64,000 nt of DNA from Bdellovibrio bacteriovorus (GTDB lineage: Bacteria > Bdellovibrionota > Bdellovibrionia > Bdellovibrionales > Bdellovibrionaceae), in contig NZ_CP102930.1 in the NCBI RefSeq assembly GCF_025558485.1, forward strand, positions 1,426,001 to 1,490,000, given 5' to 3'. The notes under the pieces are model-generated. The model had not been told where the DNA came from, did no database searches, and saw only the letters and a list, made by a program, of their open reading frames with translations. The position numbers were made by a program, and so were the translations under genes. This document shows, piece after piece, positions 1 through 64,000 of the stretch. How positions within the stretch are numbered: position 1 is the stretch's first letter; each line of letters opens with the position of its first letter.

Positions 1-478
1 CTGCCGCGACCTGATTAAAGCAGGCACGGGAAAGATGATCTTTCTGATTGCGCAGGCAGGCCAGTGGATGTTCTGCCAAATAAGAATTTCCCAGACAGAG
101 TTTTTGATAGTCCTCTTTGCAGTCCGGTGTTGCTTTTAGCAAAGTGTTTTGAACCTCATCGACACTAAGAGGCTTGCGATTGTCCAGATATGCATTCACA
201 TCAGGCTGAATAAAGACCTGTGGTGGAAGTGCTGTTTCTGGCGCAGGCCGTGTTGCCGTGTTTGTCCCTGTTGCCGCCGCAGCACTATTTTCATGCCCTG
301 CCAGGGCGGTGGGCGCAGTGGGGGCTGCCGCGACAGATACGGCTTTTGCAGCAACGGGAGCGGAAGAATTTGCTTCGGTGATTGTTTTATCTTGAGTCAA
401 ACGTACAGCGATCAGTGCTGAGCTCACTGATAATAGAACGGTACCAAAAATTAAAACCATGACGTTCCGAGTGTTCAT
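1..478 (-). CDS. Cysteine-rich repeat exported protein, C-terminus off window
   Basis: Unrecognised function. I read this minus-strand frame directly: ATG at 478, an N-terminal hydrophobic segment (about residues 5-25), then an Ala/Thr/Pro-rich low-complexity linker to about residue 85. After that comes a segment with spaced cysteines (CKEDYQKLC, then PLACL, then RACF). The spacing C-x6-LC-xn-CL-xn-LS-x-C resembles the Cys-rich (Golgi apparatus protein 1 type) repeat, usually in tandem in exported proteins. The gene runs off the left edge, so repeat number is unknown. It is transcribed away from the lipoprotein gene at 603. It is likely exported and anchored by its N-terminal helix. Family call is tentative. 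Confidence 0.6.
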   Translation of the reverse strand, partial: MNTRNVMVLIFGTVLLSVSSALIAVRLTQDKTITEANSSAPVAAKAVSVAAAPTAPTALAGHENSAAAATGTNTATRPAPETALPPQVFIQPDVNAYLDNRKPLSVDEVQNTLLKATPDCKEDYQKLCLGNSYLAEHPLACLRNQKDHLSRACFNQVAA

Positions 479-549
479 AGACCCTTGATTATTCGGAACT
501 TTTACAGAATTTCTTAAGTCAGGGGCCAAAACCTGAAACGACTGTAATA

Positions 550-577
550 TATAGTTGCCGACAAAGCAGGCCGATAA
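550..577 (+). promoter_or_regulatory. Possible sigma-28 (FliA) promoter
   Basis: GCCGATAA at 570-577 matches the sigma-28 -10 consensus exactly. TATAGTTG at 550-557 matches 6 of 8 of the TAAAGTTT -35 with a 12-base spacer (usual 11). It lies 25 bases upstream of the lipoprotein start at 603. The -10 octamer alone is expected about twice by chance in a window of this size, so this is only a candidate. Confidence 0.3.
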
Positions 578-602
578 GATATGTGAAATGTCGGAGGCAT
601 GA

Positions 603-1229
603 ATGTGCTGGAACCTTGCGATAGCTCTTATATCATTGATGTTTTTTACATCAGGATGTTCGCTGGAAGCGAGTCTCCAGGATTTGGCGGGCTTAAAAAC
701 GCCAAAACTTCCGCCGGGGATTGAAATCGCCGAACGTCCAGTTAAAGGTGTGATCACCGATCCTGCGAAAGCCGACTTCGCTAAATCCGAAATCTATGTT
801 GGTTCCAACGGAAAAGCCGACGGGCGGACCGAACTTGAATTTGTTATTCAGCTTATGAACTCTGACGACACTGTGGTCGCGGGGTTTGTACCAGAGTTTA
901 CCATCACTCAAGGAACGGGCGTTTATCCGTTAACCTGTTCGGCCAGCGATGAATTTGGAATATCCATTTGTTCCTTGCGGGCCACGGACCCGGGTATAAA
1001 AACTGTCAGTGTAAACAATCTGGGGATGGCCCTGTCACAGAATGTGGTCTTTGATGCGATCACCAAAGAGAGCACTCAGATTGTCAGTGCGGGTGGTGAT
1101 ATCACGGTGGCTTCAGATCCGAAGGGCTGGCGCATGACGGGAACTGTTGGCACTCAGTATGATCGGGCGGAAGTGAAGAAGGACGGCTATAAGTTGCGAT
1201 TGGGCGCAGGTGGCGCCGCTATTGACTAA
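603..1229 (+). CDS. Putative lipoprotein with Ig-like (Big_1-type) domain
   Basis: 208 residues. A short hydrophobic signal ends in FTSGC (Cys 19), a slightly atypical lipobox, suggesting lipid anchoring. Residues about 65-155 look like one bacterial Ig-like domain of the invasin type: a segment beginning SNGKADGRTELEF, a C-S-A-S-D turn, then a strand ending GIKTVSV. Start chosen because GGAGG at 593-597 sits 5 bases upstream of the ATG. The stop overlaps the tail of the convergent PQQ-propeller gene by 11 bases. Probably a surface or periplasmic structural protein. No enzymatic motif is visible. Confidence 0.7.
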   Translation: MCWNLAIALISLMFFTSGCSLEASLQDLAGLKTPKLPPGIEIAERPVKGVITDPAKADFAKSEIYVGSNGKADGRTELEFVIQLMNSDDTVVAGFVPEFTITQGTGVYPLTCSASDEFGISICSLRATDPGIKTVSVNNLGMALSQNVVFDAITKESTQIVSAGGDITVASDPKGWRMTGTVGTQYDRAEVKKDGYKLRLGAGGAAID

Positions 1230-2484
1230 GCACCAGCAGGCCGTCTTCACCGGATGTGCTTAACAAAAGCTTTCCATCCCAGTAAACCGGAGACCCGGAA
1301 AAATCACTTTGCATTTTTACTTTTTGCAGAACCGTTCCGGATTGAACATCCTGAACGCACAGGGATCTGTTTTCGCATAAGGTGATGGCCACCTCTTGTG
1401 AAGAATAACTGATAATTAAGGGACTGGCCTGTGCACGCAGATCACGGCCCACGATAGCGGAATCCCACAGGGGCGTTCCGTTGGCCGTGCGAATGGCAAA
1501 ATTTTTGGCAAAGCCCGTGATAATCAAAATATCACCGCTTTTATTTAAGGAAGGACAGCTCATAGCGCTGCCATCCAAAACAGTTTTCCAGATCATTTTT
1601 CCAGTATGATTGTCCACGGCATACAAAAAGCCATCCCAGGATGTAAAGTAAGCGCGATCCTTATTGATCAAAGCACTGCATTTGATGTCATCATTGGTGG
1701 CAAAGGACCATAAGTTTTTTCCGGTATGAAGGTCGTAAGCTGCCATGGCTCCGGTGTTGGACCCCATAAGCAACAGTTGCCCATCCTGACTGAGCGACGG
1801 GGAGGAATGAGGATGATTTCCCAGCAAAGGCGAAGTCCAGATCCACCGGCCAGAGCGGGCCTCAATCGCCAGTAAATACCCATCGGGATCTGCCAGCTCG
1901 ACACCGACATAAAGGACACCGGCATGCAATAGTGGGGAAGAGCCAACAGTCACACCTGTCTTTGTGATCCAGCGAATTTGGCCGGAGCTTTTATTCAAAC
2001 TATAAAGAAAACCCGCATAGTCACCTATGTAAAGACTGTCCTGATCCGTCAGTGGGGTGGAATGAAAGCCCCGGCTGCTGACACCGGAATAAAATTGCCA
2101 GCGCAATTCGCCTTGCCAGTTGTAGGCTCTGACAAACCCTGTGTCATCAGCGATATAAAAACCCTCAGGATCCACGGCAGGACTGCTTTTACTGGCGCGG
2201 TGGATGCCATTGTTCAGGTTGGGAATTTTCCAAAGCAGGGACAGATCTTTAAAGCGTGGCAGCGAGGACTCTGTTCGCCCGGATCTTTGTGCATCACTTC
2301 GATAGGTTGATTGGGCAGAGCGGTCGGTTCGAGGTGAAAGATCATAGGTGACAGTGGCTCCCTGTGCGGGCTTTGCAAGTTTGGCAAAACGCCAGTCGGG
2401 TCCCAGTAACGGCCAGGTTTTCACTTCGGCACGCACCAAAAGAACGGCAATCAGCAAACTGTAAAGGGCCAGAACCATTTTCAT
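1219..2484 (-). CDS. PQQ-like beta-propeller repeat protein
   Basis: 421 residues from the ATG at 2484, preferred over an upstream in-frame start because GGAGG lies just upstream and the ATG overlaps the previous stop (ATGA). A hydrophobic N-terminus (MKMVLALYSLLIAVLLVRA) is a signal peptide or anchor. From about residue 85 on there are repeated strands of the type G-x-Y-A-x-D-x-x-T-G-x-x-x-W, typical of PQQ-like/BamB-type propellers; at least six blades are visible. The family includes scaffolds as well as dehydrogenases; I see no dehydrogenase ligand set, so a scaffold or binding role is more likely. Last gene of a three-gene operon with the HTTM-like and pentapeptide proteins. Confidence 0.85.
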   Translation of the reverse strand: MKMVLALYSLLIAVLLVRAEVKTWPLLGPDWRFAKLAKPAQGATVTYDLSPRTDRSAQSTYRSDAQRSGRTESSLPRFKDLSLLWKIPNLNNGIHRASKSSPAVDPEGFYIADDTGFVRAYNWQGELRWQFYSGVSSRGFHSTPLTDQDSLYIGDYAGFLYSLNKSSGQIRWITKTGVTVGSSPLLHAGVLYVGVELADPDGYLLAIEARSGRWIWTSPLLGNHPHSSPSLSQDGQLLLMGSNTGAMAAYDLHTGKNLWSFATNDDIKCSALINKDRAYFTSWDGFLYAVDNHTGKMIWKTVLDGSAMSCPSLNKSGDILIITGFAKNFAIRTANGTPLWDSAIVGRDLRAQASPLIISYSSQEVAITLCENRSLCVQDVQSGTVLQKVKMQSDFSGSPVYWDGKLLLSTSGEDGLLVLSQ

Positions 2485-3632
2485 AACACCTCCGCCCAGA
2501 GAAGTTCTGCCGGATTTTTCTTGCACACATCTTTGATGACCAGACGTGTTTGCATCTTTTGGTCGGTAGTGCGACGGGACTGCAACCAGAAGTCCATGTT
2601 TTCAGAGCTGTCCTTACAAATTGCGGGAATTTGTGACAGGAACACAATGGGATCGCACTGGGTGCGTGTGGATGGAGCTTTGATAAATGGATCGTACACT
2701 TCGTTGGCCCGATTTTGATGACGGATCAAAAGGGTTTCGCATTCCATACGGGCATCAAGCATGTTCAAAGACACCAGGCGCGGAGTCCCGCTGGCCGCCG
2801 GATCAGTGGCCCACAGATAAGGGATCAATTGCAGGAAGATCAGCAGGCCGCCCAAAACCAGCGTGCTTTTTTGCTTTAAGATAAACGGATTCCATTCGGC
2901 TTCCCAGGGTTCTTTGCACAGGGGGATCAGGACAAAAAGACCCAAAAGCAGCAGCATCGTCAAAGGATAGAAATAACCCACGATGTGCCAGGAAAAGGCA
3001 TGGAATAAAACAAACTGAATAAGAACCACATGGCGAATCCAGGCTTTGGAACTGAAAAGCCCCACTACAAAAATACATTCCAGCAGAACCGCGTAGCTCA
3101 GACTGATGTGCTCAAGAGGCCCGGGCAGAAAGGTGGGATGAATCAGCGCCACGCCCGAAAGCCATTCCGGGTTCAGTTTAAGAACGCCCGCGCCCCAGTA
3201 GAAAATTCCCAGACAAAGAGGAATCAAGGTTTTCTTGTAAGGTGCAAACAGGAAAGCGCCATGAATGATAAAGCTCATGTAGTGATAGTTCCCCATCAGT
3301 CCATAAGAAAGACTGGTGAAGAAAATCTTCAATCCCAAAAGACCCAATAAGCCAGCATAGGCCCAGCGCACTTTACCGGCCACAAATAAGACCGCAGTGA
3401 TCACACCCAGCAGGGCGTAGATTTCCAGATAGCCTGCGGCCTGGGCTTCGGAAGAAAAGCGCAACGTCTGACAAAACGGAGCCCAAGGCCAGCACAGGGC
3501 CGAAGACACTTCACCGGCTTTGACCACCAGATCCAAAGACCGGTCCATCCAGAAGTATGCTGACAGGACGTGAGTTGCTGCCAGAAGGGCCCCATAAATT
3601 TGCAAGGCGCGTGACTGTAGAATTTCCTTCAT
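2481..3632 (-). CDS. HTTM-like multi-pass membrane protein (VKG-carboxylase related)
   Basis: 383 residues with about eight or more membrane segments. Features matching the HTTM (horizontally transferred transmembrane) family are an early GNYHYM...IIH segment, a positively charged KK turn, and FYWGAGVLKLNPEWLSG. This family is related to the membrane part of vitamin K-dependent gamma-glutamyl carboxylase; the bacterial substrates are mostly unknown. Start at 3632 is chosen from the AGGGAAG ribosome site and the ATGA overlap with the pentapeptide gene. The C-terminal 90 residues are soluble with four Cys. Coupled by a 4-base overlap to the propeller gene downstream. Confidence 0.65.
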   Translation of the reverse strand: MKEILQSRALQIYGALLAATHVLSAYFWMDRSLDLVVKAGEVSSALCWPWAPFCQTLRFSSEAQAAGYLEIYALLGVITAVLFVAGKVRWAYAGLLGLLGLKIFFTSLSYGLMGNYHYMSFIIHGAFLFAPYKKTLIPLCLGIFYWGAGVLKLNPEWLSGVALIHPTFLPGPLEHISLSYAVLLECIFVVGLFSSKAWIRHVVLIQFVLFHAFSWHIVGYFYPLTMLLLLGLFVLIPLCKEPWEAEWNPFILKQKSTLVLGGLLIFLQLIPYLWATDPAASGTPRLVSLNMLDARMECETLLIRHQNRANEVYDPFIKAPSTRTQCDPIVFLSQIPAICKDSSENMDFWLQSRRTTDQKMQTRLVIKDVCKKNPAELLWAEVL

Positions 3633-4168
3633 CGCACTTCCCTGGTTTGGAGCTTCCATTTTTTCAGTAAAGCGGGATGCACTGTTTTGGCGGAACTTTC
3701 ATCCAGAGTGCAGTTTTCAAAAGTGCTATTGATGAAATCAACCCGGCTTAAATCAGAATCTATAAAAGAGGTGTTGCGGAATGTACTGGCCAGAAAACGA
3801 CTGCCATCCAGACGCACGTTTGTGAAAAGAACATTTTCAAAAACACAAAGGCTGCATTTTAGTCCGGCCAGGTTGGAGTTTTTAAAACGCACCTCATGAA
3901 AGCGTGTTTTTAAGGCCTGCACCCCATTCAGTCGGGAATCCACAAAGTCGGAATTATCAAAAGACATCTGAAACCACGAGCTCAGAGTAAAATGACTGTT
4001 TTTGAATTCGCTGTTGATAACCTGAGAAAGGGCGAGAGGTCTTTCGGAGTATTCGACTTTATCTAATTTTTGACCACTCCAAGGGGAAGCGTTCAACGCC
4101 GCCGCATGAAGGGCGCAAGACACGGTCATGGTAATACTGAAAATGCCGAATAAATACCGAAGTCTCAT
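3629..4168 (-). CDS. Exported pentapeptide-repeat protein
   Basis: 179 residues. A signal peptide covers residues 1-23. From about residue 50 to 155 there are tandem pentapeptide-like units with Phe or Leu at the centre (for example SEFKN, SHFTL, TSFID, SDLSR, VDFIN), predicted to form a right-handed quadrilateral beta-helix. Exported pentapeptide proteins are usually structural or binding modules. First gene of a tightly overlapping operon (4-base overlaps) with the HTTM-like membrane protein and the PQQ-type propeller, which suggests one exported complex. Biochemical role not identifiable. Confidence 0.85.
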   Translation of the reverse strand: MRLRYLFGIFSITMTVSCALHAAALNASPWSGQKLDKVEYSERPLALSQVINSEFKNSHFTLSSWFQMSFDNSDFVDSRLNGVQALKTRFHEVRFKNSNLAGLKCSLCVFENVLFTNVRLDGSRFLASTFRNTSFIDSDLSRVDFINSTFENCTLDESSAKTVHPALLKKWKLQTREVR

Positions 4169-4242
4169 TGTGAGATAAATAGTGACACTTTTTTAATGTC
4201 AAAACAATCCAGAATTACCTGAAATTTCCGATAAATATAAGG

Positions 4243-7200
4243 ATGATCAAGGGGCGTATCTTTATTCACATCATCATGGCAACCTTTCTTGCAGGCTGTA
4301 TGAATGCCGACCTGACGGTATTGTCCAGCAATCTGCAAAGCACCTTGGCTCTTCGTCCTGCTTATAAATCGACATCCACCATGAACATTCGCTGGAGCAC
4401 CAACGGCGGGTCTGTCCAGCCAAATTATTTCAAACTCGAATATTCTGCCGATGCGGGCAGCACCTGGTCTGTGGCGGAAGCCCACATCACTTCAGCGGGC
4501 TCTTATGACTGGCCTTTGGCGACACTGGCACCAGGAAATTACAAGGCTCGTTTGACTGCCGTGATCAATGAATCGGAAGAGACCATCATGCTGGGTGATT
4601 TCCTGATTGATGATCAGCCCCCGGTGGCGGGTATTCCTCAGACAGTGTCTGTGACCGAAGACACTCCGGCCAATTTTGTTTTAAGCACACCCACTGAAAA
4701 TGATCAGTATGAAGTCGTGATTGTCACCAGCCCCGGAAAAGGAACCTTATCCGGTTGTGGAGTCGGGGCCAGTCTGAATTGTACTTATGCTCCGCAACTG
4801 AATAATGAAGCTGATGATTCGTTCAGCTACAAGGTGGTTGATCGTGCGGGAAATGAATCTTCGGCGGTGACGGTGACGTTGGATGTTTTACCCGTGAACG
4901 ATCTTCCTGTGATCGGTACGCTGTCTTGTCCGTTGACGATCGGGGAAAATTACAATTATTCCTGTACGATCAGTGCAACAGATGTGGATCTGCCTTCACC
5001 CTTGACGTTAAGTTATTCTTTGGATGCGGCGACGACCTGTGGTGGCTGGTTGGGTATAAATGTGACAACCGGAGAGGTCAGTGGCACCCCCGCAGCGGCG
5101 CAGGTGGGAACAACCTGTCATGTGGCCGTGTATGCAGAGGACGATCAACTGGGGCAGAGCACTCGCTTTACCTGGGATATTTCCATCACTAATTCGGCAC
5201 CGATTGTGGTCGTGACGGGCGGGCCTTATGCGATTTCCGAAGATGCGCCATTCGCAGTGGTGATTCCCGCGGCCAATGTGTCTTCCATTGAGGAAGGCAC
5301 CAGCACTTACAGTCTGGTGACACCGACAGTGGCCGGGGATCGCTGTGAAGACTATGCGATGGCACCGGTATCATCCAATTACAGTATTGACGCCACCACA
5401 GGGGCTTTTTCTTTCCGTCCGGCTGCGGATTATGATGGTGTCTGTCAGATCCGTATTGCCTTAACGGATGCTTACCCTTCAACGGGGTATGCGGATGTGG
5501 CGATCACAGTCAGCAATGTGCAGGATGTGCCGGTGGTCTCCGCCAGCCTTGCACCGTGTTCGGCTTCTGCCACCGAGGATGTCAGCTATTCCTGTACTGT
5601 CATGGTTGTTGATCCTGATCCGGAAAATTTAACAATCACGCGGGATGTTTCGGACACCTGTTCCTGGCTGAATATCACGCCATCGGCAGACGGGCGATCT
5701 ATTGCTGTTAGCGGGACACCGGATGACACGCAGGTGGGAACTTGTCGTTTGGCTTTAAAGGCGACTGATCCCCTGGCGGCTTCAGACATGGAGTTTCAGG
5801 ATATCACTGTGGCGAATGCGGCACCAGCATTGACGTTGGGCACGCCCACTGTTTTGACAGAGGACGATCCGGCCTTTGCCAGTCTGGTGCAAGTCCTTAG
5901 TGACGCTCAGGTGTCTTCTTTGGATGAAGGTTTCGGGACATATTCTTTGGTTTATACAGGGTTGTCGGGGACGGCCTGCAACGACATCTCGGTGGTTGCA
6001 ACTCCGGTATCGGACGTTGTGATTGATGTCTCCACCGGAGCTGTCAGCATCAAGCCGCGTGCGGATTATTTTGGAACTTGTTATGCCAAAGTTCAGTTTG
6101 ATGATGGAAACGGGGCCGGGAACTCGATAGCACAGCAGGAAATTTCCATTATTGTTAATCCAGTTAATGATGCTCCGGCCATCACGGTGATTCCGGCAGA
6201 CCATGAAATTCTGCTGAATCCCACGGGCTCAACACCCTCTTCTTTCGCTCTGACTGTGGATATTGGGCCGGCCAATGAAAACAGCCAGCAGGTGCAGATG
6301 ATCTGCACGAATTCCAATCCATCCAGATTGATGGTGGACTGTTCACAGACCCGTGTCGGTGACGGCACCTTGACGGTGCTGTTGTCGGCGACAGCGGGAC
6401 TGGACACCTCAGCGGTTGTGACTGTGAAACTGAAGGACGATGCTGGTGGCACGGATGAATCCACAGTTGCCACAGTGAATGTCAGTATCACGGATGCCGT
6501 GGTGCTTGCAGCCATTGCGACGGACACCACCAATTACAATATTTATTCTCAGGCAGTCAGTCAGTACAACGGCACGGTGGCTTCTTCAAATCGCACCTTC
6601 GTGGTGACAGTTAACGGAGGCGTTAAAGTTTCCAGTGCCGATCCTTCTTTGCCTGCGATGCGAACCGGTTCCCTTTCAACAGGGGCCCGGGTGCGCCTGA
6701 TCAATAATGGCTGGATCGTTGGAGCTGCCGGTGCCGGAGGATTTGCTCCTGCGGGAACTGCGGGTGCCCAACGTATGGGGCAGCACGGTGGAACGGCTTT
6801 CAAGATTGATGATATTCACGCGCAAATCAGTATCTTAAATAACGGCATGATCTATGGCGGTGGCGGCGGTGGTGGGCGTGGCGGCACGGATAACAGTGAT
6901 GCCGGAGCCGGTGGTGCCGGAGGTATGGGTGAAGGACCTTCAAGTGCCGCAGTGGCGGGAACTGTTGGAGCCAGCGCGGGTGGTGCGGGCGGAACTTTCG
7001 CGACATCTTTAAGTGCGGGAACAACTCCTGCTGGAGATTATTCCCCTTCAAACGGAATTGCACCGACGCAGGGATCGGCCGGACAAGGTGGCAGTAGTTG
7101 TTTGATAGGTTCCGGTTTGGGAAATAATCCGGGTGAAGCGTACTTCGGGCGCGGTGGTTTTGGCGCAGGTTTCGGCGGTGGTGCGGGTGCCTGCTCCACG

Positions 7201-7575
7201 AAGTTTGGTGGTGGTGGAGGCGGCGGCCATTTCGGTGGTGGCGGTGGTTCAGGGGGACTGGCCGATCTGAATGACGGTGGTAACGTGAACACAGACACCA
7301 ATGGTTACAATGGTGGAAATGGCGGAGCGGCGATTGAAGTTCCGGCAGCCGTGTCGGTGCCAGCTGATATTGCCATTGAAATCATCCCGGGCGGCAGCAG
7401 TCAGATTGCAGGTTGTGTTTGGAATGATATTTCCGGAGTTTATCTTTCAAACGTGGCGAGCGACACAGACGTCAACAATCGTGTGTTGAGCTACTCTTCG
7501 ACGGTAAGTCAGAGTGTGAACAGTCCTTCCAGTCTGAAAATATGGTCCAACGGGCGCGGAAAAGCCTATCGATAA
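4243..7575 (+). CDS. Large mosaic lipoprotein: Ig/cadherin-like repeats with polyglycine tip
   Basis: 1110 residues. The signal ends at FLAGC (Cys 19), a good lipobox. Residues about 30-125 form an Fn3/Ig-like domain. About 130-215 is a tandem-95-type repeat (VTEDTPANF ... DSFSYKVVD). About 220-760 has further He_PIG/cadherin-like domains with paired Cys and PVNDLP/PVNDAP linkers. About 820-1010 is a glycine-rich region with NNGMIYGGGGGGG and other poly-Gly runs interrupted by charged residues. The last 75 residues form a folded cap with one Cys. The I-x-NNG-x-I-x-GGGG pattern resembles glycine-rich tips of phage host-recognition proteins, so a surface adhesin is likely. The ribosome site is weak (AAGG next to the ATG); a second in-frame ATG 11 codons in is possible. 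Confidence 0.8.
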   Translation: MIKGRIFIHIIMATFLAGCMNADLTVLSSNLQSTLALRPAYKSTSTMNIRWSTNGGSVQPNYFKLEYSADAGSTWSVAEAHITSAGSYDWPLATLAPGNYKARLTAVINESEETIMLGDFLIDDQPPVAGIPQTVSVTEDTPANFVLSTPTENDQYEVVIVTSPGKGTLSGCGVGASLNCTYAPQLNNEADDSFSYKVVDRAGNESSAVTVTLDVLPVNDLPVIGTLSCPLTIGENYNYSCTISATDVDLPSPLTLSYSLDAATTCGGWLGINVTTGEVSGTPAAAQVGTTCHVAVYAEDDQLGQSTRFTWDISITNSAPIVVVTGGPYAISEDAPFAVVIPAANVSSIEEGTSTYSLVTPTVAGDRCEDYAMAPVSSNYSIDATTGAFSFRPAADYDGVCQIRIALTDAYPSTGYADVAITVSNVQDVPVVSASLAPCSASATEDVSYSCTVMVVDPDPENLTITRDVSDTCSWLNITPSADGRSIAVSGTPDDTQVGTCRLALKATDPLAASDMEFQDITVANAAPALTLGTPTVLTEDDPAFASLVQVLSDAQVSSLDEGFGTYSLVYTGLSGTACNDISVVATPVSDVVIDVSTGAVSIKPRADYFGTCYAKVQFDDGNGAGNSIAQQEISIIVNPVNDAPAITVIPADHEILLNPTGSTPSSFALTVDIGPANENSQQVQMICTNSNPSRLMVDCSQTRVGDGTLTVLLSATAGLDTSAVVTVKLKDDAGGTDESTVATVNVSITDAVVLAAIATDTTNYNIYSQAVSQYNGTVASSNRTFVVTVNGGVKVSSADPSLPAMRTGSLSTGARVRLINNGWIVGAAGAGGFAPAGTAGAQRMGQHGGTAFKIDDIHAQISILNNGMIYGGGGGGGRGGTDNSDAGAGGAGGMGEGPSSAAVAGTVGASAGGAGGTFATSLSAGTTPAGDYSPSNGIAPTQGSAGQGGSSCLIGSGLGNNPGEAYFGRGGFGAGFGGGAGACSTKFGGGGGGGHFGGGGGSGGLADLNDGGNVNTDTNGYNGGNGGAAIEVPAAVSVPADIAIEIIPGGSSQIAGCVWNDISGVYLSNVASDTDVNNRVLSYSSTVSQSVNSPSSLKIWSNGRGKAYR

Positions 7576-7580
7576 CTATG

Positions 7581-7620
7581 AAAAAAGGGGGGTTTTTGAC
7601 CCTTTCAGGCCCCCTTTTTA
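7581..7620 (+). terminator. Rho-independent terminator after mosaic lipoprotein
   Basis: AAAAGGGGGG pairs with GGCCCCCTTTTT around a TTTTTGACCCTTTCA loop, ending in a T tract, 6 bases after the stop of the large lipoprotein gene. It separates that gene from top6B. Confidence 0.8.
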
Positions 7621-7758
7621 AAGCCTTTAAGTTCCTCGCATTTGAAATTACGCCAAGCATCACCGAGCCTTAAGTCTTGCTTTGACCCCCTGCGTTCGGC
7701 TTAACCTATCAAAGTCATTCATTAAAATTCGTTAACATCGTGTAAGGATCAAGCGACT

Positions 7759-9525
7759 GTGAGCAAAATTACCAAAAGTAGCACAGCTGAATATTTTGCT
7801 AAAAACCTCCAGCAGGTGGGTTTTTCATCTCCTTTAAAGGCTGTTTTGACGACTCTAAAAGAGGCCGTGGATAATTCTTTGGATGCCTGTGAGTCTGCGG
7901 GTATTCTGCCGGACCTTCTTGTGGAAATCTCCAAGGTGGGTGCCGGTTCCACTAAAAATACTGATTTAATTCGCATCGTTGTTGAAGACAACGGGCCGGG
8001 TATCGAGGGTGAAGATCTGGCGAAGGTTTACGGGGAGTATCTGGCTTCCTCTAAATTTGGTCGCGGACAGTGTTCTCGTGGTCAGCAGGGTATCGGTATT
8101 TCCGCAGCAACCACTTGGGCGCAAATGACCAATGCCCGTGGTGTAAGTGTTATTTCCAAGACTAAAAAAATGCGCAAAGCCATCTCCGCACAAGTGGATG
8201 TGGACATCAAATCCAACACCGGGGTTTTGAAAAACAAAGAAACTCTGGATTGGGATCGTGAACATGGAACGCGCGTTGAATTCGTACTGGATGGACGTAT
8301 TCAACTTAACGGCGACGGCGGTCTTTTGACTTACATTGAGGGCACTATTTTGGTGAACCCTCACATGACCATCACTTACAAACTGACCGATGGTGATTTT
8401 ATCACTGTCACTCGTGTCAGCACGGATGTTCCAAGAGTTCCAGAGGCTTCTTTGCCACATCCTCACACCTTCAAACTGGGAGAGTTTATCACTCATTCCA
8501 CTTTGTTCGGTAAAACCACTTTGTCCAAGTTCCTGAAAACGGGTTTTTCCCGTATTTCTGACCAGTCCATTTCTGATTTTGTGAAAAAAGGCCTGCCAAA
8601 AGGTCTTTTGGAAAAGCCTTTGACGGCGTTAAGTGAAGAGGATTTCAAAAAAGTCTTCCAGGCCGTACAAAACACAGACTTGATGGCACCAAGCACGAAG
8701 TCCGTTCTGACAGTGGGTGAAGAGGCGTTGTCCAAATCCATCACTCGTCTGGGGGAAATCGACTTCTTCGCGGTTGTGACCCGTAAACCGACCATTTGTG
8801 ACTTCAAACCAGTTGTGGTGGAAGTGGCATTGGCCCGTTTCAAAGACCGCAATCAACAAAATGACTCACCGGTGACTTTGCTTCGTTTTGCCAATCGTGT
8901 GCCGTTGCAATTCGATAAATCCGGTTGTGCGATCACCTGGGCGATTGAGTCCGTGAACTGGAAAGCCTATGGCCTGGGTCAGCCTAAAGACTCTTTGCCA
9001 CTGGGGCCGTACATCTTCGCGGTTTCCATTGTGTCTCCGTTCATCAAGTTTAAAAATGCCTCCAAGGAAACGATTGATGCTTCCGAGGAACTGGTTGCGG
9101 AAATCCGTTTGGCTTTGATCCAGGCAGGTCAAAAGCTGTCCCGTCACATCAAAAAAGAGGTGAAGGAAGCGGATCTGGAAAGAAAACTGGCTCACATCGA
9201 GCAGTTCGGTCCGATTCTGGTGGAGGGTTTGGCAAGAATCATCAAGGCGCCGGAAGCACGTAAGAAAAAAGCGGAAGAAGGTTTGAAGAAACTTTTGGGC
9301 CGTGATTCTGAAGCGGCGATAGCGGATCTGGAAGCGGCTGAATCCAAGTTGTTGGAGCAGAAAAAACGCGAAAAGAAAAAGGGCATTGATCACGGTGACG
9401 AAGATGAAGTCGATGTGATTTCCTCTGAAGACCTGGTGGAAGAGGCCTCAGCACCGCAAGGGACAAAGAAAACCACCACGAAAAAGACTGTAACCACTAA
9501 GAAAACCACTGGGAAGAAAAGCTAA
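7759..9525 (+). CDS. top6B: DNA topoisomerase VI subunit B
   Basis: 588 residues, GTG start at 7759. ATP-binding and transducer subunit of the type IIB topoisomerase, which cuts both DNA strands to relax or decatenate. GHKL fold: N-box E35-A-V-D-N39, DNGPG at 77-81, and SRGQQGIGIS at 106-115. An H2TH-like helical region spans about 245-305, then the transducer domain, with CAITWAIESVNWK at about 390 and LGQPKDSLPLGP containing the candidate switch lysine K410. The last 50 residues are a Lys/Thr-rich basic tail (repeats of TTKK) not typical of archaeal subunits, possibly DNA contacting. The stop shares one base with the start of top6A. Confidence 0.95.
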   Translation: MSKITKSSTAEYFAKNLQQVGFSSPLKAVLTTLKEAVDNSLDACESAGILPDLLVEISKVGAGSTKNTDLIRIVVEDNGPGIEGEDLAKVYGEYLASSKFGRGQCSRGQQGIGISAATTWAQMTNARGVSVISKTKKMRKAISAQVDVDIKSNTGVLKNKETLDWDREHGTRVEFVLDGRIQLNGDGGLLTYIEGTILVNPHMTITYKLTDGDFITVTRVSTDVPRVPEASLPHPHTFKLGEFITHSTLFGKTTLSKFLKTGFSRISDQSISDFVKKGLPKGLLEKPLTALSEEDFKKVFQAVQNTDLMAPSTKSVLTVGEEALSKSITRLGEIDFFAVVTRKPTICDFKPVVVEVALARFKDRNQQNDSPVTLLRFANRVPLQFDKSGCAITWAIESVNWKAYGLGQPKDSLPLGPYIFAVSIVSPFIKFKNASKETIDASEELVAEIRLALIQAGQKLSRHIKKEVKEADLERKLAHIEQFGPILVEGLARIIKAPEARKKKAEEGLKKLLGRDSEAAIADLEAAESKLLEQKKREKKKGIDHGDEDEVDVISSEDLVEEASAPQGTKKTTTKKTVTTKKTTGKKS

Positions 9526-10688
9526 TGGGCAAACTACTCAGCATTCGCGAATTAAAAATTGATATTCCTAAAGAAGCCCGCATTCTTGCAGATAAAATGC
9601 TGAAGGATCTGGAATCTTCCAAACGTCCGGTTCTTGAAGCCGTGAAGACTTCTTTGGACAACTCTTTGTACAACTCCAAGGTCGGTTATCTGACTCCGGG
9701 GGATAAGGTTGTTCGTACCGAGCTGAACGTGTCTTCTGTGCAAAAACTGGCGCGTGTGGTGTTCGTTTTGGAAATCCTTCTGAATAATCTGGAAAAAGGC
9801 GCAGTCAACACCAAGCGTGAGCTTTATTACATGTGTAAAGGTCTGATCAAAGGCAATCCACGTTTGAAGCCTTTGGACTTTGATGACCAGCCGGAATCTG
9901 ATGCGATCATCGATTTTATTGGTGATATGCTGGAAGTTTACCGTGAAGAACTGAACTGCTTCGCCAATGATCGCGGTGGTCAGACTTATTCCCAGCAATT
10001 GATCGTGACTGAAACTTTGGCCGATGGCGATAAAGCCGTGGTGGATCTTTCCACACTGGGAACATCTCCATTCCAGCCAAAGAACAAGCCACAATCATTG
10101 AAACTAAGAGCGAAAAAGAAAATCGACTTCTGTCTGATTGTGGAATCCGAAGGTACCGCGAATACGCTGGTAACCATGGGTTTCACCAAACGTAATAACT
10201 GTATCGTGATGGGTGCTCAAGGGGTTCCGTCCAACGGTGTGCGTGGCTGGTCAAAACTGATTCAGGACGAATTGGATGTTCCGATGTACTTCTTCGGGGA
10301 TCTCGATGCTTATACATTGCAAAACATCTACCGTACTTTGAAAGCCGGTTCTGCGGCGTCTTTGATCCGTAATGCTGACTTCTCCGCCCCGAATGTAAAA
10401 TTCCTGGGTGTGTTGCCGGAAGACGTGAAGAAATACGATCTGCCTCATTACAAAGTGAAAGAATCCGATCCAGCCGAAGCCCGTGCTTTGAAAAAAGCCA
10501 AGGATGCTTTGGAAAACGATCCGTTCTTCCTGGATAAAAAGAATAAAAATCTGGCGGATATTCTGCGCTGGTTGATCAAAGAAAAGGTCCGTTGCGAACA
10601 GCAATCCTTCTTCTCTGTTGACCCGAACGATCCAATCAAGACAGAAAAACTGATTCTTGAGAAAATCAAACGCGGATCTTACGTCTAA
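9525..10688 (+). CDS. top6A: DNA topoisomerase VI subunit A (Spo11-like)
   Basis: 387 residues. Cleavage subunit of topoisomerase VI. The winged-helix active site reads NTKRELYYMCKG with the nucleophilic Tyr at 101 or 102. The Toprim domain carries LIVESEG (Glu 207/209) and GDLDAY (Asp 259 and 261), the acidic set that holds magnesium. Length fits the family (about 360-390). Translationally coupled to top6B through TAATG. All key residues are present, so an active A2B2 enzyme is expected. Topoisomerase VI is mainly archaeal and plant, with scattered bacterial examples, so horizontal origin is a reasonable inference. Confidence 0.95.
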   Translation: MGKLLSIRELKIDIPKEARILADKMLKDLESSKRPVLEAVKTSLDNSLYNSKVGYLTPGDKVVRTELNVSSVQKLARVVFVLEILLNNLEKGAVNTKRELYYMCKGLIKGNPRLKPLDFDDQPESDAIIDFIGDMLEVYREELNCFANDRGGQTYSQQLIVTETLADGDKAVVDLSTLGTSPFQPKNKPQSLKLRAKKKIDFCLIVESEGTANTLVTMGFTKRNNCIVMGAQGVPSNGVRGWSKLIQDELDVPMYFFGDLDAYTLQNIYRTLKAGSAASLIRNADFSAPNVKFLGVLPEDVKKYDLPHYKVKESDPAEARALKKAKDALENDPFFLDKKNKNLADILRWLIKEKVRCEQQSFFSVDPNDPIKTEKLILEKIKRGSYV

Positions 10689-10715
10689 ATTTTATAGATA
10701 AATATCAAAACCACC

Positions 10716-10749
10716 AAAGCCCCTGTCCTCATGGATGGGGGCTTTTTTA
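10716..10749 (+). terminator. Terminator of the top6BA operon
   Basis: AAAGCCCC pairs with GGGGGCTTT around a TGTCCTCATGGAT loop, followed by a run of T, 28 bases after the top6A stop. Confidence 0.85.
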
Positions 10750-10760
10750 TTCGTCCCGTC

Positions 10761-10828
10761 CCGGCAGTCGGCCTGGTCCGGCAGTCGGCCCTGCCCGGCA
10801 GAGCTGGAGCGCCGGCAGGCGCGCAAGC
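10761..10828. repeat. Degenerate 17-bp GC-rich tandem repeat
   Basis: Four units begin with CCGGCAG at 10761, 10778, 10795 and 10812, exactly 17 bases apart. The first two agree over CCGGCAGTCGGCC and later ones degrade. The stretch is far richer in GC than its surroundings and lies between the top6 terminator and the next gene. It contains no convincing gene. Confidence 0.7.
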
Positions 10829-10969
10829 CGAAGCAGCTCGCCGTTTTCGCCGGAACATCTTTTCAATAACTTTCATGAAATTTCCGAAGGGTTCAGGGAA
10901 AGCTCTGGCATAGCCTTGTGAACTTTGTTAGACCGGGTTCGCAATCATCACGAACCGAGAGGATCTTTT

Positions 10970-11362
10970 ATGAAAAAATTTGTATTTGCTCTGGTGTCTT
11001 TGTTGATAGGTGGGACGGCTCAAGCCAGCCTGATTCCTGCGATCTATGCGGCCTGCCAGGGTAAGTTGTCTGACGGAACGGAAGTCACCTTCACTGTGCG
11101 GGAAACAGCGGTGGTTGGCTTTGTTCAGGGGCTTTTGCAATATGATGGGGATCAAGCGCTCAGCCTGATTTGCCGTAATTCCACGGAGTCTTCTGCCAAG
11201 GATCGTTTAGTGACGCACGTCTGCACTGAAAACCGTGCCGGGGAAGGCAAAATAATTGTACGTCTGGAACATGGTTTTAGTGGTCATGTGATTGGGCAGA
11301 TTCAGCGTGAACAGATGTTTCCACTGCCGGCCCATAATATCGGTCATCTGTTCTGTCGTTAA
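10970..11362 (+). CDS. Small exported protein, unknown function
   Basis: 130 residues from the ATG at 10970, chosen for GAGAGGAT 6-8 bases upstream and because it starts a good signal peptide (MKKFVFALVSLLIGGTAQAS). An upstream in-frame start would add a non-signal extension. The mature part has three or four Cys (CQGK, LICR, THVC, LFCR) and is predicted to be mostly beta. I recognise no family. It converges on the methyltransferase gene, with stop codons overlapping by 4 bases. Confidence 0.7.
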   Translation: MKKFVFALVSLLIGGTAQASLIPAIYAACQGKLSDGTEVTFTVRETAVVGFVQGLLQYDGDQALSLICRNSTESSAKDRLVTHVCTENRAGEGKIIVRLEHGFSGHVIGQIQREQMFPLPAHNIGHLFCR

Positions 11363-12000
11363 GAAATCCGCACCACGGGTGTGCCACGAATGTCGGCCAC
11401 CTGCTGAATGTCCCGGCGGCCGGCCAGAATTTTGCGGGCCTCATTTAATGGATTCCATCCGTGATCCTGTAAATCCCGCAGCAGAATGTAAGCTTGCCCT
11501 TGCGGGCTTAGTGCATTGTCGATGGCTTCAATCAAATTTTTAAAATCTGAATCAATAAAGAAGCGGCAGCGATTTTTAAATTCCGAAGGTGACATTTTTC
11601 CCTGATTCAAGCGGAAGTACGGCGGATTGCTCAGGATCAAATCATAGCGTCCCTGCATGTCCGGTGATTTCAGGACTTCATAGTTTTGATTGATGAAGCT
11701 CACTGACGGCAGGCCTGCGCCGAAGCTTTTCAGATTTTCTGCGAAGTATGTCTGATACACGCTTTGCACTTCCAGAAAATCAAATTGCGCGGGCAGGGGG
11801 CGTCCGGCTTGCCTGCAATGAAACAGAAAATCCAGGCCAATAATCCCACAACCGGAACACAGATCCAAAGCTCTTGCCGGGGTTAAACTTCCTTCCAGCA
11901 ACTCAAAAACTTCGCGCGCCAAGAACACCGAATCATGGGAAAAACGGTATTCCTCTGGCTGGACATAGTTGAAGGTAAAGTGAGGATTAATGGAACTCAT
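11359..12000 (-). CDS. SAM-dependent methyltransferase, TrmN6-like
   Basis: 213 residues. Rossmann methyltransferase: motif I DLCSGCGIIG at about 46-55, then an acidic LEVQ at the end of strand 2, and the N6-adenine/glutamine-type motif NPPY at about 125-128. The N-terminus (NYVQPEEYRFSHDSVFLA) matches the TrmN6/YfiC pattern, which methylates A37 of tRNA1(Val). It could instead act on another tRNA, rRNA or protein glutamine, because NPPY is shared by these. Soluble, cytoplasmic, monocistronic. Confidence 0.75.
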   Translation of the reverse strand: MSSINPHFTFNYVQPEEYRFSHDSVFLAREVFELLEGSLTPARALDLCSGCGIIGLDFLFHCRQAGRPLPAQFDFLEVQSVYQTYFAENLKSFGAGLPSVSFINQNYEVLKSPDMQGRYDLILSNPPYFRLNQGKMSPSEFKNRCRFFIDSDFKNLIEAIDNALSPQGQAYILLRDLQDHGWNPLNEARKILAGRRDIQQVADIRGTPVVRIS

Positions 12001-12162
12001 AGGGTGGGGAAGTTGTAAAAGCTTGGCTGGAAGTTGTCTATTTTTTCATTTCGTTTTCATTGGATCGGTCTTAAAGCTAAATTAATTACATTTGAGGCCA
12101 ATTTAGAGCCGTCGGGTTGAGTTTTTGGGGCCAAGAACTTATAAAAGTGGCAAGCAAATCCT

Positions 12163-12825
12163 ATGAAAATATCCAAGCTGGCCCCGAACATGAATGTCTC
12201 CCTGATTCTTTCCGTCTTGTTGCACGGAGGGTTGTTCGTATTGGCTTTGGTGATGGCAGCGCCCGGTGTGGTGCCCCTGCCTGTGGGTGTGGAGCTGATG
12301 TATGGCGATGGCGGGACAGTTCAGGCTCCCAAGCAGGAAGAAGTTGTCAAAGCTCCGAAGGTGAAAGCACTGGCAGTGGTTGATAATTCTGACGGACCGG
12401 CGATCAAAACGGAAAAAATCACGGAAGCCCCGCAAGAACAAATCCCGACTGGAAAAACAGCGGGGTCTTTGGCTGGAACTTCAGACAAGGGGGCACTGGA
12501 AGGCCGTGAAGGTGTTGCCAACGGAATCGAAGTATCCCCGGAGCAACGTTATCTGTATGAAATCAAAAAACTGCTGGAGCGTCGCAAGCGCTACCCAATG
12601 CTGGCTAAGAAGATGGGGCAGACCGGGAAAGTCACCATGCGCTTTACGCTGGCTCAGGATGGATCTTTGTTAGCCAGCGAGGTTCTGGAAAAAGCCCCTT
12701 ACGATACTTTGAATCAAGCCGCTCACGATCTGGTGAAGGGCATCCACGGTATGAAGCCATTCCCACACGAAATCCAGAAAACCTCCTGGGTTATCACCGT
12801 CCCCATAGAATATGTCTTAAATTAG
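12163..12825 (+). CDS. TonB-family energy transducer
   Basis: 220 residues. One N-terminal membrane helix (about 12-33), then a Pro/Lys/Ala-rich periplasmic stretch to about 120. The C-terminal TonB domain spans about 130-220 with RYPMLAKKMGQTGKVTMRF and a final strand ending VPIEYVLN. TonB proteins carry proton-motive energy from ExbB/ExbD to outer-membrane receptors; neither partner nor a receptor is adjacent here. The proline-rich spacer is shorter and less regular than in classical TonB. The TAG stop lies inside a 15-bp palindrome. Confidence 0.85.
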   Translation: MKISKLAPNMNVSLILSVLLHGGLFVLALVMAAPGVVPLPVGVELMYGDGGTVQAPKQEEVVKAPKVKALAVVDNSDGPAIKTEKITEAPQEQIPTGKTAGSLAGTSDKGALEGREGVANGIEVSPEQRYLYEIKKLLERRKRYPMLAKKMGQTGKVTMRFTLAQDGSLLASEVLEKAPYDTLNQAAHDLVKGIHGMKPFPHEIQKTSWVITVPIEYVLN

Positions 12826-12882
12826 GTACGCCGTACCTTTTTGGAGTGCCCCGCGTTGCAAATAGGTACGGCGTACCTATTT
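12821..12882. terminator. Paired palindromes forming a bidirectional terminator-like hairpin
   Basis: AGGTACGCCGTACCT at 12824-12838 and AGGTACGGCGTACCT at 12864-12878 are exact reverse complements of each other. Each is also palindromic around its centre. With flanking A/T they give a stem of about 16 pairs with a 25-base loop, T-rich on both sides. The TAG stops of the convergent tonB-like and glycosyltransferase genes both fall in these arms. Confidence 0.7.
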
Positions 12883-14424
12883 GGTGATGCCCTGGAAGTT
12901 CTTGCAGAAATAGATGAAGAACGTTCGGGCGTGAATGCCGTGACGGAAGGTTTTTAGTTCTTCCTTTTCACAGGAATCCCACTTCGCCCATTCAATCGGA
13001 TTGGCCGGATATTTTTCTGAACTTACAAAGATCGCGTTTTGACCTTTCAGGTTGTTCATTTCCTCCGGCGATTGCATCACCGTATAGTTACTGACAGTGG
13101 AACTTAGCATGTACACTTTCTGCTTTGTGCCCCAAGTGACTTGCGCTGTATTTTCATAGCGGTGAGCCGCGATGAACGGTTTGCTGCCGCTTTCGGCGTG
13201 GATTTCGCGCTGACGACGGTTCACGTATTTACCCAGTTCTTCCCAGCCGGTGAATTCATTGCTGAAATCATAAGTGGTTTTCCATTCGCCGTTTGGATTG
13301 AACAGATGGAAGGCTTTGGGAATCCACGGGTACGCAAACGGCGTGTAGCTGATCAAGCCCAGCACGATAAAGAATCCGGCGATACCCCAAGTGAAGACCT
13401 TGCTGCGCGCTTTCACGATCTGGCGGCGACCCCAGAAAAGACCCTGGGACCAGATGGCCCCGGCACCCATCAGCAACAAGGTGTAGGCAGCACCACTCCA
13501 GTGAGGCTTGTAGTCAGCAAACAACGGCTGGGGGTAGAAGATTGCAATCGAAGGCAGGGTCAGGCATAGCAGGAATCTCCAGCGGGCTTCCTGACGTTTT
13601 AAGAAGGACGTGATGAAGGCCAAAACAATCAGCACATACAGGAACGGAGTTGCAAACAGCAACTGCGCGCTGAAAAACACAAACCAGCGATTCAGGTTGA
13701 AGGATTCGCCCGTGTGGCGATCATGGAATTGGTATTTAAAGCCCGGCCATTCGTGGATATGATTCCACAGGAAGATCGGTGTCGCCAGCGCGGTCGCAAT
13801 CAGGAAGCCCACCCACGGCCACGGTGTCAGGAAGTCCTTGCGACGTGACGGCGTTGCCAAAAGATAAATCCCAAAACCCGGTGCCAGTAAAGCAATGATG
13901 AATTTGGAATTTAATCCCAGTCCCATCAGAACACCCAGCCACAGCCAGGTTTTTTTCACGCTCCAGGCTTTGTTGTCTTCACGAACCCCTTGCCAGAAGA
14001 CGTAAGAAGCCGCCACCCAGCATAACATGAACGGAGGCTCCGGGGAGGCCACATAGCCGCCAAAGCCCCAGAACGGGGACCACAGCAAAATAACACCGAC
14101 AAAGATCGCCGCCCATTCGTCAAACAGATCGCGGGTGAGTTTATAAAGCAAAACCACTGTTCCAACAAAACACAGGAACCCCGGCAGGCGGACACCTAAA
14201 TAGGTGTCACCAAAAAGACTGGTGGTGATGGCCTCCAACCATGCAATCATGCCCGGATGATCGAAGTAGGAAAGCTGCAACCATTTGGCCCAGGACCAGT
14301 GATAGGCCTCGTCATCAATCAGACCGATATGCAGTGAGAAAAAAGCTCGGAAAAAGAGCGTCAAAATAAACAGGATGACTACTTTTTGAGAGAGATTTTG
14401 CTGCTTCCAGAATTCACGAATCAC
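12877..14424 (-). CDS. GT39-type membrane glycosyltransferase (ArnT/PMT-like)
   Basis: 515 residues with about 10-12 membrane helices. The first periplasmic loop has the catalytic acidic signature IDDEAYHWSWAKWLQLSYF (residues about 36-54), followed by DHPGM. This is typical of polyprenyl-phosphate-sugar dependent transferases of the GT39/GT83 group. Such enzymes transfer a sugar from undecaprenyl phosphate to lipid A or to protein on the periplasmic side; the acceptor cannot be told from sequence. The C-terminal 130 residues form a periplasmic domain. Monocistronic; the stop lies in the shared palindrome with the tonB-like gene. Confidence 0.85.
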   Translation of the reverse strand: MIREFWKQQNLSQKVVILFILTLFFRAFFSLHIGLIDDEAYHWSWAKWLQLSYFDHPGMIAWLEAITTSLFGDTYLGVRLPGFLCFVGTVVLLYKLTRDLFDEWAAIFVGVILLWSPFWGFGGYVASPEPPFMLCWVAASYVFWQGVREDNKAWSVKKTWLWLGVLMGLGLNSKFIIALLAPGFGIYLLATPSRRKDFLTPWPWVGFLIATALATPIFLWNHIHEWPGFKYQFHDRHTGESFNLNRWFVFFSAQLLFATPFLYVLIVLAFITSFLKRQEARWRFLLCLTLPSIAIFYPQPLFADYKPHWSGAAYTLLLMGAGAIWSQGLFWGRRQIVKARSKVFTWGIAGFFIVLGLISYTPFAYPWIPKAFHLFNPNGEWKTTYDFSNEFTGWEELGKYVNRRQREIHAESGSKPFIAAHRYENTAQVTWGTKQKVYMLSSTVSNYTVMQSPEEMNNLKGQNAIFVSSEKYPANPIEWAKWDSCEKEELKTFRHGIHARTFFIYFCKNFQGITK

Positions 14425-14572
14425 GGCAGGTCCTCACGGTCGAAATCAGGTTGTTGTGTCAAAGCTCTGTCGTAATATCTTGGGGCGTTGCTGGCAACAC
14501 ATCCCCGCATGACAAACGGTGTAAATTGAAGCTTTCTTGCCTCCCAAGGCGCTCGGTGAGACTCTGCGGGGC

Positions 14573-15610
14573 ATGAAATTGTCCATGGTTCTTTTTACTG
14601 GTTTATTCGTGCTGATGGGGTGTCAGAGCTTCCGCTATTATGACCCGCAAAAGCCGCATCGTGGGCAAACGCAGTTTTATAATAACTATGACAATTCCCC
14701 CAAAGCCAGCTTCTGGAAGTGGCAGTGGGAGCGCTGGACAGGTTCCAAACCGTCAGAGCCGCCTTTTGAGCCCGAAGTCATCCCGACAGATCTGGGCTAT
14801 CTTCTGCAAAATCACCACGACACGACACTGACGTGGGTGGGACATTCCACGGCCCTCTTGCAGATCGATGGTTTAAATATCCTGATTGATCCGGTTTTTT
14901 CTGAGCGAGTTTCTCCGGTCAGCTTTATGGGGCCGAAGCGTCTGGTAAAGCTTCCGTTTGCCATTAAGGATCTGCCGAAGATTGATGCGGTGGTGATTTC
15001 TCACAGTCACTACGATCATCTGGATGTGCCTTCTTTGCGCGAACTGGGGCAAAAAGACAGCGGGACCCTTTTTCTGGTTCCGTTGGGCGATGCCGAACTT
15101 TTGCAGTCAGAAGGAATCCGTCATGTTCAGGAACTGGACTGGTGGGACGAAGTCAAAATCAAAAATGTGTCGTTGATGTTCACCCCGGCGCAGCACTGGA
15201 CTCAGCGTTGGCTGTTCCAGCGCAATCAAAGCCTGTGGGGCGGCTGGTCCATCAAGACCGAAGGATTCCATTTTGTCTATACTGGGGACACGGGATATTC
15301 CAGGGACTTTGCGGATATTCACACCCGTCGTGGTGATGTGGATCTGGCGATGATTCCGATTGGGGCCTATGAGCCTCGCTGGTTTATGGGACAGCAGCAT
15401 GTGGACCCCGAAGGCGCTGTGAAGATTCATCAGGATTTACATTCAAAGCAATCCATCGGTGTGCATTGGGGCACTTTCCGTTTAAGCGACGAGCCCATGG
15501 CGGCCCCGCCAGTTGAACTGGCCGAGGCCCGGAAAAAAGCCGGTCTTGAAGACCACGCCATTCACGTCATGAAACATGGCGAGATTCTTAAAGTGGAAAT
15601 TAAAAAATAG
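14573..15610 (+). CDS. MBL-fold lipoprotein hydrolase, NAPE-PLD-like
   Basis: 345 residues from ATG 14573, which directly begins a lipoprotein signal with lipobox LMGC (Cys 17). Metallo-beta-lactamase fold: WVGHSTALLQIDG, then the metal motif HSHYDHLD at about 156-163, then YTGDTGYSRDF with the bridging Asp and a late HWGTF His. The arrangement matches N-acyl-phosphatidylethanolamine phospholipase D-like hydrolases, so a lipid phosphodiesterase on the outer membrane is possible. Followed 18 bases later by aspA, probably co-transcribed. The ribosome site is only GCGGGG. Confidence 0.85.
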   Translation: MKLSMVLFTGLFVLMGCQSFRYYDPQKPHRGQTQFYNNYDNSPKASFWKWQWERWTGSKPSEPPFEPEVIPTDLGYLLQNHHDTTLTWVGHSTALLQIDGLNILIDPVFSERVSPVSFMGPKRLVKLPFAIKDLPKIDAVVISHSHYDHLDVPSLRELGQKDSGTLFLVPLGDAELLQSEGIRHVQELDWWDEVKIKNVSLMFTPAQHWTQRWLFQRNQSLWGGWSIKTEGFHFVYTGDTGYSRDFADIHTRRGDVDLAMIPIGAYEPRWFMGQQHVDPEGAVKIHQDLHSKQSIGVHWGTFRLSDEPMAAPPVELAEARKKAGLEDHAIHVMKHGEILKVEIKK

Positions 15611-15628
15611 TTTTTGTTGGAGAGTTGT

Positions 15629-17050
15629 ATGGACAAGTTCCGTGTAGAAAAAGATTTATTGGGTGAAAAGCAGGTTCCTGCCGAAGCTTACTATGGCATT
15701 CACACTGTGCGTGCGATCGAAAACTTTAAAATTTCCGGTCAGGCGGTGGGCGCCAATCAAAGCTTCGTGCGTGGTTTGGCTCTGGTTAAAAAAGCCTGTG
15801 CTCTTGCCAATGGTGAACTGGGGACCATTCCGTCTGATGTTTCCAAATCACTGGTGGAGGCCTGTGATGAGGTTTTGCATGATCCGAAAAAATGGGGTCA
15901 GCAGTTTCCTTCGGATATTTATCAGGGCGGTGCGGGGACTTCCATCAACATGAACGCCAACGAGGTCATCGCGAACATCGCGTTGGAAAAGCGTGGCGTG
16001 GCCAAGGGAACTTATTCTGTCATTAATCCGAACGATCATGTGAACAAGTGCCAGTCCACCAATGATGCCTATCCAACGGCGTTCCGTGTGGCATTGTTTG
16101 AACACATGAACAGCACATTGCAGGCCTTGGATTCATTGGCGGCGGCCTTTGAAAAGAAAGGGCAGGAATTCCAGCGCGTTTTGAAAATGGGCCGCACACA
16201 ATTGCAGGATGCGGTGCCAATGTCCCTGGGGCAGGAATTCAATGCCTTTGCGACGCTTCTGAAAGAAGACAGTCGTCTGACCCGCACTGTGCAGAAGTTC
16301 ATGCTGGAAGTGAATCTTGGTGCGACCGCCATCGGCACCGGGATTAACACTCCGCCGGGATATGCAGAGCTGGCAGTGAAGAAACTGGCCGAGGTGACTG
16401 GACATCCTTATGTGAAGTCTGAGGACTATATCGAGGCAACCAGTGATTGTGGCGCTTATATTATTATTTCCGGAGCTTTAAAAAGAACTGCGGTGAAGCT
16501 GTCTAAAATCTGCAATGACCTGCGTTTGCTCAGCTCTGGTCCGCGTGCTGGTTTGAAAGAAATCAATCTGCCAGAAATGCAGGCGGGATCTTCCATTATG
16601 CCAGCCAAGGTTAATCCGGTGATTCCTGAGGTTGTCAATCAGGTCAGTTTCAAAATCATGGGTAATGATTTGGCCATCACTCTGGCGGCAGAAGCCGGGC
16701 AGTTGCAGTTGAACGTGATGGAACCTGTGATCGCCTCCAGTTTGTTCGAGTCTTTGGATCTTTTGAAAAATGCCTGCGAAACTTTGGAGCACAAATGTGT
16801 TCACGGTATCACGGCCAATGTTGAGCGCTGCCGCGAGTATGTGATGAACAGCATTGGTATCGTCACATACCTTGATCCCATCATAGGACATGATGAAGGT
16901 GATCGTATCGGCAAGATCTGCGCACAAACAGGTCGCAGTGTTGCGGAAGTGGCGCTTGAACGGGGCGTGGTCACACAAGAGCAGCTGGACGAGATTTTCT
17001 CTTTGGAAAATCTTTTGAACCCGAAGTATGTAGGTAAGATCCAGAAGTAA
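15629..17050 (+). CDS. aspA: Aspartate ammonia-lyase
   Basis: 473 residues from the ATG at 15629 with TTGGAGAG upstream. Converts L-aspartate to fumarate and ammonia in the cytoplasm. Fumarase/aspartase superfamily: [13 protein letters not shown] and [13 protein letters not shown] at the N-terminus, TSTNMN-type region replaced by [13 protein letters not shown], and the signature [15 protein letters not shown] with the catalytic Ser in the mobile loop. Strongest match is to aspartase rather than fumarase (GIHTxRAxENF). For a predator fed on protein this would feed carbon into the TCA cycle; that is inference. Confidence 0.93.
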
Positions 17051-17060
17051 ATTTTAGTGT

Positions 17061-17082
17061 ATCGTTCCATATTCGGAACGAT
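17061..17082 (+). terminator. Hairpin after aspA
   Basis: ATCGTTCC and GGAACGAT form an 8-pair stem with a 6-base loop, 11 bases after the aspA stop. There is no clean T run after it, so termination may be weak or factor dependent. Confidence 0.5.
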
Positions 17083-17152
17083 CCTTTCCGATTTCACCGT
17101 CTAATCAATTCCACCGAGTGGGAGTAGTCTGGCACCTGAAAGCAGGTTGAAG

Positions 17153-17968
17153 ATGAAACCCCTTGTGATACTACTCATCTTGGTGAAATTTGCAGTGCTC
17201 CTTGCAGGATGCGCAGAATTCAAAAACTCACCTTTCACGGATGAACTTCAGACAAACACTCGCAATTGGAATGCTCGGAATGTTGCAAAGATTCAGGCTT
17301 TGAATCTTAATGACACATTCAGAATCGCCACTATTTCCGATACTCACTCCAATTACAATGATCTTCGTGCGGTGATCCGGGAAATCAATTCCCGCAGTGA
17401 TATCGACTTTGTGATCCATCTGGGAGACTTTACAGATCGTGGTTACAATTTTGAATACGATATCTTTGTCGATATTATGAAGGGCCTGAACAAACCCTCG
17501 GTGGTGGTGATTGGCAATCACGACAGCATTGGCAAGGGACCGCAGTTGTATCGCCGGGTGTTCGGAAATCCTGACTTCACCTTTGACTTCAACGGTACAA
17601 AAATCATTATTGCCAATAACAACCGTCTGGACTTTATCAGTTCATGGTCTGCTGACTGGATGTTTAATGAGGTCGCTCACAGTCAGGGTTTTGACCGGGT
17701 GATTGTGGCTCATCATGTGGACCCGGATTCCACCAATTACTTCACGACGGCTCAGGTGATGCAGTTTGATAAGCTGTATTCAGACAGCAAGGTGAATCTG
17801 GTTCTGAATGGACATCAGCACACATTTCTTATGCGCGCGATGACGGACTATCTGTCACTGCAAGTGCCGCGCATCCAGGATCGTCAATATAACATTTTGG
17901 ATTTTAAGGAAGGAGAACTTCATGTTTGGTACTGCCAAAAAGGACATTGTCGGACTGTGGCTCCTTAG
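17153..17968 (+). CDS. Calcineurin-like metallophosphoesterase lipoprotein (copy 1)
   Basis: 271 residues from ATG 17153 (AGCAGG 6 bases upstream; an in-frame TTG two codons earlier is less well placed). Lipobox LLAGC. Metal-binding motifs in order: SDTH, HLGDFTDRG, GNHD, AHHVD and GHQH, the full set for a dinuclear phosphoesterase. It acts outside the inner membrane; the substrate is unknown. The neighbouring barrel gene begins inside its last 47 bases with its own strong ribosome site. A paralogue of the same length (271) lies at 52744-53559, also beside a related barrel gene. Confidence 0.88.
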   Translation: MKPLVILLILVKFAVLLAGCAEFKNSPFTDELQTNTRNWNARNVAKIQALNLNDTFRIATISDTHSNYNDLRAVIREINSRSDIDFVIHLGDFTDRGYNFEYDIFVDIMKGLNKPSVVVIGNHDSIGKGPQLYRRVFGNPDFTFDFNGTKIIIANNNRLDFISSWSADWMFNEVAHSQGFDRVIVAHHVDPDSTNYFTTAQVMQFDKLYSDSKVNLVLNGHQHTFLMRAMTDYLSLQVPRIQDRQYNILDFKEGELHVWYCQKGHCRTVAP

Positions 17969-18479
17969 TCTTCTGGTTTTGAGCCCCCTGTCGGCGCAGG
18001 CGGTTGAATGGCAGATGTCTTTGCAGCACGCGGGTTTCATGGGCGAAGCTTCGGTGGCCGCAGGTTTTGAAAATCAGAACCGCTGGTTCGGATTGGATTT
18101 GGGAGTGGGATTTAGTTCGGACAGCGATGGAAAGTCCGTGCGGCAGCTCAATCTAAAAGCCCGCCTTCAGCCATTTATCCGGGGTGTTGGAAAGTACGGG
18201 GAAGTGATTCTTCCTTACGTTGGTGTGCAGGCGATGTACACGGACGACACAGCCTTCTTTGTTAAAAGCGGCAGTGAGTTTCCGGAAGAGGAATATTACG
18301 ATTTCACCGCCATTCGTTTTGGCATTCCGCTGGGGATGGCGTGGAGAAATAGAACCTGGTCTGTTTACGCCGAGTATGTGCTGCTGGATACGGATCTGAT
18401 TGCCCAGTACAACACGGAAGCGGCATTGAAATATCAGGATATCACTTCGGCCTCCATAGGTTTACGTTATTACTTTTGA
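17922..18479 (+). CDS. Outer-membrane beta-barrel protein (copy 1)
   Basis: 185 residues. Signal peptide ends near SAQA (about residue 27). The rest alternates polar and hydrophobic residues in strands and ends GLRYYF, the aromatic terminus typical of outer-membrane barrels; eight strands would fit the length. AAGGAAGGAGAA just upstream supports this start although it lies 47 bases inside the phosphoesterase gene. Conserved with the protein at 52229-52765: AGFMG near the N-terminus, KSGSEFPEEEYYDFTAIRFG versus KSPDKYPYADYYDETALRYG. Likely works with the phosphoesterase. Confidence 0.82.
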   Translation: MFGTAKKDIVGLWLLSLLVLSPLSAQAVEWQMSLQHAGFMGEASVAAGFENQNRWFGLDLGVGFSSDSDGKSVRQLNLKARLQPFIRGVGKYGEVILPYVGVQAMYTDDTAFFVKSGSEFPEEEYYDFTAIRFGIPLGMAWRNRTWSVYAEYVLLDTDLIAQYNTEAALKYQDITSASIGLRYYF

Positions 18480-18517
18480 ACCTGTTTGCTCTTGCGCTTT
18501 TTTTGCGGAGGTTCATT

Positions 18518-19438
18518 ATGGGCGCCATGAATCTTCATCATCTTGATATTAATGAAGTGTACTATTTTATTCGCATTATGCAGGCGGGAAGTATTTCCGC
18601 CGCCTCGCGATCACTGAATGTGCCCAAGTCCAAACTCAGTCGCAAACTTAGCAGTCTGGAAAAAAAGATGGCTGTGAATCTGGTGAAAAGAAAAACACGC
18701 CAGTTAGAGCTTACCGCTGAAGGCCAAAAACTTTTTGATCGGACGGAATCGCATTTTGATTTCATTGTCACTGAACTGGATAATCTGGTTTCACCGTATT
18801 CAATGCTGAGTGGGGAGTTCCGTATTGCCGCCCCTGTGGCGATGGCATCGGACAGTTTTGTCGCCATGATCGGGGAATTCCGTCGGCGCAATCCGGCTTT
18901 GCGTGTGCATCTGGATTTGCTGCCCAAGGGACCGAATCTGGTACAGGAGGACTACGACGTGGCCTTTGCTGGAGGCACCGACATGCCACCGCAAGTGGTG
19001 GCGTTAAAGCTGATGGAAATTGATATTCAGCTTTACGCCAGTGCTCGGTTCGCACAGGAAAGAGGTCTGCCGCAGGATCTGGATGAACTGCCGCGCTTTT
19101 CCTGCGTGTCCATGCACGAGGTTTCAGAACTGATTCCGCTGACATCTTATGTCAGCGGGGAAATGTGCAAGGTGCCGATTCAGCCGGTGATGTTATCAAA
19201 CCAGCCACAGGTTGTGCGTGGAGCTGTATTGCAGGGACATGGGATTGGCTTTTTGCCAGAGATGTTCTTTAAAAAAGAACTCGAATCCGGACAGGTGCTG
19301 CGGGTTTTGCCGGAGTGGCATTACCCCGGCGTGGCTCTTTATCTGACCTATCTAAAACAAAAAGTGCGTAATCCCAAAGTGAAAGCTTTTGTGAATTTCA
19401 TCAAAGCTGAATTTAAAAACTATGAGGAAATCTGTTAG
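18518..19438 (+). CDS. LysR-family transcriptional regulator
   Basis: 306 residues. Start at 18518 because GCGGAGG lies 7 bases upstream; a longer form from 18476 overlaps the previous stop and lacks a ribosome site. Winged helix at about 5-65 (SISAASRSLNVPKSKLSRKLSSLEKKM), then a periplasmic-binding-like effector domain from about 90. The stops of this gene and of the convergent FUSC-family transporter gene overlap by 4 bases. The pairing recalls AaeR/AaeB, but the genes converge rather than diverge, so regulation of the transporter is only inferred. Confidence 0.88.
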   Translation: MGAMNLHHLDINEVYYFIRIMQAGSISAASRSLNVPKSKLSRKLSSLEKKMAVNLVKRKTRQLELTAEGQKLFDRTESHFDFIVTELDNLVSPYSMLSGEFRIAAPVAMASDSFVAMIGEFRRRNPALRVHLDLLPKGPNLVQEDYDVAFAGGTDMPPQVVALKLMEIDIQLYASARFAQERGLPQDLDELPRFSCVSMHEVSELIPLTSYVSGEMCKVPIQPVMLSNQPQVVRGAVLQGHGIGFLPEMFFKKELESGQVLRVLPEWHYPGVALYLTYLKQKVRNPKVKAFVNFIKAEFKNYEEIC

Positions 19439-20481
19439 TGCGGACGCCGTCGCCAAAGTTCCTGCGGATTCACCAGTACAATGGCCACCAGCGAAAGCAG
19501 ACAGCCGATTCCGGTGGCCGTCAGGCGCACCATCGGCGTATGCAGATCACCTCGTTGCAGGTTGGGCATATCCAGAATGATCAAAAGCATCACCACCAGA
19601 ACTGCTGATCCCAGCCAGTAACTGCGCACAATGGACCACGGGCCCCAGAAGCTGATCAGTCCCAGAAGGACAATCGCAACCCATGGGGAATGCACGCTGT
19701 AAATAATAATATCAGCGATCAAAACCCCCAGCAAAGTTCCCAGAAATCGCTGAATGCTGCGATAGATACTTTGCTTAAGTTCCGGTCGCATGATGATCAA
19801 CACCGTGCCCACCGCCCAGTAGCCGTGATCAATTTTGAAATAATCGACGATGAGCAAACTTAACACGATGGCACTGGCGTATCCCGTCGCATACAGGTGA
19901 TGGGATTTTTCAGTTGTCAGGGCCTGTTTGAATGAAGCCCGCAGGCGCGCAAAAGGATTGGGCTTGTGTCGTCGTAAAAACACCAGCGAAGTCAAACACA
20001 GAACCACACACAGATAGCCCAGCAAGGCATAGGACAGCACCGGCACCATGTGGCGGTCCAGTCCCTGGATGTAAGCTCCGGCTAGGATCTGAAAGACTGA
20101 AAAAAGCAGGGCACGTTCCAGCTCGGCTCCTTTGCCTCCGCCCATCAAACCCAGACAATACACCATAGCAAACAGCAGTGGCATCAGAAGCCAGCGTTCA
20201 CCATGAGTCAGCATTCCCAGTGTCAGTCCACCCAACATCATCATGCAGGTCAGGGTGATCGTCCACAGACGGTGTCCCAGTGTTCCCATGTGATCATTTA
20301 GAACCAGCAAAAAACCCATTAACGAACCGAAAATCGCGGCCCCCATTTGATGGGTCAGCAACCCGATAATCAGAGGAATGGTCGTCGAAAGGGCGCAGAC
20401 AAACATGCGCGGCCACGGCGATGGGACGGGGTTGATTTTGAGAAGTTCATCGATATGATGGCGTAAGCTCATAATGTCCAT
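19435..20481 (-). CDS. FUSC-family inner-membrane protein
   Basis: 348 residues if the ATG at 20481 is used (one at 20472 is also possible). Longer upstream in-frame sequence overlaps the divergent DsbA-like gene and reads as non-protein. About ten membrane helices in two sets of five around a basic loop (RRHKPNPFARLRASFKQAL). The C-terminal half with HGYWAVGTVLIIMRPELKQS...R-x-x-GTLLG matches the FUSC/aromatic acid exporter core (YccS, AaeB). This family exports aromatic acids or has unknown substrates. It lacks the large cytoplasmic domain of AaeB. Confidence 0.78.
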   Translation of the reverse strand: MDIMSLRHHIDELLKINPVPSPWPRMFVCALSTTIPLIIGLLTHQMGAAIFGSLMGFLLVLNDHMGTLGHRLWTITLTCMMMLGGLTLGMLTHGERWLLMPLLFAMVYCLGLMGGGKGAELERALLFSVFQILAGAYIQGLDRHMVPVLSYALLGYLCVVLCLTSLVFLRRHKPNPFARLRASFKQALTTEKSHHLYATGYASAIVLSLLIVDYFKIDHGYWAVGTVLIIMRPELKQSIYRSIQRFLGTLLGVLIADIIIYSVHSPWVAIVLLGLISFWGPWSIVRSYWLGSAVLVVMLLIILDMPNLQRGDLHTPMVRLTATGIGCLLSLVAIVLVNPQELWRRRPH

Positions 20482-20504
20482 TATACTACTTGGCAGGAGC
20501 CAAT

Positions 20505-21137
20505 ATGAAAAAGAAAATTGAACTGGAAGTTGTTGTCGATATCGTCTGCCCTTGGTGTTATGTCGGAAAAACAACACTCTTAAAGGCCATGGATTCCTTA
20601 AAAGATCAGATTGAATTTGATGTGAGAATCCTTCCTTTTCAATTGGACCCGGATGTCCCGGCGGAAGGTGTGCCTCGTTCTGAATATCTGACAAAGAAAT
20701 TCGGGGGCGGGGAGCGCTTTGCGGAGGCAGAACTTCGCGTGATTCAGGCCGCAAAAAATGCCGGTGCTGAAATGCACTTTGAAAAGATTCAGATGCAAAT
20801 CAACACAATGGACTGTCATCGTCTGATCTGGCTGGCCGGGAAAGACGGTAAGCAACTGGCAGCCACCAACGAACTTTACAAGGCCTACTACGAAGAGGGC
20901 TTGGACCTTTCCAGGAAAGCCAATCTGGCCAGTGTGATGGCGCGCCTTGGGTATGAAGCTCCGGTGATCCAGACTTTCCTGGACAGTGATCAGGGCATTC
21001 GTGAAGTGGAAACCCTGATCGGGGAAGTTTACAGCTTTGGTATTTCCGGTGTTCCGTTCTTTATTTTAAATCGGGAGGTCGGAATATCAGGAGCTCAGCC
21101 ACTTGAGGTCTTTTTACAGGCATTTCAAGAAGTTTAA
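20505..21137 (+). CDS. DsbA-family oxidoreductase, FrnE-like
   Basis: 210 residues from the ATG at 20505, with GGCAGGAG at the right distance. No signal peptide, so cytoplasmic. Thioredoxin fold with active site CPWC (VDIVCPWCYVGK), helical insert about 70-150, and cis-proline loop SGVPFFIL. This matches the FrnE/2-hydroxychromene-2-carboxylate isomerase-like branch; with CxxC present an oxidoreductase role in stress is more likely than isomerase. Its last 77 bases overlap the convergent solute-binding protein gene. Confidence 0.88.
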   Translation: MKKKIELEVVVDIVCPWCYVGKTTLLKAMDSLKDQIEFDVRILPFQLDPDVPAEGVPRSEYLTKKFGGGERFAEAELRVIQAAKNAGAEMHFEKIQMQINTMDCHRLIWLAGKDGKQLAATNELYKAYYEEGLDLSRKANLASVMARLGYEAPVIQTFLDSDQGIREVETLIGEVYSFGISGVPFFILNREVGISGAQPLEVFLQAFQEV

Positions 21138-21927
21138 GTCCCACCTGAACCGGAGGCGTCAGCAGCAGAAGTTCTTTTGGCGCCTTCAGATGCGAAAACC
21201 ATTTTCGATACAGACCTTCAAATTCACCCGTGCGTTTGATTTCAGCCAGAGCTGTTTGCCAGTTGCTGATCACGCGTGGCTCTGTGCCTCGTGAAAATGC
21301 AAAATACAGAGAGCTTGATTTCAGTGAAGCCACTTTGACATAATCTTCAGTCTGATATCCCGTGCGGCGGAATAATTCGGCCACAGCCAGATCATCATCA
21401 CATAACACTTCCACGCGTCCGCTCATCAACATGCGCACAGCATTTTCTGGAGAATTCACGGGCACGATGTGCTGAAAGCCCTGTTGTTTTAGCAAAGCAT
21501 GAAAGGCCGTGCCCCGGTGAGTGCCCACGGACAGGCGTTGCTTGATGTCCTCCAGACGGAAGGTATTTTTACCGGCGACATGCGCCTGCATGTACAGCGA
21601 AATTTCACCGTCGGCGATCGGGCCGATTAGGGTGAAGTTTTTTTCCCTTTCCGGGGTGCGCACAACCGTGAACAGCAGAACGTTGGGTTGTGTCAGGGCG
21701 GTGTTATAAGCGCGCGGCCAAGGCAGTACTTCAATTTCATCTTTCATGGAAAGATTTTTCTGAATCAGGCGGGTCAGTTCGACCGCCATACCTTGGGCCG
21801 TGCCGGAATTTTCAAAGGTCATAGGAGGCCAGTGCTCTGTCACGATTCTTAAGGTGGTTTCGTGAGAGAAGCCCGGCTGCGAGAGAAGCAGCAAACAGGA
21901 GAAAAGAAGATATTTTAGCTGCGACAT
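21061..21927 (-). CDS. Periplasmic solute-binding protein, SBP_bac_3 type
   Basis: 288 residues. Signal peptide (MSQLKYLLFSCLLLLSQPGFS). Mature region starts LRIVTEHWPPMTFEN, then AVELTRLIQ, RTPEREKNF and RVEVLCDDDLAVAELF, as in the amino-acid type family 3 binding proteins. No ABC permease or ATPase is adjacent, so it may be an orphan sensor-like binding protein of the kind common in predatory and aquatic bacteria. The C-terminal 26 codons run antisense through the end of the FrnE-like gene; either this tail is real or the protein has been extended by loss of an earlier stop. Confidence 0.8.
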   Translation of the reverse strand: MSQLKYLLFSCLLLLSQPGFSHETTLRIVTEHWPPMTFENSGTAQGMAVELTRLIQKNLSMKDEIEVLPWPRAYNTALTQPNVLLFTVVRTPEREKNFTLIGPIADGEISLYMQAHVAGKNTFRLEDIKQRLSVGTHRGTAFHALLKQQGFQHIVPVNSPENAVRMLMSGRVEVLCDDDLAVAELFRRTGYQTEDYVKVASLKSSSLYFAFSRGTEPRVISNWQTALAEIKRTGEFEGLYRKWFSHLKAPKELLLLTPPVQVGLKLLEMPVKRPQVAELLIFRPPDLK

Positions 21928-22002
21928 ACCCCGATTTTAACACAAACTTAACCTGTGATCAGGCATACGAGGGCAGGGCTGTAGAATATCAAATTTTTTC
22001 GC

Positions 22003-22488
22003 TTAATTGCGCTTTTTACGGGCTTGGTGGCGGTGCTCTTCCTGCCAGTTACGTCTTTCAACCTGCCCCTGATCTCTAGAAACATTCACTTCTGGAAGCA
22101 ATTGCAAGTGTCCCTTTAATTGGGAGTGCAGCGGCAGCAGTTCTGTTCCGGACATCAAAAGCTGACGGAATTGTTTTCCGAATTCAGACTGATGAGGTGG
22201 TTCTTCAAACAGCAGGCGTTCAATTTCAGCGCGGGCGACACCGGCATGTTGATCGGTGATGAATTCAAGTTCTGTCAAAGTGTCGATATCGGCCATCAGG
22301 GAAGTGAACTCGCGCAACCAAACATAGCGTTCAGCGCCCATCAAAGCCTGGAACCATTCTGTCGGAGTTGTTTCATAACCATTTTCGCGATCGAACTCTT
22401 GTTTAAGAGCCGTCAGAGTTTCTTTTTGCAGGCCCCACAGGGCATGGCGAACTCGCAGAGTGTTGGCGTGATGATGTGAATGAGTCAT
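22003..22488 (-). CDS. Hypothetical His-rich N-terminus protein
   Basis: 161 residues, not recognised. AACAGGAG lies 10 bases upstream of the ATG. The N-terminus is MTHSHHH, possibly metal binding. The rest is predicted helical with conserved-looking ERYVWLREFTSLMADID and a basic tail rich in Arg, Gln and Lys (ERRNWQEEHRHQARKKRN). No signal peptide or membrane segment. Monocistronic between the binding protein and DUF4360 genes. Confidence 0.6.
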   Translation of the reverse strand: MTHSHHHANTLRVRHALWGLQKETLTALKQEFDRENGYETTPTEWFQALMGAERYVWLREFTSLMADIDTLTELEFITDQHAGVARAEIERLLFEEPPHQSEFGKQFRQLLMSGTELLPLHSQLKGHLQLLPEVNVSRDQGQVERRNWQEEHRHQARKKRN

Positions 22489-22587
22489 GGGGTTGGGCTC
22501 CTGTTGGGCTTAAAAGACCGATGCTAGCTCATTTTTGGAGTCTTGACATCTACTTTTAAGGACAGGAGCCCTTGGGGTTTTTAGAAC

Positions 22588-23184
22588 TTAGCGGCAGCGT
22601 CTCCACTGAAGGTGATAGATCAGGCCAGAGCTGATATCGGCACTATCCACAGTCGCCAGTGTTTGCTCGCCACGGCCATTGGATCGGGCCATCATGGATG
22701 TATTGACGCGAAGGTTTACGTCCGCTCCGCACGGCGTCCAGACCATAGTGCTGGCAATAAGACCGTCAGAGATTGTGTAGCTGTCGTTCACCGGGCCCAT
22801 GAAAGTGCGGCTGATGCGAGGTCCGCGTGCACCGGCCCAGAAATATTCAGCATCAAAGCGTGACATGCCTCCACGTGGCACAAAATTAAATCCGCGATAG
22901 TCCACCTGGAACACCGCTACGCTGTAACCGCTTGGCACGGACACGGGCACAGAGATATTGCAGGATTTACGATCCATCGAACGACCGTTTCCGGCTTCGG
23001 CAACATAGTTATCAAACAGGATACTTAATGCTGAGGCGTCCGGGCTGACGGTGACACTGGCGCTTCCGGCGGGACAACCGGTGCCACCGTAGGCTGGTTG
23101 ACCCAGACGTATTTGCTGTGCCTGAGCAGAAATGCTCGCTGCGGACATAAGACCGACGATCGCAAGTAATAGTGTACCTTTCAT
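22588..23184 (-). CDS. Secreted DUF4360 protein (a)
   Basis: 198 residues. Signal peptide cleaved near AQAQ (about 22). Mature sequence has the DUF4360 hallmarks: GGTGCPAGSASVTVSPDASALSI, LFDNYVAEAG, RKSCNISVPVSVPSGY, VDYRGF, and a C-terminal WRRCR. Four to six Cys probably pair. The family is exported in fungi and bacteria and has no known activity. A paralogue sits immediately upstream at 23244-23990. Confidence 0.85.
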   Translation of the reverse strand: MKGTLLLAIVGLMSAASISAQAQQIRLGQPAYGGTGCPAGSASVTVSPDASALSILFDNYVAEAGNGRSMDRKSCNISVPVSVPSGYSVAVFQVDYRGFNFVPRGGMSRFDAEYFWAGARGPRISRTFMGPVNDSYTISDGLIASTMVWTPCGADVNLRVNTSMMARSNGRGEQTLATVDSADISSGLIYHLQWRRCR

Positions 23185-23243
23185 AATTCCCCCTTGGATT
23201 ATGTGTGTTTTTGTTCTTTCAAAAGTTTGGTTTTAAATTTTAT

Positions 23244-23990
23244 TTACGGAAAACGCGGCGGTCTGCCCGGTGCGGGATTTGGGCGGCCTTGTCCGGGCTC
23301 TCGTCTTGGTGGTGTCACAGATCCGCCGCCGGATGGACGGCACTGCTTCCACGCTAGTTGATAGCGTTGTGATTGCACCTGACCGTCAATGCTGTCGAGT
23401 GTGATTTGCGCGGTCAGCAAAGATGACAGATTCAGATTTCGCGCCATTAAATAAGTGGTGATGTAAAGAGACTGAATGGAATTGGCATTGCACGCCGCCC
23501 ATGGAGCGACACGCGGATCCACCTGATGACGAATGTAATAAGTGTCGTTGTAAGGTCCGCGGAATTCCTGGGCACGGAAGTTATAAGTGCCGCCATTTTC
23601 ATAGCCCGGACGTTCATTGCGGGGTTTGCTTCCGTCAAATGAATACAGTGCCTGATGTGTTACCTGCGTTCCGACTTCGGCATAGGCAAATCCGCGATAG
23701 TCCGCAGAGGTCACCGCAAAAGTCCATCCCGCCGGAACCTGGAAGTTCACACGCAGTTCGCAGTTCAAGCGAACAATCGGTCGTTGCATGGAGGATTCGG
23801 CAATAAAATTATCAAGAAGTAAAGAGAAGGTTTGTGCGTCCGGAGAAATGGTGGCGTTGTAGCTGCCAACCGGGCAGCCAGACCCCACGGCTTGAATACT
23901 GTGAATACGAATGCCCGGTGGAGTTTGTGCCATTGCCGGTGCTGAAGCTAAAAGAGCAAGACCTAATAAAGATGAAATTCCCCGCCACAT
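23244..23990 (-). CDS. Secreted DUF4360 protein (b) with Pro/Arg-rich tail
   Basis: 248 residues from ATG 23990, chosen because GGGGGGAAA lies 4-10 bases upstream and the signal peptide starts here. Shares GSGCPVGSYNATISPDAQTF, LLLDNFIAES, LNCELRVNFQVPAGW and DYRGFAY with its neighbour at 22588. It adds an insertion around residues 105-135 (YENGGTYNFRAQEF) and a Pro/Arg/Gly-rich C-tail of about 30 residues. Tandem duplication followed by divergence is likely. Function unknown. Confidence 0.82.
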   Translation of the reverse strand: MWRGISSLLGLALLASAPAMAQTPPGIRIHSIQAVGSGCPVGSYNATISPDAQTFSLLLDNFIAESSMQRPIVRLNCELRVNFQVPAGWTFAVTSADYRGFAYAEVGTQVTHQALYSFDGSKPRNERPGYENGGTYNFRAQEFRGPYNDTYYIRHQVDPRVAPWAACNANSIQSLYITTYLMARNLNLSSLLTAQITLDSIDGQVQSQRYQLAWKQCRPSGGGSVTPPRREPGQGRPNPAPGRPPRFP

Positions 23991-24011
23991 ATTTGTTTCC
24001 CCCCAGAAACT

Positions 24012-24027
24012 GGTGACAACCGTCACC
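24012..24027 (-). promoter_or_regulatory. Hairpin in 5' leader of DUF4360 gene b
   Basis: GGTGAC-AACC-GTCACC is a perfect 6-pair stem with a tetraloop, between the end of the hybrid kinase gene and the ribosome site of the DUF4360 gene. Could be kinase terminator or leader structure; no T run follows. Confidence 0.4.
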
Positions 24028-24061
24028 TGGGAAACAGATATAGCAAGGGTCGGGCCATCGT

Positions 24062-26695
24062 TTATGGTGGCATGTTGGCTCTGAGTTCAGCAATGTTGCG
24101 CAGCAAGTCGGCTTTGCGCAGAGGTTTCACCAGATGCAAATTGCAACCAACCTCCAGACTGCGATCCATTTCGTTTTTCAGTGCATAAGCTGTCAGTGCC
24201 CAGATTGTTGCCGGCGTTTTATGATTCTCTTTTTCCCACTGACGGATTTTTTGTGTGGCCGTGAAGCCATCCATCACCGGCATCTGCATATCCATCATGA
24301 TCAGATCATAATGTTTTTGCTGCACCATCTGCAAAGCCTGCTGACCATTGCCGGCTTCCTCAATTTGATGAGGTGAGTTTTTCAGGTAAGCCTTGATCAG
24401 CAGACGGTTGTCTTCAGTGTCATCGACGATAAGCACGGACAGTCCGCGGCCCTCGACTGTGGCATCAGCGCGTCGTGCGGGGGCAGGGTGCTCTTTTTCC
24501 GTGCTTTGAGTTGCTTCAATATCCTGCAACCACGGCAGATCCAGGGTGAAGGAAAACACACTGCCCCGGTGCAGTTCACTTTCGATGGTGATTTCACCGT
24601 TCATCATGTGAACCAGCCGCTTTGAAATGGAAAGCCCCAGTCCCGTGCCACCAAATTTTCGGGTGATCGTGGAATCAGCCTGAGTAAAAGGCTGAAACAG
24701 ATGCGGGATTTTTTCCTGAGGAATGCCAATGCCCGTGTCCTTGACCTGAAACAGAAGATTGCCACGCAGATTCGTCCGGGTGTTGCGGGACACGTGAACC
24801 TCGATGCGTCCCTGCATGGTGAACTTTAAAGAGTTCCCGATCAGATTGGCCAGAATCTGGCGGATGCGCGTGGGGTCGCCCTGATAGATGTGACGTGTGT
24901 CCTGGCTGAGGACAATCGACAGCTCCAGATTTTTTTCCCGGGCCTTCAGGGCGAACATTTCACAGACATCCTGAACGACTTCGTGCAGATTCACGTGGGT
25001 TTTTTCCAGTGTGATCAGTCCGGATTCGATTTTTGAAATATCCAAAATGTCGTTGATGATGTTTAAAAGATTTTGCCCGGCCTTTTTTGAAATCTCGACA
25101 TAGTGGGCCTGATCCTCGTTCAGCGGGGATTCTTCCAGCATGTCGGACATTCCGATAATAACATTTAAAGGCGTGCGAATCTCGTGGCTCATATTGGCCA
25201 GAAACTCGGACTTGGTTTCAGAGGCTTTCTTCAGCTGCAAATTCAAATCAATCAGATGCTGGGTTTTTTCATCGACAATTTCCTCCACCGTGATAATGCG
25301 ATTGGCGATGGTTTGCAGCAAAGCGCACAGCAGGAACACAAACACCAGCGAGGCCAGCAAAAACAGGTTGGAATTGGAGGTCGGGGAAACAGGCTGTGTG
25401 GGATCCTGTTCGATGGTGATTTCCCACATGCGATCGCCCAGTTCAATGTGACTGCTCCAGCGGAAGTCCTTCATAAACGGATTGTCGTCAAAAGGGGCCC
25501 GGTCGGACTGCAAAACAATGCGCGCCGGAAGGGAGGTTACATCCCGTATGCTCACCCGGTAGCTGGAATCGTTCAGCACCTCGGTCAGATCCTTCAGCAG
25601 GCTGTCCAGGCGCAGGACTTCCAGCAGAACCCCTTTGGGATGTCCCAGTGCCAGGAATAAAAAGACACCTGAATCCGCCTCGGTGATTTTCATCGGATCG
25701 GAGGTGATGATGCGTTTGGTGCTTAAGGCTTTTTTCAAAAGTTCCTGATGCACAGGGTGGGTGTTGAAATTCAGATTTTGGATCTGGGTGTTATTGGCCT
25801 GCGGTTCGATGAAGGCGATTTCAAAATAATCAGGCTGCTTGGCGTGCAGGGGCAGCCAGGCCAGAGCCTGTACTTCAGGGTGGCGGGAATGCAGGGTGCC
25901 GGCAAAGTTTTTAAACTCCTGAGCCGTCACTTCCGCAGAGCTTTCATAGAAGCTTTGCAAAGAACTTAGCATGTCCAGATTGGATTTAAGATCCTTTTCC
26001 AGAACGTTATAAGTGAACTCGGATTTTTTGGTGAATTCCGCCAGCCACTTGCTTTGTTCGGCCCTGTTCAGATAGTGAGAAACCGCAAGAATCAAAGCAA
26101 AGGAAATCCCCACTGGCAGCAGAACTTTAGTGACTGATTTCAGCCAGTACTTGCGCGACTGGGTGGAAAGCATCAGGGCCAGAGGAGCAAAGATCAGTCC
26201 GCCAGCGGCATCCCCGACAAACCAATGCAGCCAGTTCAGAAAGAAACTTTTGGGAACAACCAGGCCGGAAAGATAAAGAGTGCTGACACCTAAAGTGGCG
26301 CTGATCAGGGCGGCAAGGGGGCCGGTCACCAGCAGAAACAGCAGAACTTCGCGTTCCAGATAAAAACGTTTTGGAAACTGCAACCAGCGGCCAGCCAGCC
26401 AGGCTCCGGTGACAATTCCCAGAGTGCTTCCCCCCGCAACGCCCAAAGGAGTCAGCAGGTCTGCCAACACCCCTAGGTTACGAATATTAATCAGAAACGC
26501 GCCCAGAAAAACGCCGGGCCAGCGATTGATTCCAAAAAGCAACAGAGCTGCGATGCTTAAACCCAATGGCGCCCAAATAAGGGAGGCGTATCCCGGAGGC
26601 AGCGCTAAAAGCAGGCCCACTTTGCCGGTAATATAGTACAGAAAGGCAATCAGAAGAGTCTGAACAAACCATGAACGCAGAAGGGATCTAAACAT
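24062..26695 (-). CDS. Hybrid sensor histidine kinase: MASE1-CHASE-HisKA-HATPase-REC
   Basis: 877 residues. MASE1 membrane domain (about 10-210, eight helices, PPGYASLIWAPLGLSIAALL). Periplasmic CHASE domain about 225-440, then a helix at 443-465. HisKA with FLANMSHEIRTPLN (His 504) and HATPase_c with GTGLGLSISKRLV. A C-terminal receiver (about 745-875) begins LSVLIVDDTEDNRL and has the phospho-acceptor in DLIMMDMQMPVMDG. Full kinase plus receiver implies a phosphorelay to a separate Hpt protein, not present nearby. The ligand is unknown; CHASE usually senses small extracellular molecules. Monocistronic. Confidence 0.93.
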   Translation of the reverse strand: MFRSLLRSWFVQTLLIAFLYYITGKVGLLLALPPGYASLIWAPLGLSIAALLLFGINRWPGVFLGAFLINIRNLGVLADLLTPLGVAGGSTLGIVTGAWLAGRWLQFPKRFYLEREVLLFLLVTGPLAALISATLGVSTLYLSGLVVPKSFFLNWLHWFVGDAAGGLIFAPLALMLSTQSRKYWLKSVTKVLLPVGISFALILAVSHYLNRAEQSKWLAEFTKKSEFTYNVLEKDLKSNLDMLSSLQSFYESSAEVTAQEFKNFAGTLHSRHPEVQALAWLPLHAKQPDYFEIAFIEPQANNTQIQNLNFNTHPVHQELLKKALSTKRIITSDPMKITEADSGVFLFLALGHPKGVLLEVLRLDSLLKDLTEVLNDSSYRVSIRDVTSLPARIVLQSDRAPFDDNPFMKDFRWSSHIELGDRMWEITIEQDPTQPVSPTSNSNLFLLASLVFVFLLCALLQTIANRIITVEEIVDEKTQHLIDLNLQLKKASETKSEFLANMSHEIRTPLNVIIGMSDMLEESPLNEDQAHYVEISKKAGQNLLNIINDILDISKIESGLITLEKTHVNLHEVVQDVCEMFALKAREKNLELSIVLSQDTRHIYQGDPTRIRQILANLIGNSLKFTMQGRIEVHVSRNTRTNLRGNLLFQVKDTGIGIPQEKIPHLFQPFTQADSTITRKFGGTGLGLSISKRLVHMMNGEITIESELHRGSVFSFTLDLPWLQDIEATQSTEKEHPAPARRADATVEGRGLSVLIVDDTEDNRLLIKAYLKNSPHQIEEAGNGQQALQMVQQKHYDLIMMDMQMPVMDGFTATQKIRQWEKENHKTPATIWALTAYALKNEMDRSLEVGCNLHLVKPLRKADLLRNIAELRANMPP

Positions 26696-26761
26696 AATGC
26701 AAGTTTATCGGGCTTCAGGCGGGGAAACAATACATCTCTCGACGGAAGGACAAATGCGTTT

Positions 26762-26790
26762 TTGTACTGTAGTCAAAATTGTGCTATCAA
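26762..26790 (+). promoter_or_regulatory. Sigma-70-type promoter for gloA-mtgA
   Basis: TTGTAC at 26762-26767 and TATCAA at 26785-26790 are separated by 17 bases. The transcript would start near 26797, giving a short leader with TTAGGAG before the ATG at 26813. Confidence 0.55.
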
Positions 26791-26812
26791 TAGACCTCGT
26801 TAGGAGATCCGT

Positions 26813-27322
26813 ATGCAGACTATTCCCGGCCTTTGTCAGACCCCTGATAAAGAAACTCAAGCTTATACATTCAACCACACCATGTTAAGGATCAAAGACC
26901 CCAACGCCTCTTTGGATTTCTATACCCGTGTTTTGGGGATGAAGTTGATTCGTAAGCTGGACTTTGCAGAATGGAAGTTTTCTTTGTTCTTCCTGGCCTA
27001 TGTTCCGGAAGGAACTCAGGTTCCAGCCGACAACGAAGCCAACGCCAAATATGCGTTTGGACGTGAAGCGGTTTTGGAACTGACTCACAACTGGGGCACG
27101 GAAGAGGCTGAAACAACTCCGTATCACAACGGCAACACCGAGCCTCGCGGTTTCGGTCATATCTGTATTTCTGTACCGAACATTCAGGAAGCCTGCGCGC
27201 GTTTTGAATCTTTGGGTGTGAACTTCCAAAAACGTCTGGGCGAAGGTGGCATGAAAAATATCGCCTTCATCAAGGACCCGGATCAATACTGGATTGAAGT
27301 GGTTCAGCCGGGTCTTCTTTAA
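26813..27322 (+). CDS. gloA: Lactoylglutathione lyase (glyoxalase I)
   Basis: 169 residues. Converts the methylglyoxal-glutathione hemithioacetal to S-lactoylglutathione. N-terminal FNHTMLRIKDPNASLDFYTRVLGM, then the Glu of AVLELTHNWGTEE, the His of GFGHICISV, and the final Glu of YWIEVVQP. The extra N-terminal segment and the insertion with NAKYAFGREAV match the longer, zinc-type (eukaryote-like and Pseudomonas GloA3-like) form rather than the short nickel form. TTAGGAG precedes the start. The stop overlaps the mtgA start (TAATG). Confidence 0.92.
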   Translation: MQTIPGLCQTPDKETQAYTFNHTMLRIKDPNASLDFYTRVLGMKLIRKLDFAEWKFSLFFLAYVPEGTQVPADNEANAKYAFGREAVLELTHNWGTEEAETTPYHNGNTEPRGFGHICISVPNIQEACARFESLGVNFQKRLGEGGMKNIAFIKDPDQYWIEVVQPGLL

Positions 27323-28071
27323 TGCGCAGATGGGGGCCGTTTCTTAGAAAGTGGGTACTGAAAGCCGTGCTGCTCTTTTTTGTGAGCAGTCTGGGCTTTG
27401 TATTGCTGTATCGCTTTGTCCCGGTTCCGGTTACTCCGTTGATGGTCATTCGTTCCGTCAGTTCCCTGTGGGGGGATGAGTGGGTCGGCATCCATAAAGA
27501 CTGGGTGCCGCTGGAGGAAATTTCCCCTTCTGTTCAAAGGGCGGTTTTAAAAGCGGAGGACTATCGTTTCTTTGAACACAGTGGCTTTGACTTTGATGCC
27601 ATTGAAAAAGCCATCAAGTACAACAAGACCCATAAAAAGAAAAAGGGTGCGAGCACCATTTCCCAGCAGACGGCCAAGAATGTGTTTCTGTGGCCACAGC
27701 GGGACTGGATTCGCAAAGGTCTTGAGGCTTACTTCACCGTGCTGATTGAAACCACCTGGCCGAAAGAGCGCATCATGGAAGTCTATCTGAATGTGATAGA
27801 GCTGGGGCCGGGCGTTTATGGAGTGGAGGCGGCCTCGCAAAGATACTTCAAGCGCAGTGCCAAAAACCTGAATTCCTATCAGGCCTCTTTGATTGCAGCG
27901 GTTTTACCCAACCCCCGTCGTTTCCGCATCGATCGTCCGTCAAACTATGTTGTTGGTCGTCAGCGCCGGATTCTGAATCGTGTGGCACCTGCCATTCCAA
28001 AAACAGCTGAAGCTTCGCTACTGGATTTCCTGGATCTGAAGTTTGATTCAGACGACGAGGAAACTCCGTAA
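27322..28071 (+). CDS. mtgA: Monofunctional peptidoglycan glycosyltransferase
   Basis: 249 residues. Polymerises lipid II into glycan strands at the inner membrane. One N-terminal membrane helix (about 10-32), then GT51 motifs: KAEDYRFFEHSGFDFDAI with the catalytic Glu, GASTISQQTAKNVFLW, KERIMEVYLNVIELG, and GVEAASQRYF. No transpeptidase domain follows, as expected for MtgA. Coupled to gloA by a one-base overlap, which is an unusual pairing. Confidence 0.93.
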   Translation: MRRWGPFLRKWVLKAVLLFFVSSLGFVLLYRFVPVPVTPLMVIRSVSSLWGDEWVGIHKDWVPLEEISPSVQRAVLKAEDYRFFEHSGFDFDAIEKAIKYNKTHKKKKGASTISQQTAKNVFLWPQRDWIRKGLEAYFTVLIETTWPKERIMEVYLNVIELGPGVYGVEAASQRYFKRSAKNLNSYQASLIAAVLPNPRRFRIDRPSNYVVGRQRRILNRVAPAIPKTAEASLLDFLDLKFDSDDEETP

Positions 28072-28113
28072 AATTGGTTTGCCCAAGCCATGGCACAGTT
28101 CTAAAATTTCCCC

Positions 28114-28770
28114 ATGAGTTCACAAAAGAAAAAAGCCAAAATGATTGCTGCCATCAACCAGCGCGGATGCCTGTTGGTGTATCCTTTGGAAAACCGCAAG
28201 GAACCGGCCAGCCTTTGGAGTGAGCTTTATCCCCGCACGAAGATGCGCTGGGAGTGGGATCAGGAAGGTGACAACCGCGTGGCTGAAATGTGGGTGCTGC
28301 GCGAGGAACTGTCGCGCAGTGAAGAGGTCATTTACGCCAAGTGGTTCCGTAATCGGGCGACATTCTTTTCCAAAGAGGTCTTTGTGAACCTCTTGGCCTG
28401 GTTGGGCAGTTCACAAGGACGGGTCACTTTGCCTCGCAGCAGTCAGGAGGCGCTGGACAGTTTCCTGCTGGATTCCCCGCAAAGCACCAAAATTATCAAA
28501 GAAAATCTGGGCTGGCAGGGAAAGATGATGGAAAGTCACTACAACCGCGCTTTGAAACCACTGTGGAATTATCTGTTTCTGGTGGGCTATGGTGAAGTGC
28601 AGGATTCCAGCTTTCCATCCCTGAATATGGCCGCCACTCAAAATTTATTTGAAGACCTGTGGCGGGAATCGCAGGAACTAGAGGCTGCTTCAGCCGAAGC
28701 ATTCCTGCTTAAAAAACTGGGTCCGGATAATTTATTTTTTAAATATGCTCAGAAGCTGGTTAAAATCTAA
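28114..28770 (+). CDS. Hypothetical protein
   Basis: 218 residues, not recognised. Starts MSSQKKKAKMIAAINQRGCLLVYPLENRKEP. Rich in aromatic residues (SLWSEL, RWEWDQ, KWFRN, LLAWLG) and charged helices; no signal peptide or membrane helix. The centre has SSQEALDSFLLDSPQSTKIIKENLGWQGKMMES and the C-terminus is helical. Likely cytoplasmic. 42 bases after mtgA on the same strand, perhaps co-transcribed. Confidence 0.6.
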   Translation: MSSQKKKAKMIAAINQRGCLLVYPLENRKEPASLWSELYPRTKMRWEWDQEGDNRVAEMWVLREELSRSEEVIYAKWFRNRATFFSKEVFVNLLAWLGSSQGRVTLPRSSQEALDSFLLDSPQSTKIIKENLGWQGKMMESHYNRALKPLWNYLFLVGYGEVQDSSFPSLNMAATQNLFEDLWRESQELEAASAEAFLLKKLGPDNLFFKYAQKLVKI

Positions 28771-28854
28771 GGGGCTACCAGCAATCTCATGTTTTTCTTC
28801 AGTGTGCAGAGCACTTTTTTGCCTCTGCTGCCAAAACCCTCACAATAAGGGCTT

Positions 28855-30003
28855 ATGAAAAGACAAAACATACTTTTGGGATTTCTGGCGTGGGGATTTT
28901 TGATGGCTTCAGGCGCACATGCCGCAGGAAATGACATTCGTTTCCAGGCGGAATGTGAATCCGGGCAGGACCGGATCAGTCTGTCTTTTGTGGGGGATAT
29001 TCTGGTGCACGAGGCTCTTTATCGGGCCGTGGTAAAAGGGACTCAAAACTTCAGTCAGATTTGGAGGCGCACGGACAGTCTGATGACCAAGGCCCATTTT
29101 TCGGTGGGCAATTTGGAAGGCCCAGCGGCTTTGGGAGTGGATCGCCGGGGGCGTGATCATGGAGATGTCGGATTTATCTATGATGAGGTGGTGTACTCCG
29201 GATCTAACTTTTCCTTCAACTATCATCCGCGCATTCTGACGGATCTGCAAAGATCAGGATATGATCTGCTGACTCTGGCGAACAATCATTCTTTGGATCG
29301 GGCTTCTTTGGGGATTGATAAGACCATTGATGCGGCCCGGGTGATTGGCCTTCCCGTTGTGGGGATTCGCAAGGCTTCCGAACGAAATGCCCCGTTTTAT
29401 GACGTCATCTCTGTCAGTGGTTTGCGTGTGGCTTTCCTGGGCTGTACAGAAATGAGCAACGGCCACAGCGATAACAAAGACCAGCTTTTGTTCTGTTACA
29501 AGGATCCCGGTAAGATGGTGGAGCTGATTCGTGAAATCACCTCGCGCCCGGATGTGGATGCTTTGATTTTGTTGCCGCATTGGGGACAGGAATACAAACA
29601 TGCTCCCGATGCCCGGCAGAAAAGCTACGCCCGCAAATATCTGGAGGCCGGCGCCACTGCGATCATTGGATCACATCCCCATGTTTTGCAGCCCTGGGAA
29701 AAATATGTCACCAAGGACGGGCGTGAGACTTTGATCGCTTATTCTTTGGGGAACTTTGTTGCCGGACAGGCGGGGGTGCCCCGCAAAACGGGAGTCGTGG
29801 TTTATGTGGGGCTGGTAAAAGAAAATGGCCGGGCTAAAATTTTCGGTGCGGCCTATACGCCGACCTACCGCGAAGGCACGGAAATCTGGCCTGTCACTAA
29901 AAACAAAGAGGCTTTGGAACATGCAGCATCTCTGTTTGGCAGTGAACGACGTTTGCCGCCGGAGGGACCGCTGATGAACTTTCTATGTCAGAAGAAAATG
30001 TGA
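28855..30003 (+). CDS. CapA-family (PGA_cap) exported phosphoesterase-like protein (a)
   Basis: 382 residues. Signal peptide to about residue 24 (ASGAHAAG). Calcineurin-like PGA_cap fold: FVGDILVHEAL, GNLEGP, LLTLANNHSLDRASLG, HWGQEYKHAP, GSHPHVLQPWE, and YSLGNFV. CapA proteins take part in poly-gamma-glutamate capsule export or release, but no capB or capC is nearby, so it may serve another envelope polymer. A second, diverged member is at 50628-51782. Followed 34 bases later by the YbaK-type gene. Confidence 0.88.
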   Translation: MKRQNILLGFLAWGFLMASGAHAAGNDIRFQAECESGQDRISLSFVGDILVHEALYRAVVKGTQNFSQIWRRTDSLMTKAHFSVGNLEGPAALGVDRRGRDHGDVGFIYDEVVYSGSNFSFNYHPRILTDLQRSGYDLLTLANNHSLDRASLGIDKTIDAARVIGLPVVGIRKASERNAPFYDVISVSGLRVAFLGCTEMSNGHSDNKDQLLFCYKDPGKMVELIREITSRPDVDALILLPHWGQEYKHAPDARQKSYARKYLEAGATAIIGSHPHVLQPWEKYVTKDGRETLIAYSLGNFVAGQAGVPRKTGVVVYVGLVKENGRAKIFGAAYTPTYREGTEIWPVTKNKEALEHAASLFGSERRLPPEGPLMNFLCQKKM

Positions 30004-30037
30004 TGATCGACAGGGGCTTGGGGTGTAGTGTTTTGTT

Positions 30038-30532
30038 ATGAGCGACAAAGACAAGTTCCCCACCACTCTGGCCATTCGTGAGTTGCTAAAACATCAAGTC
30101 AGCTATGAAGGACATCTTTTTCCCTATGAGGAAAAAGGCGGGACTTCCCATTCTTCGAAAGAACTTGGTGTTTCCGAGCATCAGGTGATTAAGACCCTGA
30201 TCATGGAAAATGAAAACAAAGAACCATTGGTGATTTTGATGCACGGGGATTTACAGGTGTCCACCAAACAACTGGCGCGTGAACTGGGGGTTAAAACCAT
30301 TTCCCCCTGCAAACCGGAGGTGGCCGATCGTCACTCGGGTTATCAGGTCGGTGGCACTTCGCCCTTCGGGACGAAAAAGAAAATGCCTGTTTACATGGAA
30401 AAAACCATTCTTGATCTGGAACTGATCTACATCAACGGTGGCAAAAGAGGCTTCCTGGTTTCTTTGAAGCCGCAGGAAGTGGTTCGTCTGTTGGCCCCGA
30501 CACTGGTGCATGTCGGTGTTAAAAATTCCTGA
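30038..30532 (+). CDS. ybaK: YbaK/EbsC-family Cys-tRNA(Pro) deacylase
   Basis: 164 residues. Trans-editing deacylase that hydrolyses Cys mischarged on tRNA(Pro). YbaK core: YEEKGGTSHSSKELGVSEHQVIKTLIM with the key Lys, then VLMHGDLQVSTKQLAREL, then GGTSPFGTKKKMPVYM. The final strand ends INGGKRGFLVSL. Length and motif order fit YbaK rather than ProX. Single cytoplasmic domain. Confidence 0.9.
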   Translation: MSDKDKFPTTLAIRELLKHQVSYEGHLFPYEEKGGTSHSSKELGVSEHQVIKTLIMENENKEPLVILMHGDLQVSTKQLARELGVKTISPCKPEVADRHSGYQVGGTSPFGTKKKMPVYMEKTILDLELIYINGGKRGFLVSLKPQEVVRLLAPTLVHVGVKNS

Positions 30533-30543
30533 CGGATTGTATC

Positions 30544-30569
30544 CCGACACTCGATCTTGAGAGTGTCGG
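30544..30569 (+). terminator. Hairpin between ybaK and alcohol dehydrogenase
   Basis: CGACACTC pairs with GAGTGTCG around GATCTTGA, 11 bases after the ybaK stop. A short CTTT follows but no long T run, so it may be a weak terminator or the 5' structure of the dehydrogenase transcript. Confidence 0.45.
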
Positions 30570-30616
30570 CGGGGATCTTTAAACTCTTCTCTGAGACTCT
30601 TTTAGAGGAGGAAACC

Positions 30617-31660
30617 ATGAAAGCCGTCCGTTTCGTCGGAGTGGGAAAACCTGCGCAAGTTGTGGAGCTGCCCAAACCGGAACCCAAAGCCGGAGAAGTG
30701 CTGGTGAAAATCGGCGGGGCGGGTGTCTGTCACTCGGATCTGCATGTTCTGCATGATGGTATCGGCATTGATCATTCGTTTACTCTGGGACATGAAAATG
30801 CAGGCTGGGTGGCCGGTGTCGGAGCCGGTGTGCGCAACTGGAAAGATGGCGATGCCGTGGCGATCTACGGGCCGTGGGGCTGCGGTTATTGTCACGCCTG
30901 CATGCAGTCTTTTGAAAACTATTGCGAAAATTGGAAGCCGGGACAGGCTTATGGCGGCGGTCTGGGGGCTGATGGAGGAATGGCGGAATATATGCTGATC
31001 CCGTCAGAACGTCTGCTGGTGCCGTTGGGGAAATTAAAACCGCAGGATGCCGCACCTTTAAGTGATGCGGCGTTGACCCCTTATCACGCAATCAAGCGGG
31101 CGTTGCCGCTGCTGACTCCGGATGCGACAGCGGTGGTGCTGGGGGTTGGTGGCCTGGGACATATGGCTGTGCAATTGATCAAGTGCCTTTCCGGGGCACG
31201 CATCGTGGCCGGGGATGTGGATGACAGCAAGCTTGAAATGGCAAAAAAAATGGGAGCTGATCTGGTGGTAAACACCAAAAATGAGGATGCCGCGGAAAAG
31301 ATTCTGAAATTCACCGGATCGCGCAAGGCTGCATTGGTTTTGGATTGTGTGGGCGTACAGCCCACGGTCAATCTGGGCAGTCGCATTGTGGGTATGAACA
31401 GTCACTTCACGATTGTCGGGCTGGGTGGAGGAAAACTCACAATGGACGGGGGCGCGGCTGTTCCGTTTGGTTGTATGGTGAGTACTCCTTACTGGGGATC
31501 GCGCGCGGAATTATTGGAAGTTCTGGCTTTAGCGGAAGCGGGACGTATTCACGCGGAAGTGACGCATTTTAAATTGGATGAAACACCCGAGGTATATAAT
31601 AAGCTCCACGAAGGAAAAATACGCGGGCGCGCAGTGATTGTTCCAGAGGCGAATCTTTAG
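30617..31660 (+). CDS. Zinc-dependent NAD(P) alcohol dehydrogenase
   Basis: 347 residues from ATG 30617 (GAGGAGGAAACC immediately upstream). Medium-chain dehydrogenase: catalytic zinc ligands from AGVCHSD and GHENAG; structural zinc from GCGYCHACMQSFENYC (four Cys). The Rossmann motif is VVLGVGGLGHMAVQ, followed by an acidic GDVDDSK after strand 2, which favours NAD. The closest resemblance is to the Rhodococcus/Sulfolobus type ADH and arylformyl/aryl alcohol dehydrogenases. The true substrate cannot be told. 33 bases upstream of an MFS exporter on the same strand. Confidence 0.9.
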   Translation: MKAVRFVGVGKPAQVVELPKPEPKAGEVLVKIGGAGVCHSDLHVLHDGIGIDHSFTLGHENAGWVAGVGAGVRNWKDGDAVAIYGPWGCGYCHACMQSFENYCENWKPGQAYGGGLGADGGMAEYMLIPSERLLVPLGKLKPQDAAPLSDAALTPYHAIKRALPLLTPDATAVVLGVGGLGHMAVQLIKCLSGARIVAGDVDDSKLEMAKKMGADLVVNTKNEDAAEKILKFTGSRKAALVLDCVGVQPTVNLGSRIVGMNSHFTIVGLGGGKLTMDGGAAVPFGCMVSTPYWGSRAELLEVLALAEAGRIHAEVTHFKLDETPEVYNKLHEGKIRGRAVIVPEANL

Positions 31661-31692
31661 TAAGATCCCGGTATCAACATATCGAGATTTTT

Positions 31693-33132
31693 ATGACCTC
31701 TGCTGTTTCTCCGAAATCAGAAGAAAGATCTCAGAGCCTCTTGCTATGGCTGGTTGCCATAGGCTTTTTTATGGAGACCCTGGATTCCACCATCGTGAAC
31801 ACCGCTTTGCCGGGTATGGCAAAAAGTTTGGGTGAAAGCCCGTTGTACATGCAGTCGGTGGTGATCGCCTATTCACTGACCATTGCTTTGCTGATTCCGG
31901 CATCGGGTTGGATCACGGATCGCTTTGGTATCAAGAAGGTTTATCTGTCAGCGATTCTGGTGTTTACGGTTGGTTCCCTGTGCTGTGCTTTGTCGCAGAC
32001 TTTAAATCAGCTGGTGATATCGCGAGTGTTGCAAGGGGCCGGTGGTGCGATGCTGTTGCCGGTGGGAAGGCTTGCAGTGTTGCGGGCCTTTCCGTCAGAC
32101 AGGTTTTTGCAGGCCATCAGTTTTGTGACGATACCGGGATTGATCGGACCCTTGATTGGACCGACGGTTGGCGGCTGGCTGGTGGAATTTGCCTCGTGGC
32201 ACTGGATTTTCCTGATCAACATTCCTGTGGGACTGGTGGGGTGCTGGGCCACCTATCGTTTGATGCCGGATGTGCGGGCATCGCATGTGTCGCGCTTTGA
32301 TTTGTCGGGTTATCTGTTTTTAGCTTTCAGTATGGTGGCCATTTCTTTTGCGATGGAAGGCATGGCGGAATTGGGACTGCCTCGCAGTGCTGTGATGATT
32401 TTGCTGGTGTTTGGACTGGCCAGTCTGGCGGCCTATTGGTTCCATGCTGCGCGCACACCAGAGCCTTTGTTTTCTTTGAATCTGTTTAAGATCGGAACTT
32501 ACAACATCGGTTTGTTGGGAAATCTGTTCGCCCGTATCGGCAGCAGCAGTATGCCGTTTCTGCTGCCGCTGCTTTTGCAAGTGGGACTGGGGTATTCACC
32601 GTCTTATGCCGGGATGATGATGATTCCGATGGCCGTGGCAGGTATTATGGCCAAACGTTTTGCGACGCCGTTGATTCTGAAAACAGGTTATCGCAACATG
32701 CTGGTCGGTAACACACTGCTGGTGGGACTGGCGATGGCAAGCTTTGCGCTGGTGTCTGAAGGGGAGCCCATGTGGCTGCGTATCGCGCAGTTGTTCTTCT
32801 TTGGCTGGGTGAATTCGATGCAGTTTACGGCTATGAACACTTTGACCCTGAAAGATTTGGGGGCCGGGTATGCCAGCAGTGGAAACAGTCTGTATTCAAT
32901 GATGCAAATGCTGGCGATGAGCTTGGCTGTGGCCGCTGCCGGAGCCATCTTAAATGCCTTTTCGGATCAGTTCGGAGGCGCCGCCAGCACGGGGGGAGCC
33001 TTGCAGACTTTCCGGGCGACCTTTATTTGTATGGGGCTAGTGACGTGCAGTTCAGCGGCAATTTTCTGGCAGATCCCGGCGCAGGATCGTCGCAAAGAGC
33101 CTTTGCCGCAAAGTGAACCAACGATGCACTAG
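31693..33132 (+). CDS. MFS drug:H+ antiporter, DHA2 (EmrB/HsrA-like)
   Basis: 479 residues, about 14 membrane helices. Motif D1-like LDSTIVNTALPGMAKSL in helix 1, motif A DRFGIKKVYL, motif B SRVLQGAGGAMLLPVGR, motif C GLIGPLIGPTVGGWLVEFASW. This is the DHA2 subgroup that exports toxic compounds with proton import. No EmrA-like membrane fusion partner is next to it, favouring a stand-alone pump like MdtD/HsrA. May share transcription with the alcohol dehydrogenase. Confidence 0.9.
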   Translation: MTSAVSPKSEERSQSLLLWLVAIGFFMETLDSTIVNTALPGMAKSLGESPLYMQSVVIAYSLTIALLIPASGWITDRFGIKKVYLSAILVFTVGSLCCALSQTLNQLVISRVLQGAGGAMLLPVGRLAVLRAFPSDRFLQAISFVTIPGLIGPLIGPTVGGWLVEFASWHWIFLINIPVGLVGCWATYRLMPDVRASHVSRFDLSGYLFLAFSMVAISFAMEGMAELGLPRSAVMILLVFGLASLAAYWFHAARTPEPLFSLNLFKIGTYNIGLLGNLFARIGSSSMPFLLPLLLQVGLGYSPSYAGMMMIPMAVAGIMAKRFATPLILKTGYRNMLVGNTLLVGLAMASFALVSEGEPMWLRIAQLFFFGWVNSMQFTAMNTLTLKDLGAGYASSGNSLYSMMQMLAMSLAVAAAGAILNAFSDQFGGAASTGGALQTFRATFICMGLVTCSSAAIFWQIPAQDRRKEPLPQSEPTMH

Positions 33133-33149
33133 GACATTGGAGCAGTTTC

Positions 33150-33923
33150 TTAGTACCCGCCTTCGTCAAACATCATCATGCGTTCTTCATTGCGTTGCAG
33201 TTCAAACCAGTATTGATCTTCACCTTCGACGTTTTTGCTGCGGGCTTTATGTTCGCGCAAAGTTTCTTTGATTGAATTGTTGAAGTCATTGTCTTTAAAG
33301 TTTGTGCGGATGCGCCCGCGGTCATCAAACTGTGCCGCCGGAGTGAACTTGATCTGCACTTTCATTTTGGGGTTGTGCCGGGTCATGGAGGCCTGCCACT
33401 CGCTGACAGGAACGGCTTTTTTTTCCAATGAAGGATCTAACACATAGGGAATCAGTTCGTTGTTCTTTTTAACCAGAATCGCCGGAGCCACATGGTACTT
33501 CCATTCCACAGTGCTGCCGGTCTTCGTCGGGTTGGGGCGACGCAGGCGAGGAGACTCGTTCTCATCCACTGATGCGAACACTTTGATGGGAGTGATCCCT
33601 TTTAGCAGCATCAGACGTGACATTTCGTGTGCACGCTCTTCGCAGCCCGCAATGGAAAACTCGAAGGGGATTTCTCCATTGGCTTTCAGTTCGTTGAACA
33701 GCTTCTGTGCATCCTTTTCACTCATGACAGAGGCGCGGTCGTCGTTAAGCTTGGTATTCACTGAAAACGCCTGGGTCAATTTGGCCGAATCACATTTCAC
33801 AGTCTGCTGAGAATTCAGGTGGCGCAATGTGGAATCCAGACCGGTCACGAACGATGAAAGATCATCAGCAGCCTGAACACTGAAAAAACTAAACAAGATG
33901 GTGATGAAAAATGCCTTGGCCAT
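33150..33923 (-). CDS. Secreted protein-glutaminase-like enzyme
   Basis: 257 residues. Signal peptide to about residue 19 (SVQAAD). The centre matches the protein-glutaminase core: IAGCEERAHEMSRLMLLKGI with Cys 94, EWKYHVAPAILV with His 144, and YVLDPSLEKKAVPVSEW with Asp 163. These form a Cys-His-Asp triad of the transglutaminase-like fold; the Chryseobacterium enzyme deamidates protein-bound glutamine. A C-terminal charged region (about 195-257) is outside the core. Exported, possibly into prey. An inverted repeat lies just upstream. Assignment is by motif only. Confidence 0.7.
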   Translation of the reverse strand: MAKAFFITILFSFFSVQAADDLSSFVTGLDSTLRHLNSQQTVKCDSAKLTQAFSVNTKLNDDRASVMSEKDAQKLFNELKANGEIPFEFSIAGCEERAHEMSRLMLLKGITPIKVFASVDENESPRLRRPNPTKTGSTVEWKYHVAPAILVKKNNELIPYVLDPSLEKKAVPVSEWQASMTRHNPKMKVQIKFTPAAQFDDRGRIRTNFKDNDFNNSIKETLREHKARSKNVEGEDQYWFELQRNEERMMMFDEGGY

Positions 33924-33940
33924 GTTCTGTCTATCGGCGT

Positions 33941-33973
33941 TTTTGCTCGTTTACATGATTGTTTCGAGCAAAA
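33941..33973. repeat. Inverted repeat between glutaminase-like and kinase genes
   Basis: TTTTGCTCG at 33941-33949 and CGAGCAAAA at 33965-33973 are perfect 9-base inverted arms with 15 bases between. It lies 18 bases upstream of the glutaminase-like start, in its promoter or leader, so it could be an operator. Confidence 0.5.
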
Positions 33974-34069
33974 CATCGAGGTGAATCCTCAAGGAGAACT
34001 CAAGCAAAATGACATCCGTCACCTAACATAATCTATTGCACTCTTCATGAGGCGAGTTAGAATTTTCTC

Positions 34070-35785
34070 ATGACGTTGGTCCTGATCTATTTGTCCACAG
34101 CTTTGAGTTTCATTATCTGCACGGTCTATGCAACTCGCTCTTGGTCCTATCGTCGTTCCTATACGCATGGTCTGATTTTTTTGATTGAATCGACGTATGC
34201 TCTTTGGGCATTTTCTCTGATCAGTGTTTTTGCGATGGAGGACATGCAGTTTAAGATTTTCATGACTCACGCTCGTCAGCTTCTTTTGCCTTTGATCTGT
34301 CCGGCTTGGACGCTGTTGACGGCGGCGCTGTTCTTCCCGCAGTTGTCAGATAAATTGCGTCGCCACCTGCGCTGGGTTTTTCTTTTTCCGGCGATTGTGA
34401 TTAGTGGAAACATTCTGTCGATGCTGGGATTTTCTTTTGCGGAAAAATGGATTTTCTATGATTTTTATCTCCTCCCGGGATTGAGTGGACTGGTTGGCTT
34501 CACGCGCGGAGCTTTGTTAAAATCCTCCTTTGGCTACAACACTATTTGTGTGGTGGCGGCTTTCGGGATTTCCTTTTATGCCTACGCGACACTGCGGGGG
34601 AGGCGTCGATTCTACGTGCTGGTGATGATGCTGGCGGGGATTTGGCCGACTTTTGTGGAAGCCTGGGCACGTATGGCGCACACAGGGAATATCCCGTGGG
34701 CTCAGTTGACGGTTCTGGGGCTGTGGCCTGCGGTGTGGGGCATGCACTATGCCGCCAGTCGCGTGGATCTTTTGGAAATCGTTTCTTTGGCCCAGCAAAA
34801 GGTCTTTGAACATCTGCCCAGTCCGGTGATTATTTTGAACACGCGCGGGGAATTCTGGGACGCCAATCTGGCGGCCAAGCACTCTTTGCATCTGCAGGAA
34901 AACTGGCGCGGGCGAACAGCAGCGGACATCCCGCTGCTGGCTGAGATCACCAACACCGTCGGAAAATATCAGGTTGCCGATCGCAGCTATCAGGTGATTC
35001 GTCACACGTTGGATTTTCATGGTGGTGAAAGTCAGGCGAAGATTTTTGTTTTAAATGATGTCAGCGAGCTGGAGGAAAGCAACCGCACCCTGCGTGACTT
35101 GAACGGTGCAATCCTGCAAATGACCCGCTTCAATAAAAAAGTGCAGACGGTTCTGGCCCATGATTTAAGTGGAGCCCTGTCCGGAGTGCAGATTCTTTTG
35201 GGCGGCGTGATTCAGCAGTTGCAACGAAGCGGGGACTCTGAGTCTTTGTCATCCCTGCATCGTGCCAGTGAGGCCAATAAGTCCTCACTGGCTCTGTTGC
35301 AGAACTTGCTGACCTGGAGCTATGAAGAGGAAAACATTCACAAGGTGGAGTTCAAAGAGCGCGTGCGGACGGCCGTAAGTCAGCTGTCACCCCAGGTGCT
35401 GCAAAAAAATATCACCATGAACCTCAAACTGCCTGATCAGGATATTATTTTGACCGGATCAGGAAAAGTGGTCGAAGCGATTGTGCGAAATATTCTGTCC
35501 AATGCAGTGAAGTTTAGTCCGGTCGGAGGCCAGATTGATATTCATGGCCAACTGGTGGGGGCTCATATTGAACTGGTCATTCAGGATCAGGGGCCGGGCA
35601 TTTCAGAAGAGCTGGCTTTGCAACTGTCTGACCCGACGGCGCCGATTGTGGCTCACGGGGAGGGGTTTGGTCTTGGCTTGCGATTTACGACCGATTTTGT
35701 AGCCCAAATGGGTGGTATGATTCAACTGAAGGCAAGTGAGCCTCAAGGCACTCGCGTTTCGGTCAAGTTTCCTTTATTTGTTTGA
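34070..35785 (+). CDS. Sensor histidine kinase with 7-TM N-terminus and PAS
   Basis: 571 residues. Seven membrane helices across about 1-230 resemble the histidine kinase N-terminal 7TM sensor domain. A PAS-like domain spans about 240-335 (HLPSPVIILNTRGEFWDAN). HisKA begins near 355 with VLAHDLSGALSGVQ (His 364). HATPase_c has RNILSNAVKFS, DQGPGIS and GEGFGLGLRF. All catalytic boxes present. Followed 49 bases later by a LuxR-type response regulator, so the two form a cognate pair. No strong ribosome site is visible next to this ATG. Confidence 0.9.
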   Translation: MTLVLIYLSTALSFIICTVYATRSWSYRRSYTHGLIFLIESTYALWAFSLISVFAMEDMQFKIFMTHARQLLLPLICPAWTLLTAALFFPQLSDKLRRHLRWVFLFPAIVISGNILSMLGFSFAEKWIFYDFYLLPGLSGLVGFTRGALLKSSFGYNTICVVAAFGISFYAYATLRGRRRFYVLVMMLAGIWPTFVEAWARMAHTGNIPWAQLTVLGLWPAVWGMHYAASRVDLLEIVSLAQQKVFEHLPSPVIILNTRGEFWDANLAAKHSLHLQENWRGRTAADIPLLAEITNTVGKYQVADRSYQVIRHTLDFHGGESQAKIFVLNDVSELEESNRTLRDLNGAILQMTRFNKKVQTVLAHDLSGALSGVQILLGGVIQQLQRSGDSESLSSLHRASEANKSSLALLQNLLTWSYEEENIHKVEFKERVRTAVSQLSPQVLQKNITMNLKLPDQDIILTGSGKVVEAIVRNILSNAVKFSPVGGQIDIHGQLVGAHIELVIQDQGPGISEELALQLSDPTAPIVAHGEGFGLGLRFTTDFVAQMGGMIQLKASEPQGTRVSVKFPLFV

Positions 35786-35834
35786 CCCTAAACGCGCAGA
35801 ACGAAATAGTTAAAGCTGGAGATATGTTCGAGTT

Positions 35835-36461
35835 ATGTCAGAGAATATGAAAGCTTCGTTTTTTATTGTGGATGATCACCCTGTAACCCGACATGGGTTG
35901 CGAGTGTCCCTGGAGTCTTTGTCGAATGAAATGGTCTGCCGTGGTGAAGCGGGCAGTGCGGAAGAAGCACTGAGTTTCTTTGAAAGCAGCACTGTGGATT
36001 TTGTGGTTCTGGATCATGCGTTGCCGGGAAAATCCGGTTTGGATCTGGTCACGGAACTTCGTCAAAAAGCGCCTTACGTGCGCGTGGTTTTGCTGACCCA
36101 ATGTGATGATGCCGGAGTGCTGGCGCAGTATCAGAAGCTGGGTGTGCGTGTGATGATGGCCAAGACTTCCGCCAGTGAAGTTCTGAAAGAGGCTGTTCAG
36201 CATCTGTTGAACGAGCGCACTTATATCTGCCCGGTGATGCGAAAGCTTTTGGAAGAGCCTCGTCTGACCTCGGTGCTGACTCCGCGGGAAATTGAAGTCA
36301 TTCGCATGATTGCCCAGGGAAAAACCAATAAGGAAGTGGCTTTGGCTTTGGGATGTTCCGAGCATACGATCAAAACACACAAGACCAATGTGATGAGAAA
36401 GCTGAACCTTTCCAATGCCGTTGAAATCAGTGTTTGGGCTTTGAAGCGTAATCTGGCCTAA
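35835..36461 (+). CDS. NarL/LuxR-family response regulator
   Basis: 208 residues. Receiver domain about 6-125: acidic pocket IVDDHP, phospho-acceptor Asp 60 in FVVLDHALPGKSGLD, the switch Thr in LLTQCDD, and Lys in MMAKTSA. C-terminal LuxR HTH about 145-205 (LTPREIEVIRMIAQGKTNKEVALALGCSEHTIKTH split over helices). Partner of the kinase just upstream. Phosphorylation should promote dimeric DNA binding. A good terminator follows. Confidence 0.93.
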   Translation: MSENMKASFFIVDDHPVTRHGLRVSLESLSNEMVCRGEAGSAEEALSFFESSTVDFVVLDHALPGKSGLDLVTELRQKAPYVRVVLLTQCDDAGVLAQYQKLGVRVMMAKTSASEVLKEAVQHLLNERTYICPVMRKLLEEPRLTSVLTPREIEVIRMIAQGKTNKEVALALGCSEHTIKTHKTNVMRKLNLSNAVEISVWALKRNLA

Positions 36462-36469
36462 AAGCAAAA

Positions 36470-36500
36470 GGCGGAAAGAACTTTGTCAGCTCTTTCCGCC
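36470..36500 (+). terminator. Terminator between response regulator and yceI-like gene
   Basis: GGCGGAAAGA pairs perfectly with TCTTTCCGCC around ACTTTGTCAGC, with A-rich and T-rich flanks on either side, so it can serve both convergent genes. Confidence 0.75.
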
Positions 36501-36523
36501 ATAACATTTTCAAACTTATCTGT

Positions 36524-37057
36524 TTAAACCTTCTTGGCGAATTGCAAATCCAAAGAAATCGCCACATCGTCACCGACCAGAACCCCACCGGCTTCCAGTG
36601 TGGCATTCCAGCTTAAACCGAAATCCTTGCGTTTAATTTTGGTGGTCGCTGAGAAACCGATTTTGATATTGCCATAGGGATCTTTCATTTCCGCGGAAGG
36701 TCCCTCGACAGCCAGAACCACTTCTTTGGTGATGCCATGAATGGTCAAGTCTCCGGTGACTTTCAGGTCATCGCCATCGCGTTCCACTTTTGACGATTTG
36801 AAGTTCAACGTCGGATATTTTTCAACATCAAAGAAGTCAGCACTTTTTAAATGCGTGTCACGCTGGACTTCCCGGGTGTTGATACTGGCAGCATCAATCA
36901 CGGCCTCGATAGAGGACTTCGTGACATCAGCAGAGTCCAGCAGCAGGGTGCCGGAGAGTTTTTCAAAGCCGCCATGAACTTTGGCGATCATCATGTGTTT
37001 GATGGAAAAGTTTGCGCTGGAGTGAGCCGAGTCGATTGTGAAAGTTGCCTGAGCCAT
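36524..37057 (-). CDS. YceI-family lipid-binding protein
   Basis: 177 residues. YceI lipocalin-like barrel: TFTIDSAHSSANFSIKHMM, GGFEKLSGTL, SADFFDVEKYPTLNFKSS, VTGDLTIHGITKEV, FGLSWNATLEAGGVLVGDDVAI. Family members bind isoprenoid quinone-like lipids. No signal peptide is present, so this copy is cytoplasmic, unlike periplasmic E. coli YceI. Good AGGAGG upstream. An AATGCAATA-type element lies about 75 bases upstream, similar to the one in front of the LysR/dkgB pair at 63281. Confidence 0.9.
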   Translation of the reverse strand: MAQATFTIDSAHSSANFSIKHMMIAKVHGGFEKLSGTLLLDSADVTKSSIEAVIDAASINTREVQRDTHLKSADFFDVEKYPTLNFKSSKVERDGDDLKVTGDLTIHGITKEVVLAVEGPSAEMKDPYGNIKIGFSATTKIKRKDFGLSWNATLEAGGVLVGDDVAISLDLQFAKKV

Positions 37058-37130
37058 AAATTCCTCCTGTGGGAAGTGTTGTTTATGGGTCTATGCTGCC
37101 ATGGTCTTGATTGTTGCGTAAGGGCACATT

Positions 37131-37150
37131 AATGCAATATATTGTTGCAA
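37131..37150. promoter_or_regulatory. LysR-type operator-like element upstream of yceI
   Basis: AATGCAATATATTGTTGCAA has inverted AATGCAATA / TATTG-TTGCA halves, resembling the perfect palindrome at 63282-63302. It lies 74 bases upstream of the yceI-like start. Confidence 0.35.
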
Positions 37151-37206
37151 AAATGGTGCTAATCAAACCCACTGACTCAAGATAAGATCAGATTATCGGA
37201 GGACCT

Positions 37207-37512
37207 ATGAAAATCGAGAATATTCTTAATGAGAAATTCACAGTGCAGGTGACCGGCGGAGAGGCTCGTTTGAAATATCGTCGTGGCCCGGAGAACTCTT
37301 TGGATCTTTATTCCACGCAAGTGCCACCCGAAGCCCGGGGACAGAACATTGCTGAAAAGCTGGTGCTGGAGGCTTTGCAGTTTGCCAAGGATGAAGGTGT
37401 GAAAGTGATTCCCACATGTCCATATGTGCATCGCTGGTTTGAAAAGCATCCCGAGGAAGCCTGGCGTTTGTTAAAGCCTCTTTCCGAAACGAGTCCGACA
37501 CATGGCTCTTAA
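37207..37512 (+). CDS. GNAT-like N-acetyltransferase (Acetyltransf_CG, NATD1-like)
   Basis: 101 residues. Small single-domain GCN5-like fold: beta strands around KYRRGPENSLDLYSTQVPPEARGQNIAEKLVLEALQFAKDEGVKVIPTCPYVHRWFEKHP, split into the acetyl-CoA loop (EARGQNIAEKL) and the conserved TCPYVHRWFEKHPE end. Substrate unknown. ATCGGAGGACC precedes the start. Its last 11 bases overlap the start of the PrpF-like gene, so the two are co-translated. Confidence 0.85.
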   Translation: MKIENILNEKFTVQVTGGEARLKYRRGPENSLDLYSTQVPPEARGQNIAEKLVLEALQFAKDEGVKVIPTCPYVHRWFEKHPEEAWRLLKPLSETSPTHGS

Positions 37513-38602
37513 GTCACTGCCTGCTGTCTATATGAGAGGCGGCACCAGTCGGGCTCTGGTTTTTAGAAAAGAGGATCTGCCTGCGGACCCTAAGCTGTGG
37601 GACGGAATTTTTCTGTCTGCCTTGGGCAGTCCGGATGCTTATGGACGTCAGTTGGATGGCATGGGCGGCGGCATTTCATCTTTGTCGAAGGTTTGTGTGT
37701 TGTCACCGTCACAGCGTGATGATGCCGATGTGGACTACACATTTGCGCAAGTGTCCGTGCATGAAAGCAATGTGGATTATAAAGGCAACTGTGGCAACAT
37801 CAGTTCAGTCGTGGGGCCTTTTGCCTTGGCGCAGGGCTGGTGTCAGGCCCCGGGCGCAGAAGCCTGCGTGCGTATCTTTAACACCAATACACGAAAAATC
37901 ATTCATGCCTATTTCCCGGCACAAGGGAATCAGCCGGTCTATGATGGTGATCTGCAAATTCCCGGTGTTTCCGGAACTGGTGCCGCCATTCGTTTGGAAT
38001 TTCAAAATCCCGGCGGGGCCACCACAGGGCATTTGTTTCCCACAAAAGAAAAAACAAATCGTCTGATGTATCTGGGAAAGGAAATTGAGGCTTCATTGGT
38101 GGATGCCGCTAATCCGGTGGTTTTCGTGCGCGCGGCGGATGTGGGCGTTTCCGGATTTGAATCTCCGGAAGAACTTTCCGCACACAAAGAGGTGCTGGCC
38201 GGACTGGATGAGCTTCGTCGTCAGGCGGCAGTGGCCATGGGGCTTGCGGCGGATCTGGACGTGGCAAAAAATCTGGTGTCGGTTCCTTATGTTGGACTGG
38301 TCAGTCCGTCGCTGGATGGCACTGCAAGTTTTAACATGCGCGTGATCGCCGGAGGACAGCCGCACAAGGCCTTGCCTTTGACAGTGTCCCTGTGTGCCGC
38401 GGTAGCGTCGCAGATTCCCGGGACTGTAGTCGCAGGACTGGCGAAAGCAGGCTCGGAAGAAATTCATATTTCAATGCCGTCGGGAATTTTAACTTTAAGC
38501 GCACGCGTGCAGGAACGGAATGGTCAGTGGGAGGCCGTGGGTGGAAGCTTCTTCCGAACAGCCCGCCCTCTGTTTGCAGGAACCGTGTTTTACCGGGAAT
38601 AG
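37502..38602 (+). CDS. PrpF-family isomerase
   Basis: 366 residues. Two-lobed diaminopimelate-epimerase-like fold of the PrpF family: VYMRGGTSRALVFRKEDLP at the N-terminus, DGMGGGISSLSKVCVLSP, then YKGNCGNISSVVGPFA with the catalytic Cys. A second lobe includes FVRAADVG and the GTVVAGLAK region. Members isomerise 2-methylaconitate, oxalomesaconate or itaconate derivatives. No methylcitrate-cycle genes (prpB, prpC, acnD) are near, so the substrate is uncertain. Overlaps the small acetyltransferase gene upstream. Confidence 0.88.
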   Translation: MALKSLPAVYMRGGTSRALVFRKEDLPADPKLWDGIFLSALGSPDAYGRQLDGMGGGISSLSKVCVLSPSQRDDADVDYTFAQVSVHESNVDYKGNCGNISSVVGPFALAQGWCQAPGAEACVRIFNTNTRKIIHAYFPAQGNQPVYDGDLQIPGVSGTGAAIRLEFQNPGGATTGHLFPTKEKTNRLMYLGKEIEASLVDAANPVVFVRAADVGVSGFESPEELSAHKEVLAGLDELRRQAAVAMGLAADLDVAKNLVSVPYVGLVSPSLDGTASFNMRVIAGGQPHKALPLTVSLCAAVASQIPGTVVAGLAKAGSEEIHISMPSGILTLSARVQERNGQWEAVGGSFFRTARPLFAGTVFYRE

Positions 38603-38605
38603 TTC

Positions 38606-39097
38606 TTAGCGGTTTTTACGAGTCACGCGCAGGGCGTGCTGCATGCCAAACTCATACACCTGGTCTGGCGACAGACCGGGATCATTGCGATAGATCCAGT
38701 CCGGATAATACTGCACATAGTGAGTGCCCGCGAAAGTCATGGGTTGCGGTTCCATGTTCAAGGCAATTCCCACCAGTTTTGAACAGTAGGTTTTGTTGTT
38801 GTTCCAGATAAATTTGTAATCAAAAGGCAGCCCCATTTGGGACATCAGGGCCTGTTCGTTCACCAAAGAATCAGAAATTTCAATTTGAATGTGACCCAGG
38901 TTTCCACCCAAGTGTGCGATCGGCAGGCGGCGTCCCCCGGCACGGGTGTCGGCCTCATAAGCATACCCTTTGTATTCCAGGATCACATGGAACAGGGGCT
39001 GAGGAACATTCGGATTGCTGTAAAAGTGCAGAACGGCGGCAAAGCTGTTAACAGAGAAAAGTAGAGCGGAGATGAGGATAAAAAGACACTTTTTCAT
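38606..39097 (-). CDS. Exported YiiX-like permuted NlpC/P60 cysteine hydrolase
   Basis: 163 residues from ATG 39097, which starts the signal peptide (MKKCLFILISALLFSVNSFAA). Near the mature N-terminus is PLFHVILEYKGYAYEADT with a candidate catalytic His, and later FDYKFIWNNNKTYCSKLVGIAL, matching the YxFxxxxxxxYCSxLV motif that holds the nucleophile in permuted papain-like (YiiX/YaeF) enzymes. These cleave amide or ester bonds in peptidoglycan, peptides or lipids. Tail-to-tail with the PrpF-like gene. Moderate confidence. Confidence 0.6.
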   Translation of the reverse strand: MKKCLFILISALLFSVNSFAAVLHFYSNPNVPQPLFHVILEYKGYAYEADTRAGGRRLPIAHLGGNLGHIQIEISDSLVNEQALMSQMGLPFDYKFIWNNNKTYCSKLVGIALNMEPQPMTFAGTHYVQYYPDWIYRNDPGLSPDQVYEFGMQHALRVTRKNR

Positions 39098-39215
39098 GCC
39101 CAATCCAATAGACCTGTGTCTGCGCTTTGGCAAGAACTAAGACGCCCCGGGCTCTGTCTTGCTTAAGATGAAAGCTAGGAGTAGGTTCAGGCCATCATCC
39201 CAAAAGGAAAGCATT

Positions 39216-40913
<1,698 letters not shown>

Positions 40914-40951
40914 TCAGGGCAGGTGGACTCAAACTTCAGCGGGACGAAGTC

Positions 40952-40981
40952 TTGACTGTCATTTGCAGCCCACCTGATAAT
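40952..40981 (+). promoter_or_regulatory. Sigma-70-type promoter, nearly leaderless kinase
   Basis: TTGACT at 40952-40957 and GATAAT at 40976-40981, 18-base spacing (17 if TGATAA is used). The expected start site is 40987-40989, on or next to the ATG at 40989. Confidence 0.55.
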
Positions 40982-40988
40982 CGAGGCC

Positions 40989-42887
40989 ATGACAAAACTG
41001 GGTGCCTTTGGATCTTTTCTGTATTGGGCCTGTCTTCTGTTTTCCTTCTCTGAAGCCAGAGCTGCGGATATCACACCGCAAGTTCGCTGGGGTGAAGCCC
41101 CGGCTTCACTTCGTGATCCTTTACAGGTTCATTATATTCACTCCGACCAAAATGAGATCAATCGCGGTTACACTCCGCTGACTCAATGGATGCGCATTGA
41201 TCTGCGCAACGACGAACAGCACGCGGTGGAAAAACTGCTGTTGTTTGATTCCCCACTGGTGGGACGGTTGCATCTCTATCAGGGCGGACGTTTACAGGAA
41301 GAACCCTTGGTTTCGGGGCCGGGCTATCCCTTGCAGCAGCGTCAGTATCCCGCGCGGCTGGGGGCCTTTTTACTAAAGCTTGAACCAGAGCAGGAAGTCC
41401 GTTTCTATGTACAGCGGGATGTCCATCATGCTTTGAACACCCGGGTGTTTTTGCAAACCCAGGAAGAAGCCGCCAGTGATGAGGCTCAGGCCAAGATGAT
41501 TTTCTATTTCTATCTGGGCGGGATTTTTTCGCTGGTGATTTACAACCTGTTGCTGGGCTTGGTTACGCATCAGAAGGACTATCTGAGCTATTCATTGTTT
41601 GCAGCCAGCTTTGGGGTTACAGCTCTGGTCTTGCACGGGGTGGTGGACACTTACATTTGGCCGAATGCTCCGGTGGTGATTTCCAATTATCTGATGTTCT
41701 TTTCCTCTTTGACATTGTTTGCAGCCAGTTTTTTCGTCGGCAGCTTTTTAAGCATCAAAAAAGATTTCGCCGTGGGCTACTGGGGTGTTCGTCTGTTCCA
41801 GTGTTTGGCTGGAGTGACGATGGTGGCCAGCTTCTTTGCTCCGGATCAGCGCGGGCTGTTCTTTTTTGGATATTGGATTGATATTTCGATTGCCGCTGCA
41901 ATTGTGTTTTTTATTTTCTGCGGCTTTTACAGTCTGTACCGACAGGGCAACCTTCTTGCGCGGTATTTTCTTTTCAGCTGGCTGGTGGTGTTGCTGGGAA
42001 CCTCGGTGTGGCTGGCCTCTTTTCACGGATTGGTTCGTAACAATGCCTGGACTCAATACTCGCTGCTGTTGGCAAATTTGGGCGAAATGCTGATTCTGTC
42101 TTTGGGACTGGCTTACAAGATCAAAGTTTTAAACGAAGAAAAAATGCGGGCGCAGCAGGCGGCAGAGGATAAAGAGCGCTATCATCGCTTGGTGCGTGTG
42201 CTTTCGCATGACGTGGCCAATACGGTGTCGGGTTTAATCTATCACTCTGAAATGTTGCAGGAGTTCTGTCCGGGGGAAGCGGAACAACTACATCTGGGGC
42301 GCATTACAAAATCCATCGAGCAGCTCAATGGTATTTTGCGCTCGGTTCGACAGGAAGAGGTTTTTCAGAGCAACCGGGCTCATTTGGATTTGCAGGCCGT
42401 GGAATTAAGCCCGGCATGTTGGGAAGCCTTAAACCATTATTCCTGGCAGATTCAGGAAAAAGGACTTTCCATTCATGTTGAAGTGCCTACGGGCATTTAT
42501 GTCCGTGCCGATCGGGCGGCATTGATTAACCAGGTGCTTTCCAATTTGCTTTCAAATTGCATCAAGTTCAGTGAATCGGGCTGTTGTATTTCTTTGCTGA
42601 TGTCGGAAAGAATGGACTCGCTGGTGCTGACGGTTCAGGATCAGGGTATTGGTATTCTTGAAGAAGAACTGGCGCATCTTTTCAAAGGGACACATCTGTT
42701 TTCCCGCACGGGAACCGCCAATGAAAAGGGATCGGGAATGGGAACGGCTTTGGTAATGGAGTATATGAAGCTTTTTGGTGGTTCGATAGAGATTCAGTCC
42801 GTTCACCGCAGTCAAGGTTCTCAGTCCGGTACGAAAGTGCATTTGGTTTTTCCACGGCACGAGCAGACAAGAAAGGTTCAGTCATGA
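40989..42887 (+). CDS. 7TM-DISM sensor histidine kinase
   Basis: 632 residues. Signal peptide to about residue 26, periplasmic 7TMR-DISMED2-type sensor domain about 30-165 (jelly-roll, probably carbohydrate binding), seven membrane helices about 170-375 (7TMR-DISM_7TM), a short coiled coil, then HisKA with LSHDVANTVSG (His 407), and HATPase_c with NLLSNCIKFSES, DQGIGILEE and GSGMGTALVMEYM. The HisKA motif lacks the usual second Glu (HDVAN rather than HELRT), as in many DISM kinases. Overlaps the next gene by ATGA. No response regulator is adjacent. Confidence 0.9.
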   Translation: MTKLGAFGSFLYWACLLFSFSEARAADITPQVRWGEAPASLRDPLQVHYIHSDQNEINRGYTPLTQWMRIDLRNDEQHAVEKLLLFDSPLVGRLHLYQGGRLQEEPLVSGPGYPLQQRQYPARLGAFLLKLEPEQEVRFYVQRDVHHALNTRVFLQTQEEAASDEAQAKMIFYFYLGGIFSLVIYNLLLGLVTHQKDYLSYSLFAASFGVTALVLHGVVDTYIWPNAPVVISNYLMFFSSLTLFAASFFVGSFLSIKKDFAVGYWGVRLFQCLAGVTMVASFFAPDQRGLFFFGYWIDISIAAAIVFFIFCGFYSLYRQGNLLARYFLFSWLVVLLGTSVWLASFHGLVRNNAWTQYSLLLANLGEMLILSLGLAYKIKVLNEEKMRAQQAAEDKERYHRLVRVLSHDVANTVSGLIYHSEMLQEFCPGEAEQLHLGRITKSIEQLNGILRSVRQEEVFQSNRAHLDLQAVELSPACWEALNHYSWQIQEKGLSIHVEVPTGIYVRADRAALINQVLSNLLSNCIKFSESGCCISLLMSERMDSLVLTVQDQGIGILEEELAHLFKGTHLFSRTGTANEKGSGMGTALVMEYMKLFGGSIEIQSVHRSQGSQSGTKVHLVFPRHEQTRKVQS

Positions 42888-43792
42888 AAATCAGCCGACT
42901 GCTGGAACAGCATCAAAAATTCGCAGACCAGGGGCTTGTCACCAGTTTTGGGGATGGCTATTTGGTGCAACACAATCGCTTTTATCGCAGCATTCGGCAG
43001 GCGGCGCTTGGTTATGGCTTTACCTTCAGCAATCAGCGCAACGAATTCTATGAGGCCTTTCCTCTTTTGCAATTGGAAGAACTTTTGGAAGACAGGACGT
43101 TGCCGTATGTGAATAACGTCAGTGTTTTTACCAAACTGTCCAAGTCCCAGTTGGAAGCTCTGACCTGGGATGATCTTGAAGGCAATTTAAAAAAGAACTA
43201 CGTTTTTCACGAAGCCAGTCATGCTGTGGTTCGTGCTTTAGCCGTTCAGCACTTTGGCACGCCCTCGGGGCCGGGAACCTCTTTGGATTCCCAGCGTGAC
43301 TATGTACTGGGTATGCTGCTTGAGGAATCCTGTGCCAACGCCTGCGAACTGTTGGGGGTGGCTGAGGCCTCAGACTCCATTCACCGCATGTTCTATGAAA
43401 TGAATTCTTATGTGTGTGAATTTGAAAGCAGGTCTTATCTTCACAAGGCCCTGGATGAATGGGGTGTGGGACCGGTCAGCAAGTTTCTGGTGCTGGCCTA
43501 TTTGCATGCAAATTTTTTGCGTGAACAGTTTGAAGACCATGATATGAGTCAGATGCTAAGCCTGTCCGGTTTGAAAAATCTTGATTCCCGGCAGATCAAG
43601 TCCTTAAGAGCGCTGGCCAAAGTTGTATTTAATTTAAGCGAACGCTTCCGCTATCAAACGACGAGTTTTCACCTGCGTCTGGCCGGAGTTTCAACCCCGT
43701 TGGAGGATCTGGTGGACTTTCCATTTATGGAAGCGCTGAAAAGGAAGGCTCATCTGGAATCTTTCCTAAACGACTGGGCAGCACTGTTTTAA
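42884..43792 (+). CDS. HExxH metalloprotein coupled to DISM kinase
   Basis: 302 residues, not assigned to a known family. HEASH at 109-113 (YVFHEASHAVVRAL) is a standard zinc-hydrolase HExxH, and ESCANACELLG about 35 residues later (Glu 148 or 155) could give the third ligand, as in gluzincins. The fold is predicted helical; there is no signal peptide, so the protein stays in the cytoplasm. Its start overlaps the kinase stop by 4 bases, indicating fixed stoichiometry. It could be the kinase output, for example a regulated protease of a repressor, but it might be a non-catalytic zinc protein. Confidence 0.6.
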   Translation: MKISRLLEQHQKFADQGLVTSFGDGYLVQHNRFYRSIRQAALGYGFTFSNQRNEFYEAFPLLQLEELLEDRTLPYVNNVSVFTKLSKSQLEALTWDDLEGNLKKNYVFHEASHAVVRALAVQHFGTPSGPGTSLDSQRDYVLGMLLEESCANACELLGVAEASDSIHRMFYEMNSYVCEFESRSYLHKALDEWGVGPVSKFLVLAYLHANFLREQFEDHDMSQMLSLSGLKNLDSRQIKSLRALAKVVFNLSERFRYQTTSFHLRLAGVSTPLEDLVDFPFMEALKRKAHLESFLNDWAALF

Positions 43793-44265
43793 GTGCGTCC
43801 TTGCTCCAGCTGTAGAAGCTGACTTTTGATTTTAAGGCCTCCTGAATACCCGCCCAGTCCGCCATCGGTATTGATAACCCGGTGGCAGGGGACGACGATG
43901 CAGACGGGATTTTTTCCGTTGGCGGTGCCCACGGCACGGCTGGCCTGGGGACTTCCCAAGACAGTGGCCAGTTGTTTGTAGGACGTGGTTTTGCCATAGG
44001 GAATTTTTAGCAGCTCTTTCCAGACCTTCTTTTGAAACTCAGTGCCTTTCAGATCCAAAGGAAGGTCAAACTTTCTGCGCTGGCCTTGCAGATATTCCTG
44101 CAGCTGAGATTCGGTTTGACGTAGAATTTTTCCTTCCGGGCTTTGTGGGTTTTCCAGCATCGGAATCTTGGACTTAGTCCAGAAGATGCTTTGCAGGCCG
44201 GAAGGGGATGCCACCAGATATAAATCCCCCAAGTGTGTTTTGATTTTAAGTTGTGCTTTTGTCAT
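43789..44265 (-). CDS. ogt: Methylated-DNA-protein cysteine methyltransferase
   Basis: 158 residues. Suicide repair of O6-alkylguanine by transfer to Cys. C-terminal domain with the helix-turn-helix YGKTTSYKQLATVLGSPQASRAVGTANGKNP region and active site VVPCHRVI; the preceding Arg finger (SRAVG) is present. Length matches Ogt (about 170). Its first 20 bases overlap the end of the ada-alkA fusion gene, so both alkylation repair genes form one operon. Convergent with the HExxH gene (4-base overlap). Confidence 0.93.
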   Translation of the reverse strand: MTKAQLKIKTHLGDLYLVASPSGLQSIFWTKSKIPMLENPQSPEGKILRQTESQLQEYLQGQRRKFDLPLDLKGTEFQKKVWKELLKIPYGKTTSYKQLATVLGSPQASRAVGTANGKNPVCIVVPCHRVINTDGGLGGYSGGLKIKSQLLQLEQGRT

Positions 44266-45718
44266 GGGATCGGCCTTTCTTTTTAACAGATTTTTTCTTG
44301 GTCAGGGTGTGGGCGTAGTTACGCCAGAATAACGCCGCGACATAGCCCCGCCACGGGCTGAGTTCTTTCAGTTTCAGCTTGTGATGTTTTTCCAGGGCCC
44401 GGGCCAGAATCAAATCGGTGGCCGGGAAGGTGTCTGTGTGGCGCAAAACTTTTAACGCCATATAATGAGCCGTCCACGGTCCGATACCACGAATGTTCTG
44501 GATGTCTTTCAGGAACTGATCCACATCCTGTGTGGGTTGCAGGGAAATTTTCTTTTCAGCCAGTGCTTTTGAAAATTCCCGTAATGTCTGCTTGCGGATC
44601 GTGGTGGTTTTTAGGGATTGCAGATCACAAGCCAAAATATCCTGGGCGGTGGGAAACAGTTTGATCCGCGTGTTATTTAAAATAAAGCCGCTGTCTTTTC
44701 CTGCCAGCTCGATCAGATCTGCGACCAGGGCCCGTCCTCGTTCCACACTGACCAGTTGCCCCAGAATAGCCGAGATCGCGACTTCAAAGGGGTCCCAGCC
44801 CGAGGGCAGACGAATGCCAGGATAGATTTGCAGCATCTTTTTCAGTTCTTTGTCTGATTCCAGGCAATTGGCAACAATCACCGGATCTGAATCCAGATCA
44901 AATAAATTACGTACACGGGAAATGATCGAATGAATCATCGATGTGTCAGGAAAATCAATTTCCAGCATGAGGGAGGATCGTGCAGGATCGTCGGAAATGG
45001 TGACCGTGCCGACTTTGCCGTCGATGGCAATCACGCGGATCATTTTATCTTCTAAGAACCATTCCAGTGAACCGACGCGATGATTTTTGTAAGAGTTCAA
45101 AAGTCCGGCAAAATCAAAAGGCGGGCGGTAAGCCAGTGTCACGCAAAGTCCGTCACTCACTTCACTCTTCTGGCGGCGCAGGTCCCGCGGGGCTTTTTTG
45201 AATCGGTCCTTAAAGGAATCATTAAAGCGCCGGATGGAATCAAAGCCTGCGGCAAAGGCCACCTCGGTGACCGGAAGTGATGTTTCCACGATCAGCTTAC
45301 GGGCCAGATTCAGGCGATTTTCAAAAGAAAGCTGTTTTGGCGTCTTGCCGATTTCGTCAATGAACAAGCGACGCAAGTGGCGTGCGCTAACACCAAACAG
45401 GGCCGCGAAATCATCTTCGTTAAACTCCAGAGTTTCCTGTGAGTTCAGAACCTTCACGGCCCGTTGAACCACTGCGGATTTTCCAACCCATGCCGGGGAT
45501 TGGGGGGCGCTTTCGGGACGGCAGCGCAGACAGGGTCGGTATCCTGCTTTTTCCGCCTCCAGATGGGAATTAAAGAATTCCACATTTTCTTTCTTCGGTT
45601 TGGCCGGACAGATGGGGCGACAATAGATCCCGGTGGTTTTGACGCCGACAAAGAACTTGCCGTCAAAACGGTGATCCCGGGCTTTCATGGCTTCATAATA
45701 GATGTCGCTCTTTTTCAT
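44246..45718 (-). CDS. Ada N-domain/AraC-AlkA fusion (regulator plus 3-methyladenine glycosylase)
   Basis: 490 residues from ATG 45718. Domain 1 (1-75): Ada metal-binding, FVGVKTTGIYCRPICPAKPKKENVEFF...RPCLRCRPE with four zinc Cys; the first Cys accepts a methyl from phosphotriesters. Domain 2 (about 85-180): AraC HTH (LFGVSARHLRRLF, EVAFAAGFDSIRRFNDSF). Domain 3 (about 190-485): AlkA glycosylase, with an HhH such as IRGIGPWTAHYMALKVL and catalytic Asp in the FPATDLIL region. It both senses methylation and removes 3-methyladenine. Lacks the Ogt C-domain, supplied by the next gene. Start is not certain, since the ribosome site is weak. Confidence 0.9.
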   Translation of the reverse strand: MKKSDIYYEAMKARDHRFDGKFFVGVKTTGIYCRPICPAKPKKENVEFFNSHLEAEKAGYRPCLRCRPESAPQSPAWVGKSAVVQRAVKVLNSQETLEFNEDDFAALFGVSARHLRRLFIDEIGKTPKQLSFENRLNLARKLIVETSLPVTEVAFAAGFDSIRRFNDSFKDRFKKAPRDLRRQKSEVSDGLCVTLAYRPPFDFAGLLNSYKNHRVGSLEWFLEDKMIRVIAIDGKVGTVTISDDPARSSLMLEIDFPDTSMIHSIISRVRNLFDLDSDPVIVANCLESDKELKKMLQIYPGIRLPSGWDPFEVAISAILGQLVSVERGRALVADLIELAGKDSGFILNNTRIKLFPTAQDILACDLQSLKTTTIRKQTLREFSKALAEKKISLQPTQDVDQFLKDIQNIRGIGPWTAHYMALKVLRHTDTFPATDLILARALEKHHKLKLKELSPWRGYVAALFWRNYAHTLTKKKSVKKKGRSHDKSTT

Positions 45719-45850
45719 GGACTTAGTATAGCTCTTTTTTTGGAAAAAAGTGGCCATTTTCGGACATAATCATTTTGAGTGAATTTCACTTGTCCGCAAA
45801 ATCAAAAAATCAAGAATACCTTCCATTTTAAGACAGACCGGTCTGGTCGG

Positions 45851-45879
45851 TTGACAGCTCCGGGGGCTTGCAGTAGCTT
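45851..45879 (+). promoter_or_regulatory. Sigma-70-type promoter of the metNIQ operon
   Basis: TTGACA at 45851-45856 (perfect) and TAGCTT at 45874-45879 with a 17-base spacer. The predicted start near 45886 lies just before the riboswitch core. Confidence 0.65.
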
Positions 45880-45898
45880 TGCGTTAGGAAACTATGTT

Positions 45899-45947
45899 TC
45901 ACGCCGATTTGAGTGCAGCTTGCGGGCGGAAAAAACAGCTAAAGCGT
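45899..45947 (+). ncRNA. SAM-II riboswitch
   Basis: Short RNA in the metN leader matching the SAM-II pseudoknot layout: P1 5' strand CGCC, loop 1 GATTTGA, then GCTTGC, P1 3' strand GGGCG, an A-rich linker and the conserved GCTAAAG box at 45938-45944. SAM-II binds S-adenosylmethionine and normally blocks the downstream ribosome site, turning off methionine genes when SAM is plentiful. The context (promoter 13 bases upstream, methionine transporter downstream) fits. A stem GAAAC-TAT-GTTTC lies directly upstream, and a T-rich tract follows at 45953-45970. Confidence 0.7.
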
Positions 45948-46023
45948 TAAGGTCTTTTTCTTTTTTTCCTGCTATAGCTGCTCTTAAGAACCGGTCGTTC
46001 ACAGCGTGATCGCTTTGAGGGTT

Positions 46024-46758
46024 ATGGTTAGAATTGAATCAATATCAAAAAAATTTCTCGAACACGGCCAGGTGATTCAGGCTTTGCAAGACGTCAGCTT
46101 TCACGTGCAGCGTGGGCAGATTTATGGACTGATCGGGCATTCCGGAGCCGGAAAATCCACGGCCTTAAGAGCCATCAATTTGCTGGAGCGCCCGGATTCA
46201 GGACAGGTCCTTTTCAATGGCGAAAATATTTTAACGAAATCCCCGGAAGAACTTCGGCATCTGCGCCAAAAAATTGGCATGATCTTTCAGCACTTCAATC
46301 TGCTGGCAAATCGCACAGTCAGCGAAAATATTGCATTACCCCTGGAAATTGCCGGGTGGAAGAAAGAGGACATCTACAAACGAGTCATCGAGTGTCTGGA
46401 ATTGGTGCACCTGACTGACAAAGCCCAGGCCTATCCAGCCAAGCTGTCCGGCGGGCAGAAGCAACGCGTGGCCATTGCCCGCAGTATCGCCAACCATCCG
46501 CAGGTTCTTCTGGCGGATGAACCAACCAGTGCTCTGGACCCGTTGACCAAAGGGGAAATTCTGAACTGTCTGGCCGAACTGAATCAGAAGCTGGGATTGA
46601 CGATTGTGATTGCCTCCCACGAAATGAAAGTGATTCGTAAGTTATGCCATCGTGTGACCCTTTTCCGTGGCGGCAGGACCGAAGAAACTCTGGATGTCGT
46701 GAACGGACAGATTCACCCACAAAGCGCCTACGGAAAAATCTTCGTGGAGGATCTATGA
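46024..46758 (+). CDS. metN: Methionine ABC transporter ATPase, lacking NIL domain
   Basis: 244 residues from ATG 46024 with GAGG upstream. Walker A GHSGAGKST, Q-loop IFQHFNLL, signature LSGGQKQRVAIARS, Walker B VLLADEPTSALDP, H-loop IASHEMKV. Best match MetN. The usual C-terminal NIL/ACT domain (about 90 residues in E. coli, total 343), which gives transinhibition by methionine, is absent; the protein ends soon after the ATPase core. Control may instead come from the upstream riboswitch. Stop overlaps metI (ATGA). Confidence 0.9.
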   Translation: MVRIESISKKFLEHGQVIQALQDVSFHVQRGQIYGLIGHSGAGKSTALRAINLLERPDSGQVLFNGENILTKSPEELRHLRQKIGMIFQHFNLLANRTVSENIALPLEIAGWKKEDIYKRVIECLELVHLTDKAQAYPAKLSGGQKQRVAIARSIANHPQVLLADEPTSALDPLTKGEILNCLAELNQKLGLTIVIASHEMKVIRKLCHRVTLFRGGRTEETLDVVNGQIHPQSAYGKIFVEDL

Positions 46759-47417
46759 TTGAAAGCTTTATTTCCTTTTGGCCCGAACTGTGGAAGGCAT
46801 TGCAGGAAACTTTGATCATGCTGGCCGTGGGACTAAGCGCCTCGACGGTTTTTGGCGGAGCCATTGGTGTTTTCCTTTATCTATGGAGCGAAGAACGACT
46901 GCTAAAAAGCCCCAAGCTGCGTTTTATCGTGGGCGGTCTGGTCAATGTGGTGCGTTCTTTCCCCTTTGTGATTTTGATGATTGCGGCTGGCCCCTTGGCG
47001 CGTTTGATTGCCGGCACCACCATCGGTCCGGTGGCGGCATCGGTGCCTTTGTCCATTGCCGGGATTGCGTATTTCTCGCGTCTGGTGGAACTGTCCCTGA
47101 TGGATGTTTCCAAAGGAACAGTGGAAGCCGCGCAGTCGATGGGGGCTTCTTTGCGCAAGATCGTTTTCAGTGTCCTGTTAGTGGAAGCGCGTCCCTCATT
47201 GATTCTGGGGTTTACGTCACTGTGTATTAGCTATCTGTCTTATTCTGCCGCGGCCGGGGTTATTGGCGGTGGCGGGTTGGGGGACCTGGCGGTTCGTTAT
47301 GGTTACTATCGTTTTCAAACCGAGATCATGGTGGCAACGGTGGTGGGCTTGATCTTGTTTGTGCAGCTAATTCAAAGCACCGGAAATTACTTTTCCCGAA
47401 AAATGGATAAAAGATAG
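46755..47417 (+). CDS. metI: Methionine ABC transporter permease
   Basis: 220 residues from ATG 46755 (GTGGAGGATCT upstream, overlapping the metN stop). Five or six membrane helices; permease loop EAAQSMGASLRKIVFSVLLVEARPSLILG is the EAA motif that docks MetN. N-terminal region WKALQETLIMLAVGLSAST matches MetI, as does GGLGDLAVRYGYYRFQTEIM. Inner membrane, works with MetN and MetQ. Confidence 0.93.
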   Translation: MIESFISFWPELWKALQETLIMLAVGLSASTVFGGAIGVFLYLWSEERLLKSPKLRFIVGGLVNVVRSFPFVILMIAAGPLARLIAGTTIGPVAASVPLSIAGIAYFSRLVELSLMDVSKGTVEAAQSMGASLRKIVFSVLLVEARPSLILGFTSLCISYLSYSAAAGVIGGGGLGDLAVRYGYYRFQTEIMVATVVGLILFVQLIQSTGNYFSRKMDKR

Positions 47418-47427
47418 GAAAGCGAAA

Positions 47428-48219
47428 ATGAAAAAAATTATTTTATTGGCGATGATTCTGACATGGTCCGTGTCCGGTCAGGGGCAAACCAAACCCGTTG
47501 AAAAAGTTATTGGTGCGACCGTGGGTGATTTCGCTGATCTGGTGCGAGAGCATTTAAAACCGGCGTTGGAAAAAAAGAACTACAAAATCAAAGTGGTGGA
47601 ATTTACGGATTACGTTCAGCCCAATATTGCATTGGCGGATGGGGCATTGGACCTGAATATCTTCCAGCACAAACCGTACTTGGACCAATTTGCGAAAGAA
47701 AAAGGACTGGCGTTGCAAGTGGTGGCTCAGGTTCCCACAGCCCCCTTGGGGATATACGCTGGCAAAATCGCAAACCTGAATGGTGTGAAAAGCGGCAGCA
47801 CGGTGGCAGTGCCAAATGATCCAACGAATCTGGCGCGTGCGTTGGTGATCTTGCGTGACCTGGGCTGGGTGGAACTGCCGGAAAAAATGGATGCGTTCAA
47901 GGTGGCTCCGCAGGACATCAAAAAGAATCTTAAGAATATCAAAATCATTCAGCTGGAGGCTGCACAACTGCCGCGGGCCCGTCAGGATGTGGACTTTGCA
48001 ATTATCAATGGAAACTACGTGGTCAGTTCCGGTTTGTCGCTGACGACAGCGTTGGCAGTTGAAAAAAGTGACAGCTATGTCAACTGGGCGGTGGCACGCA
48101 CGGCGGATGTGAACTCTGCTTTTGTCAAAGCAGTCCAAGAAGTTCTGGCCTCGGCAGAATTCCAGACTTATGCGAAAAAACGTTTCCCGGGCTATAAATA
48201 TCCTTCCAACTGGAAATAG
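47428..48219 (+). CDS. metQ: Methionine-binding protein MetQ without lipobox
   Basis: 263 residues. NlpA/MetQ family: IGATVGDFADLVREHLKPAL, FTDYVQPNIALADGALDLNIFQHKPYLDQF split across two strands, then AVPNDPTNLARALVIL, and FAIINGNYVVSSGL. The signal peptide (MKKIILLAMILTWSVSGQGQ) has no Cys, so the protein is a free periplasmic binding protein, unlike the lipid-anchored E. coli MetQ. 10 bases after metI. Substrate presumed D/L-methionine. Confidence 0.92.
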   Translation: MKKIILLAMILTWSVSGQGQTKPVEKVIGATVGDFADLVREHLKPALEKKNYKIKVVEFTDYVQPNIALADGALDLNIFQHKPYLDQFAKEKGLALQVVAQVPTAPLGIYAGKIANLNGVKSGSTVAVPNDPTNLARALVILRDLGWVELPEKMDAFKVAPQDIKKNLKNIKIIQLEAAQLPRARQDVDFAIINGNYVVSSGLSLTTALAVEKSDSYVNWAVARTADVNSAFVKAVQEVLASAEFQTYAKKRFPGYKYPSNWK

Positions 48220-48311
48220 CCGACAGCCAGCAGGTCTGGTGTTAAGATACTCACATACCCCTGTGACGGGGATTGATATAGTAGGACCATCTACAACAAC
48301 GGGAGGTCCTC

Positions 48312-48920
48312 ATGAAACCGTCAAATCGCATGATCTTTCTGGGAAGCATCCTGCTTCTGCTGGGGGTTGTGGCTGTGACTTTTGCCGGGGCGACCACTTT
48401 GGCGTCCGTGGTCTTCTTGGGTGCTGTCTTGTGTGTCGCAGGCATTTTTGAAATTGTCTATGGCATTCAAGGGCGCAAGGAAGGGGAGCTTTGGCCTCAT
48501 TTGGGGCTGGGGATTCTGGCTTTGGCGTGTTCGTTTCTTATTGCACGAAACCCGATTGAAAATACTTTGGGGCTGACTTTATTGATCAGCTTTCTTTTGC
48601 TGGCCTCCGGTCTGACCAAAATGATCGGAGCTTTAAGCGAACGTTCCCTGGGCTGGGGTTGGCTTGCTGCCAGTGGTGTGATGTCATTTGTGCTCGGTGG
48701 TATCGTACTGCTGACTTTTCCGGTGTCGGCCTTCTGGACTATCGGAACTTTTGTGGGCGTCGATTTGATTCTGGCGGGATTAAGTTTTATCGGTATGGGG
48801 GTGTCCTTGAAAAAAGTCCGTCGTAATCTTGATGCCGCCACAAACAAAAACTGGGAGCAAAGAACTTACCGGGCCGCCCGGGAAAGAGAACAGGACCGCG
48901 ATTCCCAATTGCATCCTTAA
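48312..48920 (+). CDS. HdeD-family membrane protein
   Basis: 202 residues. Six membrane helices in about 1-175 with the DUF308 pattern: FLGAVLCVAGIFEIVYGIQ, LGLGILALACSF, TLLISFLLLASGLTKMIGAL, GWGWLAASGVMSFVLGGIVLL, VGVDLILAGLSFIGMG. HdeD in E. coli is linked to acid resistance; function elsewhere is unknown. The C-terminal 30 residues are charged and cytoplasmic. GGGAGG before the ATG. Small CCCC/GGGG hairpin at 48258-48271 lies in its leader. Confidence 0.82.
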   Translation: MKPSNRMIFLGSILLLLGVVAVTFAGATTLASVVFLGAVLCVAGIFEIVYGIQGRKEGELWPHLGLGILALACSFLIARNPIENTLGLTLLISFLLLASGLTKMIGALSERSLGWGWLAASGVMSFVLGGIVLLTFPVSAFWTIGTFVGVDLILAGLSFIGMGVSLKKVRRNLDAATNKNWEQRTYRAAREREQDRDSQLHP

Positions 48921-48933
48921 CAGAGCCTTCATT

Positions 48934-48970
48934 ACAAAGCTGTTTTCTTTTTTCAAGGAAACAGCTTTGT
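48934..48970 (+). terminator. Hairpin after hdeD-like gene
   Basis: ACAAAGCTGTTT and AAACAGCTTTGT pair perfectly over 12 bases with a 13-base loop rich in T. It lies 14 bases after the stop. Only a short T run follows. Confidence 0.6.
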
Positions 48971-49083
48971 TCGAAAATTCCCTTCGATCAAAGCCGCGTC
49001 TTATTGTTGCACTCCCTGTTTTCTTCTAGACAAAATTTCTGCGCAAAATAATCTTTGCAAAATTTTTTGCGGAGGTTTTGATA

Positions 49084-49881
49084 ATGAAAGTTCTTAATGT
49101 GGTTCTGGGATTGTTACTGGCCGCGGGTGTTGCGCAGGCGGAAATCTGCGGTAAGACGGATGATCGTGTCCCGTCGTTTGATGCGAAGGTGGGCCGACTG
49201 GTTAAAGAAGGCGCGCAGTCAGGCTGTGGTGCCACGCTGATCGGACCCAGCTGTGTGATCACGATTGGTGAATGTGCGCAGGATCGTGATTTGGTGGAAT
49301 TTAATGTTCCGGCATCTGTGGCGGGGATTTCCCAGGCATCTGCTTCTGAAGATGTTTATTACGTTGATAAAAGTAAAACAGTTTTCAAGCGTGGTGGCAT
49401 CGGCAGTCAGTGGGCTGTGTTGCATTTGTATCCCAACAAAGTGACACAGAAGAATGCAGGTGATGTTCAGGGCTTCTATCGTCTGGCGGAAAAGAAATCT
49501 CAGAATGGCGATCCGATCCGCGTTGTTCAGTATGCTTATGCCTTGAACGATCTTTATGACATTCGTCAGGGCACAATTCCAGCCAGTAAGTATCCTGAAA
49601 CCATGCATTTTGCCCAGCAGGTGTCTTACGGGAAATTGGTTAAGGCCGGGATCTTCCTGATTCCGGAAATCATCGAACACGATGCGGACACCTCTTACGG
49701 CAGTTGGGGTGCCCCGGTGATCAATGAAAAGACCAACGAGGTGGTCGGTATTAACACACACGGCGGCTGTAGAGCTGAGTACATGGTAAAAGCAGGGGCT
49801 CGCTACACAAACTCTGGAACATCCGTGACCGGTGCCAAGGAATTCAAAAAAGCCATTGCGGCCTGCCTGTCTGGAAAATAA
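49084..49881 (+). CDS. Exported trypsin-fold protein lacking catalytic triad
   Basis: 265 residues from ATG 49084 (GCGGAGG 8 bases upstream). Signal peptide to about residue 19. The chain follows an S1 protease: GCGATLIGPSCVITIGEC (trypsin VLTAAHC), GSQWAVLHL (Asp region), YGSWGAPVINEKTNEVVGINTHGGC (trypsin GDSGGP region). Each catalytic residue is replaced: His by Glu 63, the Asp by Gln or Ser, and the Ser by Trp 208. Probably a binding or inhibitor-like pseudoprotease rather than a peptidase. Strong terminator follows. Confidence 0.72.
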   Translation: MKVLNVVLGLLLAAGVAQAEICGKTDDRVPSFDAKVGRLVKEGAQSGCGATLIGPSCVITIGECAQDRDLVEFNVPASVAGISQASASEDVYYVDKSKTVFKRGGIGSQWAVLHLYPNKVTQKNAGDVQGFYRLAEKKSQNGDPIRVVQYAYALNDLYDIRQGTIPASKYPETMHFAQQVSYGKLVKAGIFLIPEIIEHDADTSYGSWGAPVINEKTNEVVGINTHGGCRAEYMVKAGARYTNSGTSVTGAKEFKKAIAACLSGK

Positions 49882-49886
49882 GCAAA

Positions 49887-49917
49887 AAAAGAGCAGACTT
49901 TAAGGGTCTGCTCTTTT
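49887..49917. terminator. Bidirectional terminator, pseudoprotease / hypothetical
   Basis: AAAAGAGCAGAC and GTCTGCTCTTTT form a perfect 12-pair stem with a 7-base loop and A/T tracts on both sides, between the convergent genes at 49084 and 49922. Confidence 0.9.
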
Positions 49918-49921
49918 GAAT

Positions 49922-50434
49922 TTAAAATTTGCAGTTGTAATACTTTGGTTTTTCCCCGCCGCGAACGGTGAATTGCAGAATCGTGGCATCTTTGGTTTTT
50001 TGCAGGAAGACCTTTTGTTCGGTAACGACATTCTGAACACTGTCTGCCGGATCATAACTTGGCTCGTAGAAGAAAATGCCTTTGATCAAAGTGGTGTTGT
50101 CGTGGCCCTGATAGAATTTGGTATAGGCATAATAACCCTGTTCCGGATTGCGACCCACTTGTTCGATCATTTCGGTGTCTTCCTGAAACAGAAGAGGACT
50201 GATGAATTTATCAGAAGGTCTGCGACCCATGGAAACATCATAGTTTAGGACATTGTTTTCTTCTGTGATGGTGAGTTTGCAATAACCGTCCTGAGACGTC
50301 AGAGTCAGCTTGCCGGAAAATGCCGGAAAGTATGTTTTTGTCACCGCAGCCAGATCCAGTTTTTCTCCCGCTGACGCAGGCAGCGCCAGGGTCATGGCAA
50401 CAAAAACAGCGGAAAAAACACCAGGCAAATTCAT
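49922..50434 (-). CDS. Exported hypothetical protein
   Basis: 170 residues. Signal peptide cleaved near PASAG (about 22). Mature protein is predicted beta-rich, with two Cys (DGYCKLT and the C-terminal YYNCKF) that may pair. Contains YPAF-like repeats and SMGRRPSDKFISPLLFQEDTEM. No family recognised. AAGGGAG precedes the start. Convergent on the pseudoprotease gene. Confidence 0.65.
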   Translation of the reverse strand: MNLPGVFSAVFVAMTLALPASAGEKLDLAAVTKTYFPAFSGKLTLTSQDGYCKLTITEENNVLNYDVSMGRRPSDKFISPLLFQEDTEMIEQVGRNPEQGYYAYTKFYQGHDNTTLIKGIFFYEPSYDPADSVQNVVTEQKVFLQKTKDATILQFTVRGGEKPKYYNCKF

Positions 50435-50627
50435 GAAGACTCCCTTACTTTTGGATCTATTTATGACCTGCTTTTAGAGGGTTCCGGAATATCTTGTCAA
50501 GGAATGGGGACGCCAATGAAGTTATGACTGACAAATTGGGGCATTGTCCATTTGTAAGGCTATAAAGGCCCCTTCAGAGCTTCTATAATGCGATTCAGGG
50601 GGCATAACCCTTGAATCCTAAAGTGGG

Positions 50628-51782
50628 ATGGGCAAGAGATATTTTCACCTCCTTACTTTTATGCTGTTAAGCTTTCATCAGATGGCATCGGCCGATGTGG
50701 TTCTGACGATGGGTGGCGACGTTAATTTCAACAAAAACCGCAATGCCGTCTATGCCGATGGAGTGCAATACGGGGCAGACCGAATCTCGTGGAAATCCTT
50801 TACCCAGAATCTGAAGTCACTGATTAACGGTGATCTGAACTTTGCCAACATTGAAACGGTGGTGTCGTCCACCAACGATCTTTCTGATGAAGATAAAAAG
50901 TTTGCTTTTAAAAGCCACCCGAATGCTGTTCAGAATCTGATCGACCTGGGATTTAATCTTTTCAATCTCGCAAACAATCACACTTACGACTATGGTCATC
51001 CCGGGATTCATCAAACCGCCCTGGAAATGTCAGAGCTGCGCAGGCAGAATCCCCGCATTGCGTATCATGGGGTGGGGTATCGTCAGGATCTGATCAAGCC
51101 TTTGGAATTTGAGCTGAACGGAATTCGTTTCGCCTTTGCCACAGCCTCTATCGGGGACCCGCAATTCCAGGCTCGCAACGATCGTCCGGGGATGTTGTTC
51201 ATCCGTGATGATCGTGACTATCAGCAACTGGTGCAGAACTTTGCCAAAAGCAAGGCTGACTTTAAGATATTGTCCATTCACTTCGGCACGGAAGGAAAAA
51301 CAGAATTGGACCCCGGTCAGCGCACACGTTTTGAGTATGCCTTGAAGCACGGCGGGGTGAATCTGATTATTGGTCATCATCCCCATGTCATTCGTCCGAT
51401 TCAGAAAAAAGGTGACGGGATGATTTTCTACAGTTTGGGAAATTACCTGATGCTGGGATCTGCGGATATCACCAAAAAATTGGATATCAACACGGACTGG
51501 GGCATGTTCTCTCGTTTATATTTGGAACGCGACCCTTACACGGGTAAAGTAAAAATTGACGCTGTGGAAGTCATTCCTTTGACGAACACTCATGCGCGTG
51601 TGGCGCCAATGCCGGGTATGAAATCAGCTCAAAGAATTTCGGGATTGAATGCCTTGTCAGAGATGCAATTGGGTGCAGAGGCTTTCCGTTTGAACGTCGA
51701 TTCCTTGACAGGACGCGGGATTTTTTGCGCTTCGGACATGAACTCCGTGCGTGCGAAAACTGTGTGCTCCTCTCGTTTCTAA
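50628..51782 (+). CDS. CapA-family (PGA_cap) exported phosphoesterase-like protein (b)
   Basis: 384 residues. Signal peptide to about residue 22 (HQMASA). PGA_cap motifs: LTMGGDVNFNKN, ANIETVVSS, FNLANNHTYDYGHPGI, SIHFGTEGKTELDPGQR, IGHHPHVIRP, and YSLGNYLMLG. Cys residues occur only near the C-terminus (IFCASD, TVCSSRF). Diverged paralogue of 28855-30003. No capsule synthesis genes nearby; likely role in envelope polymer handling is inferred. Confidence 0.85.
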   Translation: MGKRYFHLLTFMLLSFHQMASADVVLTMGGDVNFNKNRNAVYADGVQYGADRISWKSFTQNLKSLINGDLNFANIETVVSSTNDLSDEDKKFAFKSHPNAVQNLIDLGFNLFNLANNHTYDYGHPGIHQTALEMSELRRQNPRIAYHGVGYRQDLIKPLEFELNGIRFAFATASIGDPQFQARNDRPGMLFIRDDRDYQQLVQNFAKSKADFKILSIHFGTEGKTELDPGQRTRFEYALKHGGVNLIIGHHPHVIRPIQKKGDGMIFYSLGNYLMLGSADITKKLDINTDWGMFSRLYLERDPYTGKVKIDAVEVIPLTNTHARVAPMPGMKSAQRISGLNALSEMQLGAEAFRLNVDSLTGRGIFCASDMNSVRAKTVCSSRF

Positions 51783-51997
51783 TGTGTCATTGGTCCTGAG
51801 AGTCAGATCATAATCTTTGCTAGAGCTGCGGTGTTCGAGTTGAGCACCGTGTTTAATATTAAGTTCAAATATGTCCTTTAGGCATATCTATATCTGTTTC
51901 CCTGTGTTCTACTATTTTCAGTTCGTCGTTCACACACTTCATTAGATACCCTTTTGTCTTCTGCGAATGACCCCTGGCTTTTTAAGGAGGCAAAAGC

Positions 51998-52219
51998 ATG
52001 GCTAAAGATGATCTGGTTATGATTGATGGAAAAGTTTCGGATCTTTCAGGCGGCGGAGTTTATTTTATTACGCTGGAAAATGGAGTCGATATTCGTGCTC
52101 GCCTGTGTGGAAAAATGAAGAAGTTCAAAATTAAGGTTGTGGTCGGTGACCGTGTCACTGTCGGCGTCTCTCCTTACGATCCAACACACGGTCTTATCAC
52201 ACATCGTTTTAAGGCATAA
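51998..52219 (+). CDS. infA: Translation initiation factor IF-1
   Basis: 73 residues, the expected length. OB fold: MAKDDLVMIDGKV, then GGGVYFITLENGVDIRARLCGKMKKFKIKVVVGDRV and the ending SPYDPTHGLITHRFK. Blocks the A site during initiation. Strong AAGGAGG 5-8 bases upstream and a 215-base leader with a hairpin around 51830-51850. It stands alone here, not in the ribosomal protein cluster. Confidence 0.92.
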   Translation: MAKDDLVMIDGKVSDLSGGGVYFITLENGVDIRARLCGKMKKFKIKVVVGDRVTVGVSPYDPTHGLITHRFKA

Positions 52220-52228
52220 TTTTTCGTT

Positions 52229-52765
52229 TTAGAATAAGTACTGCAAAGACAGACCTGAAGAAATATAATACTGCAAGTCTCTCTTTGAGTTGTTAAATGT
52301 GGCAATCACACCGTTATCAAAGACACGAATATAGTACCCCAGTCCCACGCGGGAAGGCATAAAGGTCAGCGTCGATCCGAACTCCACACCGTATCTTAGC
52401 GCCGTTTCGTCATAATAATCCGCATAAGGGTATTTGTCCGGGGATTTCAGGAAGTATTTCTGGTTGTTCATGGCATAGACTAAAAACACCCCGAACTGCA
52501 ACGGTCGCCAGTGATGTCCAAAGAAGTCCGCCTGCCAGTGAGAATAGCGATAGATCAAATTGGATTGATAGAAGTCTTCACCTTCAATTTGATAATTTCC
52601 CAATAAATAACTGACAGCATGTTCCGGGGACCATTCATAGCTGGCACCAATGGCGTATTTTCCCATGAAGCCGGCCCGTTCAAACAGCGCGCGCCAGTCG
52701 GCAGCCTGAGTGTGCAGGCCTGCAAAGATAAGGATAAGAAAGATTACGGCTTTAAGGTTTCGCAC
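52229..52765 (-). CDS. Outer-membrane beta-barrel protein (copy 2)
   Basis: 178 residues. Signal peptide to about residue 21 (LHTQAAD). Alternating strand pattern and terminal LQYLF, typical for an outer-membrane barrel. Shares AGFMG, YPYADYYDETALRYGVEFG and a common layout with the protein at 17922-18479. Its start lies 22 bases inside the phosphoesterase gene upstream. Last gene of a three-gene operon (big barrel, phosphoesterase, small barrel). Confidence 0.8.
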   Translation of the reverse strand: MRNLKAVIFLILIFAGLHTQAADWRALFERAGFMGKYAIGASYEWSPEHAVSYLLGNYQIEGEDFYQSNLIYRYSHWQADFFGHHWRPLQFGVFLVYAMNNQKYFLKSPDKYPYADYYDETALRYGVEFGSTLTFMPSRVGLGYYIRVFDNGVIATFNNSKRDLQYYISSGLSLQYLF

Positions 52766-53559
52766 GTGCTCTCCTTCGTATCCATGCGTTTTACGCAGAA
52801 GTTATTGCCGGTGATTTCCACCAACAACCAGTGGGCATTTCCCGGGGCCTCCACGCGCCCACATTGCATCATCACGGTTCCATTATCCATGATCAGATTA
52901 TAAACGTGATTGTGTCCGTTAAAAATAACCTTCACCTTGCTGTTGGTGATGACATCATTCAACAGGGCTGCATCTGTATCGAAAAAACGATCCGGATCGC
53001 GCAACTGCACATGAGAGAAAATCAGCACTGGCAGGGTGGAGCTGGTGACGGCGTCTTTCAGCCAGGCGGGTTTGAAGTCATCCGGTGTTTCCAGATTATT
53101 GGAGTTAAAGAAAATAAACCGGTAACCATCGGATTCAAAATAAAAGTTGGTTGGTCCAAAGGCTTTGCGGAACAATTGGGGACCGGCACCGATGGCGTCA
53201 TGATTTCCCAAGGCCATGATCGTGGGTGGTTTAATGTGTTCGACGGCATCAATGAACTGATCGTATTCCAGATTGTAACCGGAATTTGTGAAGTCGCCCA
53301 GATTTGCGACAAAATCAATGTCCTTGGTCTGATTGATCGCGTAGGTGGCTTTGTCCAGTTCCTTGTAGTTTTGGTGGGAATCAGAAAAAACCGCGATACG
53401 CAGAACACTATCTGCACCGACATTTGCAATACGTGAAGTGGCTAGTGCATTCAGGCCACGTTCAGGGCGCAACAACTGATCAGAAAACGGGGAGTCCACA
53501 AACGGCGCGCAGGAGCTTAAGAGTTGAAAGCCCGCAAGGGCCAGCAAGATCTTTTTCAT
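52744..53559 (-). CDS. Calcineurin-like metallophosphoesterase lipoprotein (copy 2)
   Basis: 271 residues, the same length as its paralogue at 17153. Lipobox LLSSC (Cys 17). Metal motifs: SDSH, NLGDFTNSG, GNHD, FSHVQL and GHNH, so both metal sites look intact. Also shares DSPFSDQL at the mature N-terminus and GAGPQLFRKAFG with copy 1. Exported to the periplasm or outer membrane; substrate unknown. Overlaps the large barrel gene by 4 and the small barrel gene by 22 bases. Confidence 0.88.
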   Translation of the reverse strand: MKKILLALAGFQLLSSCAPFVDSPFSDQLLRPERGLNALATSRIANVGADSVLRIAVFSDSHQNYKELDKATYAINQTKDIDFVANLGDFTNSGYNLEYDQFIDAVEHIKPPTIMALGNHDAIGAGPQLFRKAFGPTNFYFESDGYRFIFFNSNNLETPDDFKPAWLKDAVTSSTLPVLIFSHVQLRDPDRFFDTDAALLNDVITNSKVKVIFNGHNHVYNLIMDNGTVMMQCGRVEAPGNAHWLLVEITGNNFCVKRMDTKESTCETLKP

Positions 53560-54530
53560 AGACGGAACTCCATCCCCAGGCGGCCAAAGAAGTCATTGTC
53601 AATTCGGGTCATTTTGGAATTCGGGGAATAAACCACTTCAGTTTCATAAAGATGTCGTTCAAAGGCATATCCCAGACCGAAAACCACCCCCGTGGTGGTG
53701 GTCACGTTTTTACGTATTTGTCCGGAGATGGAAACCTCCTGAAAGTACAGGCGATCATTGTCATCCACACGGGCACTGTGCAGATAAGAGTGTAAAGTCA
53801 TACCCAGAACGATCTTACCGACAAAATCATCGGGCAGATTTTTTTCCAGTTCCACGCGGCTTCCGAAAGGTGTCAGGTGGAATAAAACTTTACGGGTTTC
53901 CGGCTGACCCCAGCGTAGTTGCAGGAACGGGAATCCGAAGACCGCGCGGAAGTCGGTTTCCGGTTCATAGATCACACCGACATAAGGAAAGATCCGGCCA
54001 TTTTCGATGCCGCGATTTTGCGAACGATCCACAGCGATCAGCCAGCGGTGATTTTCGATAAGATGGGATTGATAAATAACAGTGCCATCCACCCAGGTGT
54101 CACGATCCGCCTCGAAAGGTGCCTCGCTGGCCGTGGTGTAAGAACCAAAGAAGCTTATGGAGCTGCCGTTTGCAAAATCTTTTTTGGCCCCCAATCCGAT
54201 GCTTTGGGTTAGTAGCGCATTGTTCAGGAAAACAGATTCTTTCCCCAGTTGATATTCCGCCCGGCCCAGAGAAAGACTTTCATCAGATGCATCCAGTGAA
54301 ACACTCCAGCCGTTGTCCCGGTATAAGGGAATGCGCACCTCGCCCTGAAGCAGGCGAATCGGAGATGATTTGTAACTGTAGGGAGATGACCAAAGATCGG
54401 ATCTGAAATCAAAAATAAATCTAAGATTGCGATCTTCCACAGTGGGAATTGTTCCCAAAGGGGCGGCCTGACTGAAGGACACCGGGGTTAACTGACACAG
54501 AAGAAAAAGAAAGAAGAGTTTTTTAAACAC
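53556..54530 (-). CDS. Outer-membrane beta-barrel protein, larger, with phosphoesterase operon
   Basis: 324 residues. Signal peptide to about residue 22. Amphipathic strands throughout, ending FGRLGMEFRL. Contains SYKSSPIRLLQGEVRIPLYRD and many R-x-x-x-F pairs, similar to DUF6268-type barrels of deltaproteobacteria. First gene of the operon with the phosphoesterase lipoprotein and small barrel; absent from the other copy of the module at 17 kb. Possibly a porin or assembly partner. Confidence 0.7.
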   Translation of the reverse strand: MFKKLFFLFLLCQLTPVSFSQAAPLGTIPTVEDRNLRFIFDFRSDLWSSPYSYKSSPIRLLQGEVRIPLYRDNGWSVSLDASDESLSLGRAEYQLGKESVFLNNALLTQSIGLGAKKDFANGSSISFFGSYTTASEAPFEADRDTWVDGTVIYQSHLIENHRWLIAVDRSQNRGIENGRIFPYVGVIYEPETDFRAVFGFPFLQLRWGQPETRKVLFHLTPFGSRVELEKNLPDDFVGKIVLGMTLHSYLHSARVDDNDRLYFQEVSISGQIRKNVTTTTGVVFGLGYAFERHLYETEVVYSPNSKMTRIDNDFFGRLGMEFRL

Positions 54531-54572
54531 ACTGAATTGTTATTTCTCTACCGGGGGTAGTCAACAACAACT

Positions 54573-54603
54573 AGGTGCGCTGAGCGCTGTGCGCAGCGCA
54601 CCT
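54573..54603 (-). terminator. Hairpin downstream of the DUF2239 gene
   Basis: AGGTGCGCT and AGCGCACCT pair perfectly with a 13-base loop. It sits 10 bases after the DUF2239 stop in its reading direction and ahead of the barrel gene promoter. A short A/T flank on the downstream side supports termination. Confidence 0.55.
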
Positions 54604-54612
54604 TTCACAGAT

Positions 54613-55182
54613 TTAAAATGCACTTTGAGCAAGCTTTGCCGTGTGTTTTTTAATGTCACCCGGCCATGCTGCAATCATCTTTTCAAACTTCTTTTCATCC
54701 CCGGCATACAGGGCGCGCAAAGCCTCTTCATAGTCCGGAAGGTCCCCGGCCATGGCGTGCATGAACTTGTAAGTGGCTTCCTGAGCCTGACGAAGTTGAT
54801 CCTTATGGGCATTTTTCTTCTTGGCCTCTTCGATCAGCTTGCGCAATGTGACGGATGCGCCGCCGGGTTGCAAAGCCAGCCATTCCCAATGTTGTGGTAG
54901 CAGGGTGACCTCTTTGGAAACCACTCCCAGTTTGGGGCGGCCCGGGCCGGATTTTTTTTCTTCGGGCTCCAACACTTTTTCCAGTCTGCGGGTGACGGCA
55001 TCCATAGTGCCACGCAGATCCAGCTCGATCTGCGCACTGGTGGCGTCATCAAAGATCAGAATATTGGCTTTGTGATCATTCAGAAAGTTTTTAACTTTCA
55101 AAGCCACTTCCTGAATGTCGCCTGTTGCGATGATTTTCTCATTGGCAAAGGCCGTGCATGGACGATTTGTTTGGGGAATCAT
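54613..55182 (-). CDS. DUF2239 family protein
   Basis: 189 residues. N-terminal AFANEKIIATGDIQEVALKVKNFL and ILIFDDATSAQIELDLRGTMDAV match DUF2239. The C-terminal half reads GRPKLGVVSKEVTLLPQHWEWLALQPGGASVTLRKLIEEAKKK, which has an AT-hook-like GRPK and a ribbon-helix-like TLRKLIEEA segment, hinting at DNA binding. Often found next to transporters. Coupled by 4 bases to the MFS gene. It may be the regulator of that transporter, which lacks another obvious one. Confidence 0.8.
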   Translation of the reverse strand: MIPQTNRPCTAFANEKIIATGDIQEVALKVKNFLNDHKANILIFDDATSAQIELDLRGTMDAVTRRLEKVLEPEEKKSGPGRPKLGVVSKEVTLLPQHWEWLALQPGGASVTLRKLIEEAKKKNAHKDQLRQAQEATYKFMHAMAGDLPDYEEALRALYAGDEKKFEKMIAAWPGDIKKHTAKLAQSAF

Positions 55183-56405
55183 ACGGACTCCTTTCTGGCG
55201 GCTTTCAGGTTTTCAACCGCACGATTGATATAGAACATCATTCCTAAAATCAGCAGGCCCAGGCCCACCATGATGTAGCCAATCACTTCAAAGTGACGGA
55301 TCAGGCCTGAGCTTTCCTGAACCACGATGGCTCCGGCAATAATGGCCCCCAAGCCGCCAGCCAATTGTTGCAGGGATGAACTGACCGACATGAAGGACCC
55401 GCGATTGGCCGGGGACGGAATCGCCGACATCAAAGTCTGTGAAGGAATCATGCGTGAGAAAATTCCCACGAACATTGCCACGTTCACGACAATCACCATC
55501 CATAGCGGGGTGAGCCCCAGATGAGTGTAAACCATCACCATCACGGAGCTGACCAGAGTGCCGAAGAAAAAGACTTTCATGCCTCCGTAGGTGTCACTGG
55601 CTTTTCCGATCAAGGGGCCGATCATGATAGAGGCAAGACCGGTGATCATGTAAATAACCGGCAGCTTTTCCATCGCAATACCGAGGTTGTTCACGGTAAA
55701 GGCGCTGGCAAAAGGCATGATCATGAAGCCACCAATGGACAACAATGCGGTGGCCACGAACGGCAGAATATACTGACGGTCGGTCAGTGTATGCCACAAA
55801 TGCAGGTAAGCTTTTTTATCTGTTTGCAAAGCCAGATGTCCGGTCAGTGGTTGCAGATAGCGCCAGATGAAGATTCCGGCAATGGCACTGACGGCGACAA
55901 TCATTAAAAACGGAGCATGCCATCCCCACAGCGTGGAAAGATACAGCCCAATGGGAAGTCCCAGAACCTGACTTGCGGCGAAGGCCGTCTGCATAAAGCC
56001 CATAACCCGTCCACGTTGCTCCAGCGGGAAAATATCGGTCATGATTGCAAATGAAATAGAGCCGATCACGCCCCCAAAGATGCCAGTCACAATTCGGGCC
56101 GTCAGTAGCAGGCCAAAATTCGGTGCCAGCGCACAGAACAAAGTGCCCAGAACGAATCCGCCATAGAAAAACAGCAATAATTTTTTCCGGTCAAAACGGT
56201 CAGCAAAACCGGCGGTCAGCATACTGGATACAGCGGCACTGATGGCGTAAGCGGAAACCACCGTGCCGAACTGGGAGGCGGTGATTTTCAAAGCGGGCAT
56301 CAATAAAGCCCCCAGCGGGGACAGAATCATAAAATCCAGAATGATGGTAAATTGTAAGAACGCCAGCAGGGCGATGACGAACTTTTGGTAGCCTGTAAAC
56401 TTCAT
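55179..56405 (-). CDS. MFS transporter, DHA1-type
   Basis: 408 residues, 12 helices. Motif A DRFDRKKLLLFFYGGF, motif C-like GFMQTAFAASQVLGLPIGLYLSTLWGW, and a second-half motif GKASDTYGGMKVFF. DHA1 exporters move drugs, sugars or arabinose-like compounds. Promoter and two operator-like repeats lie in the 70 bases upstream; a strong AAGGAAGG ribosome site is present. Encoded with the DUF2239 protein in one operon. Confidence 0.9.
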   Translation of the reverse strand: MKFTGYQKFVIALLAFLQFTIILDFMILSPLGALLMPALKITASQFGTVVSAYAISAAVSSMLTAGFADRFDRKKLLLFFYGGFVLGTLFCALAPNFGLLLTARIVTGIFGGVIGSISFAIMTDIFPLEQRGRVMGFMQTAFAASQVLGLPIGLYLSTLWGWHAPFLMIVAVSAIAGIFIWRYLQPLTGHLALQTDKKAYLHLWHTLTDRQYILPFVATALLSIGGFMIMPFASAFTVNNLGIAMEKLPVIYMITGLASIMIGPLIGKASDTYGGMKVFFFGTLVSSVMVMVYTHLGLTPLWMVIVVNVAMFVGIFSRMIPSQTLMSAIPSPANRGSFMSVSSSLQQLAGGLGAIIAGAIVVQESSGLIRHFEVIGYIMVGLGLLILGMMFYINRAVENLKAARKESV

Positions 56406-56429
56406 AACGGGGCCTTCCTTCTTTAAAAG

Positions 56430-56476
56430 AATATTACCCGGATAAAATAGAAAGTCAATATCACCCGGGTAATATT
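56430..56476 (-). promoter_or_regulatory. Promoter with paired operator sites for the MFS-DUF2239 operon
   Basis: In the minus direction: TTGACT, 16 bases, TAATAT. An almost perfect palindrome (AATATCACCCGGGTAATATT, 56457-56476) overlaps the -35, and a half copy (AATATTACCCGG, 56430-56441) overlaps the -10. A repressor of the TetR, MarR or ArsR kind binding both would shut off the operon. The start of the transporter is 25 bases downstream. Confidence 0.65.
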
Positions 56477-56526
56477 ATTAAAAAAGACCGGTTTTTCTTT
56501 TGGCCAACTGTTTGGGAGCGCAATCA

Positions 56527-57378
56527 TTACTTGAAGCGCGTGATATAATTGCAACGCTGGCAAAGGCTTTCGGTCAGAAGGTTGTTTTTAAAACCGTTCA
56601 GAATTTTCTGTGAACGTTCATTGTTCAAGATGGATTCGATGGAGTCCTCCTGAATCCGGCCCAGAGGAATCTTGCCCTCCTTGTCCAGACAGCACGGTAC
56701 AACCGTGCCATCGGCCAGAACACCAAAATGACTGCTCAGCCCATAGCATGTCCCGCGTTCTCCCAGCAAAGGCAGATCCAGTGCAGGCCATGTGAATTCG
56801 GTATCAAAATGCAGGTGCAGGCGGTTTTTAATTCTCACACTTTTTTGCCTGCGAACATCAATGTTTTCATTAAAGGCAAAATCAAAATGCGCGCAAATAC
56901 GATCCAGCATGGAACGGTTTTGCAGGCCCACGCCCAAGGGTTCATCCAAATTCCACAGACGGTAGTTGATATACAGGTCCGGACGCTCAGAAAAGGCCCG
57001 TTCGGTGAAACGGAAAATTTTATTCAGATAAACGGTCGGGTCTTTCTCGCCGTAATTATCGTGAAAGCTGTGCAGGGAAAAATTGATCTGACGAATTGTC
57101 GAATCAAGAAGCAGGTCTTCCTTCATCTCGTTCATCAGGACACCGTTGGTTACGAAGAAAACCGGGACCTGATGTTCTTTGCAGATATTGATAAACTCGG
57201 CCAGTCGGGGGTGAACCAGCGGATCGCCCATGAGATGCAAGGTCACCTGATCTGTCAGGGGGGCGACCTGTTCGATCACGGACCGGAAGACCTCGGGGCT
57301 CATCATTTTCTTTTCGCGCTCTACCGGAGGACAGAAACTGCACTGCAAATTGCAGATATTGCTGATCTCGATGTTCAC
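56527..57378 (-). CDS. Radical SAM protein with SPASM-like C-terminus
   Basis: 283 residues, GTG start. CNLQCSFC gives the radical SAM CxxxCxxC cluster (residues about 9-16), with NIEISNICN ahead of it, then MGDPLVHPRLAEF, and FFVTNGVLMNE. A C-terminal SPASM-like cluster has VPCCLDKEGK and LCQRCNYITRF. Enzymes of this sort modify peptides or mature proteins; no precursor peptide gene is evident, so the substrate is unknown. It stands alone. Confidence 0.83.
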   Translation of the reverse strand: MNIEISNICNLQCSFCPPVEREKKMMSPEVFRSVIEQVAPLTDQVTLHLMGDPLVHPRLAEFINICKEHQVPVFFVTNGVLMNEMKEDLLLDSTIRQINFSLHSFHDNYGEKDPTVYLNKIFRFTERAFSERPDLYINYRLWNLDEPLGVGLQNRSMLDRICAHFDFAFNENIDVRRQKSVRIKNRLHLHFDTEFTWPALDLPLLGERGTCYGLSSHFGVLADGTVVPCCLDKEGKIPLGRIQEDSIESILNNERSQKILNGFKNNLLTESLCQRCNYITRFK

Positions 57379-57442
57379 TTTGTTAAATCGACGCTTTTGT
57401 CTGATGATTTACCTCGCCCGTGGCCCTAGATAACACCGGAAA

Positions 57443-58159
57443 TCAGGAATAAGCAAGCAGTGCCCGGTTTAAAATTTGTGCAAGTTCGGCGGGTTTTTCC
57501 AACGGAACGTAATGCCCGCATTCATCAATAATATGCAGTTTGGCCTGTGGTACCTGCTGATGCAGGGATTCGATTTGCTTCAGTGGAACGACCCGGTCGT
57601 CCCTGCCAGCCACCAGCAGAATCGGACAGGAAAGCTGAGCCAGCTCGGCCCCCAGATCTTTCCGGTCCAAGGTGGCCATCATCTGGTTCAGATACATTTC
57701 TGAAGTGTATCCTGCGCTCATGTCGATGATGGTATTGGTGACATGGGCCTTGCTTAAAGAATTCGGATGCAGAAAGCGGGACAGTTCTTTTTCATTCATG
57801 CCGCGATACTGGAATTTCCCCAGCATCTCTTTCATATTCAGGCGCCATTGCCTTTCGCGCTCGCTTAAAGGGCCGACATTTACGGCGATCAGCGCCAGAT
57901 GTTGCAGCCTTTCGGGGTATTGGGTGGCAAAAAGTTCCGCCACGTAACCGCCCATGGAAAAACCGATCAGATTAAAGCGTGGATAGGGAAGTTGGATTAG
58001 CAGATTTAGCATGTCCTGCAGATCTTTGCAGTCTTTGAAGTGCAAAGACACGAAAGGCCCCGGGGCCGTAAGCTGGGAAATGGTGTCAGCCCACACGCGT
58101 TCGTCACAAAGAAAGCCCGGAAGAAATACAGTGGGTAGCAGGTCTTGTGAAGTGGTCAT
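57443..58159 (-). CDS. Alpha/beta hydrolase (a)
   Basis: 238 residues from ATG 58159; GGAGACC, in the end of the gene upstream, is its ribosome site. Nucleophile elbow IGFSMGGYVAELF (Ser about 89), oxyanion LPGFLCD, acid GRDDRVVP and catalytic His in DECGHYVPLEKP. Small cytoplasmic esterase-like enzyme similar to BioH/MhpC-type hydrolases. The second alpha/beta hydrolase gene lies 1 base upstream, so they share translation. Substrate unknown. Confidence 0.85.
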   Translation of the reverse strand: MTTSQDLLPTVFLPGFLCDERVWADTISQLTAPGPFVSLHFKDCKDLQDMLNLLIQLPYPRFNLIGFSMGGYVAELFATQYPERLQHLALIAVNVGPLSERERQWRLNMKEMLGKFQYRGMNEKELSRFLHPNSLSKAHVTNTIIDMSAGYTSEMYLNQMMATLDRKDLGAELAQLSCPILLVAGRDDRVVPLKQIESLHQQVPQAKLHIIDECGHYVPLEKPAELAQILNRALLAYS

Positions 58160-58160
58160 G

Positions 58161-58952
58161 TTAGAGGTCTCCATAGAATCGTGAACAAAGTTTCAAGATC
58201 TCTTCCGTTTTTTCCCGGTGGGGGACATGCCCGCAATCGGGCAGAATATGCATTTCTGACGGACCCTTTGTCAGGCGATGAATCATTTCGGGGAATTGGA
58301 AGGAACCATACTCGTCCTTGTCGCCGTGAATGGCCATTAAGGGACATTGAACCAGTGGCAGTTGATCTTTCAGGCTCCAAACGGAAAAATTCGGTGACAG
58401 CCACACTTTGATCCACGCATCCAATACCCAACGAGCTTTATCACCATGATACTTTTCAAGACGAGCCATCATCTTGGGATCTTTGAAATCAACTTCAGCT
58501 TTGCTGATACCTTCACGGGTGCGATCTTCCACAAAAGCTTGTGCGGATTCAGTGATAATTCCGTGACAACGGCGAGGCAGGGCGCCTGCTGTCACCACGG
58601 ACATGGCACCCCCGACACTGTGGCCGAAAAGCAGGAACTTTTCTATGTTCAGGGCATCCAGGATGGCGGGCAGATGGATTTTGCCTTCTTCAGAGATAAA
58701 ATGGATAGATGGCAGCTCGTTGCGGGCTGATGACCTTCCAAACCCCCAGCGGTCATAGGAAACCACCACACATCCTGTCTTTTCTGCTAAAAGGCTGGGG
58801 AAATCCCTCCATGTATCAGTGCAACCCAAGGAATCATGCAGAAGTATGATGGGTATTTCTTTCAGAATATTGCGCGGGGTCCATGTTTTGACATAGATCG
58901 TGGCACTCTGAAGAGAAACAAACTGCTCGGTAGTGTTGAGTGCAGAGCTCAT
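58161..58952 (-). CDS. Alpha/beta hydrolase (b)
   Basis: 263 residues from the ATG at 58952, chosen for AAAGGA 6-11 bases upstream. Nucleophile FGHSVGGAMSV (GHSVGG), oxyanion LHDSLGCTDTW, acid HGDKDEYGSF, His in DCGHVPHREKT. Soluble. Similar to hydrolases of lipids or aromatic ring-cleavage products. Operon with the hydrolase at 57443. A longer version beginning at 59072 is possible but lacks a ribosome site. Confidence 0.83.
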   Translation of the reverse strand: MSSALNTTEQFVSLQSATIYVKTWTPRNILKEIPIILLHDSLGCTDTWRDFPSLLAEKTGCVVVSYDRWGFGRSSARNELPSIHFISEEGKIHLPAILDALNIEKFLLFGHSVGGAMSVVTAGALPRRCHGIITESAQAFVEDRTREGISKAEVDFKDPKMMARLEKYHGDKARWVLDAWIKVWLSPNFSVWSLKDQLPLVQCPLMAIHGDKDEYGSFQFPEMIHRLTKGPSEMHILPDCGHVPHREKTEEILKLCSRFYGDL

Positions 58953-59180
58953 TAGAAAAATCCTTTCGTGCAAGTATAGAGAGGAAGTCCTACCTTTGCA
59001 AAGAAGCAGTGGCTTTTGGGTGGTGCTGTCATTTAAAAGAAACAAAAGCCGATTTGAATCTTGTTCGCTCATTGATTGCTCTCAATGGGCAGTCTGCACG
59101 CGATTTTTTGGCAGGTTGGCAATACCAACTTGAAACTGGTTTCGTTTTACGAAGAGTTAGAGTAGTTGTATTTTAAGGAA

Positions 59181-59912
59181 TCAGATTTTCTCTTGCCAGA
59201 AATGTATGATGTCCAGGGCCTTTTTGCTGCTGGATTTTAGGAAATCCAGATACTCTTCGGATGGTGAGGGACTTAGTGTGTCTGCGACCGTCTTTGCAAT
59301 GGTGAAAGGAATCTGTGCTTTGTTGCACAGGTAGGCAATGGCACAGGCTTCCATATCGACCATCAAGGCATCATTAAACACTTGTTTCAAATGAAGCTTT
59401 TTGGAATGACTTCCCACAAATTCAGAACCGGAAAGAATGGTTCCTTCATGAACGCGATGGCCATGTTGTCTTAGATAGCGGGCCAGCTCTTGTGAAAACT
59501 CGGGGCTGGATTCCAGGCGGATGTTTGGACGTTGATGGGGCTGCAAAGACAAGTGAGCTTCGCCGCACGCCATGTATTCAATCCCATTACTTTTTGAACA
59601 AACGGCATCGTGCTGAATGACGTGAGTGCTGATGCACGTATCACCGATCTTAAGTCTGTCATCAATCGCGCCACCCAGTCCCAGTAGCAGCACGGCATCT
59701 ATTTTACATTCGCTCAGCAGGGTTGTCAGGACAGAGCTGGCATTGATCGGACCAATACCGACTTGCGCCGCTAAAATGCGAACCGGTGTTTTTGCAAGCT
59801 CCCAGACCGGAACACTAAAGGGCTTCAGATACAAAGCCGGGGAGGCCTCGGTCTGGATATCCTGAAGTTCTTCTTTCATCGCCACAAGGATCAGTACGGT
59901 TTTATTCGTCAT
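59181..59912 (-). CDS. MTA/SAH nucleosidase-like (PNP superfamily)
   Basis: 243 residues. Nucleoside phosphorylase fold: ILVAMKEELQDI with the Glu 12-like acid, VGIGPINASSVL, LLGLGGAID, then SGSEFVGS, VDMEACAIAYL and TVADTLS with the catalytic Asp. These match 5'-methylthioadenosine/S-adenosylhomocysteine nucleosidase, though the family also has futalosine and adenosine-type members. Coupled by a one-base overlap (TGATG) to the XRE regulator upstream. Would recycle adenine and the methionine precursor. Confidence 0.78.
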   Translation of the reverse strand: MTNKTVLILVAMKEELQDIQTEASPALYLKPFSVPVWELAKTPVRILAAQVGIGPINASSVLTTLLSECKIDAVLLLGLGGAIDDRLKIGDTCISTHVIQHDAVCSKSNGIEYMACGEAHLSLQPHQRPNIRLESSPEFSQELARYLRQHGHRVHEGTILSGSEFVGSHSKKLHLKQVFNDALMVDMEACAIAYLCNKAQIPFTIAKTVADTLSPSPSEEYLDFLKSSSKKALDIIHFWQEKI

Positions 59913-60661
59913 CAGTTTGCATCCCAGATGGAAAAATTATCAGCGTGGATGATGCCCGACACGGTAACGCCTTTCAGGTTTTTTGTATTGAGCTCCAGAC
60001 GGGACAGGTTTTGATATTTGGTCAGAACTTCTGTCAGTTCACGAGAAAATATTTTTCTTTGCTCTGGTGTCAGCAGAAGTTCAAACGGTTTGCAGAGAGT
60101 CCCGGTGTCTTCATCATAAGTCGAGGACTTATATCGTGTGGAAATAGTGCGGAAGATGGATTGCAGATTTTTTTGGTGATAGGCTTTTTGTAAAAGACCG
60201 TCTTCGCGCCACTTAAAAGGGAATCGCGCCAGCTGATAAATGCGATCTCGTGGCATTAGCTGAATAAGCTCGACCTCTTCAAGGTGTCGCAGTTTTTTAC
60301 GCAACTCGGATTCCTTTAAACCCAGATATTCTTTCAACTGGGTAAAGTTCAGTCCCATGACGATGGAACGAAACAGCAGCAGATAGTTTAAATCCCCGGC
60401 AAAAAGTTTTTCCTGTTCTTCAGTAAAAAGATAGGCTTTCTGGGTGTTGTTCTTACTTAGCTCCACAAGGTCATAAAATGAAGTGCCCAGACAACTGGCG
60501 ATATCGCTTAAATCGGAAATACTCAGTTCGCCTTTGTTCAGACGTCGTTTGACTGTCGCAGTGGAAACGCGCAGTTTTTTTGCCAGATCATCGTATTGAA
60601 GGCCCTGTTCTTTCATCAGATTTTTCAGGCTGGTTTTGATTTTTGCTTCTTCAATTTTCAT
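59912..60661 (-). CDS. XRE-family regulator with C-terminal domain
   Basis: 249 residues from ATG 60661. Helix-turn-helix in residues about 10-65 (EQGLQYDDLAKKLRVSTATVKRRLNKGELSISDLSDIASCLG). A second, winged-helix-like segment follows (FTQLKEYLGLKESELRKKLRHLEEVELIQ), and a C-terminal domain of about 110 residues. AAAAGGTCA half-sites between this gene and the divergent gene at 60774 are a likely operator, so it probably regulates itself and that gene. Co-translated with the nucleosidase, which may produce or remove its ligand. Confidence 0.8.
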   Translation of the reverse strand: MKIEEAKIKTSLKNLMKEQGLQYDDLAKKLRVSTATVKRRLNKGELSISDLSDIASCLGTSFYDLVELSKNNTQKAYLFTEEQEKLFAGDLNYLLLFRSIVMGLNFTQLKEYLGLKESELRKKLRHLEEVELIQLMPRDRIYQLARFPFKWREDGLLQKAYHQKNLQSIFRTISTRYKSSTYDEDTGTLCKPFELLLTPEQRKIFSRELTEVLTKYQNLSRLELNTKNLKGVTVSGIIHADNFSIWDAN

Positions 60662-60682
60662 GGACGGTCCTAAGCTTGCTCC

Positions 60683-60735
60683 AAAAGAGGTCAAAATCTG
60701 ACCTTTTACTAGAATTAGTTATAAAAAAGGTCAAA
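60683..60735. promoter_or_regulatory. Operator between XRE regulator and divergent small gene
   Basis: AGGTCA-AAATC-TGACCT (60688-60704) is a perfect inverted repeat with a 5-base spacer. A third half-site AAAAGGTCAAA follows at 60725-60735. All three share AAAAGGTCA. They lie 22-50 bases ahead of both divergent starts, so this is a strong candidate for autoregulation. Confidence 0.6.
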
Positions 60736-60773
60736 TTAAAATACCTCTATAGATATCAAGAAGGAGGTTATTT

Positions 60774-61109
60774 ATGTCTAAAGTGATTTTGGCGATAATG
60801 GCGACTTTGTTCACAGGGTCTTTGGCGGCGGCGGCCTGCAATCCTTGTATCTGCGGTTCTGGTGGGGGTGCCCCGCCGCCAACAGATTGTCCCAAGGGTG
60901 GGAAGTGGAGAAACCACAGTCATATCCCGGTGCGGGCGCAGGGGCTGCTGTACAGCATTCTTTCTGACAAGATGGTTGAACAGCAGTTGCTTTCCGCCGG
61001 AGGCTTGGAGGCTGTCAGCACAATTGAGTCAGGAAGTTCAGTCAGCTTTAAATTGAAGACTTCAGATGGTGCTGAATTTGTGACCCCTAACTTCCAGACT
61101 CAGGATTAA
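60774..61109 (+). CDS. Small exported Cys-rich protein
   Basis: 111 residues. Strong AAGGAGG 7 bases upstream. Signal peptide to about residue 20 (TGSLAAAAC). Mature N-terminus is CNPCICGSGGGAPPP, with four Cys, then a Gly/Pro-rich linker and a beta-rich domain. Could be a metal-binding or lipid-anchored protein since the Cys is near the cleavage site. Divergent from the XRE regulator and probably under its control. Function unknown. Confidence 0.68.
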   Translation: MSKVILAIMATLFTGSLAAAACNPCICGSGGGAPPPTDCPKGGKWRNHSHIPVRAQGLLYSILSDKMVEQQLLSAGGLEAVSTIESGSSVSFKLKTSDGAEFVTPNFQTQD

Positions 61110-61126
61110 CATGATAGCATGGAGGC

Positions 61127-61630
61127 ATGAAAAACGGGCTTAATGAATTTCTGTGGATAGAAGAACTGCTGCCAGCAGGGACGGAGTCAGCGCCTAAGCA
61201 TGGCGGGATGGCCTACTATCTGGACATGAAGCTGATCATGATTCTGGTTGAGAATCCTGAAAGCACTTATGAGCACAAAGGGGTTACGTATCCCTTTCAG
61301 ATTTGGAATGGCTGCATCCTGCCAGTTGAGTACCGTAAGCAGAATGCCTTTTTTTTAAAGTTTTCTTTTCTGGAAAATCATCCGGCCAACAAGGACTGGC
61401 TGTATATCCCGGCCGAGTCTGAAAATTTTGAAGACGAAGTCCGGCAGTTTGTGCGGGAAATCACCAAGCGTAATCCTTTATTGGGAACTCCGGTGAAGTT
61501 CGCAGGGATGCCGAAACCGGCCAAAACACCTGAAGATGAGATTCGCAAGAAAGCATCCAAAGTCCGGAAAGATGCCAAGAAACGTGAAAATGTTTTTTTG
61601 ATGGGAATGTTAAACAAGACAAAGAAATAA
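61127..61630 (+). CDS. Hypothetical protein
   Basis: 167 residues, not recognised. GGAGG 3-7 bases upstream; 17 bases after the Cys-rich gene, thus same operon. N-terminal two thirds is compact (ELLPAGTESAPKHGGMAYYLDMKLIMILVEN) with a faint resemblance to TfoX N-type folds. The last 40 residues are basic (KKASKVRKDAKKRE), which could bind nucleic acid. No signal peptide. Ends before a strong terminator. Confidence 0.62.
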   Translation: MKNGLNEFLWIEELLPAGTESAPKHGGMAYYLDMKLIMILVENPESTYEHKGVTYPFQIWNGCILPVEYRKQNAFFLKFSFLENHPANKDWLYIPAESENFEDEVRQFVREITKRNPLLGTPVKFAGMPKPAKTPEDEIRKKASKVRKDAKKRENVFLMGMLNKTKK

Positions 61631-61659
61631 AAAAGCCGGTGTTTGCACCGGCTTTTTTG
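61629..61659. terminator. Bidirectional terminator
   Basis: AAAAAGCCGGTG and CACCGGCTTTTTT pair perfectly around TTTG. It ends the hypothetical gene at 61127-61630 and, in the other direction, the exported gene at 61667. Confidence 0.9.
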
Positions 61660-61666
61660 TAATCAC

Positions 61667-62149
61667 TTAGAATTTGCAGACAGTCGCAAGATCGAACTTT
61701 TCAAAAGCGTCCCACAGACATCTGAATTTTTGTCTGATGGTCACAGTGTTGCCTTCGACAGAAATAGTTTCTTTATAACCAACAGCACCACCCCAGTCAC
61801 CGCAGGCATCGCCACCGGCACGTTTGGAGCTTGTGGATACCAGAAGGGTGTTTGCGCCATAGGACTTGGTGTCGTTGTCAATTTCCACACCTGGTGTGAA
61901 GTACATGCCTGTGTCTTCCAGGGTTACTTTTGTCCCGCTAAACTGTCTGCCAGCCATTTCAAAGTCATAGTCTTCGGTAGCAAGGCGGCAAGAACGGCCT
62001 TCAATACCGGATTCATAAGAACTGACAACAGTTCCCACGCGGCCATGCAGGCTTTTTAGCTTGGCTGTGATGGCTTCGACTTGAGAGTCGGCCAAAGCAA
62101 AAGAGTTAAACCCCAAGAATAGAACTGGAAGCATCATTAGCTTTTTCAA
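61667..62149 (-). CDS. Exported hypothetical protein
   Basis: 160 residues. Signal peptide to about residue 20 (FNSFALADS). Mature part has four Cys (RSCRLA, DACGDW, FRCLW, VCKF) that may form two bridges. Predicted beta-rich (GRQFSGTKVTLEDTGMYF...). I recognise no family. GAGGAGAAT before the ATG. It is followed at 62150-62356 by about 205 bases with no gene visible. Confidence 0.65.
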   Translation of the reverse strand: MKKLMMLPVLFLGFNSFALADSQVEAITAKLKSLHGRVGTVVSSYESGIEGRSCRLATEDYDFEMAGRQFSGTKVTLEDTGMYFTPGVEIDNDTKSYGANTLLVSTSSKRAGGDACGDWGGAVGYKETISVEGNTVTIRQKFRCLWDAFEKFDLATVCKF

Positions 62150-62356
62150 GATATTCTCCTCGAATGATTTAGGTCGAAAGCGGCACTATAACATGGAAAA
62201 ATACTGTTCCCCCCGGCTATCCGAAGGGCTGAAAAAGTTTCCGGGACCTGTCTAAAACTTTGATAGTGCTATGGCAGATCTCAGCCAGACCTATGCATGT
62301 CCGCAGGAAGGCCGGGATTTTGGGACTGTGACATGGTGACTTTTAGTGTGGATTTA

Positions 62357-63271
62357 TTAACTGTCAGAAAAGCTATTCTTTAGAATGGGCTTTAGCTTCT
62401 CTTTCAGAAACTGAACAAAAAGTGTCGTCCGTCGTGAGGGGTTTAGATTTTTATAGTAAACGGCATGGATGTCCTGCCGCACATCCATGGTGTGGGATTT
62501 TAGTATCTGGACCAGCTCTCCTGAAGAGCGTTCTTGCTGGGTCATAAAGTCAGACAAACAGGTAATTCCCAATCCGGATTTTGCCAGCTGTAGAAGAGTT
62601 TCCCCACTGGATGCGGCAATGCAGGGACTTTCGACGGAATAGTTTCCATGTTTCGTCTTTAAGGGCCATTGATTCAGTTCTCTGGGGGCTGTAAAGCCAA
62701 GAAGATGATGTTTTGCAAGATCCTCCACTTTTTTGGGGATGCCATGTTTGTTTAAATAACCCGGGCTGGCTAGGATTCTTAGACGGCTGGTGCCGAGGTG
62801 GGCGGCACGCAGGGTTGAATCCTCAAGAGTTCCAATGCGAATGGCGACATCAATGCGCTTTTCCAGAAGATCAATGATGCGATCGTGGCTGTGAATTTCA
62901 AAAGAAATATCAGGGTAAAGGCTTTTAAACTCATTCATGACCGGGACAATGGAATGAAGGACGAAAGGAGAAGCTGAGTCCACGCGGATTAATCCCGATG
63001 GAGCCTGCGCTTTATCCTTGACGGAGTCCTCAGCGACTTCGATTTGATGAAGAATTTCTCGCGCGTTGCTTAGAAAGCGCTCGCCCTCTTCGGTGAGGTC
63101 TATACGGCGGGTCGTTCGACGGAAAAGACTGACGTCCAGCTTGCTTTCCAATCTTCCCAGGCTGCGGCTAAGACTTGAGAGGGGTTGGCCGAGTTGATCT
63201 GCGGCTTTGGTCAAAGACCCCGTATCAACGATAGTTACAAAAATATGAATTTCATCCAGAGTGATTTTCAT
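62357..63271 (-). CDS. LysR-family regulator, YafC-like
   Basis: 304 residues from ATG 63271 (AGGAGC upstream). HTH at residues about 1-65: LDEIHIFVTIVDTGSLTKAADQLGQPLSSLSRSLGRLES. Effector domain from about 90 (SGLIRVDSASPF). The next gene, divergent, is dkgB, the same arrangement as yafC-dkgB in E. coli, and the protein resembles YafC along its length. A perfect 9-base inverted repeat lies between the two starts. Probably controls dkgB and itself. Confidence 0.85.
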   Translation of the reverse strand: MKITLDEIHIFVTIVDTGSLTKAADQLGQPLSSLSRSLGRLESKLDVSLFRRTTRRIDLTEEGERFLSNAREILHQIEVAEDSVKDKAQAPSGLIRVDSASPFVLHSIVPVMNEFKSLYPDISFEIHSHDRIIDLLEKRIDVAIRIGTLEDSTLRAAHLGTSRLRILASPGYLNKHGIPKKVEDLAKHHLLGFTAPRELNQWPLKTKHGNYSVESPCIAASSGETLLQLAKSGLGITCLSDFMTQQERSSGELVQILKSHTMDVRQDIHAVYYKNLNPSRRTTLFVQFLKEKLKPILKNSFSDS

Positions 63272-63280
63272 TATTGCTCC

Positions 63281-63302
63281 TAATGCAATAATATATTGCA
63301 TT
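63281..63302. promoter_or_regulatory. Palindromic LysR-type operator between LysR and dkgB
   Basis: AATGCAATA-ATA-TATTGCATT is a perfect 9-base inverted repeat with a 3-base centre, beginning 11 bases from the LysR start and 64 bases from dkgB. A similar, less perfect copy lies in front of the YceI-family gene at 37131. Confidence 0.6.
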
Positions 63303-63366
63303 TTGTTGTCTTAATAAACAATAAATTCGCCGCTATTATTTGCAGGAACGATTAAAGGAGCAATAT

Positions 63367-64000
63367 ATGGAAATCCCCCAAATTGGTTTAGGAACTTTTC
63401 GACTTAAGGGTCTTGAAGCGCAAGCTTCGGTTGTGGCTGGATTGGATCTTGGCTATCGCCACATTGATACAGCACAGATTTATGACAATGAAGAGGCTGT
63501 TGGCGTCGCATTAAGGCAGTCAGCTGTTGATCGGAAAGATATTTTTCTAACCACCAAGATATGGACTTCAAATCTATCCGGGAAAAATTTGATCCCAAGT
63601 CTGCAAGAAAGCTTAAAAAAACTTGGCACTGATAACGTGGATCTGACTTTGATTCACTGGCCATCCCCGAAGGATGAAGTTCCTTTGCATGAAACGCTGG
63701 AGGCACTGCAAGAAGCTGTCGTGATGGGGCTGACGAAAAATATCGGGTTGTCGAACTTTACTGTGGCTCAGATGAAGCAGGCTATTGAGATTGTCGGAAC
63801 GGAAGCTCTTTTGACAAATCAGATTGAGGTTCATCCTTTCTTGCAGAATCAAAAAGTGATCGACTTCTGCCAAACTCATGGCATCAAGGTTACTGCCTAT
63901 ATGCCGCTGGCTTACGGTAAAGTGATGACCGATGAGGTTCTTCAGAAAATTGCGCACAAGTATGAAACGACTCCGGCAGAGATTGCTTTGGCGTGGTTAT
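63367..64000 (+). CDS. dkgB: 2,5-diketo-D-gluconate reductase B, C-terminus off window
   Basis: About 211 codons read directly; the gene runs past the right edge. TAAAGGAG precedes the ATG at 63367. Aldo-keto reductase: starts MEIPQIGLGTFRLKG, IDTAQIYDNEEAVG (catalytic Asp and Tyr), TTKIW (Lys), LIHWPSPKDEVP (His), IGLSNFT and TNQIEVHPFLQN. Matches E. coli DkgB (267 residues) all along. Reduces keto sugars and aldehydes such as methylglyoxal with NADPH. Divergent LysR gene upstream. Confidence 0.92.
   Translation, partial: MEIPQIGLGTFRLKGLEAQASVVAGLDLGYRHIDTAQIYDNEEAVGVALRQSAVDRKDIFLTTKIWTSNLSGKNLIPSLQESLKKLGTDNVDLTLIHWPSPKDEVPLHETLEALQEAVVMGLTKNIGLSNFTVAQMKQAIEIVGTEALLTNQIEVHPFLQNQKVIDFCQTHGIKVTAYMPLAYGKVMTDEVLQKIAHKYETTPAEIALAWL

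Follow-up and report, generated by a model that had tools for sequence, protein, structure and literature searches.

An intact topoisomerase VI operon in Bdellovibrio bacteriovorus and its predicted role as a decatenase in place of topoisomerase IV

Introduction

Topoisomerase VI, an enzyme that untangles DNA, is known chiefly from archaea and plants. The topoisomerase VI of M. mazei is the best fold match of the enzyme considered here. According to part of the text of PMC8837201 it prefers decatenation, and passages of PMC11302465 state, as unpublished data, that it can complement an E. coli parE mutant. Passages of the same paper assign an H2TH domain to Top6B chains, and an excerpt of PMC13040014 describes the WKxY motif as a DNA contact in the M. 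mazei enzyme. Topoisomerase VIII, or plasmid-borne type IIB, has been found in free or integrated plasmids (excerpt of PMC11302465).

The topoisomerase VI of Bdellovibrio bacteriovorus is itself already in print (in passages of PMC11302465, and in the review PMC11318664). In the sections concerned, Allen and Maxwell (2024; PMC11302465) counted B. bacteriovorus among the topoisomerase VI bacteria of groups without topoisomerase IV, called the tree position of its Top6B likely anomalous, and left open the purpose of the bacterial enzyme. In the review PMC11318664, Bd0005 of this organism appears as a Top IV. Searches of the open-licence PMC literature gave no recognisable paper on the essentiality of Bdellovibrio topoisomerase VI. 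The present analysis adds an inventory of the genome's gyrase and topoisomerase I with no topoisomerase IV or III, the spread of topoisomerase VI through the phylum, and its exclusion with a further type II enzyme, carried by the Bacteriovorax family. We predict, with some confidence, that the intact operon, which almost all sampled genomes of the class contain, encodes a dedicated decatenase that replaces topoisomerase IV.

The gene pair and its products

The window is the whole 64,000-nucleotide stretch of B. bacteriovorus DNA that was analysed, and all features described here lie on its + strand. The genes are top6B (7759..9525; 588 aa, GTG start) and top6A (9525..10688; 387 aa, ATG start). 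Both ORFs are intact, as the preliminary description had held in reporting a complete topoisomerase VI operon in a bacterium, and the base that it described as common to both genes is 9525, within the TAATG (9523..9527) that contains the top6B stop and the top6A start. This one-base overlap is not conserved. Measured to the start codon nearest the top6B stop, the spacing is -1 in only 2 of 74 related loci; it falls between -17 and +82, with both genes on the + strand, in 72 of them, and the remaining two have spacings of 287 and 380. An exception to the paired arrangement is one genome (G200) with Top6A and Top6B on different contigs. A terminator-like hairpin followed by a T run (10716..10745; 13 pairs, 7 of them G-C) likely marks the end of the transcription unit, a prediction only, since the scan gave 8 such sites against 5.1 expected by chance.

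Profile searches assign both subunits with scores above the cut-offs. In Pfam, Top6B matches Topo-VIb_trans (158 bits), HATPase_c_3 (35) and HATPase_c (34), and Top6A matches TOP6A-Spo11_Toprim (134) and TP6A_N (54) (PF04406, PF21180). The NCBIfam equivalogs NF003218 (538.7, cut-off 274), TIGR01052 (393, cut-off 380.7) and NF003335 (483, cut-off 424) are likewise passed; the last, the Top6A equivalog, matches in 114 of the 118 genomes of a class-level sample, of which only 61 pass the 424-bit cut-off. The PDB sequence matches are archaeal, to M. mazei 2q2e for Top6B (E 1.2e-87) and to 1d3y for Top6A (E 2.2e-34), and an AlphaFold model of Top6B gives full-length structural matches to the Top6B of M. 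mazei and of S. shibatae.

Top6B begins with a GHKL ATPase region (approximately residues 8-225, 7780..8433, from Pfam, alignment and model) that contains DNGPG (77-81) and RGQQGIG (107-113). An H2TH-like helical region follows (approximately residues 240-305, 8476..8673); no separate H2TH profile matched Top6B, and the call comes from a helical block in the model together with the full-length structure match. An H2TH domain between GHKL and transducer is absent from the meiotic topoisomerase VIB-like proteins. The transducer domain (residues 311-475, 8689..9183, PF09239) carries WKxY (401-404) and Lys436, which we take to be the switch lysine. In Top6A, a TP6A_N region (residues 73-144, 9741..9956; Pfam, alignment and PDB match) precedes a Toprim domain (residues 202-369, 10128..10631; Pfam and alignment) with Glu207 and Asp259-x-Asp261. 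Residues E35, D38, N39, D77-N-G-P-G81, R107-G-Q-Q-G-I-G113, W401/Y404 and K436 of Top6B are invariant in an alignment of 32 bacterial sequences, as are R98, E99, Y101, Y102, E207, D259, D261 and E358 of Top6A in an alignment of 25, two of them haloarchaeal. These alignments bear out the earlier statement that all catalytic residues (the GHKL boxes, Tyr 101/102, the Toprim Glu and Asp-x-Asp) are kept. Tyr102 (9828-9830) is the likely nucleophile, because its counterpart in the 1d3y alignment is chain position 35, presumably M. jannaschii Tyr103. Judged by its sequence, the topoisomerase VI operon is intact and retains the catalytic motifs.

Top6B ends in a predicted disordered tail (residues 542-588, 9382..9522, pLDDT below 50). 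The preliminary description spoke of a 50-residue Lys/Thr tail; the tail is real, but it is 47 residues long, and only its last 23 (566-588), with 8 Lys and no acidic residue, are Lys/Thr, following an acidic linker (542-566). In line with the proposed contrast to archaeal tails, it differs from three haloarchaeal Top6B ends, all of which are acidic. The net charge of the last 20 residues is at least +5 in 118 of 119 near relatives among the matches listed (the window's own copy excluded); with the linker included, the last 40 residues of the near relatives listed have a median charge of 0. Beyond the near relatives the tail is variable: of 80 wider loci, 6 were dropped when the Top6B ORF was not recovered, and 42 of the remaining 74 reach that charge, so that it does not qualify as a conserved feature. 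Nor is it unique, since topoisomerase I of the same genome is also Lys-rich at its end; gyrase ends are not Lys-rich in the four loci examined.

Topoisomerases of the genome and the phylum

The rest of the genome's inventory is short. The one PF00521 match is gyrase A, with the GyrA box QKRGGKG (NCBIfam gyrA, 1137 bits against a cut-off of 877), and the one PF00204 match is gyrase B (983 against 882). Searches with these two profiles found no second GyrA/GyrB-type pair without a GyrA box, that is, no topoisomerase IV; Bd0005, listed as such, is presumably gyrase. The PF01131 search found a single 906-aa ORF, which is topoisomerase I (topA_bact, 788 against 456), and no topoisomerase III, this ORF scoring 216 against the topB cut-off of 516. 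With no topoisomerase IV or III found in the genome, topoisomerase VI likely separates the finished chromosomes.

The phylum was surveyed in 368 genomes of Bdellovibrionota: 143 of the class Bdellovibrionia, 129 of a family (f12) to which the predators Bacteriovorax and Halobacteriovorax belong, and 96 others. In the class, Top6A and Top6B are each present in 135 of 143 genomes, both in 131 and at least one in 139, so that topoisomerase VI, which had been described as only scattered in bacteria, is less scattered than implied and counts among the core genes of this class. Elsewhere in the phylum at least one subunit occurs in 77 of the 96 genomes, and either subunit in none of the 129 of the Bacteriovorax family. 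PF00521 matches number one in 126 genomes of the class, two in 5 and none in 12 (n=143), and two or more in 107 of 129 genomes of the Bacteriovorax family.

The Bacteriovorax family has another second type II enzyme, present in 114 of its 129 genomes as a short type IIA pair without a GyrA box (P0121/P0122), with an A subunit of about 480 aa. It was found in none of the 239 genomes outside the family at E<=1e-50. The 15 family genomes without it at 1e-50 are 62-98% complete: thirteen have GyrA-level matches only (G079 with two weaker ones too), one (G022) has a 75%-identical piece beside its GyrA-level match, and one (G111) has nothing. Considered as a candidate T4-type phage topoisomerase II, the enzyme has its best profile matches among phage topoisomerase II (phrog_551, 366.6 bits; phrog_543, 331.4), although pairwise scores overlap (137-165 bits for three phages, 127-152 for gyrase A rows), and in a tree with long branches it forms its own clade between phage/Top2 and gyrase. 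In NCBIfam, the one pair scored stayed below the topoisomerase IV cut-offs, reaching at best 188.7 (cut-off 654) and 243.5 (cut-off 740) bits, with the parC/parE models lower. All 120 A-subunit relatives among the matches listed have a Lys-rich end, and in 4 of the 6 loci inspected both subunits do. Many public records label this enzyme gyrase, and an excerpt of PMC12642874 speaks of a Bacteriovorax gyrA; no recognisable paper on the second enzyme was found in the open-licence PMC literature.

Topoisomerase VI and this second enzyme never occur together in one of the 368 genomes, and on that ground topoisomerase VI most likely fills the decatenase slot, although a few genomes have neither enzyme. 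The exclusion reflects few evolutionary events, mainly in one clade, the Bacteriovorax family, and for that reason the value of a Fisher test on the genome counts cannot be read as a fair probability. The exceptions include one genome (G161, 97% complete) that lacks both Top6 subunits and a second type IIA match, two (G201, 100% complete, and G264, 99%) with Top6B and neither a Top6A match nor a second type IIA match, and one (G366) with topoisomerase VI plus a second GyrA-like ORF. The families f15, f16 and f18 (9 genomes, 1.2-2.0 Mb) have neither topoisomerase VI nor a second type IIA match, which suggests that gyrase alone may suffice in the phylum.

Proposed role and alternatives

What we infer of the Bdellovibrio enzyme concerns its activity, its substrate preference, the role of its tail and the stage of the life cycle at which it acts. 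The enzyme would consist of two A and two B subunits. Upon ATP binding, the GHKL domains of Top6B would close around a DNA crossing, and the transducer, through Lys436, would pass the closure signal to Top6A. Tyr102, with Mg held by Glu207, Asp259 and Asp261, would then cut one duplex, with the 2-nt overhangs expected of a type IIB topoisomerase VI; the other would pass through before the break is closed again. A flexible DNA tether may be provided by the basic end of the tail of Top6B. In the Bdellovibrio filament, topoisomerase VI would separate linked sister chromosomes ahead of septation, with negative supercoiling maintained by the one gyrase.

The enzyme might instead serve mainly as a helper of gyrase, removing positive supercoils ahead of replication forks or RNA polymerase and leaving decatenation to gyrase itself. 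Topoisomerase VI is able to relax supercoils, and the three families with gyrase as their sole type II match suggest that segregation can proceed without a second type II enzyme. Gyrase, however, already removes positive supercoils. Moreover, by the part of PMC8837201 that deals with M. mazei, relaxation requires about 10-fold the enzyme concentration needed for decatenation, and we regard the helper role as unlikely.

A predatory role on prey DNA or septum-trapped DNA, which had been suggested at the outset, finds no support in the distribution. The genome does belong to a Bdellovibrio, by its nearest named relatives, and multi-chromosome filaments need unlinking. Yet the Bacteriovorax family, which includes predators too, has no copy, most of the genomes outside that family and the class have at least one subunit, no phage matches were found, and plasmid matches of Top6A are confined to three from haloarchaea. 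The spread through the phylum makes a housekeeping role likely rather than that of a predator's weapon, and we reject the suggestion as very improbable. The neighbourhood gives no clue to function. At E<=1e-10, among the best 80 of 131 loci, top6B is found in 79 and top6A in 80, whereas the five window genes upstream are found in 0 and the two next downstream in 0, so that the pair is retained as its neighbours change; no flanking window gene is common to more than 3 of the 80, of which 66 have more than 1.5 kb upstream and 63 more than 1.5 kb downstream.

Equally hard to credit is a role in making DNA breaks without strand passage, in the manner of Spo11 or of a defence system. Top6A is a relative of Spo11, and distant Toprim kin act in Wadjet and Gabija defence (excerpt of PMC13040014), but a full Top6B, with GHKL, H2TH-like region, transducer and invariant ATPase residues, lies in the same operon, and in nine scanned neighbours Pfam identified no defence gene. 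A copy recently transferred or in decay, which the archaeal distribution of the enzyme type might suggest, has next to no probability and is refuted at the sequence level by the intact motifs, by orthologues 72-96% identical in the best 80 of 131 loci, and by the single clade in both subunit trees.

Origin

Trees of both subunits, the check that the preliminary description had proposed, were run with few archaea (6 rows for A, 5 for B, with S. shibatae a long branch), without planctomycete Top6B and without the Top6A of family f19. The search for relatives stayed inside the class. Within the sampling of the trees, the Bdellovibrio type forms one clade and a deep lineage of its own for both subunits; acquisition as pseudogenes, named earlier as a refuting outcome, is excluded at the sequence level. 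A mobile origin was considered and rejected, with no match in a phage collection and no PHROG match for either subunit. Plasmid matches are distant: for Top6A the three haloarchaeal plasmids (26-28% identity), and for Top6B those three records again, with a single weak cyanobacterial match in addition. A viral_contigs scan confirmed 0 of 19 pattern stretches. Topoisomerase VIII or another plasmid-borne type IIB enzyme was also set aside, as the pair sits on the 3.34-Mb main contig, is class-wide and has no close plasmid match.

A broader proposal, to which we give an even chance, is that the phylum replaced topoisomerase IV altogether, on more than one occasion. A deep, self-standing topoisomerase VI with a charged tail would serve Bdellovibrionia and most of the remaining families, a planctomycete-type enzyme f28 (and probably f19), and an undescribed phage/eukaryote-like type IIA enzyme the Bacteriovorax family; this last enzyme lacks a CTD, has Lys-rich tails and at present carries the annotation gyrase. 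In builders of multi-chromosome filaments the decatenase could then be exchanged freely, which would not hold for gyrase, and Lys-rich tails would be a common adaptation.

Comparison with known systems

Should topoisomerase VI be the sole decatenase apart from gyrase, then B. bacteriovorus would offer a tractable system for studying what the bacterial enzyme is for. The phylum also offers a natural experiment, in which two predator groups of similar life style use topoisomerase VI or a different type II enzyme. The latter appears to fill the same slot but is type IIA and, by profile, nearest to phage topoisomerase II; it merits its own study. Topoisomerase IV (ParC/ParE) has a cellular job like the one proposed here, decatenation, but it is type IIA, uses another DNA gate and was not found in the genome.

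From the B. bacteriovorus enzyme already in print (PMC11302465, PMC11318664) nothing essential differs: public entries under that species name share up to 97% identity with the Top6B described here, and the combination of gyrase and topoisomerase VI with no topoisomerase IV agrees with what the text of PMC11302465 implies for the species; in comparison with the passages of PMC11302465 on its tree position, both subunits here form a lineage of their own, under class-wide sampling but with few archaea. The planctomycete-type topoisomerase VI (Scalindua and others, family f28 and probably f19) has the same gene order and domains, but it is only 32% (A) and 35% (B) identical, lacks the Lys/Thr tail and forms a separate clade. 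The M. mazei enzyme (2q2e, 9o0g) remains the best fold match, with the same domains and active-site residues and 32-34% identity in fold alignments. It differs in the Top6A motif, DGDPW in place of DLDAY, and at the C-terminus of Top6B, where passages of PMC11302465 describe an immunoglobulin-like domain and the Bdellovibrio protein has its disordered acidic and basic tail.

The topoisomerase VI operon

The gene pair consists of top6B (window positions 7759-9525, + strand; Top6B, 588 aa) and the adjoining top6A (9525-10688, + strand; Top6A, 387 aa), with a predicted terminator-like hairpin 3' of the operon at 10716-10745. Its preliminary description as a complete topoisomerase VI operon is confirmed by the presence of both genes, four lines of family and fold matches, and invariant active-site residues. 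The identification is concordant in Pfam, NCBIfam and PDB sequence searches and, for Top6B, in an AlphaFold model, and the active-site residues do not vary among the 32 Top6B and 25 Top6A sequences aligned. The Top6B model (32-sequence alignment; mean pLDDT 75.7, pTM 0.67) comprises a GHKL domain, a helical H2TH-like block, a transducer whose stalk helix is long (443-494) and, at residues 542-588, a disordered end, and the first 16 rows of a PDB fold search with it are all Top6B chains (E 2e-44 to 6e-32).

The Lys/Thr tail remarked on earlier follows an acidic stretch: residues 542-566 include 10 acidic and no basic residues, and residues 566-588 include 8 Lys and no acidic residue. The last 20 residues are basic in 118 of 119 near relatives and in 42 of 74 wider loci, and three haloarchaeal Top6B proteins end acidic (-3 each). 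The tail may serve as a DNA tether. Topoisomerase I of the same genome (locus L150, match C1:637938-639239) likewise has a long C-terminal tail rich in Lys and Ala.

Of 80 related loci, 74 yielded both genes, spaced by -17 to +82 bases in 72 of these and by 287 and 380 in the other two; in one genome (G200) the two subunits lie on different contigs. Each of the other window genes from 603 to 20754 is common to at most three of the 80 loci, some of which have short flanks. A pair that stays together and intact amid changing surroundings looks like the pattern of a core function. Neighbors without a homolog in those loci include a pentapeptide-repeat protein (3629-4168, - strand) and, just upstream of the operon, a 1110-aa protein (4243-7575, + strand) that begins like a lipoprotein and carries bacterial Ig and cadherin-like domains. 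Some pentapeptide-repeat proteins bind gyrase.

Topoisomerases of the host genome

The genome, of which the window covers 64 kb, is a single contig of 3.34 Mb, listed as 91% complete despite being one contig, and its Top6B shares up to 97% identity with entries under the name B. bacteriovorus. Profile searches matched GyrA (PF00521), GyrB (PF00204) and type IA topoisomerase (PF01131) once each. Since NCBIfam assigns these to gyrase A, gyrase B and topoisomerase I, these searches found neither topoisomerase IV nor topoisomerase III. A passage of PMC11318664 names Bd2865 as Top II, Bd0005 as Top IV and Bd2864 as topoisomerase VI. As the present genome has a single gyrase and a single top6BA pair, the adjacently numbered Bd2864 and Bd2865 of strain HD100 are probably the two topoisomerase VI subunits, and Bd0005 is probably gyrase.

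Distribution across the phylum

The survey covered 368 genomes (143 from the class Bdellovibrionia, 129 from the Bacteriovorax family and 96 others), with Top6A in 212 and Top6B in 211. Within Bdellovibrionia each subunit was matched in 135 genomes, both in 131; G161 (97% complete) matched neither, and G201 (100%) and G264 (99%) matched Top6B with no Top6A match. Exactly one PF00521 match was found in 126 of the 143, two in 5 and none in 12, the last being assemblies 57-93% complete. The other families yielded Top6A in 77 genomes, Top6B in 76 and either in 77. In three of them (f15, f16 and f18) no match to topoisomerase VI or to a second type IIA enzyme was found; their nine genomes (G287-G294, G299) are small (1.2-2.0 Mb), with gyrase as the sole type II match. 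The suggested role in predation is not supported, for neither subunit was found in any of the 129 genomes of the Bacteriovorax/Halobacteriovorax family, as against one or the other in 139 of 143 in Bdellovibrionia.

A second type IIA enzyme in the Bacteriovorax family

This family is grouped by entry names with Bacteriovorax and Halobacteriovorax, of the class Bacteriovoracia. That class name is in use in PMC11390915. At least two PF00521 matches occur in 107 of its 129 genomes, and in six of six chosen genomes the second is a roughly 481-aa ORF that lacks a GyrA box and lies directly 3' of a GyrB-like ORF. The pair in G043 (L139:2-1387 and 1402-2844) is CTD-less with Lys-rich tails and reaches none of the NCBIfam cut-offs (at best 188.7 against 654 and 243.5 against 740); public annotation of such pairs reads gyrase A, topoisomerase or hypothetical. 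The nearest profiles are phage topoisomerase II (for G043, phrog_551 DNA topoisomerase II, 366.6 bits; phrog_543 large subunit, 331.4 bits). In the PDB, eukaryotic Top2 ranks first (125-133 bits), ahead of one topoisomerase IV A subunit (121.5) and a medium subunit of phage type (117.7). Pairwise scores against phages (137-165 bits) overlap those against gyrase A (127-152 bits), and in the tree the enzyme forms its own clade, lying between the gyrases and a group of phage and yeast sequences, where long branches meet. The R-Y-I-E nucleophile box is kept in the 121 A subunits of this type looked at, and a query with one member of the pair (P0121, E<=1e-50) matched 114 of the 129 genomes and 0 of 239 others. 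Searches of the open-licence PMC literature found no paper on this enzyme.

Topoisomerase VI and the Bacteriovorax-family enzyme co-occur in 0 of 368 genomes, and 38 have neither. The exclusion is a clade-level pattern reflecting very few independent events, and is thus a strong hint rather than a statistic. It suggests that topoisomerase VI holds the slot that topoisomerase IV holds in most bacteria, and we consider a decatenase role in B. bacteriovorus the most likely one.

Other GyrA-like paralogs are present. Three of four f17 genomes have two PF00521 matches; in the one examined (G297, L134:616-2928) a 770-aa paralog without a GyrA box adjoins a GyrB-like gene and scores above the general PRK05561 subfamily cut-off (715.8 vs 654) and below those for gyrA and parC, making an independent topoisomerase IV possible. 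G366 (family f29; loci L137/L142) has, besides a normal GyrA elsewhere, a 946-aa GyrA-like ORF whose PF00521 match is split at position 171 by an extra stretch, for which an insertion or intein, or contamination, are candidates.

Lineages and comparison with known systems

A planctomycete-like topoisomerase VI without the tail occurs in family f28 (G362; loci L084 and L119). It is 32% (Top6A) and 35% (Top6B) identical to the Bdellovibrio type, and its Top6A relatives at 73-75% are named Scalindua, Brocadiales, Planctomycetota, Eisenbacteria and Parcubacteria. By profile scores and, loosely, the Top6B tree, the single f19 genome (G300, L114) probably has this type too. The Top6A and Top6B trees each recover the Bdellovibrio type as one fully supported clade on a long stem, with the f28 type and archaea standing apart. 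Weak similarity to Top6B (28% across 35% of the query) lies on a 15-kb Synechococcus plasmid (CP143530.1, 431-1036), where no gene is listed.

The tree position of B. bacteriovorus Top6B is deemed likely anomalous in a passage of PMC11302465; in contrast, our Top6A and Top6B trees agree with each other, with small archaeal sampling. PMC11302465 also gives gyrase plus topoisomerase VI for Bdellovibrio, one of 17 families, in groups without topoisomerase IV. The top6BA pair is a known enzyme in a known host, and its presence in groups without topoisomerase IV is already reported there; the present analysis adds the survey across the phylum and the second enzyme of the Bacteriovorax family.
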